From NCBI GenBank assembly GCA_019635965.1, contig JAHBYK010000001.1, positions 1 through 64,000 of the forward strand: a stretch of 64,000 nt of DNA. Reading direction: 5' to 3'. A program made the position numbers and the translations under genes. Positions 1 to 64,000 of the stretch are shown in pieces; position 1 is the stretch's first letter, and every line of letters begins with the position of its first letter. Source of the DNA: Parvibaculum sp. Lineage in GTDB: Bacteria; Pseudomonadota; Alphaproteobacteria; Parvibaculales; Parvibaculaceae. The notes under the pieces were generated by a model, which saw only the letters and a program-made list of their open reading frames with translations, ran no database searches and was not told where the DNA came from.

Positions 1-1
1 C

Positions 2-907
2 CATGCCTTCTTCAAGGCGCTGCTGTTCCTCGGCTCGGGCTCGGTCATCCATGCGATGAGCGATGAGCAGGACATGCGCAAGATGGGCGGCCTTTTCAAG
101 ATGATCCCGGTCACCTGGATCATGATGGTGATCGGCACGCTGGCGCTGACCGGCTTCCCCTTCACCGCGGGCTACTATTCGAAGGACGCGGTCATCGAGG
201 CTGCCTATGCCGGCCACAACGCTGCGCATATGTTCGCCTTCACGCTCACCGTCACGGCCGCGCTCTTCACCTCCTTCTATTCATGGCGTCTCATTTTCAT
301 GACCTTCCACGGGCAGAGCCGAGCCTCGAACGAGACGCTCTCCCATGTTCATGAATCGCCGCTCGTCATGCTGGTGCCGCTGGTGATCCTCGCCGTCGGC
401 GCGCTTGGCGCGGGCATGGTCTTTGCGCCGCTCTTCATCGGCAACGCCCATGAGGCATTCTGGCTCGAATCGATCTACCGCGGCGCCGAAAACCACATCA
501 TGCACGAGTTCCACAATGTGCCTGCCTGGGTGCCCTATGCGCCCACGCTGATGATGATCGTGGGCTTCGCCACCGCCTGGCTCTTCTATATCGCGCGGCC
601 TGATATTCCGAAGCAGCTCGCGAAGACGCACGAGCCAATCTACAAGTTCCTGCTCAACAAGTGGTACTTCGACGAGATCTATCACTTCATCTTCGTCCGT
701 CCCGCCTTCTGGATCGGCCGCGTTTTCTGGAAGCAGGGCGACGGGCGTATCATTGACGGGCTCGGACCGGATGGTATCGCCGCGCGCGTGCAGGACATCA
801 CGCGCCAGGTGGTCCGTCTCCAGAGCGGGTATCTCTATCACTATGCCTTCGCCATGCTGCTCGGCGTTGCCGGGCTCGTGACCTGGTTCATGGTCGGAGG
901 GGCATGA
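2..907 (+). CDS. nuoL: NADH-quinone oxidoreductase subunit L, 3' part
   Basis: This is the C-terminal part of the membrane antiporter-like subunit NuoL of respiratory complex I, cut by the left window edge. The frame is open from base 2 and begins [19 protein letters not shown], a typical conserved NuoL segment. An ATG at base 56 is internal, not a start. Several hydrophobic helices follow, then a hydrophilic loop and the long amphipathic region ([14 protein letters not shown]) of the NuoL lateral helix, and a last transmembrane segment. It ends in an ATGA overlap with nuoM, so the two are probably translationally coupled. NuoL pumps protons driven by NADH:quinone electron transfer. Confidence 0.95.
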
Positions 908-2454
908 CGATGACCGACGGCAATATTCTTTCGCTGATTACCTTCCTGCCGCTGGTCGGTGCGCTCATCATTCTGGTGACGCGCGGCGATGAGGCGACGG
1001 TTGCCCGCAACGCGCGCTACGTCGCGCTCTGGACGACCTCGATCACCTTCGTCGTCTCGCTCTATATCTGGTGGAAGTTCGATCCGACGACCGCCGATTT
1101 CCAGTTCGTCCAGAAGTCGGAATGGCTCGGCGGCGCGATCAACTACCACATGGGCGTCGACGGCATCTCGATGCTCTTCGTCATCCTCACCACCTTCCTG
1201 ATGCCGGCCTGTATCCTCGCAAGCTGGACCTCCATCGAGAAGCGCGTGAAGGAATACATGATTGCCTTCCTCGTGCTGGAAACGCTGATGATCGGCGTCT
1301 TCTGCGCGCTCGATCTTGTCCTCTTCTACATCTTCTTCGAGGGCGGCCTGATCCCGATGTTCCTCATCATCGGTGTCTGGGGCGGCGCGCGCCGCATCTA
1401 TGCGAGCTTCAAATTCTTTCTCTACACCTTCGCGGGCTCGGTCTTGATGCTCCTCGCCATCATGGCGATGTACTGGTCCGCCGGTACCACCAGCATCCCC
1501 GTGCTGCTCGAGCATGATTTCCCGGTCAGCATGCAGACCTGGCTCTGGCTCGCCTTCTTCGCCTCCTTCGCGGTGAAGATGCCGATGTGGCCGGTCCATA
1601 CCTGGCTGCCCGATGCCCACGTCGAGGCGCCCACCGCGGGCTCGGTCATCCTGGCCGGCATCCTGCTCAAGATGGGCGGCTACGGCTTCCTGCGCTTCTC
1701 GCTGCCCATGTTCCCGGTCGCCTCCGCCGATCTCGCCTGGCTCGTCTTCGGCATGAGCGTGATTGCGATTGTCTACGCCTCGCTCGTCGCGCTGGTGCAG
1801 GAGGACATGAAGAAACTCATCGCCTATTCATCCGTCGCCCATATGGGCTTCGTGACGATGGGCCTCTTCGCCGCGAACACGCAGGGCATTCAGGGCGGCA
1901 TCTTCCAGATGCTGTCGCATGGCTGGATTTCCGGCGCGCTCTTCCTCTGCGTCGGTGTCGTCTATGACCGAATGCACACGCGCGAGATTTCGGCCTATGG
2001 CGGCCTCGTGAACCGCATGCCGCTCTATGCCGCGGCCTTCCTGATCCTCACCATGGCCAATGTCGGCCTGCCGGGCACCAGCGGCTTCGTCGGTGAATTC
2101 CTGACCATCATCGGCACCTTCAAGGTCAACACCTGGGTCGCGGCCATCGCCGCCACAGGCGTCATCCTCGCAGCCGGTTACGCGCTGCTGCTCTATCGCC
2201 GCATCGTCTTCGGCCCGCTGGAGAAGGACACGCTCAAATCGATCATGGATCTCAACCGCCGTGAAATCGTGACCATCGCGCCGCTCGTCGCCGCGACCAT
2301 CTTCTTCGGCGTCTATCCGGCGCCGATCATGGAAGTCACGGCCGTCTCGGTCGAAAACCTGATCGCGAATTACAACGCCGCCATCGAGGCGCATAGCGTC
2401 GCCGGTGAAACCGGCCTTATCGGCGAGGTCGCAAGCCTCTTCGCCGGAAACTGA
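904..2454 (+). CDS. nuoM: NADH-quinone oxidoreductase subunit M
   Basis: NuoM is a proton-translocating subunit of the complex I membrane arm. The 516-residue protein is almost entirely hydrophobic helices. The family's essential residues are visible: Glu146 in FFEGGLIP, and lysines 225 ([17 protein letters not shown]) and 256 (LLKMGGYG), matching E. coli Glu144, Lys234 and Lys265. The start at 904 overlaps the nuoL stop (ATGA); a second ATG two codons on is possible. nuoN follows after 12 bases, giving the canonical nuoL-nuoM-nuoN order. Confidence 0.97.
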
Positions 2455-2466
2455 TCTCGGGAACGA

Positions 2467-3924
2467 ATGACAATGGAAGAAGCAGCATCCACCGTTCCGG
2501 CCATCCTTCCGGCCCTGCCCGAGATCGTTCTCGCGGTGGGCGCAATGGCGCTTCTCATGTTCGGCGTCTTCCGCGCTGGCTCCACCGCGCGCGAAACCTC
2601 GATCGGCGTGCTGGGTCTCTTCGTCCTCGTCGCGGCGCTGCTCGTCGTCGAGCCGAACGAGACCGTGCTTGCCTTCGGCGGCAGCTTCGTCGTCGACGGC
2701 TTCACCAAATTCATGAAACTGCTGACGCTCATCGCCGCCGGTGCCGCGATCGTCATGTCGCTCACCTTCATCAAGCGCGAAGGGATCGACCGTTTCGAGT
2801 TCCCCATCCTGATCGCGCTGGCCACGCTCGGCATGTTCATGATGATCTCGGCCAACGGCCTGATAGCGCTTTACATGGGCCTCGAGCTGCAGAGCTTCGC
2901 GCTTTATGTCATCGCCGCCTTCCACCGCGACAACACGCGGGCGACGGAAGCGGGCCTCAAATATTTCATCCTCGGCGCGCTTGCCTCGGGCATGCTGCTC
3001 TACGGCTCCTCGCTCATCTATGGTTTCACGGGCTCCGTCGAGTTCCCGGCCATTGCCGCCGTGCTGCAGGCCGACGGTGCCAGCATCGGCGCCATCTTCG
3101 GCATCGTCTTCGTGCTGGCGGGCCTCGCCTTCAAGATTTCCGCCGTGCCCTTCCATATGTGGACGCCGGACGTCTATGAGGGCGCGCCGACGCCCGTCAC
3201 CGCCTTCTTCGCGGGTGCGCCCAAGGTCGCGGCTATGGCGCTCGTCATCCGCGTTCTCTTTGGCGCCTTCCCCTCGATGGAAGACCAGTGGCAGCAGATC
3301 GTCATCTTCATCTCGATTGCCTCGATGGTGCTCGGCGCCTTCGCCGCCATCGGCCAGTCCAACATCAAGCGTATGCTGGCCTACAGCTCCATCTCGCATA
3401 TGGGTTTCGCGCTGGTCGGCGTCGCCGCCGGTTCGCCGGAAGGCCTGCGCGGCGTTCTCGTCTATCTCACCATCTATGTCGTCATGAATGCCGGCGTCTT
3501 CTGCTGCGTCCTCGCGATGAACCGCAAGGAAGGTTATGTCGAGAGCATTTCCGATCTCGCGGGCCTCTCGCGCAGCCGCCCCATGCTCGCCTTCATCTTC
3601 GCCATGCTCATGTTCTCGCTGGCGGGCGTGCCGCCGCTGGCGGGCTTCTTCGGCAAGTTCTATGTCTTCATGGCGGCCATCGAGGCCGGTCTCTATCCGC
3701 TGGCCGTGATCGGCGTCCTCGCCAGCGTCGTCGGCGCGTACTACTACCTGCGCATCGTCAAGATCATGTATTTCGACGAACCGGCAGAGCCCTTTGAGGC
3801 GCAGCTGCCGGGCGAGATCGCGGCCGTGCTCGGCGTCTCCGGCGTCTTCACCATGCTCTTCTTCGTCTATCCGGGAGCCCTCATCGCGGGCGCCGAGGTG
3901 GCCGTCACCGCGCTCTTCCCCTGA
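2467..3924 (+). CDS. nuoN: NADH-quinone oxidoreductase subunit N
   Basis: NuoN is the third antiporter-like subunit of the complex I membrane arm and normally the last gene of the nuo operon, as here. The protein has 485 residues, with repeated hydrophobic helices and the proton-antiporter core (MGLELQSFALYVIAAF, then LAFKISAVPFHMWTPDVYEG with its conserved lysine, then IKRMLAYSSISHMGF). birA begins only 7 bases after the stop, so read-through from the nuo operon into birA is likely. Confidence 0.97.
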   Translation: MTMEEAASTVPAILPALPEIVLAVGAMALLMFGVFRAGSTARETSIGVLGLFVLVAALLVVEPNETVLAFGGSFVVDGFTKFMKLLTLIAAGAAIVMSLTFIKREGIDRFEFPILIALATLGMFMMISANGLIALYMGLELQSFALYVIAAFHRDNTRATEAGLKYFILGALASGMLLYGSSLIYGFTGSVEFPAIAAVLQADGASIGAIFGIVFVLAGLAFKISAVPFHMWTPDVYEGAPTPVTAFFAGAPKVAAMALVIRVLFGAFPSMEDQWQQIVIFISIASMVLGAFAAIGQSNIKRMLAYSSISHMGFALVGVAAGSPEGLRGVLVYLTIYVVMNAGVFCCVLAMNRKEGYVESISDLAGLSRSRPMLAFIFAMLMFSLAGVPPLAGFFGKFYVFMAAIEAGLYPLAVIGVLASVVGAYYYLRIVKIMYFDEPAEPFEAQLPGEIAAVLGVSGVFTMLFFVYPGALIAGAEVAVTALFP

Positions 3925-3931
3925 TGCGGAC

Positions 3932-4684
3932 ATGACTGCCGACATCCGCCGCTTCGAAGAGATCGACAGCACCAACGAAGAGGCGCGCCGCCTTGGCGAT
4001 GCTGGCACAGAAGGCCCCGTCTGGATCGTTGCGAAGCGGCAGACGGCTGGCCGCGGCCGCCGGGGCAGGGCATGGGAAAGCCCCACCGGCAATTTCATGG
4101 GCACGCTCTACCTCACGCCCCGCTGCGGCCCGCGCGAGGCGGGCGAGCTTTCCTTCGTCGCCGCGCTCGCTGTCCATCAGGCGGTGGAAAGCCTCCTGCC
4201 GCCGCCGCTCCGCGGCGCGCTCCGCCTCAAATGGCCGAACGACCTTCTCCATGACCGCGCCAAACTCGCTGGCATCCTGCTCGAGTCATCGGGCGTCGCC
4301 GGCGCCGAAGTGGCCTGGGTCGCAATCGGCATGGGGATCAATCTCGCCACCCATCCCGAAGGCCTCGAATACAGGGCCACATCGCTCGCTGCGATCGGCT
4401 GCGCACCCGTCACGCCCGATGAGGCGCTCGCCGCGCTCGATGCGTCTTTCAGCCATTGGCTTTCCGTCTGGCGCGGCCAGAACGGCTTTGCCGCCATCCG
4501 CGAAGCCTGGCTGAAGCGCGCGGAAGGCCTTGGCGGTTCCATCACCGTCCGCCTCGCAGATGCGGTGATCGAAGGCATTTTCGAGGGCCTCGCGCCCGAT
4601 GGCGCCCTCCAGCTCCGCTTGCCCGGCGGCGAGTTGCGCCTCATTTCGGCGGGAGATGTGTTCTTTCCGCGCCCGGCGCACTAG
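3932..4684 (+). CDS. birA: Biotin--[acetyl-CoA-carboxylase] ligase
   Basis: The enzyme makes biotinyl-5'-AMP and transfers biotin to the carrier lysine of biotin-dependent carboxylases. The 250-residue protein has the ligase domain near its N-terminus (EEIDSTNEEA, then GRGRRGRAW at about 40-47, then KWPNDLL and KLAGILLE) and the small C-terminal domain. The E. coli-type N-terminal helix-turn-helix is absent, so it is a group I ligase without repressor activity. The ATG at 3932 starts at the conserved domain; an upstream in-frame extension would read through the end of nuoN. rnj follows after 9 bases. The nuoN-birA-rnj order is common in alphaproteobacteria. Confidence 0.93.
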   Translation: MTADIRRFEEIDSTNEEARRLGDAGTEGPVWIVAKRQTAGRGRRGRAWESPTGNFMGTLYLTPRCGPREAGELSFVAALAVHQAVESLLPPPLRGALRLKWPNDLLHDRAKLAGILLESSGVAGAEVAWVAIGMGINLATHPEGLEYRATSLAAIGCAPVTPDEALAALDASFSHWLSVWRGQNGFAAIREAWLKRAEGLGGSITVRLADAVIEGIFEGLAPDGALQLRLPGGELRLISAGDVFFPRPAH

Positions 4685-4693
4685 GTTCTGCTC

Positions 4694-6379
4694 ATGAGTA
4701 AATCCACCCCCCTAAATCCACAGGACGAATTCGTCTTCCTGCCGCTCGGCGGCTCCGGCGAAATCGGCATGAACCTCAACCTCTATGGCTACGGGCCGGA
4801 GGATGACCGCCGCTGGATCATCGTCGATATCGGCGTCACCTTCGGCGACGACCGCACCCCCGGCATCGATCTCATCATGCCGGACCCCGCCTTCATCGAG
4901 GAACGGCGCGACGAACTCATCGCCATCGTGCTCACCCACGCCCATGAAGACCACATCGGCGCCGTCGCCCATCTCTGGCCGCGCCTGCGCTGCCCGGTCT
5001 ATGCCACGCCCTTCACCGCGGCGATGGTGCGCGGCAAGCTCATCGAGGCGGGCATCGAGGCGGAAGTGCCCATGCACATCATCCCGCTCGGCCACCGCTT
5101 CGATCTCGGGCCCTTCGACATCGAACTCGTCACGCTCACCCATTCGATCCTGGAGCCGAACGCGCTGGCGATCCGCACGCCGCTCGGCCTTGCGCTCCAT
5201 ACCGGCGACTGGAAGATCGACCCCGATCCCGTGGTCGGCGGCGACATAGATGAAGCGCGCCTCCGCGCCATCGGCGATGAGGGCGTGCGCGCCATCATCT
5301 GCGACAGCACCAATGTCTTCACCCCCGGCACCTCCGGTTCCGAGGCCGATGTCGCGGCAAGCCTGATCGAGTTATTGAAGCAATGCGAGGGCAGGGTGGC
5401 CGTCACCACCTTCGCGTCGAATGTCGCCCGCCTTGAAAGCATCATCCGCGCGGGCGAGGCCGTCGGCCGCCACCCCGTTCTCGTCGGCCGCTCCATGCAC
5501 CGCGTTGTCGCCGCCGCGCGCGAGGCGGGCTATCTCCACGACCTGCCGAAAATCGTCAGCGAGGACGATGCGGGCTACCTCCCGCGCGACAGCGTGCTCT
5601 TCGTCTGCACCGGCAGTCAGGGCGAGCCGCGCGCGGCCCTTGCCCGCATCGCCGAGGACAATCATCCGGGCATCGTGCTGGAGAAGGGCGACACGGTCAT
5701 CTTTTCTTCCCGCGTCATCCCTGGCAACGAAACCTCGATCTTCGACCTGCAGAACCGGCTCGCCGAACGCGGCATCCGCATCGTCACCGAAAAAGACCAC
5801 TTCGTTCACGTCTCCGGCCATCCCTGCCGGGATGAGCTTGCCGCCATGTATCAATGGATCAGGCCCGAAGTGGCGATCCCCGTTCACGGCGAGGCCCGCC
5901 ATCTGGCGGAACATGCTGCCCTCGCGCGCGAGCTTCAGGTGCCAGAGCAGGTGGTGGTCCGCAACGGCCTCATGGTCCGCCTCGCGCCCGGTGCCGCCGA
6001 GGTGATCGACGAGGCCCCCTCCGGCCGCCTCTATCTTGATGGCGAGGTGCTGACCGAAGAAGACGAGGGCGCCGTGCAGGAGCGCCGCCGCCTCGCCTTC
6101 GCGGGATCGGTCTTTGTCAGCGTCGTGCTGGACGGGAAGGGCGAGGTCCGGGGCGAGCCTCAGGTACGCCTCATGGGGCTCCCGGAAGAGGATTCGCACG
6201 GCGTTGCCTTCGAGGACCGGGCGCTCGACGCGGTGGACGAAGCCTTCGACCGCCTGCCGAAGAAGCGCCGCGGCAATGATGATGACGTAGCGGAATTCTT
6301 GCGCCGCGCCGTCCGCAGCGCGCTCCGCCGTGAATGGGGCAAGAAACCCCAGGTCGAGGTGGTCGTGACCCGGATTTGA
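4694..6379 (+). CDS. rnj: Ribonuclease J
   Basis: RNase J is a metallo-beta-lactamase/beta-CASP nuclease with 5'-3' exonuclease and endonuclease activity in RNA decay and rRNA maturation. The 561-residue protein has the zinc motif THAHEDHIGA (His82, His84, Asp86, His87), a second metal region (LALHTGDWKID), the beta-CASP segment (CTGSQGEPRAAL) and HVSGHP, followed by the C-terminal dimerisation region. The start MSKSTPLNPQDEF lies 9 bases after birA. A perfect palindrome follows the stop codon directly. Confidence 0.95.
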   Translation: MSKSTPLNPQDEFVFLPLGGSGEIGMNLNLYGYGPEDDRRWIIVDIGVTFGDDRTPGIDLIMPDPAFIEERRDELIAIVLTHAHEDHIGAVAHLWPRLRCPVYATPFTAAMVRGKLIEAGIEAEVPMHIIPLGHRFDLGPFDIELVTLTHSILEPNALAIRTPLGLALHTGDWKIDPDPVVGGDIDEARLRAIGDEGVRAIICDSTNVFTPGTSGSEADVAASLIELLKQCEGRVAVTTFASNVARLESIIRAGEAVGRHPVLVGRSMHRVVAAAREAGYLHDLPKIVSEDDAGYLPRDSVLFVCTGSQGEPRAALARIAEDNHPGIVLEKGDTVIFSSRVIPGNETSIFDLQNRLAERGIRIVTEKDHFVHVSGHPCRDELAAMYQWIRPEVAIPVHGEARHLAEHAALARELQVPEQVVVRNGLMVRLAPGAAEVIDEAPSGRLYLDGEVLTEEDEGAVQERRRLAFAGSVFVSVVLDGKGEVRGEPQVRLMGLPEEDSHGVAFEDRALDAVDEAFDRLPKKRRGNDDDVAEFLRRAVRSALRREWGKKPQVEVVVTRI

Positions 6380-6476
6380 CCATTTTCGAGGCACTCGAAA
6401 ATGGCAAGCGCGACCGCGCGCCGCGCCCTATGGCGCGTAAGCCAAGCGCGCGGAGGCGCGCGCCGGCGCTTGAGGC
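6380..6476. repeat. Palindromic intergenic element after rnj
   Basis: A perfect 11-bp inverted repeat, CCATTTTCGAG at 6380-6390 and CTCGAAAATGG at 6394-6404 with a 3-base loop, begins one base after the rnj stop. It runs into a very GC-rich tract (6405-6476) with further self-complementary segments, for example CAAGCGC near 6443 against GCGCTTG near 6466. No T-run follows, so a classical intrinsic terminator is unlikely. It may be a dispersed REP-like element or a 3'-end stabiliser of the rnj mRNA; which one cannot be told from one copy. Confidence 0.55.
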
Positions 6477-6569
6477 AAAACAAAAATGACCTAACTTGTT
6501 TTGGCGGGAGAACCGGCCTAAACAAAGGGCATCTGAACTTTGAAACCGCTCCAGAATACGGAATAAGCC

Positions 6570-6974
6570 ATGCTCGGACAGCTCAATCACGTTGCCATCG
6601 CCGTACCGGATATCAAAGCTGCGGCAGAGACTTACCGCCAAAAGTTCAACGCAAAAGTGTCGGACGCCGTCCCCCAGCCGGATCATGGCGTGACAACCGT
6701 TTTCGTCGATCTCGGCAACACCAAGATCGAATTGCTGGAACCGCTGGGCGAGGATTCGCCGATTGCCGGCTTCCTTGCCAAGAACCCGAAGGGCGGCATC
6801 CATCACATCTGCATCGAGGTGGACGATATCGAAGCCGCCTGCATCAAGATGAACGATGAAGGCGTCACCATCACCGGCACCGGCAAGCCGAAGATCGGCG
6901 CTCACGGCAAGCCCGTCGTCTTCCTGCACCCGAAAGACCTGAACGGCACGCTGGTCGAGCTCGAGCAGGCCTGA
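6570..6974 (+). CDS. mce: Methylmalonyl-CoA epimerase
   Basis: The enzyme interconverts (2S)- and (2R)-methylmalonyl-CoA, feeding propionyl-CoA carbon into succinyl-CoA. The 134-residue protein is a glyoxalase/VOC fold made of two beta-alpha-beta-beta-beta units. It starts LNHVAIAVPDI, and likely metal ligands are His7, one of the histidines in GGIHHICIEV (78/79) and Glu130 in TLVELEQ. The ATG at 6570 directly precedes this conserved start. The DUF1467 gene follows after 7 bases and the pair is probably cotranscribed. The mce-DUF1467 pairing is common in alphaproteobacteria. Confidence 0.93.
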   Translation: MLGQLNHVAIAVPDIKAAAETYRQKFNAKVSDAVPQPDHGVTTVFVDLGNTKIELLEPLGEDSPIAGFLAKNPKGGIHHICIEVDDIEAACIKMNDEGVTITGTGKPKIGAHGKPVVFLHPKDLNGTLVELEQA

Positions 6975-6981
6975 GACCGCG

Positions 6982-7266
6982 ATGGACCTCGTATCCGGGC
7001 TGGCGATCTATTTCATTGTCTGGTGGCTGACCCTCTTCGCGGTCCTGCCTTGGGGCATCCGCTCGCAGCATGAGAGCGGCGAGGAGATCCCGGCCGGAAC
7101 CGAGCCCGGCGCCCCCGTGCGCCCCGCGCTCCTGAAGAAGATGGCGGTCACCACGGTGATCGCTGCCTTCGTCTGGCTCTTCGTCTACTGGCTGCAGGTC
7201 GCCCAGCCGATCTCCTACGAAGACATCCCCTTCATGCCCGACTTCGGCAGCGGCCATAGCGGCTGA
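6982..7266 (+). CDS. DUF1467 family membrane protein
   Basis: A 94-residue inner-membrane protein with two predicted transmembrane helices: about residues 3-23 (LVSGLAIYFIVWWLTLFAVL) and 53-73 (MAVTTVIAAFVWLFVYWLQV). The loop between them carries the family motif PWGIRSQHESGEE. This matches DUF1467, an uncharacterised family usually encoded between the epimerase and proS in alphaproteobacteria. Its function is unknown. Here the usual neighbour proS is displaced by about 4 kb. Confidence 0.85.
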   Translation: MDLVSGLAIYFIVWWLTLFAVLPWGIRSQHESGEEIPAGTEPGAPVRPALLKKMAVTTVIAAFVWLFVYWLQVAQPISYEDIPFMPDFGSGHSG

Positions 7267-7297
7267 GCGCCCCCGCGCACCAAGACGAAAAAAGCAC

Positions 7298-7329
7298 AAA
7301 AAAAGCAAGGTCAGCTTTCGCTGCCTTGC
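7298..7329 (-). terminator. Intrinsic terminator, minus strand
   Basis: Read on the minus strand, GCAAGGCAGC, a GAAA loop and GCTGACCTTGC form a 10-bp stem with one bulged base, followed directly by TTTTTTT and a second T-run a few bases on. On the plus strand the hairpin is not followed by T residues. It would terminate transcription from the permease gene or the candidate small RNA, and also shields the plus-strand DUF1467 gene. Confidence 0.75.
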
Positions 7330-7440
7330 TGCTTTAGTGTTCCCTCATTTCGCGCCTCCGCGATCCTTGAGGATCGTCGAAGTCAGCGTTCCCTCCCTAA
7401 ACTTGGACTGCGCTTTTGCGCTTTTCCCTTTTTGTGTCAG
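7298..7440 (-). ncRNA. Candidate small RNA with intrinsic terminator
   Basis: The minus strand of the DUF1467-permease gap has the layout of a small RNA gene. A -35-like TGACAT, a 16-base spacer and a TAAAGT are followed by about 140 bases with short stems (GATCC-TTGA-GGATC at 7362-7375 and a GCGCAAAAGCGC stem), and then an intrinsic terminator. The segment GAGGGAAC occurs twice, 50-60 bases apart. No convincing reading frame covers it. It could instead be only the long 3' UTR and terminator of the permease gene, whose stop codon lies about 230 bases upstream on the same strand. Confidence 0.4.
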
Positions 7441-7559
7441 GGACTTTAGTGAGCCTGCGGCGACATGTCACGCGGTTTTTTATGCTCCGTGAAATTTTTG
7501 CATCATCCGCGTCACACGCGCGCAATGAAATGACCGTTCCACCCATCGAGGCATTCGTT

Positions 7560-8870
7560 TCATTGCAGGGCGAGCTTCACGGCAAAGGCAGCCGCGATGA
7601 TCGCGATGGCCAGATTGAGGTCGCGCCAGCGGCCCGAAGCGAGCTTGATGCCTGCATAGGCGATGATGCCGAGCCCGATGCCGCTCGCGATGGAATAGGT
7701 GAGGGGAATGGCAAGCGCCGTCACCATCGCGGGCACGGCTTCGGTAATGTCGTCCCACGACATGTCGGCAAGACTGCGCGCCATCAGGCAGGCAACGAAG
7801 ACGAGCGCGGGCGCTGTCGCATAGACCGGCACCGTGCCTGCGAGCGGCGCAAGGAAAAGGCTCGCAAGAAACAGCACGCCCACTGTCACCGCCATCAGCC
7901 CCGTGCGGCCGCCGCTCTCGATGCCTGCTGTGCTTTCGATATAGCTCGTCGTCGTCGATGTGCCGAGCGCCGCGCCGATTGCCGTCGCCGTCGAATCCGC
8001 CACCATCGCCTTGCGCAGCCGCGGCAGCTTGCCGTCTTCATCCACCATGCCCGCGCGCTGGCCGACGCTGACCAGCGTTCCCGTCGTGTCGAGCAGATCG
8101 ATCAGCAGGAACACGAAGATGATGGTCACGAAGCCCATCTCGAAGGCGCCGCGAATATTCATCTCGAACAGCGTCGGCGCGAGCGAAGGCGGCATGTCGA
8201 CGACGCCTTGCAGCGGTTGCAGCCCGAGCAGTACCGCCGCCGCCGTCACGCCGATGATCGTCAGCATGATCGCGCCCGGCACGCGCCGGAAATAGAGCGC
8301 GACCAGCGCGACGAACCCCGCCATCGCCAGCAGCGCGCCATGCGCACCGAGATTGCCGAGCGTCACCAGCGTTACCGGATGAGCCGCTACGATGCCCGCA
8401 TTCTGCAGCCCGATCAGCGCGAGGAAAAATCCGATGCCCGCGCCGATGCCATATTTCAGCGATCGCGGGATCGCGTTCACGAGCCATTCGCGCAGCGGCG
8501 ACAGCGACAGCGCAAGAAAGGCAATGCCGGAAACGAACACGCATCCGAGCGCCAGCCGCCAGTCGCCGCCGAATTGCGGCACCACCGTGAAGGCGAAATA
8601 GGCGTTGAGCCCCATCCCCGGCGCGAGCGCCACCGGGTAGTTCGCGTAGAGCCCCATGATGAGAGAGCCCGCCGCCGCCGCGATACAGGTCGCAACGAAC
8701 ACCGCCCCGAAATCCATCCCCGCCTGCGCGAGGATCGAGGGATTCACGAAAATGATATAGGCCATGGTGAGGAAGGTCGTGACGCCCGCCAATATCTCGG
8801 TACGGACAGTCGTCCCGTTCGCCGTGAGCGCGAAAAGGCGTTCGAGAAGTGCCATATTGCGGTCGGTCAT
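7560..8870 (-). CDS. NCS2 family purine permease (guanine/hypoxanthine or adenine type)
   Basis: A 436-residue polytopic inner-membrane transporter of the nucleobase/cation symporter-2 family, AzgA-like branch (E. coli AdeP/AdeQ/GhxP/GhxQ). Family features are TEILAGVTTFLTMAYIIFVN at the start, GLYANYPVALAPGMGLNAYF, the STTTSYIESTAGIESGGRTG loop and about a dozen hydrophobic helices. It probably imports a purine base with protons; which base cannot be told. The start ATG at 8870 is preceded by a GAGGGG Shine-Dalgarno. It is the only minus-strand protein gene in the first 34 kb and interrupts an otherwise conserved core order, so it may be a later insertion. Confidence 0.9.
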   Translation of the reverse strand: MTDRNMALLERLFALTANGTTVRTEILAGVTTFLTMAYIIFVNPSILAQAGMDFGAVFVATCIAAAAGSLIMGLYANYPVALAPGMGLNAYFAFTVVPQFGGDWRLALGCVFVSGIAFLALSLSPLREWLVNAIPRSLKYGIGAGIGFFLALIGLQNAGIVAAHPVTLVTLGNLGAHGALLAMAGFVALVALYFRRVPGAIMLTIIGVTAAAVLLGLQPLQGVVDMPPSLAPTLFEMNIRGAFEMGFVTIIFVFLLIDLLDTTGTLVSVGQRAGMVDEDGKLPRLRKAMVADSTATAIGAALGTSTTTSYIESTAGIESGGRTGLMAVTVGVLFLASLFLAPLAGTVPVYATAPALVFVACLMARSLADMSWDDITEAVPAMVTALAIPLTYSIASGIGLGIIAYAGIKLASGRWRDLNLAIAIIAAAFAVKLALQ

Positions 8871-8890
8871 CGAGCCCCTCTTACCCCTTG

Positions 8891-8962
8891 ATCGTCATGG
8901 CCCGGCTTGTCCGGGCCATCCACGTCTTTCTTTTTGCTCGCTTCGCTTTGCTCGCAATGACG
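8891..8962. repeat. Dispersed palindromic repeat
   Basis: ATGGCCCGG (8897-8905) and CCGGGCCAT (8911-8919) form a perfect 9-bp stem around CTTGT. It is followed by CGCTTCGCTTTGCTCGCAAT-GACG, which on the minus strand reads GTCATTGCGAGC-AAAGCG. Both motifs resemble repeat consensus sequences scattered through intergenic regions of many alphaproteobacterial genomes; this is recollection, not a search result. It lies between the permease start and a small secreted protein gene. Confidence 0.55.
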
Positions 8963-9045
8963 AACGGGAAAAAGGTCGATTGCCCCCGCTTCCCGCTATA
9001 ATCCCCGAAACAATTCCTTAAAGCGCCCCGGCGCAGGATGGAAGC

Positions 9046-9474
9046 ATGATGAAACGGCTCTTGTCCCTTCTGGTGCTTGTTCTCGCCGCCGCGCCCGCTC
9101 AGGCCGAACTCGCAGGCAGCGATGCCCCGCGCATTACCGAGATTTCCGAAAAGGACTGCCGCCACATCGCGCCCTATATTCCCGGCGGGGCGGACTATGT
9201 GCCGGGCGTCACGGCCGATGGCCGCGCCGTCGCCCCGGCGGATGTCGGCGGCGGCTTCGAATACCGCACCCGCGACGTTTATGAGTTCGACGCGATCATG
9301 GACCCGCTGCTGCGCCGGAATCCGGCTTTCACCTCCGCCACGCGTATGAACCTCGCCCGCATCGCCATAGACATGAAGACTGGCCGCGTCACCATGGACG
9401 GGCAGGACGTCACCGGCCTCGACCATGCGCTCGCCGAAGCCTGTGCAAGATTGCATCATCCCCAGCCGAAATGA
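9046..9474 (+). CDS. Small secreted protein of unknown function
   Basis: Not recognised as a named family. The 142-residue product has a clear Sec signal peptide (basic MMKRL, then a leucine/alanine core, with cleavage expected after AQA at residue 20). The mature part of about 122 residues has only two cysteines (38 and 133), which could form a disulfide in the periplasm. No known catalytic motif is visible. A GGATGG Shine-Dalgarno precedes the tandem ATG start. It lies 91 bases upstream of another secreted protein of unknown role and the two may be coexpressed. Confidence 0.75.
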   Translation: MMKRLLSLLVLVLAAAPAQAELAGSDAPRITEISEKDCRHIAPYIPGGADYVPGVTADGRAVAPADVGGGFEYRTRDVYEFDAIMDPLLRRNPAFTSATRMNLARIAIDMKTGRVTMDGQDVTGLDHALAEACARLHHPQPK

Positions 9475-9565
9475 CCCGCGCCTGACCGGCTTTTGTTGAC
9501 AGGCTCAGCCCCCGCCCGCAGGCTTTCCGGCAGTTGGGGCCCAGGATGGGCAAGGGGCGTTATCC

Positions 9566-11257
9566 ATGATCTCTCGGTGGCGCAGAGCCGCGTTTGTTGC
9601 TGCTTCCGTTTTCCTCGCCGCCATGTTCGGCGCGGGCACCGTTGCCCATGCGCAGGAAGGGCGCTGGCGCATCACCAAGGAGCGCTGGGAGCCCTCCGAC
9701 GAAAAGGCGTGGCAGGATTTCGTGGCCGGTCTCGGCGCTGCCGATTGCTGGACCTTCGACGAGTGCATCAAGAGCCCGGCCAATCCCTATCGCCACACCG
9801 ATCCGAAGACCCGCTTCTATGTCGACTGCGCCGACATGCCCTATGTGCTGCGCGCCTATTTCGCCTGGAAGAACGGATTGCCCTTCGCCTGGCAGTCGGC
9901 CATGCGCGCCGCCGATGGCGAAAGGGGCGACATCCGCTATTCGCCCTTCGGCAATGTCACCATCGCGCGCGATTCCGTGCCCCGCACCGCCAATGGCGTG
10001 CCCGCCATTCCGATCCTCCACACGCTCGTCAATGTCGTCTCCACCGCCATGTTCCGCCGCAACTCGATGGCGGACGATCCGGTGATGTTCTCCGACACCT
10101 ATTCGCCGCGCCTCGACCGCGAAGCGATCGTGCCGGGCACCATCACCTATGACGTGAACGGCCATGCTTCGATTGTCTGGCGCGTCGAGAGCGGCGGCCG
10201 CATCCTCATCTTCTCTTCGCATCCGGATCATTCGCTGAGCCGTTCCCACCTTGGCAAGGAGTTCCTGCGCACCGGGCCTGAGCTCGGCTCCATCTTCCAG
10301 AAGTTCCGCCCCATTGAGGTCGTCGGTGCCACGCGTGCCCCCAATGGTGCGCTGGTCGGCGGCCGCATCGTCGCCGCCTCGAATGACGAGATTCCCGATT
10401 TCTCGCTCGAGCAATATCAGGGCAGCCCGCCCGGCGACCCGATCCGCTGGGCCTCCGCCTCCTGGGTTCACAATGGCGAGAACCACGACTTTTACACCTA
10501 TCTCCGTGCGCGCATGTCGGCGGGCGAACTCGAATACCGTCCGGTCGAGGAACTGCGCGCCATGATGCAGTCGATCTGCTTCGACGTGCGCTCGCGCAAG
10601 CAGGCCGTGGAAATTTCCATTGGCCGCAACATCCAGAACATGGACCCGCCGCCGCGCCTGCCGGACAACATCTACGGCACGCATGGCGTCTGGGAGCTTT
10701 ACTCGACGCCGTCCCGCGACGCGCGCCTCAAGACCGCCTTCAAGGAAAAGTACGATCTCGTCGTCGAGTTCATCAAGATGGACATGGTGGATGCGCCGCG
10801 CCTCAACTATGACGGCGACGATCTCGCGGGCGATCTTCTCGCCGCCTATTGGGAGCAGAATGCCGCCTGCAACATCTCCTATGTGAACTCGGCCGGAACC
10901 ACGGTTCAGCTATCGCTCGATCAGATCATCGGCCGGCTCTACGACCTCTCCTTCGACCCCTATCAATGCGTCGAACGCCGCTGGGGAGCGAAAGGCGATG
11001 AACTTGCCACCTGCCGCGACGGTGCGCTGAAGACCCGCTGGTACGAGGCGCAGCGTTTCCTAAGGAACCAGATCGACCGTACCTATGACGTCGATATGGG
11101 CTACACGATCGAGGATCTGGAGCGGGGCCCCTGGGGCCTGCGCACGGGCCGCGGCGTGGAGGAGGGGCCGGAAGTCAACGTCCGGGCCTATCTGGAAGGC
11201 CTGACGAGCCGTCGCACGGCAAGCGGTGAGATTGCGAATCCGCCCGCGACCCCCTAA
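9566..11257 (+). CDS. Secreted protein with cysteine-protease/transglutaminase-like motif
   Basis: No named family recognised. The 563-residue product has a signal peptide with probable cleavage near AHA at 29. The first half holds a pattern typical of papain-fold and transglutaminase-like enzymes: Cys88 in [16 protein letters not shown] at a helix start, His200 in [11 protein letters not shown], and Asp221 in IFSSHPD. The C-terminal 300 residues contain [13 protein letters not shown] and several cysteines and show no recognised domain. A TTGACA-like -35 lies near 9499 without a clear -10. An acting peptidase or amidase is inference from the motif order only; the envelope location follows from the signal peptide. 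Confidence 0.7.
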
Positions 11258-11352
11258 AACTGGCCCACATTTGTCATCGTTCCGGCGGGCCTTTTGAGGG
11301 CCCCGCCGCGGGCCGCCCTGCCATCGTTGCGGCGGCCACATTCAGGGTCATC

Positions 11353-12678
11353 ATGCGCCTTTCCAGATACTTCCTGCCCACGCTCAAGGAAAACCCCGCC
11401 GAGGCGCAGATCGTCTCCCATCGGCTGATGCTGCGCGCGGGCCTCGTCCGCCAGACGGCGGCGGGCATCTATGCCTGGCTGCCGCTCGGCCTCGCCGTGC
11501 TCCGCAATATCGAGAAGATCGTCCGCGAGGAACAGGCCCGCGCCGGCGCCATAGAACTCCTGATGCCGACGCTGCAATCAGCCGACCTCTGGCGCCAGTC
11601 CGGCCGCTTCGATGCTTATGGCCCCGAAATGCTCCGCATCAAGGACCGCCACGAGCGCGACATGCTCTACGGCCCCACCAACGAAGAGATGATTACCGAC
11701 ATCTTCAAGGGCGCCGTGAAGTCCTATCGCGACCTGCCGCGCAACCTCTATCACATCCAGTGGAAATTCCGCGACGAGATACGCCCCCGCTTCGGCGTCA
11801 TGCGCGGCCGCGAATTCCTGATGAAGGACGGCTATTCCTTCGACCTCGATGTCGACAGCGCGCGTAATGCCTATCGCAAGATGTTCATCGCCTATCTGCG
11901 CACTTTTGCGCGGCTGGGCCTCAAGTCGATCCCGATGGCCGCCGACACCGGCCCCATCGGCGGTGACATGAGCCACGAATTCATCATCCTCGCCGAAACC
12001 GGCGAGAGCGCCGTCTTCTGCCACCGCGATCTCGTGGACATGCCGGTCCCTGGCGACGACATCGACTATGACGGCGATCTGGAAGCAGCGATCCGCGCCC
12101 GCACCGATCTCTATGCCGCCACGGACGAAAAACACGACGAAGCGAAATTCGAGGCCGAAGTCCCCGCCGACAAGCGCCTCTCCGCACGCGGCATCGAGGT
12201 CGGCCACATCTTCTTCTTCGGCACGAAATATTCGCAATCGATGGGCTGCGTCGTGCAGGGCCCGGACGGCAAGGAAACGCCGCTCCAGATGGGTTCCTAC
12301 GGTATCGGCGTCTCGCGCCTCGTCGGCGCCATCATCGAGGCAAGCCACGACGAAAACGGCATCGTCTGGCCGGATGCCGTCGCGCCCTTCAAGGTCGGCC
12401 TCGTGAACCTGAAAAGCGGCGATGCGGAAACCGATGCCGCCTGCGCCGCGCTTTACGGCAAGCTTCAGGCGGCGGGCGTCTCCGTCCTCTATGACGACAC
12501 GGACGAGCGCGCTGGCGCCAAGTTCTCCAACATGGACCTGATCGGTCTGCCCTGGCAGCTCGTCGTCGGCCCGCGCGGCCTCAAATCCGGCACCGTCGAA
12601 CTGAAGCGCCGCGCCACCGGCAAAAAGGAAGAACTTTCCGCCGAAGCGGCGCTGGCGAAGATCTCGGGTGAAAGCTGA
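11353..12678 (+). CDS. proS: Prolyl-tRNA synthetase, short type
   Basis: Class II aminoacyl-tRNA synthetase that charges tRNA-Pro. The 441-residue protein has the conserved N-terminus ([20 protein letters not shown]), motif 2 region ([20 protein letters not shown]), motif 3 ([16 protein letters not shown]) and the anticodon-binding domain. It lacks the long editing insertion of the E. coli type (about 570 residues) and is the short form usual in alphaproteobacteria and mitochondria. Loss of the insertion implies that mischarged Ala-tRNA-Pro must be cleared by another factor. In related genomes proS follows the DUF1467 gene directly; here about 4 kb lies between them. Confidence 0.95.
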
Positions 12679-12731
12679 TAAAGGTTGAAACGAGACTGTC
12701 GAATGTAACCCGCAAACCCCTCCATCCGGAC

Positions 12732-12892
12732 CACCCTCCCCTTGAGGGAGGGTCAAAATTTGCACCGCAAATTTTGGGGAGGGGTAAGCGATAAAAACGG
12801 GAGGCGTGCCATCCGCTAATAGCGGAGACCCCCTCCCCGAAATTTACTTCGCTGGCGCTCGCAAATTTCGACCCTCCCTCAAGGGGAGGGTG
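12732..12892. repeat. 161-bp MITE-like element with 22-bp terminal inverted repeats
   Basis: Positions 12732-12753 and 12871-12892 are exact reverse complements over 22 bp, beginning CACCCTCCCCTTGAGGG. Each arm can also fold on itself (CCCTC...GAGGG), and the interior has further stems (CAAAATTTG-CACCG-CAAATTTTG). No protein is encoded. The layout matches a non-autonomous miniature element or a large REP-type repeat between proS and lolC. No clear flanking target-site duplication was found. Confidence 0.75.
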
Positions 12893-12931
12893 CTGCCCTG
12901 AACTTCCGCCGGGCACAAAGCAGGATAGAAA

Positions 12932-14224
12932 ATGACAGAGGCCGCCTACCACCGCGAAAGATGCACCGGCAAGAGCCGCGCCTTTGGCGCTTTCGAGTGG
13001 CTGCTCGCCATGCGCTATCTGCGCTCGCGCCGCCGCGAAGGCATCGTCTCCGTCATTGCCATCATCTCCTTCCTCGGCATCATGCTGGGCGTTGCCACGC
13101 TCATCATCGTCATGTCGGTGATGAACGGTTTTCGCACAGAGCTTCTCTCGCGCATCCTCGGCATCAATGGCCACATGTATGTGCAGGGCATCGGCGTCAA
13201 CATCACCGATTACGACACGCTCGCCGCCGAATTGCGCAATGTGCCGGGCATCACCGCCGTCTCGCCGCTGGTCGACGGTCAGGTCATGGTGCAAAGCCCC
13301 TATAATGCCGGCGGCGCGCTGGTGCGCGGCATGCGCGAGGCTGATCTGAAGTCGATGCCGCTTCTCGCAGACAACATCAAGGAAGGCTCGCTCGACGGGC
13401 TCGATGAGTTTGGCGGCGTCGCTGTCGGTTCGCGCATGGCGCAGAATCTCGGTCTCAATCTCGGCGACAACATCACGCTCCTCTCGCCGCGCGGTGCGAT
13501 CACACCCTTCGGCACGGCGCCGAAGGTCGGCGCCTTTGAAATCCGCGCCATCTTCGAGCTTGGCATGTCTGAGTATGATGCGAGCTTCGTCTTCATGCCG
13601 CTCGATGAGGCGCGCATGTTCTTCCGCACCAATGAAGGCGTGAGCGCGCTTGAAATCCGCGTGACGAACCCCGACCGCATCAATGATTTCGTCGCCCGCG
13701 TGGCCAATGCGGCAGGCCCCTGCTGTCAGGTCACCACATGGCAGCAGCGCCACGAAAGTTTCTTCTCCGCCCTTCAGGTGGAGCGGAACGTGATGTTCCT
13801 CATCCTCACGCTCATCCTCATCGTCGCCTCGCTCAACATCATCTCCGGCCTCGTCATGCTGGTGAAGGACAAGGGCAGGGACATTGCGGTCCTGCGTACC
13901 ATGGGTGCCACGCGCGGCGCCGTCATGCGCGCCTTCTTCATCTCCGGCGCCTCGATCGGCGTCATGGGTACGATCGCCGGCTTCCTTCTCGGCCTCGTCT
14001 TCTGCCTCAACATCGAGACGCTCCGCCAATGGCTGTCGAGCCTTTCCGGCACGGAGCTTTTCTCGCCGGAAGTCTATTTCCTGAGCCGTATGCCGGCGGA
14101 GGTCGATCCGGGCGAAGTCACCGCCGTCGTGCTGATGGCGCTTTTCCTCTCCTTCGCGGCCACGCTCTATCCCGCCTGGCGCGCCGCCTCGCTCGATCCG
14201 GTGGAGGCGCTTCGCTATGAGTGA
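12932..14224 (+). CDS. lolC: Lipoprotein-releasing ABC transporter permease LolC/E
   Basis: Membrane subunit of the LolCDE-type complex that extracts lipoproteins from the inner membrane and hands them to LolA. The 430-residue protein has one N-terminal helix after the motif [17 protein letters not shown], a large periplasmic domain (about 65-280) and three C-terminal helices, with ending [11 protein letters not shown]. Only one such permease gene is present, so it likely forms a homodimer (sometimes called LolF). It overlaps lolD by 8 bases. The first 20 residues are not conserved in the family, so the start could be slightly further in. Confidence 0.93.
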
Positions 14225-14945
14225 TTATGCCTATGACGAAATGCCGGTCCTGAGCCTGCGCGGCATCACCCGCACCTACATGCAGGGCGAGGAGGAGCTG
14301 CGGATCTTCGCAGGCGCCGATCTCGATGTCTGGCGGGGCGAGATCGTCGCGCTGGTCGGTCCCTCCGGCGCAGGCAAGTCCTCGCTGCTGCATATTGCGG
14401 GTCTTCTTGAAGCGCCGAATGCCGGTCAGGTCTGGATCGGCGGCCGCGATTGCGTGGCCCTTTCGGATGCGCGCCGCACCGCTGTCCGGCGCTCCGAAGT
14501 CGGCTTCGTCTACCAGTTCCACAATCTCCTGCCCGAATTCTCGGCCGTGGAAAATGTCATCCTGCCGCAGATGATCGCGGGCGTGTCCCGCCGCGAAGCG
14601 CATGGCCATGCGATGGACCTGCTTGGCCGCATGGGCCTTGCCCAGCGGGCGGAGCACCGCCCGGCGGAGCTGTCCGGCGGCGAGCAGCAGCGCGTCGCCA
14701 TTGCCCGTGCGCTTGCCAATCACCCCGGCATCCTTCTCGCCGACGAGCCGACCGGCAATCTCGACCCCAAGACCGCCCGCATGGTCTTTGGCGAGCTCAT
14801 GAACATCTGCCGCTCGGAAGGGGTCGCCGCCATCATTGCGACCCACAATCTCGACCTCGCAAGCCACATGGACCGGGTCGTCCTGCTCCATGAAGGCATC
14901 CTCCACGAAGGCACCGATCTCGCCGCGGCATATCAGAGCCTTTAG
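14217..14945 (+). CDS. lolD: Lipoprotein-releasing ABC transporter ATPase
   Basis: ATPase that powers LolC/E. The 242-residue ABC protein has Walker A GPSGAGKS (48-55), a Q-loop ([12 protein letters not shown]), the ABC signature [16 protein letters not shown], Walker [13 protein letters not shown] and the H-loop (IIATHN). [15 protein letters not shown] is typical of the LolD/MacB subfamily. It overlaps lolC by 8 bases, showing translational coupling. Confidence 0.96.
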
Positions 14946-15039
14946 GGGATATTTTCCCGTTCCGTGCCCCGCATTTTTCAATCGTCCCTGCTTCGGCCCC
15001 CATTGACAGACGAGAACAAAAAGGCAACTCTCCGAACCA

Positions 15040-15054
15040 GAACATTTCACGAAC
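15040..15054. promoter_or_regulatory. LexA (SOS) box upstream of the 45-aa protein and dnaE
   Basis: The sequence GAACATTTCACGAAC is GAAC-N7-GAAC, the reverse complement of the GTTC-N7-GTTC box known for alphaproteobacterial LexA. It sits 20 bases before the ATG of a small membrane protein and downstream of a TTGACA (15003-15008). The AACTCT at -10 spacing is weak. The same pattern occurs at the lexA promoter in this window, which supports its use. Confidence 0.65.
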
Positions 15055-15073
15055 ATATCTGGAGGGCTTCGAT

Positions 15074-15211
15074 ATGCGTGCGATCTGGAACAGGGCTTCG
15101 GAGGGTGAGGCGCGGGAATGGGTGAAGGATGTGGCGGGGCTCGTCTCCATCGCCGCCTTCCTCTGGGCCACCACCGCCTGGCTCCATATTGCCGAGGTCA
15201 TGGTCGGCTGA
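15074..15211 (+). CDS. 45-aa single-pass membrane protein, probably SOS-regulated
   Basis: A 45-codon frame with a strong GGAGG Shine-Dalgarno 8 bases before the ATG. The product starts MRAIWNRASEGEAREWVKD, a charged N-terminal part, and then has one hydrophobic helix at about 20-44 (VAGLVSIAAFLWATTAWLHI). It is not recognised as a named family. The LexA box just upstream suggests induction by DNA damage. Caulobacter SidA, a 29-residue SOS-induced inner-membrane division inhibitor, is similar in size, topology and regulation, but no homology is claimed. dnaE starts 114 bases downstream and may share the transcript. Confidence 0.65.
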   Translation: MRAIWNRASEGEAREWVKDVAGLVSIAAFLWATTAWLHIAEVMVG

Positions 15212-15325
15212 GGCGGCAGGGCAAAGAGCGGAGATAGATCGGATTCCGCTCCGTGAAGCGGGTTCTCCACAGGAATCATGCGGCGCTGGCCGTGACTCCG
15301 CGCCGTCGCCGCCCGACAATGACGC

Positions 15326-18300
15326 ATGGCCGACTCGATGCCGCAGTTCATCCATCTCCGTCTCCATTCCGCCTATTCGCTGCTCGAAGGCGCGATACGG
15401 ATCAAGGAGATCCCCAAGCTCTGCAAGGCCGACGGCATGCCTGCGGTGGCGCTCACCGACACTGGCAACCTTTTCGGCGCATTGGAGTTTTCCGAGGTTT
15501 TGGCCGAAGCGGGCATCCAGCCCATTACCGGCTGCACGCTTCCCATCCGCCTCGATGAGCCCGAGGAGCCCTCGCGCGGCCCCGCCCGCCGCGACCCGCA
15601 TGGCGTTCTTGCCCTTCTGGTGAAGGACGAGCAGGGTTACGCCAACCTCATGAAGCTCTCGAGCCTCGCCTTTCTCGAGCCCGAAGCGGGCGAGGCGGCG
15701 CATGTTTCGCTCGCCCGCCTCGCACAATATGGTGAGGGCCTCATCTGCCTCACCGGCGGGCCTGACGGCGTCGTGAACCGGCTTCTCGAACAGGGCCAGA
15801 AGGACGCGGCCGAGGCCCTTCTCCTCAAGCTGAAGTCGATTTTCGGTGACCGCCTCTATGTCGAGTTGCAGCGTCACGACATGCCTGCCGAGCGCCAGAC
15901 GGAAGGCCCGCTGGTCGATTTCGCCTATGCCCATGACATTCCGCTCGTCGCCACCAACGAACCATATTTCACGACGGAAGAAGAATATGAGGCGCATGAC
16001 GCGCTGATCTGCATTGCAGGCGGCGCCTATGTCGTGCAGGCCGACCGCCGCCGCCTCACGCCCGAGCACCGCTTCAAGTCGCAGGCGGAAATGCTGGCGC
16101 TCTTTGCCGATCTGCCGGAAGCGACCGCGAACACCATCGAGATCGCGCGCCGCTGCGCCTTTCGCCCGCGCACCCGCAAGCCCATCCTGCCGAAATTCGC
16201 CGCCGGCACTTCCGAAGCCGATGAGCTTCGCCGTCAGGCCCATGAAGGCCTGACCGCGCGCCTCGCGTCGCAGGACGCTGTCGCGCCTGAGGAGGAATAC
16301 CGCAAGCGTCTCGATTTCGAGCTTGATGTCATCATCAAGATGGAATTCCCCGGCTACTTCCTCATCGTTGCCGACTTCATCAAATGGGCGAAGGCGCATG
16401 ACATTCCGGTCGGGCCGGGCCGTGGTTCGGGTGCCGGCTCCGTCGTTGCCTGGGCGCTTACCATCACCGACCTCGATCCGCTCCGCTTCGGCCTCCTCTT
16501 CGAGCGCTTCCTCAATCCTGAGCGCGTCTCGATGCCGGACTTCGATATCGACTTCTGTCAGGACCGCCGCGATGAGGTGATCCGCTATGTGCAGTCCCGC
16601 TACGGCTATGAGCAGGTCGCGCAGATCATCACCTTCGGAAAACTTCAGGCCCGCGCCGTGCTGCGCGATGTCGGCCGCGTCCTGCAAATGCCCTATGGCC
16701 AGGTTGACCGCCTCTGCAAGATGGTGCCGAACAATCCGGCCAACCCCGTTACGCTCGCCCAGGCGATCGAAGGCGAGCCGCGCCTTCAGGAGGAGCAGCG
16801 CAACGACGAGACCGTCGCCCGCCTTCTCGAAATCGGCGGCCGCCTCGAAGGGCTCTACCGTCACGCCTCGACCCATGCCGCAGGCGTCGTGATCGGCGAC
16901 CGCCCGCTCGATGAGATTGTGCCGCTCTATCGCGATCCGCGCTCCGACATGCCCGTCACCCAGTTCAACATGAAATGGGTTGAGCCGGCCGGCCTCGTGA
17001 AGTTCGACTTTCTCGGCCTCAAGACGCTCACTGTGCTTGACCGCGCGGTGAAGCTCGTTGCCCGCCGCGATATTCAGGTCGACCTGCTGCAACTGCCGCT
17101 CGAGGACAAGAAAACCTTCGACATGCTTGGCCGCGGCGAAACGGTCGGCGTGTTCCAGCTTGAAAGTTCGGGTATGCGCGATGTGCTGCGCAAGCTCGAG
17201 GCCGACCGTTTCGAGGACATCATCGCCCTTGTGGCGCTTTATCGTCCCGGCCCGATGGACAACATCCCGTCCTATATCCGCCGCAAGCATGGGCAGGAGA
17301 AGCCTGACTATCTGCACCCGATGCTCGAACCTGTCCTGAAGGAGACGCACGGCGTCATCATCTATCAGGAACAGGTGATGCAGATCGCGCAGATCCTGTC
17401 CGGCTATTCGCTCGGCGAAGCCGATCTTCTCCGCCGTGCCATGGGCAAGAAGATCAAGGCCGAGATGGAAGCGCAGAAGGAACGCTTCGTCACCGGCGCC
17501 GTTGCCAAAGGTGTCGACAAGGCGCAGGCCGCGAGCATCTTCGAGCTGGTGGACAAGTTCGCGGGCTATGGCTTCAACAAGTCCCATGCCGCGGCCTATG
17601 CGCTCGTCGCCTATCAGACGGCATGGCTCAAGGCGAACCATCCGGTCGAGTTCCTCGCAGCCTCGATGAGTCTCGATCTCGGCAATACCGACAAGCTCGG
17701 CATCTTCAAGCAGGAGGCGGAACGCCTCGGCATCAAGGTGCGTCCGCCCTGCGTCAATCGCTCCGAGGCGCTATTCGGCGTTGCCGATGGTGAAATCCTC
17801 TATGCGCTCGCCGCCATCAAGAATGTCGGCTTGCAGGCCATGGAACATATCGTCGAGGTCCGCCGGGAAGGCGGCCCCTTCCGCGACCTGTTCGATTTCG
17901 CCCGCCGCATCAATCCGCGCATGGTCAACAAGCGTGCGCTCGAAAATCTCGCCCGCGCCGGCGCCTTCGATGCGTTGAACCCCAACCGGGCGCAGGTGCT
18001 CGCCTCCGTCGACATGATGCTCGGCACGGCCAATGCCGCGATCCGTGAGCAGGAGAGCCAGCAGGGTGGTCTCTTTGGCGATGATCCGGGCGTTGCGTCC
18101 TCGGGTCCGCAGCTCCCGGCCGCCGATCCCTGGATGCCGATGCAGCGCCTGACCGAAGAATTCAACGCCGTCGGATTCTATCTCTCCGGCCATCCGCTCG
18201 ATGATTACCAGACCGACCTGAAGCGGGCGGGCGTCGTCACCTATGCCGAGCTTCTCGCGCGCGGCAATCGGGCCGAGCTTGTCGCGGGCACCGTCACCGC

Positions 18301-18745
18301 GCTCCAGCAGCGCAAGTCGAAGAAGGGCAACCCCTTCGCCTTCCTCAGCCTCTCCGATCCGACCGGCCAGTTCGAGCTGGTTGTCTTCTCCGAAGCCCTG
18401 TCGCAGTTCCGCAGCCTCATGGAGCCGGGCAATGCCATCGTGATCGGCGTCGAGATCGACCGTATGGGGGACGAGGTCAAACTTCGTGCCCAGTCCGTCC
18501 GCTCCGTCGATGAGGTCGTGAAGGATACCGGTGCGGGGCTCCGCATCTTCATCGACGATGCCGCGCCGCTCGCCACCGTGAAGTCGCGCCTGACCGAAAA
18601 GGGCAAGGGTCTCGTTTCGCTCGTCCTGATGGGCGAGGGGGGCAGGGAGGTCGAGCTGCGTTTGAAGGACCGTTACCGGGTGACGCCGCAGATCCGCGGC
18701 GCGATCAAGTCGGTCCCCGGCGTGGTCGACATCCGCGAAATATGA
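15326..18745 (+). CDS. dnaE: DNA polymerase III subunit alpha
   Basis: The replicative polymerase catalytic subunit. The 1139-residue protein has an N-terminal PHP domain (FIHLRLHSAYSLLEGA), the polymerase core with catalytic aspartates 405, 407 and 409 in MPDFDIDFCQDRR (E. coli Asp401/403), a helix-hairpin-helix region (SHAAAYALVAYQTAWLKANH) and a C-terminal OB fold. Length and features match DnaE1 rather than the mutasome DnaE2. A second ATG four codons on is also possible. An SOS box lies about 270 bases upstream, in front of the small membrane protein, so some damage-linked transcription of dnaE is conceivable. Confidence 0.96.
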   Translation: MADSMPQFIHLRLHSAYSLLEGAIRIKEIPKLCKADGMPAVALTDTGNLFGALEFSEVLAEAGIQPITGCTLPIRLDEPEEPSRGPARRDPHGVLALLVKDEQGYANLMKLSSLAFLEPEAGEAAHVSLARLAQYGEGLICLTGGPDGVVNRLLEQGQKDAAEALLLKLKSIFGDRLYVELQRHDMPAERQTEGPLVDFAYAHDIPLVATNEPYFTTEEEYEAHDALICIAGGAYVVQADRRRLTPEHRFKSQAEMLALFADLPEATANTIEIARRCAFRPRTRKPILPKFAAGTSEADELRRQAHEGLTARLASQDAVAPEEEYRKRLDFELDVIIKMEFPGYFLIVADFIKWAKAHDIPVGPGRGSGAGSVVAWALTITDLDPLRFGLLFERFLNPERVSMPDFDIDFCQDRRDEVIRYVQSRYGYEQVAQIITFGKLQARAVLRDVGRVLQMPYGQVDRLCKMVPNNPANPVTLAQAIEGEPRLQEEQRNDETVARLLEIGGRLEGLYRHASTHAAGVVIGDRPLDEIVPLYRDPRSDMPVTQFNMKWVEPAGLVKFDFLGLKTLTVLDRAVKLVARRDIQVDLLQLPLEDKKTFDMLGRGETVGVFQLESSGMRDVLRKLEADRFEDIIALVALYRPGPMDNIPSYIRRKHGQEKPDYLHPMLEPVLKETHGVIIYQEQVMQIAQILSGYSLGEADLLRRAMGKKIKAEMEAQKERFVTGAVAKGVDKAQAASIFELVDKFAGYGFNKSHAAAYALVAYQTAWLKANHPVEFLAASMSLDLGNTDKLGIFKQEAERLGIKVRPPCVNRSEALFGVADGEILYALAAIKNVGLQAMEHIVEVRREGGPFRDLFDFARRINPRMVNKRALENLARAGAFDALNPNRAQVLASVDMMLGTANAAIREQESQQGGLFGDDPGVASSGPQLPAADPWMPMQRLTEEFNAVGFYLSGHPLDDYQTDLKRAGVVTYAELLARGNRAELVAGTVTALQQRKSKKGNPFAFLSLSDPTGQFELVVFSEALSQFRSLMEPGNAIVIGVEIDRMGDEVKLRAQSVRSVDEVVKDTGAGLRIFIDDAAPLATVKSRLTEKGKGLVSLVLMGEGGREVELRLKDRYRVTPQIRGAIKSVPGVVDIREI

Positions 18746-18806
18746 CAGAACGATGACATTATCGTGACGGCAGGCCCGCCATCCGGCGTCTAACTTGCCG
18801 TCCCGC

Positions 18807-18834
18807 TTGCCTTTTTGCCGTTTTCCCCTATAAA
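18807..18834 (+). promoter_or_regulatory. Candidate promoter of rpsB-tsf
   Basis: TTGCCT (18807-18812), a 16-base spacer and TATAAA (18829-18834) form a good sigma-70-type promoter. Transcription would start near 18841, leaving a 5' leader of about 125 bases before rpsB. That leader holds CTTCCTTTTTGTGAAG and a CGGTGCGGCG tract and could be the site where ribosomal protein S2 regulates its own mRNA, as in other bacteria; no specific motif was identified. Confidence 0.5.
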
Positions 18835-18967
18835 GGCGCCATTCCACACGCGGGGTTCGGCTCTCCCACTTCCTTTTTGTGAAGGAAAACATAGGGTTAG
18901 TCGGTCCGGTGCGGCGTTTGCCGTTCACTCCCCGCGGAGGTTCAACCGGAAAAGGAGATAGGGTGTC

Positions 18968-19729
18968 ATGGCACTCCCCGATTTTTCTATGCGTCAGCTT
19001 CTCGAGGCCGGTGTCCACTTCGGTCACCAGACCCATCGCTGGAATCCGAAGATGGAAAAGTTCCTCTTCGGCGACCGCAACAACATCCACATCATCGACC
19101 TCGCGCAGACAGTTCCGCTGCTGCATCAGGCACTTGTCGCTGTCCGCGACGTGGTGGCCGGCGGCGGCCGTGTGCTCTTCGTCGGCACCAAGCGTCAGGC
19201 GTCGGAGCCGGTCGCTCAGGCCGCCAAGCAGTGCGCTCAGTACTACATCAATCATCGCTGGCTCGGCGGTATGCTGACCAACTGGAAGACCATTTCGAAT
19301 TCGATCCGCCGCCTGCGCGAGCTCGATGAAATGCTCTCCGGTGAAGCCCGCGGCCTGACCAAGAAGGAAGTCCTGAACCTGACTCGCGAGCGCGACAAGC
19401 TCGAGCGCGCCATCGGCGGTATCAAGGACATGGGCGGCCTGCCGGACCTCATCTTCGTGATCGACACGAACAAGGAAGAGATCGCGATTCAGGAAGCCCG
19501 CAAGCTCGGCATCCCGGTTGTCGCCATTCTCGACTCGAATTCGAACCCGGATGGCATTGCCTATCCGGTTCCGGGCAATGACGACGCCGCCCGCGCGATC
19601 AGCCTCTATTGCGACCTTGTCTCGCGTGCCGTCATCGACGGTATCTCGCAGAGCCAGTCGGCCTCGGGCATCGACATCGGTGCCGCTGCCGAACCTGTGG
19701 CCGAAGAAGTGCCGGCTGTCGCCGAGTAA
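18968..19729 (+). CDS. rpsB: 30S ribosomal protein S2
   Basis: Structural protein of the small ribosomal subunit. The 253-residue protein starts [20 protein letters not shown] and has the family motifs [38 protein letters not shown] and [20 protein letters not shown]. An AAGGAG Shine-Dalgarno precedes the start. The C-terminal tail is alanine- and glutamate-rich, as in other alphaproteobacteria. tsf follows after a 99-base spacer with a hairpin; rpsB-tsf is the standard pair. Confidence 0.97.
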
Positions 19730-19743
19730 TCGACGCTTTCGCA

Positions 19744-19767
19744 TTGGCCCGGCTCCGGCCGGGCCAA
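19744..19767 (+). promoter_or_regulatory. Hairpin between rpsB and tsf
   Basis: TTGGCCCGG (19744-19752) pairs perfectly with CCGGGCCAA (19759-19767) around a 6-base loop. The tail TTCTGGCTTTC is only partly T-rich. It may act as a partial terminator or mRNA-processing site that sets the ratio of S2 to EF-Ts. Confidence 0.5.
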
Positions 19768-19828
19768 TTCTGGCTTTCAATGCCCCGCTGCGCTGTTCGC
19801 CCGGGGGTGACAGACAATCGAGGATACA

Positions 19829-20755
19829 ATGGCTGAGATCACCGCAAGCATGGTGAAGGAACTGCGCGAGAAGACCGGCGCAGGCATGATGGACTGCAAA
19901 TCGGCGCTGAATGAAACCGGCGGCGACATGGAAGCTGCGATCGACTGGCTGCGCACCAAGGGTCTCGCCAAGGCCGCCAAGAAGGCGGGCCGCGTGGCGG
20001 CTGAAGGTCTGATCGGTGTGGTGGCGAACGGCACCGCTGGCGCGGTTGTGGAAGTGAATTCCGAAACCGATTTCGTCGCGCGCAACGATCAGTTCCAGAA
20101 GATGGTGACCGACATTGCGAAGGTCGCGCTCGAGAATGGCGGTGACTTCGACAAACTCGTTGCCGCGAACTATCCGGGCACCTCGAAGTCCGTGAAGGAT
20201 CATGTGACCGAAATGGTCGGCACCATCGGCGAGAACATGAATGTTCGCCGCGCCGGTTTCATCTCGGTGTCGGACGGTGCGGTTGCCGCCTACGTCCACA
20301 ATCAGGTCGTGCCGGGCCTCGGCAAGATCGGTGTGCTCGTTGGCCTCGAGTCGACGGGCGACAAGGCGAAACTTCTCGAGCTCGGCCGCCAGATCGCCAT
20401 GCACATCGCGGCGACGAACCCGCTCTCGACCCGCAAGGAAGACCTGGACCCTGCCGTCGTCGAGCGTGAGCGCAATGTCCTCATCGCCGAGGCCAAGGAG
20501 TCCGGTCGTCCGGAAAACATCATCGAAAAGATGGTGGAAGGCCGTATCCGCAAGTTCTACGAGGAAGTCGTGCTTCTCTCGCAGGCCTTCGTGATGAACC
20601 CTGACGACACGGTCGAAAAGGCCGTCAAAGCTGCCGAAGCCAGTGTCGGTGCCCCGATCACGGTGGTCGGCTTCGTCCGTTTCGCACTGGGCGAGGGTAT
20701 CGAAAAGGAAGAAACCGACTTTGCAGCCGAGGTTGCGGCAGCAGCCCGCGGCTGA
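19829..20755 (+). CDS. tsf: Elongation factor Ts
   Basis: Guanine-nucleotide exchange factor for EF-Tu. The 308-residue protein begins with a UBA-like domain ([20 protein letters not shown]) and has the family signatures [18 protein letters not shown] and [15 protein letters not shown]. The length is typical. A strong hairpin terminator follows the stop codon. Confidence 0.97.
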
Positions 20756-20783
20756 CAAGCAGCCGAAAGGTGAAATTGAATGC

Positions 20784-20824
20784 AACGCCCCCTTCGCCAG
20801 ATGGCGTTGGGGGCGTTATTGTCT
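20784..20824 (+). terminator. Terminator of rpsB-tsf
   Basis: AACGCCCCC (20784-20792) pairs with GGGGGCGTT (20809-20817), and the loop itself contains CGCCA/TGGCG, giving a long stem. It is followed by ATTGTCTT. It lies 28 bases after the tsf stop and separates rpsB-tsf from pyrH. Confidence 0.7.
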
Positions 20825-20910
20825 TGAGGGTTCGCGGGATTCGGGAAACCGGCCTGCATTGCCCCTAGCGTGAGATTTGTAGGCCTTCCCGGCCGGCCAC
20901 GACGGAACGG

Positions 20911-21642
20911 ATGCCCATGCCCGAAAAACCGCTCTATTCCCGCGTTTTGCTCAAGGTGTCGGGCGAGGCCCTGATGGGCGATGGCCAGTACGGTATCGAC
21001 ATTGCGACGGTCGATCGGGTGGCTCGCGATATCAAGGAAGCTGTAGAGGCCGGTGTTCAGGTCTGCCTCGTCATCGGCGGGGGCAACATCTTCCGCGGCC
21101 TGTCTGGGGCGGCCAAGGGTATGGAACGAGCCAGCGCCGACTATATGGGCATGCTCGCAACTGTGATGAATGCGCTGGCGATGCAGACCGCGCTGGAAGC
21201 GATTGATATTCCGACCCGTGTCCAGTCTGCGATCCCTATGACCACGGTTTGCGAACCTTATATTCGCCGCCGTGCCGTGCGCCACATGGAAAAGGGGCGG
21301 GTGGTCATCTTTGCAGCCGGGACCGGCAATCCGTTTTTCACAACGGACACCGCCGCCGCGCTCCGGGCGGTCGAAATGGGCTGCGATGCGCTCTTCAAGG
21401 GTACGCAGGTCGACGGTGTCTATTCCGCCGATCCCCACAAGGTTGCGAATGCGGAACGCTACGACCGTCTGACTTTCATGGACGTGCTGTCGCGCGACCT
21501 CAAGGTCATGGATGCCTCCGCAATCGCACTTGCCCGCGAGAACAACATACCGATCATCGTCTATTCGATCGACGAACCTGGCGGTTTCGCCAAGGTTCTG
21601 AAAGGTGCCGGCCGTTGCACGGTGATCTCGAACGCCGCCTGA
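20911..21642 (+). CDS. pyrH: UMP kinase
   Basis: Bacterial UMP kinase, which makes UDP from UMP and ATP in pyrimidine synthesis. The 243-residue amino-acid-kinase fold protein has [18 protein letters not shown] near the start, the nucleotide-binding [27 protein letters not shown], and [17 protein letters not shown] second ATG two codons downstream is an alternative start. It is the first gene of a plus-strand run with short gaps that reaches lpxB. Confidence 0.96.
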
Positions 21643-21675
21643 AGCACGGTGCGCCAAATACAAGAAGGACAGGAA

Positions 21676-22239
21676 ATGGCTAACGACAGTTTTGACATCG
21701 ATGATACCGAACGCCGGATGCGCGGTGCGCTTCAGTCGCTGAAGCAGGAATTCGCGGGCCTGCGGACCGGGCGCGCGACGGCAAGTTTGCTGGAGCCCAT
21801 CATGGTCGAAGCTTATGGGCAGTCCATGCCGATCAACCAGGTTGGAACGATCGGCGTGCCGGAGCCGCGGATGCTGACGGTTCAGGTCTGGGACAAGAGC
21901 ATGGTTTCTGCGGTCGAAAAGGCAATCCGCAGTTCGGGCCTCGGGCTGAACCCGGTCGTTGACGGCATGCTTCTCCGTTTGCCAATTCCGGAGCTCAATC
22001 AGGAACGCCGTGCCGAGCTGACCAAGATCGCCGCCAAATATACGGAACAGGCCCGCATTGCAGTCCGCAATGTCCGTCGCGACGCGATGGATGAATTGAA
22101 GCGCCTCGAAAAAGACTCACAGATGAGTCAGGACGATCACAAGAGCTGGGCCGACAAGGTTCAGAAGTTGACCGACAAGGTGATCGGCGAAATCGATGCC
22201 GCTCTCGCGCACAAGGAGGCGGAAATCATGCAGGTCTGA
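21676..22239 (+). CDS. frr: Ribosome recycling factor
   Basis: Splits the post-termination ribosome together with EF-G. The 187-residue protein is the usual two-domain, helix-rich form: [18 protein letters not shown], then the signature [20 protein letters not shown] and the C-terminal helix ending [14 protein letters not shown]. The ATG at 21676 follows AGGACAGGA; a GTG 27 bases upstream would add an unconserved extension. pyrH-frr-uppS is the standard order. Confidence 0.96.
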
Positions 22240-22312
22240 TACCCTGCGTGCTTGAAAATGGGTGAGAGGTTGCCGTTAACAATATGATTTCCATCGGGGA
22301 AAAACTGGCGCC

Positions 22313-23080
22313 ATGACGCTCACCTCCGGCAAGAAGCTGAGTGAGGCTGCCCCGGGCAAATTGCCCCGCCATGTAGCCATCATCATGGATGGCAATGGCC
22401 GCTGGGCTGCGAGGCGCCACTTGCCGCGCGTTGCCGGGCATCGCCAGGGGGTCGAGGCCGTCCGAATTATCGTTCGTGCGGCCGGCGAGCTTGGCATCGA
22501 GTATCTGACCCTTTACGGCTTCAGCTCGGAAAACTGGAAGCGGCCGGCCGAGGAGGTCAGTGACCTGATGGGGCTCCTCCGCCTGTTCATCCGCCGCGAT
22601 CTTGCCGAGCTTCATCAAAACGGCGTGCAAGTCCGTGTGATCGGCGACCGCGATCATCTCGACGCTGACATCGTGGCGTTGATCGACGAAGCTGAAGCGC
22701 TCACTCGTGAAAATGACCGGCTGAAGCTTCAGATTGCCTTCAATTACGGTGGGCAGAACGAGATCACCTCAGCCGTGCGCCGTATCGCGCGCGAGGTGAA
22801 GGCGGGACGTCTCGATCCCGAGGCAATCACGCCGGAGACAGTTTCAGGTTTCCTGGACACGGCGGGCATTCCCGATCCGGACTTGATCATTCGAACCAGC
22901 GGCGAAAAGCGCCTCTCAAACTTTCTGATCTGGCAGGGAGCTTACTCGGAGCTCGTTTTCTCGGATGCGCTTTGGCCTGACTTCACGCCCGAGAGGTTGC
23001 GCGAGGCGATCGATGAATATTGCAGCCGGAGCCGCCGATTTGGCGGTCTCGATGAGCCAGTGCAGGATGCCGGAAAATGA
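22313..23080 (+). CDS. uppS: Undecaprenyl diphosphate synthase
   Basis: Cis-prenyltransferase that makes the C55 lipid carrier for peptidoglycan and O-antigen. The 255-residue protein has the motif [13 protein letters not shown] with its catalytic aspartate, then [40 protein letters not shown] and [20 protein letters not shown]. It overlaps cdsA by 4 bases. Confidence 0.96.
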
Positions 23081-23928
23081 CGGACGCAAGCGGAGCTCAA
23101 GCCGCAGGACGCACCGGCGACCTCAAGATACGCATCGCTTCGGCTCTTGTCCTCGCGCCGCTCGTTCTTGGCGCCGTGTGGCTGGGCGGCTGGTTCTTTG
23201 CCGGCTTGCTGGCGATCGCCGCCGTGCTTATGTCGCGCGAGATTGCGGGGCTCCTGTTTGGTGAGGCAAGCGCGGGAAGATCCGCGCTGCTTGCGGTGAC
23301 CGCGCTTGCCGCGCTGGCGCTCGCAGGCGCGGGGTTGACGACGGCCGCCCTGGCCGCGGGCGCGGCCGGGCTCGCTTTTGCCCTGGCCGCCAGAAGCTGG
23401 ACCGGCCAGCCGCTTTGGCCCGCCCTTTTCGCCTATCCCTATCTCATATTGCCGTTGGTGGCGCTTGTCTGGTTGCGCTCCGATCCAGGGCTTGGTCTTG
23501 CCGCCATCCTATGGCTGCTGGCCACGGTCTGGGCGATCGACATATTCGCCTATTTTGCCGGACGGTTTATCGGCGGGCCCAAGCTGGCCCCGAAAATTTC
23601 ACCCAAGAAGACCTGGTCGGGTCTGATCGGCGGCATGGCAGGCGCTGCGGCCGTCGCGATCGTGACCTGGAACTGGCTCGGGTCGGGCTCGCTCGCGGCG
23701 TTGATCGGCATCGCCATCATGCTGACGGTTGTTGAGCAGGCGGGAGATTTTGCGGAATCGGCCTTGAAGCGCCGCTCCGGTGTGAAGGACTCAGGCCACC
23801 TCATTCCGGGACACGGCGGAATTCTTGACCGTGTGGACGGGCTTGTGGCTGTTGCGCTTGCTGCGGCTCTAATGGCGATATTCAACAATGCGGCGAACCC
23901 CGCCGCGGGAGTGCTGATTTGGTCCTGA
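23077..23928 (+). CDS. cdsA: Phosphatidate cytidylyltransferase
   Basis: Integral membrane enzyme that makes CDP-diacylglycerol for phospholipid synthesis. The 283-residue protein has about eight hydrophobic helices and the C-terminal signature: [15 protein letters not shown], then [20 protein letters not shown] and LDRVDGL. The ATG overlaps the uppS stop (ATGA). The alanine/leucine-rich N-terminal half is poorly conserved in the family. Confidence 0.94.
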
Positions 23929-23957
23929 GCACTGCCGCCGGAACGAAGGACGTGACC

Positions 23958-25142
23958 ATGTCCCTGCCGTATGGCGCACGCCGGAGCGTCACCGTTCTCG
24001 GCTCAACGGGATCCATCGGCTGTTCGACGCTCGATCTGATTGCCCGAGACCGCGATCGCTTCGATCTGGTTGCTCTGACGGCACATCGCAATGTGGCCGC
24101 ATTGGTGGCGCAGGCACGGGAGTTTCGCCCGCAGCTTGCCGTCATCGCCGACGAGACCCATTTCGGCCAGTTGAAGGACGGGCTTGCCGGAACCGGCATA
24201 GAGGTTGCGGCAGGCGAAGCCGCCATCATTGAGGCCGCCGCGCGGCCCGCCGACTGGGTGATGGCCAGCATTGTCGGCGCGGCCGGGCTCGCACCGACGC
24301 TGGCGGCGGTTCGGCGCGGCGCCCATGTGGCGCTTGCCAACAAAGAGTGCCTTGTTTCGGCCGGCCCCCTGTTTCTTGCCGAAGTGCGAAAGTCAGGCGC
24401 CACACTTCTGCCGGTCGATTCCGAACACAATGCGATCTTTCAGGTGCTGGACACCGGGCAGCTGGAGGCGGTCGACAAGATTGTGCTGACGGCCTCGGGC
24501 GGCCCTTTCCGGACGTGGAATATCGAGGAAATGGCCAAGGCAAGCCCCGCTCAGGCGATTGCCCATCCGCGCTGGGACATGGGCGCCAAGATATCCGTCG
24601 ATTCTGCGACCCTGATGAACAAAGGGCTCGAACTCATTGAAGCGCATTATCTTTTTCCGGTTGGAGAGGCGCGCCTTGAGGTCATCATCCACCCGGAATC
24701 AATTATCCATAGCATGGTGGCCTATGTTGATGGTTCGGTTCTGGCGCAGCTAGGCTCGCCGGATATGCGCACGCCCATCGCCTATGCGCTCGCCTGGCCT
24801 GCCCGAATGGCGGCCCCGACCGAGAAGCTCAACCTTGCACAGATTGGCCGGTTAACCTTCGAAGAGCCTGATCTGCAAAGGTTTCCGGCCTTGGGGCTTG
24901 CGCGTGAGGCGCTTCGGGCTGCGGGTGCGGCGCCTACCGTACTGAACGCCGCCAATGAGGTGGCAGTCGAAGCTTTCCTGACTGGAGCGATCGGCTTCCT
25001 AGATATATCCCGGCTGGCTGCCGATATTCTGGAAGCTAATTCCGGGCGTAACGGCACACCCGCAGACTTGGACAGCGTTTACGAAATTGACAGAAACACC
25101 CGGATTCTTGCTCGGGAATGGGTGCAAAAGCGTGGCCGCTGA
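23958..25142 (+). CDS. dxr: 1-deoxy-D-xylulose 5-phosphate reductoisomerase
   Basis: Second step of the MEP isoprenoid pathway, converting DXP to MEP with NADPH. The 394-residue protein has the NADPH motif [23 protein letters not shown], the metal-binding [10 protein letters not shown] and LTASGGPFR. The ATG at 23958 follows AAGGACGTGACC; a TTG at 23919 would overlap cdsA and add an unconserved N-terminus. It feeds the isoprenoid pool used by uppS two genes upstream. Confidence 0.95.
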
Positions 25143-25277
25143 CGTAGGCTGTCAGGAACTTGGGGGCTTGGGAATCGACGGTATGACCGGGCTCAATAAG
25201 TCGTGGGGGAATGGCAGTTTCCTGACCAGAGATCGGTCAGACTGCCGCCCGTTGAGTGGGACAATGGCTTGAGCGTG

Positions 25278-26435
25278 ATGGAACTGCTTGCCGGAATTGG
25301 AGGCTTTGGAGGATCGCTCTGGAGCTATCTCGTTCCCTTCCTCTTTGTGTTGACGATCGTGGTCTTCTTCCACGAACTCGGTCATTTTTCTGTCGCACGC
25401 TGGTTTGGCGTGAAGGTCGACGTTTTCTCCATCGGCTTCGGCCGTGAGATTTTCGGCTGGAACGACAGACATGGCACTCGGTGGAAAGTGAGTTGGGTGC
25501 CGCTTGGCGGCTATGTCAAGTTTGCAGGCGACGAGAATGCCGCGAGCGTTCCGGATCGCGAGCGGCTGGCCGCCATTCCCGAAGATCAGAAGGCGGCGCT
25601 TTTTCACTTCAAGCCGTTGCATCAGCGTGCCGCCGTCGTTGCTGCCGGACCCATCGCCAATTTTATTCTTGCAGTAGTGATTTTCGCCGGCGTGTTCATG
25701 ATCGCCGGGCGCCAGGTAAGCACACCGCTGATTGGTGGTGTTGTTGAGGGCAGCCCCGCTGCTGCGGCGGGTTTTATGGCCGGCGACAGGATCGTCTCGA
25801 TCGACGGCAAGCGCGTGGACACGTTTGAGGACGTCCAGCGTTATGTATCCACAACCGACTCAACGATGACTTTCGGCGTAGAACGCGACGGGTCCATCCT
25901 GACAATCGTGGCAACACCGAAGGTCAATGAAATTACCGACCGTTTCGGCAACGTTCATCGTGTACCCCAGTTGGGTATACAGCACGGCGGCACAACGGAA
26001 ATCGTTCGAAGCAATCCTGTTGCTGCGATATGGCAAGGCGTTGGTCAGACAGCCTTCATCGTTGAACAAACCTTTGCCTATATCGGTCGCATGATTACCG
26101 GAAAGGAATCGCCAGACCAGTTGCGCGGTCCGATAGGAATTGCGGAAACCTCGGGTCAGATCGCGACTGTCGGTATCGTGGCGCTGCTCATGCTGACCGG
26201 GCTTCTGTCAGTCAGCATCGGGCTACTCAACCTGTTCCCGGTTCCACTGCTTGATGGCGGGCACTTGCTATATTATGCGGTTGAGGCCGTGCGTGGCCGC
26301 CCGCTGGGCGAGGAGGCGCAGGAGTATGGTTTCCGGATCGGCCTCGCCTTGGTCATGACATTGATGATTTTTGCCACCTGGAACGACTTGTCCCGATTGC
26401 AGGTATTTTCGTTTATTGGTGGTTTGTTCAGCTGA
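25278..26435 (+). CDS. rseP: RIP metalloprotease RseP (site-2 protease)
   Basis: Intramembrane zinc protease that cleaves anti-sigma factors in envelope stress responses and clears signal-peptide remnants. The 385-residue protein has HELGH (32-36) in the first helix, one PDZ domain (about 120-200, PLIGGVVEGSPAAAAGFMAG) and the second metal site LLDGGHLLYY with Asp326, followed by C-terminal helices. E. coli RseP has two PDZ domains; only one is evident here. The ATG at 25278 is chosen because the upstream 25 codons are not conserved. The position before bamA is canonical. Confidence 0.93.
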   Translation: MELLAGIGGFGGSLWSYLVPFLFVLTIVVFFHELGHFSVARWFGVKVDVFSIGFGREIFGWNDRHGTRWKVSWVPLGGYVKFAGDENAASVPDRERLAAIPEDQKAALFHFKPLHQRAAVVAAGPIANFILAVVIFAGVFMIAGRQVSTPLIGGVVEGSPAAAAGFMAGDRIVSIDGKRVDTFEDVQRYVSTTDSTMTFGVERDGSILTIVATPKVNEITDRFGNVHRVPQLGIQHGGTTEIVRSNPVAAIWQGVGQTAFIVEQTFAYIGRMITGKESPDQLRGPIGIAETSGQIATVGIVALLMLTGLLSVSIGLLNLFPVPLLDGGHLLYYAVEAVRGRPLGEEAQEYGFRIGLALVMTLMIFATWNDLSRLQVFSFIGGLFS

Positions 26436-26491
26436 ATGCCGCGTATGACGGCGACCTGGGGAATGGCACCAAACCTGCTGCCCGGGGTTAG

Positions 26492-28843
26492 ATGAGAAGG
26501 TTAGGGGATAGAATGGGGCGACTGGCCGGTGATTTGACCAGAATGGCGCGTGTTGCAGCTGTAGCCGCGGCCATGTTTGTTATGCCGATCATCGCGACCG
26601 GCTTGCCGGGCATGGGGGGGCAGGCTCATGCCGAAGCCACTCGCATTACCGAGATTGTCGTCCAGGGTAATCAGCGTATCGAGTCCGGCACCGTGCGGAC
26701 ATACATGCTCTTGATGCCCGGCATGGAGTATGACCCTGAAGTCGCCGATGCCTCCCTCAAGCAACTATTTGCAACAGGTCTCTTCGCCGACGTGTCGATG
26801 CACCTCGACGGGACGCGTGTAATTGTTTCCGTTGTCGAAAATCCGATCATCAACCGCGTCGCATTTGAAGGAAACAGTGCGATCAATGAAGATGATCTTC
26901 GGCAGGAAGTTCAGCTTCAGCCGCGTACCGTCTACACGCGCGCCAAGGTGCAGAGCGACGTCACGCGTATCGTAGAGCTTTATCGTCGCGGAGGCCGGTT
27001 CGCGGCGACGGTAGAGCCGAAAATCATCCAGCTTCCTCAGAACCGCGTTGACCTTGTTTTTGAGATATCAGAAGGGCCCAAAACCAAGATCGCGTCGATC
27101 AATTTCATCGGCAACAAGCAATTCAGCGATAGCCGGCTGCGGGAGGTTATCTCAACAAGCGAATCTGCCTGGTGGAAATTCCTTTCGTCCTCCGATAGCT
27201 ACGATCCGGACCGGCTCACCTACGATCGTGAACTCTTGCGCCGCTTCTATCTGCAGCGCGGTTATGCTGACTTTCGGGTTGTTTCGGCGGTAGCAGATCT
27301 GCGCCGCGACGATTCCGCCTTTCACATCACCTTTACAGTGGATGAAGGCGAAATATACAAATTCGGCGATGTCACAGTTACGACCGAGCTCGACAAGCTG
27401 AACAAGGAAGAGCTCGAGGCGATGCTGCTTCCCAAGCCCGGTGATATTTACAATGCTGGCTTGATCGACAAGACGCTGGACGATTTGACATATGCCGCGG
27501 GAACCAGCGGCTATGCCTTTGCCGAGGTGCGGCCGCGCGTTCGCAGGCGGACCGACGAAAAGGTGATCGATCTGACTTTCCAGATCACCGAAGGTCCTCG
27601 CGTATATGTTGAACGCATCAACATTACCGGCAACTCGCGCACACTGGACAAGGTCATCCGCCGTCAGATGCGGATGTCGGAGGGCGATGCCTTCAACAAG
27701 GTTTTGCTCGACAGGTCAGAGAAGAACATCCGCGCTCTTGGCTATTTCGCGAAGGTCGATGTCACGCAGGATCCGGGCTCGGAAGCTGACAAGACCGTGA
27801 TCAATGTCGATGTTCAGGAGCAGTCGACAGGTTCGCTTTCCTTGAGTGCCGGCTTCTCGACGCTCGACAATGCGGTTGCAGGCGTCCAGCTATCCGAACG
27901 AAACTTTCTTGGGCGTGGATTGCAGCTCAGCACGAGCGTTTCGATCTCGAAGCGGCGTCAGCTGATCGACTTCCGTTATACCGACCCGTATTTCCTCGAT
28001 CGCAATCTGGTTGGTGGCTTTGACCTCTTCGGCAGCGAGACAAACTATCAGAACGAGTCTTCGTTCAACTCTCGCTCGCAGGGCGCTGGTCTGCGTTTTG
28101 GTTTTCCGCTTTCGGACAAGTCGCGCTTCCTCGCGCGCTATCAGTTCCGCTTTGATGAAATTTTCGACGTCGACGCTACGGCTTCGAACGTTGTCAAGGC
28201 GGCCGAAGGCAAGAAGTACCGTTCCATCATTGGCTACGACTATTATTATGACAATCGCAATGACCCGGTCGATCCAACGGGCGGTTGGGACTTCCTGTTC
28301 ACCCAAAATTTCGCTGGAGCCGGCGGCAATGTGCGCTACATCTCCAACGAACTGCTCGCCCGGTATTATTATCAGCTCTCGGAAAGCTTCCTGACGAGCT
28401 GGAGGCTGGACGGCGGATATGTGCATGGGCTCGGACAGGACGTGCCTCTCGCAGACCATTTCTTCAAAGGTGGCAATACGATCCGTGGTTTCTCACGCGG
28501 CGGTGTTGGCCCCCGAGATCTGGCTTCACCCAACAGGGATGCCGTCGGTGCGCTCGCCTATGTCTTCGGCACGGCAGAGCTGTCATTCCCGAATGGATTG
28601 CCGGATGCTCTCGGCGTTCGTACTTCGGTGTTCGTCGATGGCGGATATATCGGCATGGCCGATTACGACACGACGATTTATCCGGGTGTCGTAGATGATT
28701 TCGCGCCTCGCGCGTCGGTTGGTCTCAGCCTTTATTGGCAGTCGCCGTTTGGACCGATCCGCCTCGACTTCGCGCATGTGCTCTTGGAAGAGCCTTATGA
28801 CGAGAAGGAAGCGTTCCGCTTCAGCGCTGGTACGTCATTCTGA
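26492..28843 (+). CDS. bamA: Outer membrane protein assembly factor BamA
   Basis: Central Omp85 protein that inserts beta-barrel proteins into the outer membrane. The 783-residue precursor has a signal peptide (cleavage near AHA, about residue 48), five POTRA domains (about 50-430; ITEIVVQGNQRIESGTVRTY opens POTRA1) and a C-terminal barrel with the lid-loop motif IRGFSRGGVGPRD and the ending FRFSAGTSF. The signal peptide is unusually long at its N-terminus, so the internal ATG at 26513 is an alternative start. rseP lies upstream and skp downstream. Confidence 0.95.
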   Translation: MRRLGDRMGRLAGDLTRMARVAAVAAAMFVMPIIATGLPGMGGQAHAEATRITEIVVQGNQRIESGTVRTYMLLMPGMEYDPEVADASLKQLFATGLFADVSMHLDGTRVIVSVVENPIINRVAFEGNSAINEDDLRQEVQLQPRTVYTRAKVQSDVTRIVELYRRGGRFAATVEPKIIQLPQNRVDLVFEISEGPKTKIASINFIGNKQFSDSRLREVISTSESAWWKFLSSSDSYDPDRLTYDRELLRRFYLQRGYADFRVVSAVADLRRDDSAFHITFTVDEGEIYKFGDVTVTTELDKLNKEELEAMLLPKPGDIYNAGLIDKTLDDLTYAAGTSGYAFAEVRPRVRRRTDEKVIDLTFQITEGPRVYVERINITGNSRTLDKVIRRQMRMSEGDAFNKVLLDRSEKNIRALGYFAKVDVTQDPGSEADKTVINVDVQEQSTGSLSLSAGFSTLDNAVAGVQLSERNFLGRGLQLSTSVSISKRRQLIDFRYTDPYFLDRNLVGGFDLFGSETNYQNESSFNSRSQGAGLRFGFPLSDKSRFLARYQFRFDEIFDVDATASNVVKAAEGKKYRSIIGYDYYYDNRNDPVDPTGGWDFLFTQNFAGAGGNVRYISNELLARYYYQLSESFLTSWRLDGGYVHGLGQDVPLADHFFKGGNTIRGFSRGGVGPRDLASPNRDAVGALAYVFGTAELSFPNGLPDALGVRTSVFVDGGYIGMADYDTTIYPGVVDDFAPRASVGLSLYWQSPFGPIRLDFAHVLLEEPYDEKEAFRFSAGTSF

Positions 28844-28893
28844 TACTGGCCCCTGTTTGGAGCCTGCAACAAGATCAATGAGGGATACTGGAG

Positions 28894-29496
28894 ATGAGTT
28901 TCAGGTTTAGTGTAAAGCGTGCCGTTGCAGCTGCGGCAATTTCCTTGGGTTTGGGTTTTGCCGCTGCTCCGGCATTGGCTGTCGGCCCGGCAGTCATTCT
29001 TGTGGTGGATACGCAAGGTGTTTTCGCGCAGTCGAAGGCTGGCCAGAGCATTCGCAGTCAGTATGAAGAGCAGGCCAAGAAGATCATGGCCGAAGGCAAG
29101 AAGACGGATGATGCGCTGCAGGCGGATGCCAAGAAGCTGTCCGATGAGCGGGCGCTGCTGTCTCAGGATGACCTTCAGAAGCGCATGCAGGGCCTGCAGA
29201 AGCGGAACGTCGAATTCCAGCAGTCCATGCAGATCAAGCAGCACGGTTTGCAGCTTGGTGTCCAGCGAGCCGAAGCGCAGGTCGAAGCCGCACTTCGTCC
29301 GATCTTTGCCGAGATCATGAAGGAGAAGGGCGGCACAATCCTGCTCGATCAGGCTGTCGTGCTGGCAGGTGGCGCCGACCTCGATATTTCCGCTGAAGTC
29401 TTGAAGCGGCTGAACGAAAAGCTATCCAAGGTAGATGTGAAGCCACTTACCAAGGAAGAAATCGAAGCGGCTCAGAAGGCGGCAAACGGGCAGTAA
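28894..29496 (+). CDS. skp: Periplasmic chaperone Skp/OmpH
   Basis: Holds unfolded outer-membrane proteins in the periplasm for delivery to BamA. The 200-residue precursor has a signal peptide (AAAAISLGLGFAAAPALA, cleavage after residue 29 or so), then the OmpH segment ILVVDTQGVFAQSKAGQS and a long charged coiled coil (SQYEEQAKKIMAEGKKTDDA onward), as in the trimeric jellyfish fold. It sits in the conserved bamA-skp-lpxD cluster. Confidence 0.9.
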   Translation: MSFRFSVKRAVAAAAISLGLGFAAAPALAVGPAVILVVDTQGVFAQSKAGQSIRSQYEEQAKKIMAEGKKTDDALQADAKKLSDERALLSQDDLQKRMQGLQKRNVEFQQSMQIKQHGLQLGVQRAEAQVEAALRPIFAEIMKEKGGTILLDQAVVLAGGADLDISAEVLKRLNEKLSKVDVKPLTKEEIEAAQKAANGQ

Positions 29497-29544
29497 TACG
29501 TCGGATGCTCTGGCGGGCCGTTTCCGCGGCTCGGATGCGGATTT

Positions 29545-30606
29545 ATGGCTGACAATCGGTTCTTTACTCCGGAAAAGGCATTGCCACTTGGGGAATTGGC
29601 AAGCCGTACGGGTGCGACCGTCGGTCAGGGCGCCGACTCGTCTTATCTGGTTCGCGGGGTCGCTCCGCTCGATACGGCGGGCCCCGAAGAAATCAGCTTT
29701 CTCGACAATCCAAAGTATGTTGCAGCTTTCGAGAAGTCGGCGGCGGCAGCGTGTTTTGTCCACCCCAAATATGCCGATCGGGCACCCAAGGGCATGTCGC
29801 TGCTTCTGACGGAGCAGCCCTATCGGGCCTATGCGTTGGCTGCTCAGGCATTCCATCCTGACGCGACGCACGGGACAGATACATTTGGAAATCGAGGCAT
29901 AGTCGATCCCCGCGCCCATGTTCATGAAACAGCCAAGCTCGGCGAGAACGTAACCGTCGAGCCCGGCGCTTCGATAGGCGCCCACGCCGAAATCGGCCGC
30001 AACACGATCATCGGATGCAACACCAGCATCGCCAAGGGTTGCACCATCGGCAAGGATTGCTTCATCGCCCCGAATGTGACGGTGAGCCATGCCCATATCG
30101 GTGATCGCGTGATCCTCCATCCGGGCGTCCGCATCGGCCAGGACGGATTCGGATTTGCGATGGGCTTTCCGAAGCATGAAAAGGTACCCCAGCTCGGCCG
30201 GGTCATCATTCAGGACGATGTCGAAATCGGAGCGAATACGACGATCGACCGGGGGGCGGGACCGGACACGGTGATTGGCGAGGGAACAAAGATTGATAAT
30301 CTCGTCCAGATTGGCCACAACGTGCAGACTGGACGCGGTTGCATCATCGTTGCGCAGACTGGCGTATCGGGTAGTGCCAGGCTTGGCGACTTTGTTGTGC
30401 TGGCTGCTCAAGTAGGCGTGACGGGACATCTCACGATCAATAGCGGTGCGCAAATCGCCGCGAGAGGGGCTGTCGTGCATGATGTTCCGGCCGGGCAGCA
30501 ATATGGCGGCGTGCCGGCGAAGCCGATTGCCGAATGGCGCCGTGAAGTGGTTGAGCTCCGGAGGCTGGGACGGCGGCCGAAAGCGGCCGGCAAATCTGAA
30601 GAATAG
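29545..30606 (+). CDS. lpxD: UDP-3-O-(3-hydroxyacyl)glucosamine N-acyltransferase
   Basis: Third lipid A step: N-acylation of UDP-3-O-acyl-glucosamine from acyl-ACP. The 353-residue protein has the LpxD N-terminal uridine-binding domain (ISFLDNPKYV) and a left-handed beta helix of hexapeptide repeats from about residue 110 (LGENVTVEPGASIGAHAEIG). The family segment VRIGQDGFGFAMG is followed by KVPQLGRVIIQDDVEIGANT and the conserved GHNVQ. The C-terminus is basic. Confidence 0.95.
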   Translation: MADNRFFTPEKALPLGELASRTGATVGQGADSSYLVRGVAPLDTAGPEEISFLDNPKYVAAFEKSAAAACFVHPKYADRAPKGMSLLLTEQPYRAYALAAQAFHPDATHGTDTFGNRGIVDPRAHVHETAKLGENVTVEPGASIGAHAEIGRNTIIGCNTSIAKGCTIGKDCFIAPNVTVSHAHIGDRVILHPGVRIGQDGFGFAMGFPKHEKVPQLGRVIIQDDVEIGANTTIDRGAGPDTVIGEGTKIDNLVQIGHNVQTGRGCIIVAQTGVSGSARLGDFVVLAAQVGVTGHLTINSGAQIAARGAVVHDVPAGQQYGGVPAKPIAEWRREVVELRRLGRRPKAAGKSEE

Positions 30607-30634
30607 CGAATGGTAATCTTGGAAGGATGAAGGT

Positions 30635-31111
30635 ATGAGCGAGGCTGAGGCGCCTGAAAAGCTCGATAGCGCTGATATCAAGAGGGTTCTTGAACTTCTT
30701 CCCCATCGTTATCCGATGCTTATGATCGACCGCATCATCGAGATGAAAGGTGATGTTTCCGCTATCGGCATCAAGAACGTGACGTTTAACGAGCCATTCT
30801 TTCAAGGGCATTTTCCCGGGCATCCGGTCATGCCAGGTGTTCTCATCGTCGAAGCAATGGCCCAGACAGCAGGCGCTCTCGTTATCAACAATCTTGGGAC
30901 GTCCGGCAGCAACCAGCTCGTCTATTTCATGACGGTTGATCGTGCAAAGTTTCGCAAGCCAGTAGTGCCTGGCGATGTTCTGGAATTGCATATGACGAAA
31001 TTGCAGAGCCGCGGGCCTGTCTGGAAATATCACGGCGAAGGCCGCGTGAATGGCCAGCTCGTAGCCGAATGCGACCTCGGCGCGATGATCGCAGGTGCAT
31101 CCTCAAAATGA
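30635..31111 (+). CDS. fabZ: 3-hydroxyacyl-[acyl-carrier-protein] dehydratase FabZ
   Basis: Dehydrates 3-hydroxyacyl-ACP in fatty acid elongation and competes with LpxA/LpxD for the same substrate. The 158-residue hotdog-fold protein has [14 protein letters not shown], the catalytic His59 in [14 protein letters not shown] and Glu73 in LIVEAMAQ. An AAGGATGAAGG stretch precedes the ATG. Its stop overlaps the lpxA start (ATGA). Confidence 0.96.
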
Positions 31112-31908
31112 CAAATATTCATCCGACAGCGATAGTCGATCCCAAGGCGCAAATCGCGTCCAGTGTCACTGTCGGTCCCTACTGTGTGGTTGGCGCCAAT
31201 GTAGTGCTAGATGAAGGGGTAATCCTTCATTCGCACGTCGTGGTAGAAGGTCGAACGCGGGTTGGCGCAAGAACCCAGATTTATCCATTCGCCTCGATCG
31301 GTCACACCCCACAGGATCTGAAATACAAGGGTGAACCGAGCCGCCTCGAAATTGGTACCGACAATCTCATCCGTGAACATGTGACGATGAACCCGGGTAC
31401 GGAAGGTGGCGGCATGGTTACCCGAGTGGGCAGCCACTGTGCGTTCCTCACCGCGTCGCATGTTGGTCATGACTCAATCGTTGGCGACCATGTGGTATTC
31501 TCGAACAACGTGATGCTGGCCGGTCACTGCAAGATCGATGACTATGTGATCTTTGGTGGTGGCGCCGCACTTCATCAATTTGGCCGCGTCGGAAAGCACG
31601 CCTTTGTCGGCGGCATGAGCGCCGTCGAGAATGATGTCATTCCCTATGGCCTTGTGGTCGGCAATCGCGCTCATCTCATGGGACTCAATCTTGTCGGCTT
31701 GAAGCGGCGCGGATTTACGCGCGAGCAGATACAGGCCATGCGCGAAGCCTACGCCTACCTTTTTGGGGCCGAAGGAACATTGCGTGATCGCGTAGAAAGG
31801 GCTGCGGAGCGGTATGCCGGCTCGCCGGAAGTCATGGAGATCGTGAACTTCATTCGTGCCGAATCCGACCGCGCGATCTGCATGCCTCGCTCCGAACGGT
31901 CGGTCTGA
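31108..31908 (+). CDS. lpxA: UDP-N-acetylglucosamine acyltransferase
   Basis: First lipid A step: 3-O-acylation of UDP-GlcNAc. The 266-residue protein starts [16 protein letters not shown] and folds as a hexapeptide beta helix. The catalytic base is His121 in [14 protein letters not shown] (E. coli His125), and [13 protein letters not shown] is the family's acyl/UDP contact. The C-terminal helical domain ends at SERSV. The ATG overlaps the fabZ stop. Confidence 0.96.
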
Positions 31909-31917
31909 ACCAGGCCC

Positions 31918-32793
31918 ATGGCAACGGGCGAAAAACCAAGAAAGCTTGGGATTGCCGCCGGGAGCGGCCCATTGCCCGAAGCGCTTGCAGAGGCGGCGCT
32001 TGCAGCAGGCCGGGAAGTTTTCATTATCGGAATAGAAGGCGCAGCCGAAAAGGGAATCGAGCGGTTCCCGCATGCTTGGGTCCGGATAGGTGCCATGGGT
32101 GAATTCCTTCGCTTGCTGAAGGAAAATGGCTGCGAAGACATTGTGCTCATCGGCGGTGTGAAGCGGCCCAGTCTTGCGGCCATCTTGCCGGACAAGACCG
32201 GCCGCCAGCTGATGCCGCGTGTGGCGCGGTGGTTGATGCAGGGCGATGATGGACTTCTTCGTGGCCTTGCCGACTACTTCGAAAAGGAGCACGGATTTCG
32301 CGTCATCGGCGCACATGAAGTGGCCGGTGAGCTGCTGGCGCCGGAAGCCATTCTGACTCGAACGTCACCGACTGCAGAACAGGAAGCAGATATTGATCTT
32401 GCAATTCGGGCAGCAACCGCCATCGGCGCGCTCGATATTGGCCAGGGCGCAGTTGCCTGCCGCGGCGTCGTTCTGGCGTTGGAGGCCGCGGAAGGCACGG
32501 ACAGGATGCTGGAACGCGTGGCGATGTTACCGCAGGAGATGCGCGGCAACGGCGTCAGACGAGAAGGTGTGCTGGTGAAACTTTCGAAGCCGGGTCAGGA
32601 GCGGCGTGTCGATCTGCCGACCATCGGCGTCAAGACAGTCGAGAATGTTGCGGCCGCAGGCCTTGCTGGCATAGCCGTCGAAGCCGGCGGCGCGTTGATC
32701 GTCGATGGTGAGGCCGTCGCACGCGCAGCCAACAAGGCCGGAATATTCGTTGCAGGGATAGGCCGGGATCGTATCGACAGGGCATGCCGGTGA
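31918..32793 (+). CDS. lpxI: UDP-2,3-diacylglucosamine pyrophosphatase LpxI (DUF1009)
   Basis: Fourth lipid A step: hydrolysis of UDP-2,3-diacylglucosamine to lipid X plus UMP. The 291-residue protein matches LpxI, first described in Caulobacter, and not the metallophosphoesterase LpxH. Motifs are LGIAAGSGPLPEALAEAA, EDIVLIGGVKRPSL, HEVAGELLAPEAILT and VKLSKPGQERRVDLPTIG. It lies between lpxA and lpxB, as usual in alphaproteobacteria, and overlaps lpxB by 10 bases. Confidence 0.93.
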   Translation: MATGEKPRKLGIAAGSGPLPEALAEAALAAGREVFIIGIEGAAEKGIERFPHAWVRIGAMGEFLRLLKENGCEDIVLIGGVKRPSLAAILPDKTGRQLMPRVARWLMQGDDGLLRGLADYFEKEHGFRVIGAHEVAGELLAPEAILTRTSPTAEQEADIDLAIRAATAIGALDIGQGAVACRGVVLALEAAEGTDRMLERVAMLPQEMRGNGVRREGVLVKLSKPGQERRVDLPTIGVKTVENVAAAGLAGIAVEAGGALIVDGEAVARAANKAGIFVAGIGRDRIDRACR

Positions 32794-33947
32794 GTGGTCG
32801 GGAAAAGCACGTCATGCTGGTTGCCGGTGAAACCTCCGGCGATGTGCTCGGCGCGGGGCTGATGGATGCACTCGTCAGCCTTTCGCCGGTGCCGTTGCGG
32901 TTTTCCGGGGTCGGCGGTCCCGAGATGGAGGCACGGGGCATCCAGTCGATTTTTCCAATGTCCGATATCGCGGTTATGGGGCCTCGCGAGATCATTCCGA
33001 GATTGCCGCTTATATTCCGCCGGATCTGGCAGACCGTGCGCCATGCTGTGGATCAGAAGCCCGACATTGTGGTTGTGATCGACAGTCCCGAATTCACTCA
33101 CATGGTTGCAAAACGTATTGCCAAGCGTGCGCCTGGCATCCCGATTGTCGACTATGTGTTGCCCAGCGTCTGGGCGTGGCGGCAGGGCCGGGCGCGCGCA
33201 ATGAAGAAATATATAAGGCGGGTGCTTGCTCTATTGCCGTTCGAGCCGAGATTTCTGAAATCGGTCGGCGTCGATTGCGATTATGTCGGGCACCCGGCGA
33301 TTGAGCGTCTGCCCGAAGCAGGAAGCGGGGTGCGTTTCCGGCAAGCTAGAGGTATCACGCCCGATTCACCACTTCTGCTCGTGCTGCCTGGTAGCCGCAT
33401 CAATGAAGTCAAACATCTGATCGATGTGTTTGGCGACGTCGTCAGACGAATTGCTGACGAAATGCCCGGTCTGCATATCGTCATTCCGGCGGTTTCCCAT
33501 GTGCGGCCGCTCATCGAAGCGGCGGTAAAGGAATGGGACGTGACTGTCGAGATCATCGGAGGTGAGGATGAGAAGCGCGCAGCATTCGACGCAGCCACGG
33601 CAGCACTTGCTGCCTCTGGTACAGTGTCTCTCGAACTTGCGCTTGCACGGGTGCCGATGGTCATAGCTTACCGTGCCGAGGTTGTGGTCGGCTGGTTCGC
33701 CCTCAATGTACTGAAGATTCCATCTGTCGTGCTCGTAAATCTGATTCTCGATCGACCTTCGGTGCAGGAGTTTCTCCATAGCCGTTGCACGTCAGAAAAT
33801 CTTGCCGAGGGCTTATTGCCGCTGCTGTCGGACACAGCAGCGCGTCGTCAGGCGATTGCGGATCTGGACGAGGTGCGGATGCGCATGGGCATCGGCGGCG
33901 AAAGTCCGAATATTCGTGCCGCGAAGGCCGTTCTGGAGCTTCTTTGA
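32784..33947 (+). CDS. lpxB: Lipid-A-disaccharide synthase
   Basis: Fifth lipid A step: condensation of lipid X with UDP-2,3-diacylglucosamine. The 387-residue GT-B-like (family 19) protein has VMLVAGETSGDVLGAGLM, FSGVGGPEMEARG, VVVIDSPEFTHMVAKRI, YVLPSVWAWRQGRA, LLVLPGSRINEVKHL and ASGTVSLELALARVPMVIAY. It is the last gene of the envelope cluster and converges on gltA, with a shared terminator between them. Confidence 0.95.
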   Translation: MPVSGREKHVMLVAGETSGDVLGAGLMDALVSLSPVPLRFSGVGGPEMEARGIQSIFPMSDIAVMGPREIIPRLPLIFRRIWQTVRHAVDQKPDIVVVIDSPEFTHMVAKRIAKRAPGIPIVDYVLPSVWAWRQGRARAMKKYIRRVLALLPFEPRFLKSVGVDCDYVGHPAIERLPEAGSGVRFRQARGITPDSPLLLVLPGSRINEVKHLIDVFGDVVRRIADEMPGLHIVIPAVSHVRPLIEAAVKEWDVTVEIIGGEDEKRAAFDAATAALAASGTVSLELALARVPMVIAYRAEVVVGWFALNVLKIPSVVLVNLILDRPSVQEFLHSRCTSENLAEGLLPLLSDTAARRQAIADLDEVRMRMGIGGESPNIRAAKAVLELL

Positions 33948-33980
33948 AAAAGAAATGGGCGCTTCCAAGGAAGCGCCCAT
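33941..33980 (-). terminator. Terminator of gltA, between convergent lpxB and gltA
   Basis: ATGGGCGCTTCC (33955-33966) and GGAAGCGCCCAT (33969-33980) form a perfect 12-bp stem with a 2-base gap. On the minus strand it is followed by TTCTTTTTC, so it ends gltA transcription. On the plus strand no T-run follows, though the stem may still help lpxB mRNA ends. Confidence 0.8.
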
Positions 33981-34004
33981 CTCTGGTTCGGTTGCAAAAT
34001 GCGC

Positions 34005-35321
34005 TTACTTGCGCTTGCCCATGTCGACATAGTCGCGCTGTGCGGCGCCCGTGTAGAGCTGACGCGGACGGCCAATACGCTGGCCCGGATCCTCAATCAT
34101 TTCGTTCCACTGCGCGACCCAGCCAACCGTGCGCGCGAGCGCGAAAAGCACAGTGAACATGGTGGTCGGGAAGCCCATCGCCTTCAGCGTAATACCCGAA
34201 TAGAAGTCGATATTCGGATAAAGCTTCTTCTCGATGAAGTACTCGTCATTGAGCGCGATCTTCTCGAGTTCGAGGGCGACGTCGAGGAGCGGGTCATCCT
34301 TGATGCCGAGGACCTTGAGCACTTCGTGGCAGGTTTGCTGCATCACGCGCGCACGCGGATCATAGTTCTTGTAAACGCGATGTCCAAAGCCCATCAGGCG
34401 GAACGGATCGTTCTTGTCCTTCGCCTTTCTGATGAATTCGGGAATGCGATCGACGGTGCCGATCTCCTGCAGCATGTTGAGTGCCGCTTCATTGGCACCG
34501 CCATGCGCCGGGCCCCAGAGGCAGGCAATGCCGGCGGCGATGCAGGCGAAAGGATTGGCACCGGACGAGCCGGCAAGCCGAACCGTCGAGGTGGACGCGT
34601 TCTGCTCGTGATCGGCATGGAGGATGAAGATGCGGTCCATCGCGCGGGCGAGGATCGGGTCTACCTTGTATTCCTCGGCCGGAACAGAGAAACACATATG
34701 GAGGAAGTTCTCGGCATAACCGAGGCTATTCTTCGGATAAACGACTGGCTGACCAACCGAATATTTGTAGGCCATCGCGGCAATGGTCGGGATCTTTGCG
34801 ATCAGGCGGCGGCTCGCGATCATGCGCTGCACCGGATCGTTGATGTCCGTCGAGTCATGATAGAAGGCCGACAGAGCACCGACCATGCCGCACATGATAG
34901 CCATCGGATGGGCGTCGCGGCGGAAGCCACGCAGGAAGAACTGCATCTGTTCATGCACCATCGTGTGCATGGTGATGGCGCGCTCGAATTCGCTGTACTG
35001 CGCAGATGTCGGCAGCTCGCCATTCAGCAGCAGGTAACAGGTTTCGAGGAAATTTCCCTTTTCGGCGAGCTGGTCGATTGGATATCCGCGATAAAGCAGG
35101 ATCCCCTCTTCGCCATCGATATAGGTGATGTCGGATTCGCAGCTTGCCGTGGAAGTGAAGCCCGGATCATAGGTGAAGGCACCACTCTTGCCATAGAGCG
35201 ACGAAATGTCGATGACGCTCGGGCCAAGCGAACCGCCATAGACCGGCAACTCGTAAGACTTGCCATCCAGCGTGAGCGTCGCCTGGGATTTCGCTCCGGC
35301 TTTTGTTCCGAATTCAGTCAT
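34005..35321 (-). CDS. gltA: Citrate synthase (type II)
   Basis: Condenses oxaloacetate and acetyl-CoA in the TCA cycle. The 438-residue protein has the type II N-terminal domain ([20 protein letters not shown]), [16 protein letters not shown], the active-site histidine regions [16 protein letters not shown] and [11 protein letters not shown], and [15 protein letters not shown]. It ends [14 protein letters not shown], the family's standard C-terminus. gltX lies upstream on the same strand with a 113-base gap. Confidence 0.97.
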
Positions 35322-35434
35322 GCCTGCCTACCTGTCCTGTTTGGCCGGCCGGAGCGCTGCATCTCGACAGCAAGCCGGGCGGTTCGTTCAACATCATCAT
35401 GTCTTGCCGTGAGCGCCGTTGCGAAAGCCCCGGC

Positions 35435-36847
35435 TCATGCGGCCTGATCCTTAATGCGCGCCAGCGTCTCATCCCTGCCAAGGGTTGCCAGCACGTCGAA
35501 TATCGGTGGCGAAACTGTACTGCCTGTCACAGCGGCGCGAAGAGGCTGCGCCACCTTGCCGAGCTTGAGGTTTTCCTCTTCGGCAAAGGCGCGGATCTCC
35601 GCTTCAATATCTTCCAGCTTCCAATCATTATGTCCTTCAAGGCGCGAGACGAGGCGGGCGAGAAGGGCCCGTGCTTCCGGGTTAAGAAGCTGAGCGGCCT
35701 TGTCGTCGCAAGATAGTGGGCGCTGCGCCAGGAGGAAGGCAGCACCTTGGCCGAGTTCCACAAGCGTCTTGGCGCGCTCCTTCAGTCCGGGCATCAGCGC
35801 GATGAGCTTCTGACGGAAGTTATCATCCGTCTTCCATCCATTAAGACGCGTCATCAGTGCGATGGTTTCATCAGCAAGGCGCTCATCACTGGCTTCACGG
35901 ATATAGTGGCCGTTCAGGTTTTCGAGCTTGGCGAAGTCGAAGCGTGCCGGCGACCTGCCGATACTGCCGAGGTTGAACCACTCTATCGCCTGCTCGGTAG
36001 AGAATATCTCGTCATCGCCATGGCTCCAGCCGAGTCGGACAAGATAATTGCGCATTGCTTCGGGCAGGTAGCCGAGATCGCGATAGGCTTCGGCTCCCAA
36101 TGCACCGTGGCGCTTGGAAAGCTTCGCGCCATCAGGCCCATGGATCAGCGGTACATGGGCAAATTCCGGCGTGGCCCAGCCAAGTGCCGCATAGATCTGG
36201 CTTTGCCGCCCTGCATTTGTCAGATGGTCATCGCCGCGAATGATGTGCGTTATGCCCATGTCGTGATCGTCCACGACAACCGAAAGATTGTAGGTGGGCG
36301 TTCCGTCACTGCGCAGGATAATGAGATCGTCGAGTTGCTCGTTCGGGAAACGCACATCGCCCATCACATGGTCATGGACTACGGTTTCTCCTTCGTCGGG
36401 CGAGCGGAAGCGAATGACCGGTTTTACACCGGCGGGTGCTTCCGATGGATCGCGGTCTCGCCAGCGCCCGTCATATCGGATGGGGCGGCCCTCGGCACGG
36501 GCCTTTTCACGCATTTCGTCGAGTTCAGCCGGACTTGCATAGCAATAATAGGCCTTCCCGGCCGCAAGGAGCTGCTCGGCAACTTCGCGGTGCCGCGCGC
36601 TTCGCGAGAACTGGAAAACCGGCTCCTCGTCCCATTCAAGCCCCAGCCAGCGCAATCCTTCGAATATCGCCTCTATCGCCGCATCTGTTGAACGCTCTCT
36701 GTCCGTGTCCTCAATGCGGAGGAGGAAGCGGCCACCATGATGGCGCGCAAAGAGCCAGTTGAACAAAGCCGTCCTTGCCCCGCCAATATGGAGATATCCA
36801 GTCGGCGAGGGGGCAAAGCGGGTGATGACGGTCTTCTTATCGGTCAT
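35435..36847 (-). CDS. gltX: Glutamyl-tRNA synthetase
   Basis: Class I aminoacyl-tRNA synthetase. The 470-residue protein has the HIGH-type motif [20 protein letters not shown] and the KMSKS-type motif [11 protein letters not shown], followed by a C-terminal helical anticodon-binding domain. The chosen ATG (36847) follows AGGAGACC; a TTG four codons upstream is possible but less likely. Only one glutamyl synthetase is in the window. It is divergent from comEC across a 247-base gap in which no clear regulatory site was seen. Confidence 0.96.
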
Positions 36848-37094
36848 GGTCTCCTGCAATCCGGCCTCGCAGCCGCACGGCTAGGCAACACGCTAGAATG
36901 TTGGCAAGCTTTGACCCTGTTTATGGGCAAGAACCCTGGGGCCTGCTGCGGGGGCAGGGGATTTCTAGCATATTGCGGCAACGCAGCGTAAGCCTGAAAT
37001 GTGGCCTATAGCAGCCGGAAAAAAGCCTTTGGGATAAGTGCCTTAGGCTTCCTGTCCCGGGCAGGCCTCAGGCGTTCGGCGGGCGGGGTGGGGA

Positions 37095-39236
37095 GTGGCA
37101 GGGGCAGAGAGCTTTCCTGAGACCTATGGCACCAGGTTGACGCTCCGTGACATGCCTGCGGCCGTATGTGCATGGATCAGCCGTTCTTTCGCGGCCGAGG
37201 CGGACCGGTATTTCCTCTGGATACCGGCCTTTATGTCCGCCGGGATCGGAACCTACTTCTCCTTGCCTTTTGAGCCTCAGTTTTGGCTGGCGATGGCAGC
37301 GCCTATGGCCTGCGGCCTGTTTCTTTGGCTCCTACGCCGATTGCCTGCGGCAGCGCTTTGCGCGGCGGCGCTGTTTGCGACGTCGGTCGGCTTCAGCGCG
37401 GCGGTTTGGCGAGCGGAGTGGATCGCCGCGCCAGTTCTGGAGCGTCCTCTCTCGGGTACGCTTGTCGGACGCGCGATATCGGTCGAGAAAACCGGAACCG
37501 GAGCCCTCCTTGCAGTTATTGCACCTCATTCCTTCACAGGTCTGACGGATGAACAATTACCGGCCAAGGTGCGCCTCAACATCCGTGTGCGCGATGCGGT
37601 ACTCAGGCCTGGTGCGGTGGTTGAACTGCGAGCGAGGCTGATGCCGCCGCCCGAGCCCGTTTCCCCACGAGGTTTCGATTTTGCGCGCCAGGCATGGTTT
37701 CAGGGGCTCGGCGCCGTGGGCTTCGCTTATAGCAAGCCCATCGAGATCGAGGTGCCGTCGGGGGCGGATGCGCAGCTGATGCGACTGCGCATGGCGATCG
37801 GAGATCGTATGCGGAGCGTGATCGGCGGCACGAGTGGAGCCGTTGCTGCTGCGCTTGTCACAGGTGAGCGGGCAGGCATTCCCGACGATGTGTCGGAAGA
37901 TCTACGCTCTGCCGGCATATACCATGTGCTCGCGATATCGGGGCTGCACATGGTGCTCTTCGCAGGCTCTTTCTTCTGGGGCATCCGCGCCGGGCTGGCG
38001 CTGATTCCGGGTCTTGCATTGCGCTATCCGATCAAGAAATGGGCCGCAGCAGTAGCCATCCTTGGTGCGAGCTTCTACCTCGCCATTTCGGGCGGCGCTA
38101 TCGCCACGCAGCGCGCCTGGCTGATGATCACGATCATGTTCATCGCGGTAATTCTCGACCGCCCGGCACTCAGCATGCGGAACGTCGCTCTGGCGGCAAT
38201 ACTTGTATTGTTGTGGCGGCCGGAAAGCCTTATCGGCGCCGGCTTCCAAATGTCGTTTGCCGCTGTCGTGGCGCTCATCGCCTTCTATGAGAGCGATATG
38301 GCCCGCCGCTGGACGACAGCTCCGCGCGGATATGGCGTAGCCGATTGGCCAGGTCTTGCCGCAACCTATGCGCTCGGCATAGCCCTTACGAGCATTGTCG
38401 CAGGTGCGGCAACAGGCGCCATCGCCGCCTATCATTTCAATCGCATAGCTATCTACGGTCTTGCCGGAAATATCGCGGCGATGCCGGTCGTTGGTATCGT
38501 CGTCATGCCAATGGCCCTTGCGGCACTGCTGCTGATGCCATTTGGTCTCGACGCGCCTGCTTTATGGGCCATGGGCTGGGGTGTCGAGACGATGCTCGAT
38601 GTAGCGGAGGAAGTTTCAAGCTGGGGCGGAGCGGACCGCCTCGTATCTGCGGCTCCGCTTCATGCATTGCTTCTTGTGGTGCTCGGCGGCTTGTGGATGT
38701 CGTTGTGGCGGGAACGATGGCGCTTTGCCGGAGCATTGCCTATCGTCTTTGGCCTTGCAGTCTGGGGCAGCGCACCAAGGCCGGACGTGCTGATTGACCG
38801 TGATGCGTCGCTTGTCGCCGTGCGTATGGCGGACGGCAAGCTCGCTCTTACCGCGTCGCGGCCGGACTATGCTGCGCGCCAGTGGCTGCGATATGAGGGG
38901 GACCACCGAAGTCCCCGGGACGCCGCTCGCCCCGAGCCGATGAAATGCGATGGGGACGGATGCGCATATGCCGAGGACGGCCGTTATGCCATTGCATTTT
39001 CGGCTTCGCTCGACGCGGTTGCGGAGGATTGCACCAAGGCCGATATCGTCATAGCCCGAGTGGCTGTGCCTCACCGTATGAAAGATGAATGCGGTGCGGC
39101 ATTGTTGCTCGACTGGTTTCACTTCTGGCGCAACGGTGCGACCGAAGTGACCTTTGCGGCGGACGGATCGATCGTGGTGGTGACGGCGAGGCAGCTGCGT
39201 GGCGAACGGCCCTGGGTACAACGGCTCGGCGGGTGA
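37095..39236 (+). CDS. comEC: ComEC/Rec2 family DNA-uptake channel protein
   Basis: Inner-membrane channel for single-stranded DNA during natural transformation. The 713-residue protein has an N-terminal OB-like domain (DUF4131 region), the competence domain opened by ALVTGERAGIPDDVSEDLRS and YHVLAISGLHMVLFAG, and about ten helices. The C-terminal 180 residues correspond to the metallo-beta-lactamase-like domain, but no HxHxDH motif is visible there (VRMADGKLALTASRPDYAAR). The start is GTG at 37095. It ends directly against the convergent lexA gene with no intervening base. Confidence 0.9.
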   Translation: MAGAESFPETYGTRLTLRDMPAAVCAWISRSFAAEADRYFLWIPAFMSAGIGTYFSLPFEPQFWLAMAAPMACGLFLWLLRRLPAAALCAAALFATSVGFSAAVWRAEWIAAPVLERPLSGTLVGRAISVEKTGTGALLAVIAPHSFTGLTDEQLPAKVRLNIRVRDAVLRPGAVVELRARLMPPPEPVSPRGFDFARQAWFQGLGAVGFAYSKPIEIEVPSGADAQLMRLRMAIGDRMRSVIGGTSGAVAAALVTGERAGIPDDVSEDLRSAGIYHVLAISGLHMVLFAGSFFWGIRAGLALIPGLALRYPIKKWAAAVAILGASFYLAISGGAIATQRAWLMITIMFIAVILDRPALSMRNVALAAILVLLWRPESLIGAGFQMSFAAVVALIAFYESDMARRWTTAPRGYGVADWPGLAATYALGIALTSIVAGAATGAIAAYHFNRIAIYGLAGNIAAMPVVGIVVMPMALAALLLMPFGLDAPALWAMGWGVETMLDVAEEVSSWGGADRLVSAAPLHALLLVVLGGLWMSLWRERWRFAGALPIVFGLAVWGSAPRPDVLIDRDASLVAVRMADGKLALTASRPDYAARQWLRYEGDHRSPRDAARPEPMKCDGDGCAYAEDGRYAIAFSASLDAVAEDCTKADIVIARVAVPHRMKDECGAALLLDWFHFWRNGATEVTFAADGSIVVVTARQLRGERPWVQRLGG

Positions 39237-39950
39237 TCAATAGCGGCGCAGAAGCCCCACCAGCTTGCCCTGAACCTTGACGCGATCAGGGCCGAAGATA
39301 CGCGTCTCATAGGCGGGGTTCGCCGCTTCGAGCGCAATCGAATCGCCTTTCTTGCGCAGGCGTTTCAGCGTTGCTTCATAGCCATCGACAAGCGCGACGA
39401 CGATGTCGCCGCTCTGCGCCGTATCGCACCGCTGGATGAGAACGGTATCGCCATCGAGGATACCGGCCTCGATCATCGAGTCGCCTTTCACTTCGAGCGC
39501 ATAATGTTCGCCGGAGCCGAGCAGAGTCAGCGGCACACTGACCTGATGGCTTTCTTCCTGCAATGCTTCTATCGGCGTACCGGCTGCGATCCGGCCCATC
39601 ACGGAAATCGTCATGGATTCACCGCTATCCCGCGAGGGAGCGAGATCGCGGCTCGAAGGCTTCGCTTGCGCACCGCCTTCAATGACACTGGGCGAGAACC
39701 CGCGTCCCCGCGACACCGCAAGACTAGGCGAGGCAGCTTCAGGCAGTTTCAGAATTTCGAGTGCTCGGGCGCGATGCGGCAGACGGCGGATAAAGCCCCG
39801 CTCCTCAAGCGCGGTGATGAGCCTGTGAATGCCCGACTTCGAGCGCAAATCGAGCGCTTCCTTCATTTCATCGAAGCTGGGGGAAACGCCGCCTTCCTTG
39901 ATCCGCTCATGAATGAACATCAGCAGTTCGTGTTGCTTGCGTGTCAGCAT
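39237..39950 (-). CDS. lexA: LexA repressor
   Basis: Represses SOS genes and self-cleaves when RecA filaments form. The 237-residue protein has a winged helix-turn-helix ([20 protein letters not shown], then [20 protein letters not shown]), a long variable hinge (70-112), the cleavage site Ala123-Gly124 in MGRIAAGTP, and the catalytic Ser158 (KGDSM) and Lys196 (EATLKRL). The length is normal for alphaproteobacteria, whose hinge is longer than in E. coli. Autoregulation is shown by a LexA box in its promoter. A hairpin at 39969-39986 (ATCGCCC-GCAA-GGGCGAT) lies just upstream of its Shine-Dalgarno. Confidence 0.97.
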
Positions 39951-40023
39951 CCTCGGCAGCCCCTCCCCATCGCCCGCAAGGGCGATTCAGAGCCCTTGGA
40001 ACAAAACAAAAACGATTTGTCTT

Positions 40024-40053
40024 GTTCTAGTTTAGTTCTCGTGAATCTGTCAA
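40024..40053 (-). promoter_or_regulatory. lexA promoter with LexA (SOS) box
   Basis: On the minus strand, TTGACA (40053-40048) is followed at 17-18 bases by CTAGAAC as -10 region. Overlapping it is GAACTAAACTAGAAC (40038-40024), exactly GAAC-N7-GAAC, the alphaproteobacterial LexA box. Binding would cover the -10, giving classical negative autoregulation. The transcript would start about 70 bases before the lexA ATG. Confidence 0.85.
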
Positions 40054-40070
40054 GCGCCTTTGTGGATAAC

Positions 40071-41282
40071 TCATGCGCGCAGCGGCAAAACCGTAACGAT
40101 TTCACTGGCTTTCGTTGCCGGAGCATGGGGGGAGCGAATTATCAGGCATCCGGCGCGGGCAAGCGCAGAGAGCATCGAACTGTCCTGAATCCGGGCGGGG
40201 GTCGCCACAGGCAGCTCGCCGTGAATGTGATCAAGGCTCGCCCTGACATAGTCTTCACGGCTGTCATTTGCGGCCATATCCGCGCCAAGCCGGGCAAGCG
40301 TGGTGTGGAGCGCCGTATCGCCGCCCTGGAGGCGGGCAATGGCGGGCTTGAGGAACAGCAAGGCGCAGACCATCGCGGAGACCGGATTGCCCGGGAGGCC
40401 AAGCATCGGCTTGTCTCCAAGCCGGCCATACATGAGTGGCTTGCCGGGGCGCATGGCGATCTTCCAGAAGTCGATATCGAGACCAAGTGGTGTGAGCGCC
40501 GATTGCACAAGATCGTGATCGCCGACCGAAGCGCCGCCAAGCGTGACCAGCATGTCGGCGCTGCCTGCGCGCTCGGCCGCGGCGCGGATGCCGCTTTCGC
40601 TATCCGCTGTGATGCCGAGATCGAGAGGGATGCCACCTGCTTCGAGTATAAGCGCAGCAAGACCATCGTTGTTGGCGGAAACGATCTGATTGGGGCCGGG
40701 ATCTGTGCCGGGCGGCACAAGCTCATTGCCCGTGGAAAAGAAGGCAATGACAGGCCGCTTGTAAACCTTCAGCGCCGGAAGATTCATCGCGGCGGCAAAT
40801 GCAATATCAGCAGGGGAAAGTCTTCGCCCCACGGAAAGGCCGATGTCACCGGCACGAAAGTCGAGTCCGGCCGGACGTACATGCTGCCCTGGCCGGACTG
40901 TTTCATTCACCACGACGTTGCCGCCGTCACGCGCCGTGTTTTCCTGAATGACAACAGCATCCGCACCGCGCGGCAGAGGAGCGCCTGTGAAAATGCGCAC
41001 CGCTTCACCCGGCATGAGCTCCCCGGTAAAGGCACCGCCTGCAGGAGCCTCGCCAACGATCTTGAGGCGCATGGGAGCCGAGGCCGTATCAGCCGCTTTC
41101 ACCGCATAGCCGTCCATCGCGGACAGATCGGCGGGAGGCTGCGTCCGGCGCGCGATCGCGTCTTCTGCGATCACGCGGCCACAGGCTTCGGAGAGTGGAA
41201 CCGCTTCCGTCTGCGTGGTGTGCAGCGAGGCGAGAATTCGAGCCCGCGCGTCGGCTACCGGAAGAAGAGGTTGCTGTGCCAT
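40071..41282 (-). CDS. moeA: Molybdopterin molybdenumtransferase
   Basis: Inserts molybdate into adenylated molybdopterin. The 403-residue protein has the MoeA layout: LSAMDGYAV, RIFTGAPLPRGADAVVIQE, the central domain with FFSTGNELVPPG and TLGGASVGDHDLV, then KPLMYGRL, LPGNPVSAMV and a small C-terminal domain. It lies 9 bases after moaC and upstream of lexA. Confidence 0.95.
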   Translation of the reverse strand: MAQQPLLPVADARARILASLHTTQTEAVPLSEACGRVIAEDAIARRTQPPADLSAMDGYAVKAADTASAPMRLKIVGEAPAGGAFTGELMPGEAVRIFTGAPLPRGADAVVIQENTARDGGNVVVNETVRPGQHVRPAGLDFRAGDIGLSVGRRLSPADIAFAAAMNLPALKVYKRPVIAFFSTGNELVPPGTDPGPNQIVSANNDGLAALILEAGGIPLDLGITADSESGIRAAAERAGSADMLVTLGGASVGDHDLVQSALTPLGLDIDFWKIAMRPGKPLMYGRLGDKPMLGLPGNPVSAMVCALLFLKPAIARLQGGDTALHTTLARLGADMAANDSREDYVRASLDHIHGELPVATPARIQDSSMLSALARAGCLIIRSPHAPATKASEIVTVLPLRA

Positions 41283-41291
41283 AAGGCTTTC

Positions 41292-41789
41292 CTAGCTGGC
41301 GCTATAGTTACCTGATTTGCCGCCGGACTTTTCCGTGAGCCTGATGTCGCCGATCGACATGCCGCGATCGACTGCCTTCGCCATGTCGTAAAGCGTGAGG
41401 CAGGCGACGGATACCGCCGTCAAAGCTTCCATCTCGACACCGGTCTGACCCGACAATTTGACCGTTGCCTCGACCTCTATCGAGCTCGTCCTTTTGTTGG
41501 GCCGCAGCTCAACTTCAACTTTGGAAATGGCGAGCGGATGACAAAGCGGGATCAGGTCAGCGGTCTTCTTTGCGGCCATGATGCCTGCCAGCCGCGCTAC
41601 CTCGAGCGCATTTCCCTTTTTCAGTTTGTCGGCAAGTATGAGTTTCAGCGTCCCAGGCTTCATCCTGATGCACCCTTTCGCCGTGGCGCTGCGGGACGTG
41701 ACAGGCTTTTCCGAAACATCCACCATGCGCGCCGCGCCCTGCTCATCGAGATGCGTCAATTTTCTTTTCGGGGCAGGCTTTTTCGTCAT
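41292..41789 (-). CDS. moaC: Cyclic pyranopterin monophosphate synthase
   Basis: Second enzyme step to cyclic pyranopterin monophosphate in molybdenum cofactor synthesis, working with MoaA. The 165-residue protein has [57 protein letters not shown] and [20 protein letters not shown] with its catalytic lysine. The start overlaps the acetyltransferase stop by 4 bases; moeA follows. Confidence 0.96.
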
Positions 41790-42301
41790 TCGGCGAGTTC
41801 CTTGCGCATGAAGCAGCGGCGTTCGAGCGGCAGACCCAGATCTTCCTCACGATAATGAGCGAGAAGAAGGGCTGGCGTCCACTCGTGACGCGGAATCTCA
41901 CGGAATCCACAGGACACATAGAAAGGGCCGTTCCAGGGAATGTCACGAAAGGTCGAGAGCGTGACAGCGGAATAGCCGCTGTCCCGCGCTTCCGCACAGA
42001 TCGCTTCTACCAGTTTGCGGCCCAGGCCGCGTCTCCCATGAGCGGGGTGTACGGACAATTCATAGATATGCATTGGCTGGCCGAGCGGCGCGGCGAGAAT
42101 GAAGCCGGCGACATTATCGCCCTGCGCTGCAACGAAAACGGCACCGGTACGAGCGACGGATTCGATGAACTCAAGATCGGTTGGCTCGTGAGACGCGATT
42201 TCGGGGAGTCCGGCGGATTCGAACAGGGCGGCCGCAGCGCGCTCGACGGCTCCGAAATGGCGGAAATCTTCCAGCCGAGCCCGGCGAGTTTCATAGATCA
42301 T
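41786..42301 (-). CDS. GNAT family N-acetyltransferase
   Basis: A 171-residue GNAT-fold protein with the acetyl-CoA motif [20 protein letters not shown] and a motif B region ending [10 protein letters not shown]. It likely transfers an acetyl group to an amine; the substrate cannot be told. It overlaps moaC by 4 bases and so is translated with the molybdenum cofactor genes. It sits between trpC and moaC, which adjoin in many related genomes, so it is an extra gene in that cluster. Confidence 0.85.
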
Positions 42302-42457
42302 AGGGTGTATCTTTCGACGTCGATGTCACCGAAATGCAATGAAAGTGTCACGCAAAAAGGGCGCCACTCTGAAACGGAAATGCGGATCGTCCGGCGCGAA
42401 GACATGAGAAAAAACTTATCCCCGCTTTTGGGCCCTTGCGGACCGATGCTGCTGCCG

Positions 42458-43255
42458 TCAGGCGGAACCGGCCAGCAACGCGCGCGTTGCCGCCTCCACA
42501 TCTTCCTGCCGCATCAGGCTCTCGCCCACGAGGAATGTCCGTACACAGACCTTTTCAAGGCGGCGGAGATCAGCATGGGTGAAGATCCCGCTTTCACCGA
42601 CGACAAGACGATCCTTCGGAACCAGCGGCGCAAGGCGCTCGGTGGTCGCAAGCGTCGTCTCGAATGTCTTGAGATTGCGATTGTTGATTCCGAGGAGAGG
42701 ACTCCTGAGCGCAAGCGCGCGCTCCAGTTCTTCCTCGTCATGCACTTCGACAAGCACGTCCATCTTCCAGTGGAATGCAGCGTCCTCAAGTTCGCGTGCC
42801 TGAAGGTCCGACACGGCAGCCATGATGATGAGAATGGCGTCCGCCCCCATCGCACGCGCCTCTGCCACTTGATAAGTGTCGTACATGAAATCCTTGCGGA
42901 TGACCGGAAGTGCGCAGGCAGCGCGCGCAGCGGCGAGATAGTCAGGTGCTCCCTGGAAGGAGGGGCAATCCGTCAGCACGGAAAGACAGGCGGCGCCGCC
43001 GGCTTCATAGGCACAGGCGAGGGCAGGCGGATCGAAATCGGCGCGGATGAGGCCTTTGGATGGGCTCGCCTTCTTGATTTCGGCGATGAGCGCGAACTGG
43101 CCGGCGTATACACGAGACTTCAAGGCATCGGCAAAACCGCGAACGGGTGAGGCCGCGCGAGCCGCTGCCTCCACGCCGGAGAGCGGATGCGCCTTCTTCG
43201 CGGTGGCTATTTCCTCGAGCTTGTAGGCGCCGATCTTCTCAAGAATGTCAGCCAT
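42458..43255 (-). CDS. trpC: Indole-3-glycerol phosphate synthase
   Basis: Fourth tryptophan step: ring closure to indole-3-glycerol phosphate. The 265-residue TIM-barrel protein has [20 protein letters not shown] with the catalytic lysine, the lysine of [36 protein letters not shown] and VVGESGI. The ATG at 43255 starts [12 protein letters not shown]; a longer frame upstream overlaps trpD. It overlaps trpD by 8 bases. It is not fused to trpF. Confidence 0.96.
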
Positions 43256-44273
43256 CGGACTTTCCGTTCGAAATGGCGACAAGTTTGGCGAGCGCCGCCT
43301 TCGCCTCGCCGCTGTCGATCGCCTTGGCGGCGATGGTGACGCCATCCTTGAGATCGGAAACGCGGCCCGAGACGATGAGTGCCGCAGCGCTGTTCAGCAG
43401 AACGATGTCACGATAGGCGCTCGCCTCGCCGGCAAGCAGGCGATGAATGGCGGCGGCATTGTCTGCGGGACTGCCGCCCTTCAGGTCTTCGATGGAGGCG
43501 CGCTTGAGGCCCGCATCTTCGGGCGTTACGGCGAAAAGGCGGATCGCGCCATTCTTAAGTTCGGCAACGGTAGTCGGACCCGTGGTGGTGATTTCGTCCA
43601 TACCGTCCGAGCCGTGAACGACCCAGGCGCTTTCGGAGCCAAGATTGCGCAACGCTTCGGCGAAAGGTTCGACCCAGCCGGGAGAGAACACGCCCAGCAG
43701 ATGGCGCTTGACGAGCGCCGGGTTGGAAAGCGGCCCAAGCATGTTGAAGACGGTCTTGATGCCGAGATCGTTGCGCACAGGGGCGACATACTTCATGGCG
43801 GAATGATGGGCCTGCGCGAACATGAAGCCGATGCCCGCCTTCTCGATGCAGCGCTGGATCGTGGCAGGATCAATGTCGAGATTGACGCCGAGTTCCTGCA
43901 GCGCATCCGCCGTGCCGGAGAGCGAGGAAGCCTTGCGGTTGCCATGCTTGGCGACGGGTATGCCGGTTGCGGCGACGACGATGGAGGTTGCCGTCGATAT
44001 GTTCCATGTACCGAGCGCGTCGCCGCCTGTGCCGACGATGTCGATGGCATTTGCGGGCGCCTTCACGCGCAGCGCGCGTTCGCGCATCACGGTGGCGCCC
44101 GCCGTGATTTCCTCGACTGTTTCGCCGCGCACGCGAAGGCCCATCAGGAAGGCGGCAATCTGCGCCGGGCTCGCCTCGCCGGACATGACGGTTTCGAAGG
44201 CCGAACGGGCCTCCTGAGCATCGAGCTTCTGTCCATCGGCGAGTGCCGCAATGATGGTCTTGAAATCGGTCAT
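43248..44273 (-). CDS. trpD: Anthranilate phosphoribosyltransferase
   Basis: Second tryptophan step: transfer of phosphoribose to anthranilate. The 341-residue protein has the signature [20 protein letters not shown], the [20 protein letters not shown] segment that binds PRPP and magnesium, and the conserved [10 protein letters not shown]. trpG lies upstream with an 81-base gap and trpC overlaps downstream. Confidence 0.96.
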
Positions 44274-44354
44274 TGGTTCGCTTGCCTTGTTTTGCCCGCC
44301 CGAAAGATATGCGCTGAACGGCCGGAAATACAGCCATTCCGGAGGGGTACCCCG

Positions 44355-44948
44355 TCAGACAAGTTCCCTGACGTTCATGCCGGCAAGCTGGAGGAAATTC
44401 CGCAGCAGGTCATGCCCATGTTCGGAGGCGATACTTTCGGGATGAAACTGGACACCGTGTATCGGCAAGTCCCTGTGCTGCATACCCATGATAATGCCGT
44501 CGGTGGTCCATGCCGTGATTTCCAGGCAATCCGGCAGGCTCTCGCGCTCGACGATCAGCGAGTGATAGCGCGTGGCTTCAATAGGGCTCGGCAGGTGCTG
44601 AAAAATGCCCTTGCCGCCATGATGGATGGCGCTCAGCTTGCCATGCATCAGAACCGGCGCACGGACGACCTTGCCGCCAAAGGACTGGCCGATGGCCTGA
44701 TGCCCAAGGCAGACGCCGAGAAGCGGAATCCGGTGCGCGGCGGCGGCGGCGATCAGATCGAGGCAAATACCTGCCTTGTCCGGGTCGCAGGGGCCGGGGG
44801 ACAGGACAATGGCCTGCGGGCGCGTCGAAAGCGCCTCCTTGACCGTGATCTTGTCGTTCCGGTGAACGGACGCCTCAGCCCCCAATTCACCCAGGAAATG
44901 GACGAGGTTGTAGGTGAAGCTGTCGTAATTATCGATGAGCAGCAGCAT
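44355..44948 (-). CDS. trpG: Anthranilate synthase component II (glutamine amidotransferase)
   Basis: Supplies ammonia to TrpE. The 197-residue class I amidotransferase has [19 protein letters not shown] at its start, the nucleophile cysteine in [11 protein letters not shown], and the catalytic His/Glu in [14 protein letters not shown]. The frame continues upstream, but the chosen start matches the family. TrpE is encoded separately, 2.6 kb away, beyond an autotransporter gene on the other strand. Confidence 0.95.
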
Positions 44949-45197
44949 GGGCCGGTCCCTGAAAGGCGGCCGGAAAGCGAGGCCGCACAAGGCTTTATAT
45001 AGGGGTTCGCAGGGGGGCAGGGCAAGGCGGCCGATCCGGCCCTCCGGAAAGCACAGGTGCCTTTCAGCCGAACCGGCATTAAAGTTGTTCTGGTTCCATT
45101 AACCGGGTTTTGAGGACGCAGGCGCGATGATCGTGCCATGCCGTCAAACCGCCCGGCGGCAGGGACATTCCATCGGGGCGGTTTGTGGGGGACTCCC

Positions 45198-47513
45198 GTG
45201 AGACGCCATCCATTTGCACGATCTGCCCTGACCGGGCTCACCATGATCGCGGGCATTTGCGCGGCCGCAGGCGCGCAGGCGAACAACCTCGAATATTCCC
45301 CGACAAATCAGAAGAACCTGACCCAGATCGGCGTGACCCAGTCGCTTCATGCGACGACGGACGGCACAGGCGTCGGCATCGCGATCTTCGACTCGCTGGT
45401 GGACGTAAATCATGTCGATCTCGCCGGCCGCACGAATACCTATGTTTATGGCGGCGGAACCTACACGCGCTATGGCGACCATGGCACACATGTCGCGGGC
45501 ATCGCAGCCGCGGGCGCGAATGGCATCGGCATCGTGGGCGTGGCGCCGGGGGCGCGGATCTACAGCTATGGCGTCTTTGACGACAGGGGCTGGATTGCCA
45601 ATGACCAGGGCCGGGCGGCGCTGAACAGCGTCAGGTCGCTCAATCTCGGCGGCGCGAACATCAAGGCCGTGAACATGAGCTATGGCCCCACCGCGAGGGG
45701 CGACGCCTTTCTGGCAGGCGAGCTGGCCCTTTTCTCCGAATTCAGGAATGACGTCGTGATCGTGCGTGCAGCCGGCAATGACGGCGTGAATCTCGTATTC
45801 GAGCCCTTTGCCGGACAGGCGAGCCGCGACCTCTCGCATCTGCTGATCGTCGGCGCGGTGGACGGCAACAACAATATCGCAAGCTATTCGAACAAGCCCG
45901 GCACGGCCTGCATCTCGATCGTCAGCATCTGCGCGGCCAGCGAACGCATTTCGAATTTCTTCATTGTGGCACCCGGCAGCAGCATCCTGTCCGACATTCC
46001 CGGTCAGCAGCTCGGATACATGTCGGGTACGTCGATGGCGGCGCCGCATGTGACAGGTGCGGTCGCGCTGATCGCGCAGGACGGGTTGAACAAGAATACG
46101 CCGCTCACGCCTTCGCAGATCGTCGAGATCATCAAGCGGTCCGCGACGGACCTCGGCGCCAAGGGGGTCGATGCCGTATTTGGCTGGGGTCTCCTGAATG
46201 TGAAGGCGGCGCTGGCGCCCGTCGGCAATGTGACGGTCGTGACGACGCCGACCGTGCCCACGCCCCCGCCACCGCCGGCGGCAGGTACGCCGGCCACCAA
46301 CCCCAACCTGCCAAAGCCGCCCGCGCCCCCAAAGGCGCCGCCCCGCGTGCCGCCGAAATTCGGCAAGGGCTTCTACACGGCCGGCGGGGCGACCGATCCG
46401 TCCCTGTTTGCGGGCATCGTCGTGTTCGACGATTACGGGCGGCCCTTCGAGGCGGACCCGGCCGCCTTTGCCGGACAGGTTCGCACTCCCTCGGCAACGC
46501 GCGGGCTTTCGATGCTGGGCATTCTCTCGATCGAGGAAACGCTTGCGGCCGAGATCGGGGACGCATCCTTCTCCGCCTGGAATGCAGAGGGGCCGGACGG
46601 GCGTTTCACATCGTCCTTCCACGCCATCGCAGGCGGCAGTGAATTTTCATTCGGCGCGGGCAATCCCGAAATCTTCCTGAGCGAAATGCCGGGGGCGGGG
46701 GCCGGTAAATCCGCCGCCGCACCTTTTGCCCGCATCATGTATTCCTCGCTTGGCGAGGCGCAGGGGATTTTCGATGAAGCGGTTTCCGCGAGTGCCGTGA
46801 TCCCGCTTTCGGACGAAATCGACGGCCATTTCTTCGGTCTCAGCAATATCGGCATGAACCGGCAGGATACATCCCTGACGCTGACCGGGCAGGAAACGGC
46901 GGATGCCGATGGCAGTTTCGCCGCCTTCGGCCTGTCGTGGCGTTTCGCCGAAAACTGGCGCCTCGGCGGCTCATTCGGTGCATTGCACGAGCAGGGCACC
47001 TTGGCGGGCATCGAAAGCGAAGGTGCCTTCTCGCTCGGCAGCGAGGCGCTGACCCGCAGCTATGGTATTCACCTGACCGGCAAGCCAGCCGAGAACCTCT
47101 CGATCACTGCGTTCTATACGCAATCGGTGATCGACAGCTTCGGCACGGAGAGCTCGCTGTTCGAGGCGGCGAGAGGCTGGAGCGGCGATCACTACGGCGT
47201 GACCTTCGACGCGCGCGACGCGATCCGGGATAACAGCCTGCTGCGCCTCTCGGTGCTGAAGCCGTTGCAGATCAGCGATGGGGACGTTTTCGTGCGGGTG
47301 CCGGTGGGGCGCGAAATGGACGGGACGGTGAATTACGACCGCCGCCGCTCGAGCTTCGACGGATCGACGCTACCGCTCGAAACGCGCATCGAATATGTCG
47401 AGCGCAGCCGCTATGGCGCCTATGGCATAGCCCTCGACTGGTTCGATGCCGATGTGAAAGGCAGCGGCGAGAGCGGCATGGCGGTGGCGGCGGGACTTTC
47501 GCTGCGGTTCTGA
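45198..47513 (+). CDS. Subtilisin-like serine protease autotransporter
   Basis: A type V secreted S8 protease. From the GTG at 45198 (preceded by GGGGGAC) the product is 771 residues, with a signal peptide ending near AGAQA. An upstream ATG at 45138 would add 20 residues. The subtilase triad is Asp65 (IFDSLVDVNHVDL), His95 (DHGTHVAG) and Ser279 (SGTSMAAPHVTG). A proline-rich linker follows (about 360-390, PTPPPPPAAGTPATN), then a glycine-rich region and a C-terminal beta barrel ending GLSLRF, with final phenylalanine. It lies on the plus strand between trpG and trpE and converges on trpE with no gap. The target is unknown. Confidence 0.87.
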   Translation: MRRHPFARSALTGLTMIAGICAAAGAQANNLEYSPTNQKNLTQIGVTQSLHATTDGTGVGIAIFDSLVDVNHVDLAGRTNTYVYGGGTYTRYGDHGTHVAGIAAAGANGIGIVGVAPGARIYSYGVFDDRGWIANDQGRAALNSVRSLNLGGANIKAVNMSYGPTARGDAFLAGELALFSEFRNDVVIVRAAGNDGVNLVFEPFAGQASRDLSHLLIVGAVDGNNNIASYSNKPGTACISIVSICAASERISNFFIVAPGSSILSDIPGQQLGYMSGTSMAAPHVTGAVALIAQDGLNKNTPLTPSQIVEIIKRSATDLGAKGVDAVFGWGLLNVKAALAPVGNVTVVTTPTVPTPPPPPAAGTPATNPNLPKPPAPPKAPPRVPPKFGKGFYTAGGATDPSLFAGIVVFDDYGRPFEADPAAFAGQVRTPSATRGLSMLGILSIEETLAAEIGDASFSAWNAEGPDGRFTSSFHAIAGGSEFSFGAGNPEIFLSEMPGAGAGKSAAAPFARIMYSSLGEAQGIFDEAVSASAVIPLSDEIDGHFFGLSNIGMNRQDTSLTLTGQETADADGSFAAFGLSWRFAENWRLGGSFGALHEQGTLAGIESEGAFSLGSEALTRSYGIHLTGKPAENLSITAFYTQSVIDSFGTESSLFEAARGWSGDHYGVTFDARDAIRDNSLLRLSVLKPLQISDGDVFVRVPVGREMDGTVNYDRRRSSFDGSTLPLETRIEYVERSRYGAYGIALDWFDADVKGSGESGMAVAAGLSLRF

Positions 47514-49025
47514 TTACTGCCGCTTGCCCGCCCGCGAGGCATAGCGAACGGCCTCTTCCGCGGCGCGGAAGAGGGCTTTCGCCTTGTTGACGCTTTCCTG
47601 ATGCTCGCCTTCGGGCGTCGAATCCGCGACCACGCCGCCGCCCGCCTGCACATACATCTTGCCGTCCTTCACGATGGCCGTGCGCAGCACGATGCAGGTG
47701 TCCATTTCGCCCGCCGCCGAGAAATAACCGACGCAGCCCGCATAGGGCCCGCGTTTCTCAAGCTCGAGTTCGTCGATGATTTCCATCGCGCGCACCTTTG
47801 GCGCACCGGAAACGGTACCGGCCGGGAAGCCCGCGACAAGCGCGGAAATCGCGTCATAGGACGGGTCCAGGTCGCCTTCGACATTCGAGACGATATGGAT
47901 GAGATGCGAGGTGTATTGAAGCGCGAAGCGCTCCGTCGCCTCGACGCTGCCGATCTTCGAGACGCGGCCGACATCGTTCCGCCCGAGATCGAGAAGCATC
48001 AGATGCTCGGCCCGCTCCTTCGGATCGGCGAGAAGCTCCGCCGCGATCGCCTCATCCTCGGCGCGGTTCTTGCCGCGATGGCGTGTGCCCGCAATCGGAC
48101 GGATCGTTACCCTATTGTTCCGTACACGAACGAGAATTTCCGGGCTCGAGCCGACGATGGAAAAATTCTCGAAATTGAGGAAATAGAGGAAGGGCGAAGG
48201 ATTGATCCGCCTGAGCGCCCGGTAGAGCGAGAAGGGCGGCAGCGTGAAGGGCGTTTCAAAACGCTGGGACAGCACAACCTGAAAGATGTCGCCAGCGGCG
48301 ATATATTCCTTCGCGCGCTCGACCATGCCGTAATAGGTTTCGCGCGGCGTGTTGGACTGCGGTTCGGCAAGGGCGGCAATATCGGCCTCTTGCGCGCCAT
48401 GCGGCAGCGCGCGGTCGAAATCGGCGACAACATCGGAGAGCCGCTCGCTCGCACGCGCATAGGCGGCGGTGGCGCTGACATCGGGTTCGGGGCGGACGGG
48501 CGTGACGATGGTGACTTCGTCCTTCACGGAGTCGAAGACGCAGATGATCGTCGGCCGGATGAAGATGCCGTCGGGCAGACCGAGCGCATCCGGGTTCTCG
48601 TTCGGCAGGTGCTCCATCAGGCGCACCATGTCGTAGCTCATATAGCCGAAGACACCGGCGGCCATGGGCGGCAGTTCTTCCGGCAGCTCGATCCGCGATT
48701 CCTCGATGAAGGCGCGCAGGCTCTTCAGGGCGCCGCCCTCGCAGGAGACGAAGGCATCAGCGTCGAACCGCGCCTTGCGGTTGATCTCGGCGCGGTCGCC
48801 CTGGGTGCGCCAGATGGCGTCGGGCTTCAGACCGATGATCGAATAGCGGTTGCGTGCATCGCCGCCTTCGACCGACTCGAGGAGAAAGCTGTTCGCCTTG
48901 CCCTCGGCGATCTTGAGCATGGCGGATACGGGCGTCTCAAGGTCGGCAACCAGCCGCGTAAAGACGACCTGCGGCCGGCCTTCCCTGTAGGCCGCTTCGA
49001 AAGTGCCGAATTCAGGCGATATCAT
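47514..49025 (-). CDS. trpE: Anthranilate synthase component I
   Basis: Converts chorismate plus ammonia to anthranilate. The 503-residue protein has the tryptophan-binding LLESVEGG region and the chorismate-binding domain with EYIAAGDIFQVVLSQRFET, PIAGTRHRGKNRAEDEA, DLGRNDVGRVSKIGSVE and FPAGTVSGAPKVRAMEII. The start overlaps the ppiD-like stop by 4 bases (ATGA), so translation is coupled. The partner trpG lies about 2.6 kb upstream of its 3' end. Confidence 0.96.
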   Translation of the reverse strand: MISPEFGTFEAAYREGRPQVVFTRLVADLETPVSAMLKIAEGKANSFLLESVEGGDARNRYSIIGLKPDAIWRTQGDRAEINRKARFDADAFVSCEGGALKSLRAFIEESRIELPEELPPMAAGVFGYMSYDMVRLMEHLPNENPDALGLPDGIFIRPTIICVFDSVKDEVTIVTPVRPEPDVSATAAYARASERLSDVVADFDRALPHGAQEADIAALAEPQSNTPRETYYGMVERAKEYIAAGDIFQVVLSQRFETPFTLPPFSLYRALRRINPSPFLYFLNFENFSIVGSSPEILVRVRNNRVTIRPIAGTRHRGKNRAEDEAIAAELLADPKERAEHLMLLDLGRNDVGRVSKIGSVEATERFALQYTSHLIHIVSNVEGDLDPSYDAISALVAGFPAGTVSGAPKVRAMEIIDELELEKRGPYAGCVGYFSAAGEMDTCIVLRTAIVKDGKMYVQAGGGVVADSTPEGEHQESVNKAKALFRAAEEAVRYASRAGKRQ

Positions 49026-50917
49026 CGTCCGCCATCCGCCGCTGTCAGCCGCTGGAGAAGGGTCTGATTGATCTTGACGCCCGACTGCTGCTGGTAGCCG
49101 ACCACGAAGGACTGAAGCATGTCGGCGCCGATCGAATCGGCGACATCCTTGCGCGCCTTTTCATAGGAGTCGGAACCCTTCGCGGCCTCCGGTGTCCGCA
49201 CCGAACGGACCTGCATGAGAATGATGCTGTCGCCGACACCGACCGGACCCCAGGTGAAGCTGCCCTCGGGTGCGGCGAACATGCGGGCGACCGCCGTGCG
49301 CGAGAAAGTGTCGTTCTGTGCGTAACGCTGGATACCCGGCATGGTGAGAACGCTGCGGCCGAGCTCGCTGGCAATCTTGTCGAAGCTCTCGCCGGCATTG
49401 CCGCGGTCGGCGAGCTTCTGCGCGATTTCCTCAAGCGCGGCCGCGCGGTGCTGATCCTTCCAGAGCTTCACGATGTCGGCTCGTACATCGTCGAGCGGCT
49501 TGCGGGCGGCGGGCGTTACCGCGCTGATCTCGACCCAGTAGTAGCCTTCCTTGCCGGTGTCGAGCGGCGGGATCTGGTCGCCTTCCTCATTGTCGAAGAC
49601 GGCGCCGAGAAGACCGGGGAGGTCTGGAATGTCAGCCGGCTTGCCTTCGCGCGTTTCCCCCTTGGATGTGACACCCGAGTAATGACGCACCTTGAGGCCG
49701 AACCGCTCGGCGATCGCATCGAGCGCCTCGCCACCGGCACGCGCATCCTCGATGGCATTCTGCGTGTCATAGATCTGCTCGCGCGCCAGTTCGAGTTTGA
49801 GCGTGGCGAGAAGCCTGTCGCGCACTTCCTCGAATGTGCTCGGCTTTCCTTCCTCGATAGCATCGGTGCGGAAGATCGCCCAGCCGAGCGGGCCGCGAAC
49901 CGGCTCGCTCCAGGCACCGGCCGCCGTTGCGAAGGCGGCATCGGCGAGCACCGGCGACAGAAGTTCGTCGCGCGTCACCTTGCCGAGTTTGAAGTCCGCT
50001 TCGTCGAGCCCGAGCTCGCCTGCGATGACGGAAATGGCCGTGCCATCGCGCAGGCGCGCAAGCGCGGCCTTGGCGTCGTCCTCGCTCGGGAAGGTGATCT
50101 GGATAAGCTCGCGGCGCTCCGGCACATCATATTCGCCGCGCCGTTCGGCATAGGCGGCCTGAAGCTGCTCGCCGGACACGGAAATGGAGTCGAGAATGTC
50201 GGCGGGCTCGATTTCCATGAGCGCAAAGTCGCGCGTCTCCGGCAGGGTGAACGCGGATGCGCCGGCTTCATAGAGCGAGGCGATGTCTTCCTCGGACGGC
50301 TCGGGGATTTCCGTCACGAGCGAGGGCGGCAGGATGATGTAACCGGCGGTGCGGGTCTCTTCCTGGAAATTGAGCACGGTCCGGATCAGGACGTCCGGTG
50401 TGGGGATGCCGGCCTCGACGACGCCGGAAAGCTGCGCGCGCTGCATACCCTTGCGGCGCTGCTCGATGAATCGCTCCTCGGGGATACCGTTCTGGCGCAG
50501 AAGCTGGCGGAAGAGTTCGCGGTCGAAGCGGCCGAACGTGCCCCGCAGGTTCGGATCGTTCACGATGTCGAGGCCGACGGCCTCGTCGCCGATCGCAAGG
50601 CCGAGATCGGCAGCCGCCTCATCGAGCGAAATGACGCTAATGAGGCGCGACAGGGCAAGGCGGTCGGCACCGAAACGGACCGCCTGGTCGCGCGCCAGCG
50701 GCTGGCCCAGGCGCTGCGACATGCGGTCGATCTCCATGCGGAATTCACGCTCGAAGGTGGCCGAGTCGACTTTCTGGTCTCCCACCTCCGCGACCGTGTC
50801 GTCGCTGAAGCCGGTAAAGATGTCGGCAATGCCCCAAATCGCAAAAGCGATCACCAGAATGCCGATAATGGCGAATCCGACGATACCGGAGGCGGTTTTG
50901 CGCAAACTGTCGAGCAT
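49022..50917 (-). CDS. PpiD/SurA-like peptidylprolyl isomerase
   Basis: Inner-membrane-anchored periplasmic folding factor. The 631-residue protein has one N-terminal helix (about 10-34, VGFAIIGILVIAFAIWGIAD), a SurA-type N-terminal chaperone domain and a rotamase-like domain around 240-360 (ELIQITFPSEDDAKAALARL). E. coli PpiD has the same layout. The ATG at 50917 is used because upstream codons are not conserved. Its stop overlaps the trpE start, tying a protein-export chaperone to tryptophan synthesis, a pairing seen in other alphaproteobacteria. Confidence 0.88.
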   Translation of the reverse strand: MLDSLRKTASGIVGFAIIGILVIAFAIWGIADIFTGFSDDTVAEVGDQKVDSATFEREFRMEIDRMSQRLGQPLARDQAVRFGADRLALSRLISVISLDEAAADLGLAIGDEAVGLDIVNDPNLRGTFGRFDRELFRQLLRQNGIPEERFIEQRRKGMQRAQLSGVVEAGIPTPDVLIRTVLNFQEETRTAGYIILPPSLVTEIPEPSEEDIASLYEAGASAFTLPETRDFALMEIEPADILDSISVSGEQLQAAYAERRGEYDVPERRELIQITFPSEDDAKAALARLRDGTAISVIAGELGLDEADFKLGKVTRDELLSPVLADAAFATAAGAWSEPVRGPLGWAIFRTDAIEEGKPSTFEEVRDRLLATLKLELAREQIYDTQNAIEDARAGGEALDAIAERFGLKVRHYSGVTSKGETREGKPADIPDLPGLLGAVFDNEEGDQIPPLDTGKEGYYWVEISAVTPAARKPLDDVRADIVKLWKDQHRAAALEEIAQKLADRGNAGESFDKIASELGRSVLTMPGIQRYAQNDTFSRTAVARMFAAPEGSFTWGPVGVGDSIILMQVRSVRTPEAAKGSDSYEKARKDVADSIGADMLQSFVVGYQQQSGVKINQTLLQRLTAADGGR

Positions 50918-51121
50918 GGTCCGTCTTTCTCTCCGGCCCCTTTTGGCAAAAGGGCCCATTCGTTTTTCAGATATGCGGTACCGGCGCAGCAGCCCCCGCG
51001 AACAAGGGCGGCATGATAGGTGCGGGGGCAGGGGCCCGCAAGCGGCTCGGCGGGGCTTCGCGCTTGATTTTCCTCGGAAAAATGCGGAAGCCCCGCCATC
51101 CGGCAGGGGGTATGCCGGGCT

Positions 51122-51463
51122 TCAGACCTGCGCGCTATAGACAGGCGGCAGGCCGAACTCGACCGAGACCCGGATGCTGGCCTGTGCCGCCTCGACAAGG
51201 GCCCACATCACGACGAAGCTCGCCGCCGCCCAGAGCGAGAAGGCGAAGCGTGCGCCGAGAAAGTGAGGCGTTTCGTCCTGCGCCGTCGCAAAGATCAGCG
51301 CGAAGAAGGCGACCTGAAAGGCCGGCAGTATGACGATGAGAGCCTGCAGCACGTCGTCCGGTGGACGGGAGCCGAAGGACAGGCCGAGAAAGACCGCGAG
51401 CGAGGCAACGACACCTGCGCTGCGGCCATGTTGAACGAACCTGTAAGCCAGGGCGGTAGGCAT
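51122..51463 (-). CDS. Small membrane protein of unknown function
   Basis: A 113-residue protein, not recognised. It has three hydrophobic segments: about 16-30 (AGVVASLAVFLGLSF), 38-60 (VLQALIVILPAFQVAFFALI) and 75-95 (FAFSLWAAASFVVMWALVEA). The ATG at 51463 is preceded by GGAGAAG; the frame extends upstream without a signal. About 200 bases separate its stop from ppiD, so they may not be one operon. The candidate leader RNA at 51.8 kb lies upstream on the same strand. Confidence 0.6.
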   Translation of the reverse strand: MPTALAYRFVQHGRSAGVVASLAVFLGLSFGSRPPDDVLQALIVILPAFQVAFFALIFATAQDETPHFLGARFAFSLWAAASFVVMWALVEAAQASIRVSVEFGLPPVYSAQV

Positions 51464-51511
51464 AATTCTTCTCCATTCCCTCTCCGCCGGTGCGAAGAAG
51501 GGCAAGTTGTT

Positions 51512-51676
51512 TTCAAGTATTCGCACTTCAAAAGCCGGGCAAAACTTCCTCGTTCGCGCCCGCGCGTTTTACGCGGGCGCAGAGCGCCCAACTCAGGGAA
51601 ATGCAGGTGTGACGGCGGTTCAGCGCGGCGGGGCGCGGATTTCCAGCGACGGGCCGGCTGAGCGGTTCAAGTATTC
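51512..51676. repeat. 11-bp direct repeats in the gap upstream of the 113-aa gene
   Basis: TTCAAGTATTC occurs at 51512-51522 and 51666-51676, 154 bases apart. The DNA between them carries a GC-rich palindrome CGCCCGCG-CGTTTTA-CGCGGGCG near 51565-51590. The layout would fit a small inserted element with duplicated target, or two protein-binding sites. No gene is visible in the interval. Confidence 0.4.
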
Positions 51677-51730
51677 AAGAGGCATGGGCGAACTCCGGTT
51701 GCGCGAGGGGGATGCGGTGACCGGAGTTCT

Positions 51731-51879
51731 GAAAACACAAGAGCCCCGATCTGGTGGATGGGGCTCTCAAACGTCGATTTTGCAGGCTATTTCAGCGCGT
51801 GCGCAAGCGACCCGGCCCCGAAGGCGAGTAACCCCAAAAGGTGGCCGTCACGGCCATATGGAATCGACGGTTTTTCATG
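51731..51879 (-). ncRNA. Candidate leader/attenuator RNA
   Basis: This minus-strand segment carries a promoter, a short ORF (28 codons) and an intrinsic terminator. The terminator is AGAGCCCC (51767-51760) pairing with GGGGCTCT (51747-51740) across a 12-base loop, with tail TGTGTTTTC. CGTCGATT (51869-51862) can pair with AATCGACG (51779-51772) and close the ORF region. Other stems are GGCCG-TGA-CGGCC and GCC-TTCG-GGGC. It resembles a peptide-coding attenuator, but the downstream gene (113-aa membrane protein) is about 270 bases away. It was not recognised as a named riboswitch. Confidence 0.5.
51792..51878 (-). CDS. 28-codon leader peptide ORF (candidate)
   Basis: Starts ATG at 51878 and encodes a 28-residue peptide that begins MKNRRFHMAVTATFWGY and ends GPGRLRTR, followed by TGA. 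It has one Trp, one Tyr and two Phe, so it is not a classical trp leader with tandem tryptophans. The predicted transcription start is one or two bases before the ATG, so it would be nearly leaderless, as rhizobial trpL is known to be. Basic and proline-containing ends are seen in some arrest peptides, but this is only suggestive. Confidence 0.4.
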   Translation of the reverse strand: MKNRRFHMAVTATFWGYSPSGPGRLRTR

Positions 51880-51885
51880 TCGCGC

Positions 51886-51914
51886 ACCCTACACGCGGGA
51901 CCAATACTTGCCAA
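51886..51914 (-). promoter_or_regulatory. Candidate promoter of the minus-strand leader
   Basis: On the minus strand TTGGCA (51914-51909), a 17-base spacer and TAGGGT (51891-51886) form a plausible promoter. The spacing to the ATG at 51878 implies transcription starting at about the first codon. Confidence 0.45.
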
Positions 51915-52008
51915 TCGAATAGTCATCGAAAAGAAACTTTCGATGGAACTGTGTTCTATTTCCCTCAGGTTGATTTGACCCATGCCCGCAAACGCGCCGC
52001 GCCGGGCG

Positions 52009-52037
52009 TTGGCGCGGTCCCGGCCATCTGCTAAACG
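52009..52037 (+). promoter_or_regulatory. Candidate promoter of tpiA
   Basis: TTGGCG (52009-52014), a 17-base spacer and TAAACG (52032-52037). Transcription would start near 52044 and give a leader of about 28 bases before the tpiA ATG at 52072. The -10 matches the consensus only partly. Confidence 0.45.
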
Positions 52038-52071
52038 GACGCAACCCAATTTTGATGCGGAGAGCGGGACG

Positions 52072-52827
52072 ATGGCGCGCGTGAAGGCTCTTGTGGCCGG
52101 CAACTGGAAGATGAACGGGGTGAAGGCCTCGAAGAAGGAAGTGGCGGCGCTGGCGAAAAGGCTTGCCGGGACGCAGAAGCCGGATTGCGACGTCCTGATC
52201 TGTCCGCCTGCGACAATCGTTTCGACGCTGAAGGACGCGGCCAAGGGCTCGAAGATCGCGATTGGCGGCCAGGATTGCCACGCGAAGGAAAGCGGCGCCC
52301 ATACCGGCGACATTTCGGCGGAGATGCTGAAGGATGCCGGGGCGAGCCATGTCATTGTCGGCCATTCCGAACGCCGTGCCGATCACGGCGAAACCGATGC
52401 CGCGGTTCGCGCCAAGGCGGAAGCCGCCCATCGCGCCGGGCTTACGGCCATTGTCTGTGTGGGCGAGACGGAGGCCGAACGCGATGCGGGTGCGACGCTG
52501 AAAGTGATCCGCGGCCAGCTCAAGGGTTCGCTCCCTGACGGGGCCACGGCGAAAACGACCGTGATCGCCTATGAGCCGGTCTGGGCGATCGGCACCGGCC
52601 GCACGCCGACGCCGGACGACGTGGCCAAGGTTCACGCCGCGATCCGCAAGGCGCTCGAAGCCCGCTTCGGCGCGGAAGGCACGAAGATGCGGATTCTCTA
52701 TGGCGGCTCGGTGAAGCCTGCCAATGCGAAGGAGCTGATGGCGGTGCCGAATGTGAACGGCGCGCTGGTGGGCGGCGCGAGCCTGAAGGCTGAGGATTTC
52801 TGGGGTATCATTTCCGCCTATCTCTGA
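52072..52827 (+). CDS. tpiA: Triosephosphate isomerase
   Basis: Interconverts dihydroxyacetone phosphate and glyceraldehyde 3-phosphate. The 251-residue TIM barrel has the catalytic residues Asn11/Lys13 (AGNWKMNG), His98 (VIVGHSERR) and Glu168 ([11 protein letters not shown]), plus ILYGGSVKP. The start at 52072 precedes the conserved [13 protein letters not shown]; upstream codons are not conserved. The HerA-like gene follows after 16 bases. Confidence 0.96.
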
Positions 52828-52843
52828 GGGGAGCGGCGGGGCC

Positions 52844-54310
52844 ATGGATACAACGGACAGCATCTTCATCGGCGCGGGCGAGCGGCCGCAGCATCTTCTC
52901 CTCAAATATGCCAACCGGCACGGGCTCATTGCCGGGGCGACGGGCACCGGCAAGACCGTGACGCTGCAGATCCTCGCCGAAGGATTCTCACGCGCCGGCG
53001 TGCCTGTGTTTCTCGCGGATGTGAAGGGTGATCTTGCCGGGCTTTCGCAGGCCGGATCGCCCAACCCGAAACTGGATGAGCGGGCGCAGAAGATCGGCCT
53101 TGGCGCGGTCACCTATCAGCCTTCGCCTGTCGTGTTCTGGGATCTGTTCGGCGAGCAGGGACATCCGGTCCGCACCACCGTGACGGATATGGGGCCGCTT
53201 CTCCTGTCGCGGCTTCTCGATCTGTCCGATGCGCAGGAAGGCGTGCTCTCGATCGTGTTCGAGATTGCGGACGATCAGGGGCTGTTGCTCCTCGATCTGA
53301 ACGATCTGCAATCGCTGCTCGCTTTCGTAGCCGAGAACGCGAAGGAGATCGGCACGCGCTATGGCAATGTGACGGCGGCATCGGTTGGCGCGATCCAGCG
53401 AAAACTCCTCACGCTGCGCCAGCAGGGCGGCGAGAACTTCTTTGGCGAACCGGCGCTGGAATTGTCAGAACTCATGCGCACGACATGGGATGGGCGCGGC
53501 TGCGTGAATATTCTTGCCGCCGACAAGCTGATGTCGACGCCGAAACTCTATGCGACCTTTCTGCTCTGGCTGCTCTCGGAACTCTTCGAGGAACTGCCGG
53601 AAGTGGGCGATCCCGACAAGCCGAAGCTGGTTTTCTTCTTCGACGAGGCGCATCTCCTGTTCAACGACGCGCCGAAGGCGCTGGTGGACCGCATCGAGAG
53701 TGTCGTGCGCCTCATTCGCTCGAAGGGCGTGGGCATTTATTTCATCACGCAAAACCCGGACGACTTGCCCGACAGGGTGCTTGGACAACTCGGCAATCGC
53801 GTGCAGCACGCGCTTCGCGCCTTTACGCCGCGCGACCAGAAGGCGGTGAAATCGGCAGCGGAAACATTCCGGGCCAATCCAGCTTTCGATGTATCCCAGG
53901 CGATCACGGAGCTGGGTGTGGGCGAGGCGCTTGTGTCGCCGCTTGAGGCGAAAGGCATTCCGGGGATGGTGGACCGCACCTTGATCCGGCCGCCGGCTTC
54001 GCGGCTCGGCCCCATAACGCCTGAAGAACGCCGCGACGTGATTTCGAAGAGTCCGGTCGGCAGCCGTTATGACAAGGTCGTGGACCGGGAATCCGCACAT
54101 GAGATTCTTGCGCGGCGCGCCGAGGATGCGGCGCGCGTCGCCGCCCGCGAGAAAGAGGCAAAATCCGCGCCCGCAACCCGCGCGCCTCGCGCTTCCACGC
54201 GGCAAAGCGCCACCGAAGCCTTCACGAAAAGCGTGGTGCGAAGCATCGGCTATGCGGTGGGGCGTGCCGTGGTGCGCGGCGTGCTGGGTTCGCTGTCGAA
54301 GGGAAAATGA
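52844..54310 (+). CDS. HerA-like ATPase, DUF853 family
   Basis: A 488-residue P-loop ATPase of the HerA/FtsK superfamily, DUF853 type. Walker A is GATGTGKT (31-38) and Walker B is [13 protein letters not shown]. Other family segments are [39 protein letters not shown] and [18 protein letters not shown]. The C-terminal tail is basic and serine/arginine-rich (about 425-480). The function of DUF853 proteins is not established; a DNA-translocating or remodelling role is inferred from the fold. It lies 16 bases after tpiA. Confidence 0.9.
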
Positions 54311-54348
54311 TCCGGAAACGGCGGATTTCCGCTCTTTTCAGGACTTCC

Positions 54349-54377
54349 TTGTAATTCGGCGCCAAAGCGCCTATATC
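54349..54377 (+). promoter_or_regulatory. Candidate promoter of the cold-shock gene
   Basis: TTGTAA (54349-54354), a 17-base spacer (itself containing GGCGCC-AAA-GCGCC) and TATATC (54372-54377). Transcription would start near 54384, giving a 5' UTR of about 135 bases, as expected for cspA-type mRNAs whose folded leader senses temperature. Confidence 0.55.
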
Positions 54378-54519
54378 CCTGTCATCGAATTCTTTGGTTC
54401 GGCTGCTCTCCACGCTCGCGATCGAGCGCCGGACCTGTCTATCCCGATCCCTCGAAGTTTGATCCGCCGGTCGCACAGTGCGCCGGTGGCGATATTCTAT
54501 GTCATAAGGAATGCCTCAC

Positions 54520-54729
54520 ATGGCAAACGGCACCGTCAAGTGGTTCAACTCCCAGAAGGGCTTCGGCTTCATTCAGCCGGAAAGCGGCGAGAAGGACGTT
54601 TTCGTCCATATTTCCGCTGTTGAACGCGCGGGCATGCGTGGTCTCAACGAAGGTCAGGCGATTGCCTACGACCTCGAGACCGACAAGCGCAGCGGCAAGG
54701 TTTCGGCGGCGAATCTTCGCAACGCCTGA
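54520..54729 (+). CDS. cspA: Cold-shock protein
   Basis: A 69-residue single OB-fold RNA chaperone. It starts MANGTVKWFNSQKGFGFIQP with RNP1 KGFGFI (13-18) and RNP2 VFVHIS (27-32). It probably unwinds mRNA at low temperature or in stationary phase. The ATG at 54520 matches the family start; an ATG three codons upstream is less likely. Long 5' UTR upstream, intrinsic terminator downstream. Several csp paralogs usually exist per genome, so the symbol only marks the family. Confidence 0.93.
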   Translation: MANGTVKWFNSQKGFGFIQPESGEKDVFVHISAVERAGMRGLNEGQAIAYDLETDKRSGKVSAANLRNA

Positions 54730-54740
54730 ACGAGATCGAA

Positions 54741-54770
54741 GGGGCGCTTCGGCGCCCCTTTTTTATTTTC
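54741..54770 (+). terminator. Intrinsic terminator of the cold-shock gene
   Basis: GGGGCGC-TTCG-GCGCCCC (54741-54758) followed by TTTTTTATTTT. A perfect 7-bp GC-rich stem with a UUCG tetraloop and T-tract, 11 bases after the stop codon. Confidence 0.92.
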
Positions 54771-54781
54771 CGGAGCGGACC

Positions 54782-55012
54782 ATGGCGCGCAACAACAGGA
54801 AACTGACGGAAAGCGATTTCGTCATGTTCAATGTCGTCTATGAGGACGGCGCCCTGAGTTCGAACCGCAAGGTGCCGCTGACGGAAATCGACGGCGCCGC
54901 CGACACGGCGGGCGCAAAGGCGGTCATCGAGGCGCAGGACCGCGACATCGCGGAAAAATCCGGCCGCCCGCGCGGCCGTGTGAAAACGATCGAACGGGTC
55001 AAGCGCAAGTAA
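54782..55012 (+). CDS. Small basic protein of unknown function
   Basis: A 76-residue basic protein, MARNNRKLTESDFVMFNVV and so on, ending RPRGRVKTIERVKRK. No family recognised. Its start lies 11 bases after the cspA terminator, with CGGAGCGG just upstream as a plausible ribosome-binding site. There is no signal peptide or membrane segment. The basic, arginine-rich end suggests nucleic-acid binding, which is inference. It may be cotranscribed with the next small gene 27 bases downstream. Confidence 0.6.
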   Translation: MARNNRKLTESDFVMFNVVYEDGALSSNRKVPLTEIDGAADTAGAKAVIEAQDRDIAEKSGRPRGRVKTIERVKRK

Positions 55013-55038
55013 TCGCCGCCCGTCAGGAGACCGCAAGT

Positions 55039-55260
55039 ATGCAGAAGCACAGGTTCGCAATCGGCGAGACGGTCGAGTTCACCGCCGGTGGTTCCTATCC
55101 ACCCGCCGCGCGCGGTCTTTATGAAGTGCTTCGCCAGCTCCCGGCCGAAGGCAACGGCTACCAGTATCGCGTCAAGAATCTCGCCGATGGCCACGAACGC
55201 ATGGTCCGCGAGGGTCAGCTCGATCATCCGGTGAAGGCCGAAACCGCGGCTTCCGCCTAG
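55039..55260 (+). CDS. Small SH3-like protein of unknown function
   Basis: A 73-residue protein, not named. It has the look of a small beta-barrel domain: FAIGETVEFTAGGSYPPAAR, YEVLRQLPAEGNGYQYRVKN, with an ending HERMVREGQLDHP. It resembles small all-beta proteins that occur widely in alphaproteobacteria, often without known role. A CAGGAGACCG Shine-Dalgarno precedes the ATG. It follows the basic 76-aa gene. Confidence 0.6.
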   Translation: MQKHRFAIGETVEFTAGGSYPPAARGLYEVLRQLPAEGNGYQYRVKNLADGHERMVREGQLDHPVKAETAASA

Positions 55261-55445
55261 CGCCGGCAACGGCAAATCCAGTATTTTCCGTAATATTTTC
55301 CACCTTCGCCTGGCCCAGGTGGAAACCCAGCGAGAGGGCTGGAAACCGCTCGCTTCATGCGCTACAACGCGCGCGGCTGGCCCGCCTAAGACGGCGAGAA
55401 ACGGTCATTTCTTTCCCATAAGCCTTCCGGGCTGCCCGAGGTGTC

Positions 55446-55832
55446 ATGACGACCATCATTCTCATCATTCATCTGATGCTCGCGGTGGCGCTTGTCACGA
55501 CGATCCTGCTGCAACGCTCCGAAGGCGGTGCGCTGGGCATTGGCGGCGGCGATGGCTTCATGACCGGACGCGGCACAGCAAATGTGCTGACCCGGACAAC
55601 GGCCATTCTGGCGGTCCTGTTCATCACCACGAGCCTTACGCTCGGTATTCTCGCAACGCGGGGCGGCTCCAGCGACAGCGTACTCGACCGCGTCGTGCCG
55701 CTGGCAGACCCCGGCACGGCGGACCTGCCGGATGTTCCGGCGCCGTTTGAGGGTATGGGCGGGCAGGACACTGCGCCTGCCACGGATGCCGCGCCCGAAC
55801 CCGCCGAACCGTCCGTCCCGCGCGCCGAATAG
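55446..55832 (+). CDS. secG: Protein-export membrane protein SecG
   Basis: Accessory subunit of the SecYEG translocon. The 128-residue protein has two helices (about 3-21 and 53-72) and the conserved linker LQRSEGGALGIGGGDGFMTG. A proline/alanine-rich C-terminal tail of about 45 residues (ALPDVPAPFEG-like) is longer than in E. coli and usual in alphaproteobacteria. pyrG follows after 117 bases. Confidence 0.9.
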   Translation: MTTIILIIHLMLAVALVTTILLQRSEGGALGIGGGDGFMTGRGTANVLTRTTAILAVLFITTSLTLGILATRGGSSDSVLDRVVPLADPGTADLPDVPAPFEGMGGQDTAPATDAAPEPAEPSVPRAE

Positions 55833-55943
55833 GCGAAAAACGTCACGAATGACCGGTTTGGGACAGGTGTTCCGGCCGGATGGAAGATTTTGTATCGGGA
55901 GCCGGTTTTGGGCCTCCGAATCGATTTGCTTGGTGTAATCTAG

Positions 55944-57578
<1,635 letters not shown>

Positions 57579-57596
57579 GCAGCAGGAGTAACCGAG

Positions 57597-58430
57597 ATGC
57601 CCGCGAACAAGTCCGTCAAGGTCGGCAATTTCGAGATTGCGAACGACAAGCCCTTTGCGCTGATCGCGGGGCCGTGCCAGCTCGAAACGCGCCAGCACGC
57701 CTTCGACATGGCGGGCGCGATCAAGGAAGTGGCGGACCGGCTCGGCATCCCCTTCATCTACAAGACGTCGTTCGACAAGGCGAACCGGACGAGCCGCAAC
57801 GCGAAGCGCGGCCTCGGCCTCGAACTCGCGCTGCCGATCTTCGAGGATCTGCGCAAGGAACTCGGCGTACCGGTGTTGACCGACGTGCATGAGCGCGAGC
57901 AATGCGCGGAAGTGGCGAGCGTCGTCGACATTCTTCAGATACCTGCCTTCCTTTGCCGCCAGACGGACCTTCTCGAAGCCGCCGCGCAAACCGGCAAGGT
58001 CGTGAACGTGAAGAAGGGCCAGTTCCTCGCACCCTGGGACATGAAGAACGTCGTCAACAAGATCGTCGAGGCGGGCAATCCGAATGTGCTGGCGACGGAG
58101 CGCGGCGTTTCCTTCGGCTACAACACGCTCGTGAACGACATGCGCGCGCTGCCGATCATGAAGGACGAGTGCCTTTGCCCAGTGGTGATCGACGCGACAC
58201 ATTCCGTGCAGCAGCCGGGCGGACAGGGCACGGCATCGGGCGGCGACCGCCGCATGGTGCCGGTGATCGCGACCGCCGCCGTCTCGATCGGCGTCGGCGC
58301 GGTCTTCATGGAAACCCATCAGGACCCGGACAATGCGCCGTCCGACGGGCCGAACATGGTGAAGCTCGCCGATCTCGAGCCGCTGCTTGCGCGGCTCAAG
58401 AAGTTCGACGCGCTGGCGAAGGCGGCCTAG
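57597..58430 (+). CDS. kdsA: 3-deoxy-8-phosphooctulonate synthase
   Basis: Condenses arabinose 5-phosphate and phosphoenolpyruvate to Kdo-8-phosphate for the LPS core. The 277-residue TIM-barrel protein has [71 protein letters not shown] and [15 protein letters not shown]. It complements the lpx genes in the same window. Its stop shares a CTAG with the convergent dioxygenase gene. Confidence 0.96.
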
Positions 58431-59336
58431 GCCGTCTGCTTCTCGCCTCTGATCTGCGCCGAGACCTGCTGACGCAGTTCCTCAGAGCCGAATTGCGAAT
58501 CCTTCGGATCAAGCTTGCCGAGCGCGAATTCCGGCGGCACGACTTCCGGCCCCTGACCTGGCGGAAGCGGCGGCGTGTAATAGCCGAGCGCATAGCTGCC
58601 CATCGAATAGCCGATCAGCGCCTGAAGCTCGGGGTCGAGCGTCTTTGCGATGTTGGGCGGGCAGGAGAGATACTGGTTCTCCTCCTGCCGCAGCCAGCCG
58701 AGCGTGTAGGTGATGTTGATGCCGATGCGGTCGCCATTCGAAATGTTCGCGCCGCCGCCATGGAATACGCCGCCCGAATAGACGAGCACTGAACCGGCCG
58801 GCATTTCCGCATAGCCGATCTGATCGTCCGTTGGCTGATAATCGTCCGGCCAGTCGAGGCTGCCGGGACAGACCTGCGTGGCGCCGTTTTCCTTCGTGAA
58901 ATCGGTGATCGCCCAGATCGTGTTGAACTGCGGCTCGACCCCCCTTGAGATAGGTCCCCCAGGCCCAGCGGTCGCGGTGGATCTGCTGCTTCTTCTGACC
59001 CGGCGTGATGCGGATGACCTGGGTCAGATGAAGCTGGATGCGCTCGCAGAAGGGCTTGAGGAAGATATTGGCCGCTTCGAGCACGCTCTTGTTCATCACC
59101 AGGCCGCGGCAGGCGGGCGAGCGGGCGACAAGCGCGCCGGTGCGCGTGGTGAGATTGCCGGTGAAATCGTCGCGGCCGAATTCCGTCGCCTCGATATAGG
59201 GCATGGTTTCGGCCTTCACCCGGGCAAGCTCGTCCGGCGAGAGCACGCCGGTGACGATCAAGGCGCCGTCGCGTTGCAAAACGGCGACGATCTCATCCGC
59301 GCTGGCGCTCGCGGGCAGCATTTCAAGCTTGGGCAT
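58427..59336 (-). pseudogene. Phytanoyl-CoA dioxygenase family gene with frameshift
   Basis: The product would be a 302-residue Fe(II)/2-oxoglutarate oxygenase of the PhyH family. The first part (from ATG 59336, MPKLEMLPASASADEIVAVL) carries the metal motif His120-x-Asp122 in QQIHRDRWAWG. After LKG a run of six C's on the plus strand (58939-58944) puts the frame off by one. The second frame then carries the distal histidine in YSGGVFHGGGANIS and runs to the stop at 58427. Removing one base restores a continuous frame. Either a real pseudogene or a homopolymer sequencing error. It is divergent from the acyl-CoA dehydrogenase gene. Confidence 0.8.
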
Positions 59337-59532
59337 ATTTCCTTCCTCCCCCTGTCGCCTGACGATTGCACCATGCGCGTAATGCGATGGAAAGCGGAAA
59401 TGCAGTCCGCTTGACCCAACGTATTCCTTGGCCGGTTCCGGCGCCAACAGACCGCTGGCCCAATGCAAATTCAGTTGTGCTATAGGCTGCAACATCGAAA
59501 TTCACAGCAGGAGCGGCGGAAGCCGGAGGCAC

Positions 59533-60711
59533 ATGGGACAGGCTCAGGCGATACCGGGCAGGGCGGAAGCGATTGCGGCAAGGGTCGAGGATTTCGTGCG
59601 CAATGTCGTTGCGCCCTATGAGCGCGATCCGCGCTGCACGGCTCATGGACCGACCGAGGAGCTGGTGCGGGAGCTGCGCGACAAGGCGCGGGCGGCAGGC
59701 GTCATGACGCCGCATATTCTGGCCGATGGCAGCCACCTGACGCAGCGCGAAACCGCGCTCGTGCTCCGCAAGACCGGCCTGTCGCCGCTCGGTCCCGTTG
59801 CCTGCAATACCGGCGCACCGGACGAGGGCAACATGTATCTCCTCGGCAAGATCGGCAGCCCCGAGATCAAGGAGCGTTTTCTGAAGCAGCTCGTCTCCGG
59901 GGCCTCCCGCTCGGCCTTCTTCATGACGGAACCGGCGCTCGAAGGCGGCGCTGGCTCCGACCCGTCGATGATGAAGACGACATGCGTGAAGGACGGCAAT
60001 CACTGGGTCATCAATGGCCGCAAGGCTTTCATCACCGGCGCGGAAGGCGCCAAGGTCGGCATCGTCATGGCGAAGAGCGAGGACGGCGCCTGCATGTTCC
60101 TCGTCGATCTGCCGCATCCCGCGATCCGCATCGAGCGCGTTCTCGACACGATCGACAATTCCATGCCGGGCGGTCATGCCGTGGTCGTGATCGACAATCT
60201 GCGGCTGCCGGCCGATCAGATGCTCGGCGAAAGCGGCGAGGGCTTCAAATATGCCCAGATCCGCCTGAGCCCGGCGCGGCTTTCGCATTGCATGCGCTGG
60301 CTCGGGGGCTGCACCCGCGCAAACGAGATCGCGACGGATTATGCCAATCGGCGCCATGCCTTCGGCAAGCCGCTGATCGACCATGAAGGCGTCGGCTTCA
60401 TGCTGGCGGAAAACCTGATCGACCTGAAGCAGGCCGAACTGATGATCGACTGGTGCGCCGATGTGCTCGACACCGGCTCGCTTGGGACCGCGGAAAGCTC
60501 GATGGCGAAGGTCGCCGTGTCCGAGGCGCTGATGCGCATTGCCGACCGTTGCGTACAGGTGATGGGCGGCATGGGCGTATCCGGCGACACGATCGTCGAG
60601 CAGATTTTCCGCGAGATCCGCGCTTTCCGCATCTATGACGGCCCGACCGAGGTTCACAAATGGTCGCTTGCGAAGAAGATCAAGCGCGACTGGGCCGGAA
60701 AATCGCACTGA
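59533..60711 (+). CDS. Acyl-CoA dehydrogenase family protein
   Basis: A 392-residue flavoenzyme of the acyl-CoA dehydrogenase fold. Domain order is an N-terminal helical part (residues 1-120), a beta domain (FFMTEPALEGGAGSDPSMM, then WVINGRKAFITGAEGAKVG) and a C-terminal helical part. It ends RIYDGPTEVHKWSLAKKIKR, which is closest to the ACAD10/11-like subfamily. The GGAGG before the ATG at 59533 supports this start; a longer frame upstream is not conserved. The substrate is unknown. An SDR gene follows after 26 bases and they are probably cotranscribed. Confidence 0.88.
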   Translation: MGQAQAIPGRAEAIAARVEDFVRNVVAPYERDPRCTAHGPTEELVRELRDKARAAGVMTPHILADGSHLTQRETALVLRKTGLSPLGPVACNTGAPDEGNMYLLGKIGSPEIKERFLKQLVSGASRSAFFMTEPALEGGAGSDPSMMKTTCVKDGNHWVINGRKAFITGAEGAKVGIVMAKSEDGACMFLVDLPHPAIRIERVLDTIDNSMPGGHAVVVIDNLRLPADQMLGESGEGFKYAQIRLSPARLSHCMRWLGGCTRANEIATDYANRRHAFGKPLIDHEGVGFMLAENLIDLKQAELMIDWCADVLDTGSLGTAESSMAKVAVSEALMRIADRCVQVMGGMGVSGDTIVEQIFREIRAFRIYDGPTEVHKWSLAKKIKRDWAGKSH

Positions 60712-60737
60712 AGCAAAATCAGAACAGGGAGGACACA

Positions 60738-61529
60738 ATGAAACTCGACAGCTCGATTTCCGCCATCGTCACGGGCGGTGCATCCGGTCTCGGCAAGGCA
60801 ACGGTGAAGGCATTGCGCGATCTCGGCGTCAAGGTCGCCATCTTCGATCTCAACAAGGAAAATGGCGAACGGGTGGCGAAGGAACTGGGCGCGACCTATT
60901 GCGAAGTGAACGTGATGGACGAGGCCTCCGTCGATGCGGGCTTCGAGAAGGCGCGCGCCGCGAACGGGCAGGAGCGGGCGCTGGTGAATTGCGCCGGCGG
61001 CGGCCGCGGCGGCAAGACCATCGCACGCGACAAGACGACGGGCGCGATCATTCCCTTCAAGATTTCCGATTTCGAATATGTGCTGGGGCTCAACACGGTC
61101 GGCACCTTCCGCTGCATCGTGAAAAGTGCGGCCGGCATGGCGACGCTCGACCCGCTGGAAGGCGGCGAACGCGGCGCGATCGTGAACACGGGGTCTGTTG
61201 CCGCCGAGGACGGGCAGATCGGCCAGGTCGCCTATTCGGCGGCGAAAGCGGCGATCAAGGGCATGACGCTGACCATTGCCCGCGATCTCTCGCGGGAGGG
61301 CATCCGCATCAACACAATCCTGCCCGGTATCATGGCGACGCCGCCCATGCTGGCGGTGAAGGACCGTGCGCCGCAGATATTCGAAAATCTCGCGGCATCG
61401 GTGCCGTTCCCGCCGCGCCTTGGCGATCCGTCGGAATATGCCGATCTCGCCTGCACCATGCTCCGTAACGGCTATTTCAATGGCGAGACGGTGCGCCTCG
61501 ATGGCGCCATCCGCATGCCGCCGCGCTGA
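60738..61529 (+). CDS. Short-chain dehydrogenase/reductase
   Basis: A 263-residue NAD(P)-dependent SDR with TGGASGLG (12-19), NCAG (84-87), the catalytic Ser153 and Tyr166-x3-Lys170 in QVAYSAAKAAI. The overall look (LDSSISAIVTGGASGLGKAT) resembles type II 3-hydroxyacyl-CoA dehydrogenases such as human HSD17B10, which fits the upstream acyl-CoA dehydrogenase. The ATG is preceded by GGGAGG. Oxidation of a 3-hydroxyacyl-CoA is inference. Confidence 0.85.
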   Translation: MKLDSSISAIVTGGASGLGKATVKALRDLGVKVAIFDLNKENGERVAKELGATYCEVNVMDEASVDAGFEKARAANGQERALVNCAGGGRGGKTIARDKTTGAIIPFKISDFEYVLGLNTVGTFRCIVKSAAGMATLDPLEGGERGAIVNTGSVAAEDGQIGQVAYSAAKAAIKGMTLTIARDLSREGIRINTILPGIMATPPMLAVKDRAPQIFENLAASVPFPPRLGDPSEYADLACTMLRNGYFNGETVRLDGAIRMPPR

Positions 61530-61537
61530 AGCGGCGT

Positions 61538-62944
61538 TCAGGCCGCGGCCGTCTTCTCGCCGCCGATGGTGCGCGGCAGGATGACGGTCGCGACCGTGCC
61601 CTTGCCGGGCTCGCTTTCGAGCCGGAATTCACCTTCCATGAGCGAAACGAGCTCGGTGACGAGGGCGAGGCCGAGGCCCGCGCCTTCGAATGTACGATCG
61701 AGACCGGCATCCGCCTGCCAGAAGGGGCGCAGCGCGCTTTCCAGTTCTTCCGCATTCATGCCGATGCCGGTGTCGCGGATGCGGATGATGGCGCCGTCTT
61801 CCGGCCCATGCGCAAGCTCCAGTGTGACCTTGCCGCCCGACGGCGTGAATTTCACCGCGTTGTTGAGCAGATTGATGATGATCTGCTTCAGACGACGCTC
61901 GTCGGTTTCGATGGACGGGAAGGGCGGAACGGCGTCAAGCGCCAGTTTGACCTGACCGCGCTCCGCACGCCCGCGCACAATGGCGAGGCAGTTCTTGCAG
62001 ACGCGCGCAAAATCGACCGGCTGCGGATTGAGTTTCAGGCCGTCGAGTTCGATACGCGAAAGGTCGAGAATGTCGTTCACCAGCGACAGAAGATGCGTGC
62101 CCGCATGATGTATGTCATGGACATAGGATTCGTAGCGCGGATTGCCGATCGGCCCGAACAGCTTTTGTTCCATCGCTTCGGAGAAGCCGAGGATCGCATT
62201 GAGAGGCGTCCTCAGCTCGTGGCTCATATTGGCGAGAAACTCGGTCTTTGCCTTGTTGTCGCGCTCGACGGAGGCATAGAGCTTCATCTTGGTGAGCGCC
62301 TGTTCGAGCGCCCGTTCGCGCTCGCCGGCCTGGGCGCGCAGGCGGATCAGCTTGCGGTTCGATCGGAGGCGAAGCTCCATGGCGAAAAAGCCGATCAGAA
62401 TGGCCTGAAGGTTCATCACCGCGAAATGCTCGATCATCGTCACGTTTTCGCTGATCGCGGCAGAGCACACGATCCAGACAGCGAAGTTGATGGCGAAGGC
62501 GATGAGAAGATGGCGGCGCGACAGGAAGAACAGGCCAACCGCAACAAAGATCAGCGCGAAATTTGTCGACTGGTAGACATCTTTTGCAATCACCATGTGC
62601 AGCGCGGAGTTCGCAAGCACGACGCCGAAGACGGCAAAGCCGACCTTGTAGGCATGTTGGGGTGCGACGAGATTCGCCCGGAGCGCCAAGGCGATGGCGA
62701 TCAGCGTGGCCATGCCGGTCAGCGCGGCAATAGTCATGATGAGCCGCGCCGGATCCTTCAGAATGATCAGATGCAGAACGGCGAAAAGGGCATACATCGC
62801 CGCCAGGAAAAGCGAAATCGGCAGAACGGATTCGCGGAAAAGCGAATTCAGCTCGCGCTGAACGTCGATGTCGCTTGTGCGATATTTGTCGCGTGAAGGG
62901 GCGGACAAGGTGACACTCCATCGACGAGCATGCTGGCCGCCCAC
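61538..62944 (-). CDS. Sensor histidine kinase with multi-pass membrane N-terminus
   Basis: A 468-residue orphan histidine kinase. About five or six hydrophobic helices (residues 40-190) form the input domain. A coiled-coil linker (205-232) leads to HisKA with His242 in FLANMSHELRTPLNAILGFSE, then HATPase_c with INLLNNAVKFTP, RDTGIGM and GAGLGLALV. No extracytoplasmic sensor domain is evident, so it may sense within the membrane. No response regulator lies next to it. The start is uncertain: GTG 62944 lacks a clear Shine-Dalgarno. Confidence 0.88.
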   Translation of the reverse strand: MGGQHARRWSVTLSAPSRDKYRTSDIDVQRELNSLFRESVLPISLFLAAMYALFAVLHLIILKDPARLIMTIAALTGMATLIAIALALRANLVAPQHAYKVGFAVFGVVLANSALHMVIAKDVYQSTNFALIFVAVGLFFLSRRHLLIAFAINFAVWIVCSAAISENVTMIEHFAVMNLQAILIGFFAMELRLRSNRKLIRLRAQAGERERALEQALTKMKLYASVERDNKAKTEFLANMSHELRTPLNAILGFSEAMEQKLFGPIGNPRYESYVHDIHHAGTHLLSLVNDILDLSRIELDGLKLNPQPVDFARVCKNCLAIVRGRAERGQVKLALDAVPPFPSIETDERRLKQIIINLLNNAVKFTPSGGKVTLELAHGPEDGAIIRIRDTGIGMNAEELESALRPFWQADAGLDRTFEGAGLGLALVTELVSLMEGEFRLESEPGKGTVATVILPRTIGGEKTAAA

Positions 62945-63017
62945 CCATGACCATGCGTTTCGCCGGGCGCGAGACTAGCTGGCGCCTGTGAATAAAAATT
63001 TAATTTCCTTGGAGCTT

Positions 63018-63494
63018 TTAGCCGCGGCCGCGATAGGGCGCGACGCCCTGGTCTGGCACCCAGACGCCCGCGGGAAGCCGGCCTCTCTGCCAGAAAACGT
63101 CGATCGGGATGCCGCCGCGCGGATACCAGTAGCCGCCAACCCTGATCCATTTCGGTACGAGCGTTTCGGCAAGGCGCTTGCCGATCGCAACCGTGCAGTC
63201 TTCGTGGAAGGCGCCATGATTGCGGAACGACTGGAGATAGAGCTTCAGCGACTTAGACTCGACGAGCCATTTGCCAGGCACATAGTCGATGACGAGGTGG
63301 GCGAAGTCGGGCTGGCCGGTCACAGGGCAGATCGAAGTGAATTCCGGCACGGTGAAACGCGCTACATAATTCTCACCCTGATGCGGATTGGGGACGCGCT
63401 CAAGCACCGCCTTTTCAGGCGAGGCGGGCATTTTCACATCGGCGCCGAGTTGCGTCAGGCCCGTCGTGCTTTTCTTCCCGGCCGGCTTTTTCAT
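63018..63494 (-). CDS. queF: NADPH-dependent preQ0 reductase
   Basis: Reduces 7-cyano-7-deazaguanine to preQ1 in queuosine synthesis. The 158-residue monomodular (tunnelling-fold) enzyme has the catalytic Cys56 and Asp63 in [15 protein letters not shown], and [16 protein letters not shown]. The N-terminal 25 residues are basic and poorly conserved. queD lies 9 bases upstream on the same strand, so que genes form an operon. Confidence 0.93.
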
Positions 63495-63503
63495 GTCCTG
63501 CTC

Positions 63504-63872
63504 CTATTCGGCTTCCGGGCCATCATAGACGCAGCCTTCGCGGCAGGAAGCGCGATGCACCTCGACGCGCGCGATCTCCGGCAACGGACCGGCCAGCGCC
63601 TTCCAGATCCAGGCGGCGATATGTTCGAGTGTCGGAAGCTCAAGACCTTCGATCTCGTTCAGCAAATGATGGTCGAGCTTCTCGCGTACCGCCATGACCT
63701 CGCGTTCGACATCCTCGAAATGGCGGACGAGACCCGTCGCGGGCGAGGGCTTGCCCGACAACCAGACGACGACGCGGAAGGAATGGCCGTGCATCCGCCG
63801 GTTCGGATGACCTTCATCCGCATAGGGCAGGAAATGCGCCGCGTCGAAAAAGAATTCCTTGTAGATCTTCAT
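63504..63872 (-). CDS. queD: 6-carboxy-5,6,7,8-tetrahydropterin synthase family (QueD)
   Basis: Makes 6-carboxytetrahydropterin from dihydroneopterin triphosphate for queuosine. The 122-residue protein starts MKIYKEFFFDAAHFLPYADE and has zinc ligands His13, His28 and His30 (RRMHGHSF) and DHHLLN. The catalytic cysteine of E. coli QueD (GHKCGRLHGH) is replaced: here GHPNRRMHGH. The C-terminus has two cysteines (ASCREGC), as in E. coli (TCTAGC). It shares one base (TGATG) with the queE stop. Confidence 0.88.
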   Translation of the reverse strand: MKIYKEFFFDAAHFLPYADEGHPNRRMHGHSFRVVVWLSGKPSPATGLVRHFEDVEREVMAVREKLDHHLLNEIEGLELPTLEHIAAWIWKALAGPLPEIARVEVHRASCREGCVYDGPEAE

Positions 63873-64000
63873 CACGGAATACCGATCAGCTTGTGGGTCT
63901 GGAGGCTGAGCCGCCATTTCGGATGCGCGAGACAATATTCCGTCGCCGCGCGCGTGTTCTCCTCCCGCATCGGCCCGTCCATCGGTTGCAGGAAGAAATG
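63872..64000 (-). CDS. queE: 7-carboxy-7-deazaguanine synthase, C-terminal part
   Basis: The last 42 codons of a minus-strand gene, cut by the right window edge. The product ends HPKWRLSLQTHKLIGIP, and FFLQPMDGPMREEN precedes it; both are the C-terminal signature of QueE, the radical-SAM enzyme that makes 7-carboxy-7-deazaguanine. It is upstream of queD and queF on the same strand, so the order is queE-queD-queF. Confidence 0.88.
   Translation of the reverse strand, partial: HFFLQPMDGPMREENTRAATEYCLAHPKWRLSLQTHKLIGIP

What the first reader, a model, noticed from the sequence alone, without database searches (positions are those of the whole stretch)
15003..15211. SOS box upstream of an unrecognised 45-residue membrane protein, next to dnaE
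Seen: GAACATTTCACGAAC at 15040-15054 (GAAC-N7-GAAC), then GGAGG, then a 45-codon frame for a single-pass membrane protein. The same box is present at lexA in this window. Known: Caulobacter SidA is a 29-residue SOS-induced membrane inhibitor of division. Inference: this could be an analogous, possibly undescribed, SOS checkpoint protein, and the transcript may run into dnaE. No sequence homology to SidA is claimed.
Basis: partly seen in the sequence, partly recalled or inferred. Interest (0 to 1): 0.78.

Follow-up and report, generated by a model that had tools for sequence, protein, structure and literature searches.

The report
SidA-like SOS division inhibitor before dnaE
A tiny membrane protein gene, apparently switched on by DNA damage and sitting just before the replicative DNA polymerase gene, turns out to be a diverged relative of SidA, the Caulobacter protein that pauses cell division during DNA repair, which suggests this checkpoint is older and more widespread than its current annotation implies.

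Summary
In detail: TTGACA, GAACATTTCACGAAC (15040-15054), GGAGG and a 45-codon frame (15074-15211) lie between lolD and dnaE. The box pattern alone is not rare (3 in the window, 1.9 expected). Conservation is what makes it real. All 24 same-genus genomes with the locus assembled keep the frame and the LexA box, all 23 aligned promoters keep TTGAC[AG] with a full or partial second box about 26 bp upstream, and pN/pS is 0.22. The genus contains Parvibaculum lavamentivorans.

I find it. In Caulobacter vibrioides the 29-aa ORF directly upstream of dnaE, behind a LexA box, is SidA by the curated NCBIfam model (72 bits, cut-off 35). A profile of Caulobacteraceae SidA ranks the window's ORF above every decoy (0 of 1000 hydropathy-preserving shuffles reach it), and profile-profile comparison gives probability 92%. 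Similar box-plus-peptide units precede dnaE in 13 of 79 sampled alphaproteobacterial families.

Best explanation: a diverged SidA-type, LexA-controlled membrane inhibitor of FtsW-dependent septation. Homology and operator are shown; induction and division arrest are inferred. It fails the curated SidA cut-off, so I file it as a new variant of a known kind.

The parts
15003..15008 (+). -35 element TTGACA of the SOS promoter
   Evidence: TTGAC[AG] present in 23 of 23 aligned genus promoters at a nearly fixed distance from the boxes; lexA in this window has the same CTTGACA before its box
15014..15028 (+). upstream LexA box, degenerate here: GAACAAAAAGGCAAC (one mismatch to GAAC-N7-GAAC), lying between -35 and the presumed -10
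   Evidence: 26 bp upstream of the main box; a full GAAC-N7-GAAC in several relatives, e.g. GAACAAAAGAGGAAC, and partial in others
15040..15054 (+). main LexA box GAACATTTCACGAAC
   Evidence: exact match; present in 24 of 24 genus genomes with the locus assembled
15061..15065 (+). Shine-Dalgarno GGAGG, 8 nt before the ATG
   Evidence: sequence; GGAGGG conserved in many relatives
15074..15211 (+). sidA-like gene: 45-residue predicted single-pass inner-membrane protein, polar N-terminus, core WVKDVAGLVSIAAFLWATTAW
   Evidence: conserved frame, pN/pS 0.22; SidA-profile match and shuffle control; hhalign probability 92% to Caulobacteraceae SidA
14217..14945 (+). lolD, upstream neighbour and synteny anchor
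   Evidence: PF00005; upstream of a sidA-like ORF in G222 even where dnaE is absent next to it
15326..18745 (+). dnaE, replicative DNA polymerase III alpha; downstream neighbour
   Evidence: PF07733/PF17657/PF02811
39237..39950 (-). lexA, the presumed repressor
   Evidence: TIGR00498 171 bits, cut-off 111
40024..40038 (-). LexA box GAACTAAACTAGAAC of lexA itself

Best explanation
This is a diverged sidA: a LexA-repressed gene for a single-pass inner-membrane peptide that holds cell division while DNA is repaired. LexA sits on two operators, one between -35 and -10 and one just downstream of the presumed start site. RecA-driven LexA cleavage frees the promoter, and the peptide is made at once from a good ribosome-binding site. 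[quoted passage not shown] Shown here: reading frame under selection, operator and promoter conservation, synteny with and sequence homology to SidA, presence of FtsW with F145 and A246 conserved. Inferred: LexA binding, induction by damage, membrane insertion and topology, division arrest, FtsW as target.
For: Conserved frame and operator in 24 of 24 genus genomes; pN/pS 0.22, third-position excess. Caulobacter vibrioides carries at the same place, next to dnaE and behind GAACATCTTGTGAAC, a 29-aa ORF that scores 72.4 bits to NCBIfam NF033228 'cell division inhibitor SidA' (cut-off 35). An HMM of Caulobacteraceae SidA ranks 28 dnaE-upstream ORFs from outside Caulobacteraceae above all other TM-like small ORFs (689 distinct), the window's ORF among them (10.9 bits, E 0.0098). 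0 of 1000 hydropathy-preserving shuffles of the window peptide reach its score. hhalign between the two alignments: probability 92%, E 6e-7. A profile of the combined family, searched over 387 whole genomes, gave 26 matches at E <= 1e-5, all at or near dnaE, including genomes not used to build it (G043, G152, G219, G274, G230, G148). lexA and imuA in the same genome carry the same kind of box. FtsW of this genome is 51% identical to Caulobacter FtsW and keeps F145 and A246, positions where mutations suppress SidA (PMC4211646). SidA is a 29-aa FtsW-interacting SOS inhibitor (PMC4211646).
Against: The window's ORF does not match the curated SidA model at all, and the pure Caulobacteraceae profile did not pick it out of its own whole genome, although it did so in several sister genomes. 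It is 16 residues longer than SidA, with an N-terminal extension of unknown role. Position 31 of FtsW, whose A31K mutation specifically suppresses SidA, is G here and variable in the genus. No expression or phenotype data exist for this organism in what I could read.
Confidence: 0.78

Rival explanations
1. An SOS-induced membrane peptide that acts on another divisome protein (FtsN or FtsI) or by another route to division arrest, so SidA-like in role but not in target.
For: In Caulobacter a second inhibitor, DidA, acts through FtsN, and SidA itself also interacts with FtsN in two-hybrid tests (PMC4211646). FtsW residue 31, the inhibitor-specific site, is not conserved, and the N-terminal extension is new.
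Against: Sequence homology to SidA over the conserved core; FtsW F145 and A246 conserved.
Confidence: 0.11
2. A TisB/DinQ-like SOS-induced membrane-depolarising peptide that favours dormancy rather than a specific division inhibitor.
For: TisB and DinQ of E. coli are also short SOS-induced single-helix membrane peptides (general knowledge; DinQ: abstract of PMC3567139).
Against: No Rfam match around the gene, so no known antitoxin RNA; homology and synteny point to SidA, not to type I toxins; good ribosome-binding site close to the start codon.
Confidence: 0.05
3. A leader peptide or read-through device whose real purpose is SOS control of dnaE.
For: Only 114 nt separate the stop from the dnaE ATG, with no terminator-like or promoter-like site found between. 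Nine other families carry GTTC-N7-GTTC within 120 nt upstream of the dnaE match, so LexA control of dnaE may recur.
Against: Protein-level purifying selection; in G013 and G009 dnaE is 1.5-1.9 kb away; in G222 the gene follows lolD with no dnaE after it.
Confidence: 0.05

Closest known systems
SidA of Caulobacter (NCBIfam NF033228; CCNA_02004)
   Same: LexA box upstream, single-helix small membrane protein, directly upstream of dnaE, conserved core [KR][DE]-x2-AL-x-S-[VI]-x2-F-x-W
   Different: 45 rather than 29 residues (N-terminal extension), no hit to the curated model, W at the helix start and a second W in the core instead of MMC, operators 26 bp apart (17-18 bp where tandem in Caulobacteraceae); function untested
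DidA of Caulobacter
   Same: small single-pass damage-induced division inhibitor
   Different: 71 aa, SOS-independent (DriD), binds FtsN (PMC4211646); different promoter logic
YneA / SosA / ChiZ (Gram-positive SOS membrane inhibitors)
   Same: SOS-induced membrane inhibitors thought to act on the FtsW septal synthase (PMC13396833)
   Different: SosA is 77 aa with an extracellular C-terminus (PMC6851548) and YneA has a LysM domain (PMC13396833); no sequence relation seen
TisB / DinQ of E. coli
   Same: short SOS-induced membrane peptides
   Different: type I toxin-antitoxin genes with antisense RNA (general knowledge); no such RNA family found here

Membership tests
SidA equivalog (NCBIfam NF033228) | score above the curated cut-off of 35 bits | tested here: not met
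   No hit for the window ORF even at E 10; 2 of 23 genus members match weakly, best E 0.007. Caulobacter vibrioides passes at 72.4 bits; a Brevundimonas relative scores only 23.9 bits
SidA-like superfamily (broad sense) | sequence homology to Caulobacteraceae SidA over the helix core | tested here: met
   hhalign 92%; top ranks against 689 TM-like ORFs; 0 of 1000 pattern-preserving shuffles
SidA-like superfamily (broad sense) | same locus: upstream of dnaE | tested here: met
SidA-like superfamily (broad sense) | LexA operator in the promoter | tested here: met
   sequence and conservation; binding itself not testable here
SidA-like superfamily (broad sense) | single-pass inner-membrane protein | tested here: inconclusive
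   one hydrophobic stretch, Kyte-Doolittle 17-residue maximum 1.64; no experimental topology
SidA-like superfamily (broad sense) | RecA/LexA-dependent induction by DNA damage | not testable with these tools
   needs RNA or reporter data
SidA-like superfamily (broad sense) | blocks division by interacting with FtsW | not testable with these tools
   FtsW present, F145 and A246 conserved, A31 not conserved
Type I SOS toxin (TisB/DinQ) | cognate antisense RNA | tested here: not met
   no Rfam match at 14700-15600, both strands, E <= 1; a novel RNA cannot be excluded

The most novel reading that the evidence does not exclude
SidA is not a Caulobacter speciality but an ancient alphaproteobacterial SOS checkpoint, fixed between lolD and dnaE before the split of several orders. 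Its peptide evolves so fast that curated models see only Caulobacter and close relatives, and its SOS promoter may also feed the replicative polymerase gene, coupling division arrest with polymerase supply.
Probability: 0.45. Interest if true: 0.72.

Novelty: new variant of a known kind. Interest (0 to 1): 0.6.

Why it matters
SidA is the textbook SOS division inhibitor of Caulobacter and, in the papers I could read, is treated only there. The curated model passes its cut-off in just 1 of 387 sampled alphaproteobacterial genomes, while LexA-box-plus-membrane-peptide units stand before dnaE in 13 of 79 sampled families. If these are all SidA, a whole class has had a largely unannotated SOS checkpoint, and the natural variation in peptide and FtsW gives a direct way to map the SidA-FtsW contact. 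It also gives a practical rule for finding very short checkpoint genes: look for the LexA box in the lolD-dnaE gap.

Tried and rejected
The box as evidence by itself: rejected, near chance level. Family libraries for the window ORF: Pfam, NCBIfam and PADLOC empty, PHROGs only weak hits (E 0.028 and 0.07), PDB profile search empty. Direct search of the window's own whole genome with the pure Caulobacteraceae SidA profile did not retrieve the ORF; the link needs the genus profile and intermediates. My recalled Caulobacter DnaE N-terminus was used only as bait; the evidence is the named records it fetched. The box-ORF in G376 (f30) is rejected: its frame reads like the lolD C-terminus. Families f36, f102 and f108 have the box and a membrane ORF at the same place but no significant similarity (39-545 of 1000 shuffles reach the score), and f49 only to the Parvibaculum profile, so I do not claim them as homologues. 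G042 was first missed because its gene is cut by a contig end. A first FtsW alignment used RodA and PBP2 frames by mistake and was redone. One coordinate error (L138) spoiled alignment A3, which was replaced by A4. Structure prediction was not run: a single helix would add nothing, and most alignment rows come from loci outside the tool's stated sources.

Full report
What is there. Between lolD (ends 14945) and dnaE (starts 15326) the window holds TTGACA (15003-15008), a degenerate LexA box GAACAAAAAGGCAAC (15014-15028), an exact box GAACATTTCACGAAC (15040-15054), GGAGG (15061-15065) and a 45-codon frame (15074-15211) for MRAIWNRASEGEAREWVKDVAGLVSIAAFLWATTAWLHIAEVMVG. The genome is a 75%-complete draft of 2.48 Mb. 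One genome placed in the same genus is a single contig of 3,914,745 bp, exactly the size of Parvibaculum lavamentivorans DS-1 (PMC3368416), so I take the host to be a Parvibaculum species. That is an inference from size.

Chance. GAAC-N7-GAAC occurs 3 times in the window, 1.9 expected, and 63 times in the genome against 50 for the reversed control pattern. The box alone is therefore weak evidence.

Conservation in the genus. The frame is found in 24 of 27 genus genomes; the other three also lack a match to the dnaE N-terminus, which fits missing sequence in drafts. All 24 have the box upstream. In the 23 that were aligned, TTGAC[AG] is invariant, the first box follows it at once (full in some, one half-site decayed in others, as here), and the second lies about 26 bp further on. 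lexA in the same window has the same CTTGACA-then-box layout, and imuA has a box 15 nt before its start. Over nine disjoint pairs of genomes, substitutions at codon positions 1/2/3 are 29/14/71 and pN/pS is 0.22: the peptide is under purifying selection. In P. lavamentivorans (G013) and G009 dnaE lies about 1.5-1.9 kb from the small gene, so the unit does not need dnaE next door.

The link to SidA. To test this I fetched dnaE loci of named Caulobacterales. In Caulobacter vibrioides DSM 9893 and OR37 the ORF directly upstream of dnaE is 29 residues, MIR[VI]ARES[FL]ALVSV[IV]GFVWMMC[TS]VA[NQ]LVA, behind GAACATCTTGTGAAC. NCBIfam names it SidA, 72.4 bits against a cut-off of 35. SidA is described as a 29-residue SOS-induced inner-membrane inhibitor that interacts with FtsW (PMC4211646), and sidA is CCNA_02004 (PMC10769358). 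Orthologues of 29-30 residues stand at this place across most of the Caulobacteraceae loci fetched.

Homology was tested four ways. hhalign of the 23 Parvibaculum peptides against 25 Caulobacteraceae SidA gives probability 92%, E 6e-7 over 25 columns. An HMM of the Caulobacteraceae peptides alone, run on 689 distinct TM-like small ORFs from other loci, puts 28 dnaE-upstream ORFs first, before any decoy; the window's ORF scores 10.9 bits. None of 1000 shuffles that keep the hydrophobic pattern reaches that score, and the reverse test with Caulobacter SidA on the Parvibaculum profile also gives 0 of 1000. A profile of the combined family searched over 387 whole genomes gives 26 matches at E <= 1e-5, all at or near dnaE, including genomes that were not in the profile. 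The shared core is [WRF]-x-[KRQ]-[DE]-x2-[AS]-[LF]-x-S-[VILC]-x2-F-x-W. Limits: the pure Caulobacteraceae profile did not retrieve the window's ORF from its own genome, though it did so in several sister genomes, down to E 2.7e-5, and the window's ORF gets no hit from the curated SidA model. I therefore call it SidA-like and not a SidA equivalog.

How wide. In 174 class genomes from 79 families (drawn evenly, unnamed), GAAC-N7-GAAC lies within 600 nt upstream of dnaE in 35 genomes and 14 families, against 0-5 genomes for scrambled or mis-spaced patterns. In 13 of the 14 families a 29-47-residue membrane ORF follows. Similarity to SidA or to the Parvibaculum peptides is clear for f1, f4, f55, f61, f106 and f150, moderate for f5, f70 and f111, one-sided for f49 and absent for f36, f102 and f108. 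Those last may be diverged homologues or independent peptides in the same slot. In G222 (f111) a SidA-like ORF follows lolD behind TTGACA and a one-mismatch box, with no dnaE after it. The curated SidA model passes its cut-off in 1 of the 387 genomes.

Mechanism. The most likely chain is: LexA on two operators covers the promoter; damage removes LexA; the peptide is made, inserts in the inner membrane, and blocks septal synthesis by FtsW/FtsI/FtsN. FtsW is present in this genome, 51% identical to Caulobacter FtsW, with F145 and A246 conserved and position 31 changed to G. In Caulobacter, F145L and A246T relieve SidA and DidA, and A31K relieves SidA but not DidA (PMC4211646). The steps from LexA binding onward are inferred. 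Rivals are an FtsN- or FtsI-directed variant, a TisB-like depolarising peptide (no Rfam RNA nearby), and a dnaE leader (contradicted by selection on the peptide and by the relocations).

Literature. In the papers I could read (the original 2011 SidA paper is not held) SidA is discussed only for Caulobacter; I found no report of it elsewhere. The library covers open-licence papers only, so this is not proof of novelty.

Verdict. The gene is a diverged sidA in the sidA place, a new variant of a known kind, and part of a class-wide pattern that current annotation misses.

Noticed in passing
L153, L154, L155, L085, L190, L197, L200, L203, L205, L235 (dnaE upstream regions): In nine other families without a sidA-like ORF, GTTC-N7-GTTC lies within 120 nt upstream of the dnaE match, often followed by TGAC; controls 0-3 families. 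dnaE itself may be under LexA control there.
   Followed up: partly
15263-15272: TTCTCCACAG between the sidA-like stop and dnaE; TTNTCCACA[GT], DnaA-box-like, is found within 420 nt downstream of the small gene in 16 of the 23 genus loci scanned.
   Followed up: partly
L366 (G222, f111): SidA-like ORF MQIWLKDTLALVSLFALTWMGMAWIAVLDLT directly after lolD, behind TTGACA and a one-mismatch LexA box, but without dnaE downstream.
   Followed up: yes
L010/L033 (G013) and L016/L026 (G009): 1.5-1.9 kb separate the sidA-like gene from dnaE.
   Followed up: partly
L322 (G000 contig C101): GAACAAAATAGGAAC 67 nt upstream of an ORF that reads like a DNA cytosine methyltransferase (MLTSIELCAGAGGQALGLEMAGF...), a possible SOS-regulated methylase; not scanned against families.
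   Followed up: no
6982-7266: DUF1467 membrane protein (PF07330); its tail gives a weak, below-cut-off CrgA match and a weak SidA-profile match, probably chance.
   Followed up: partly
L288 (Brevundimonas) against NCBIfam NF033228: The curated SidA model looks too narrow: a Brevundimonas ORF at the same place with tandem LexA boxes scores 23.9 bits against a cut-off of 35.
   Followed up: yes
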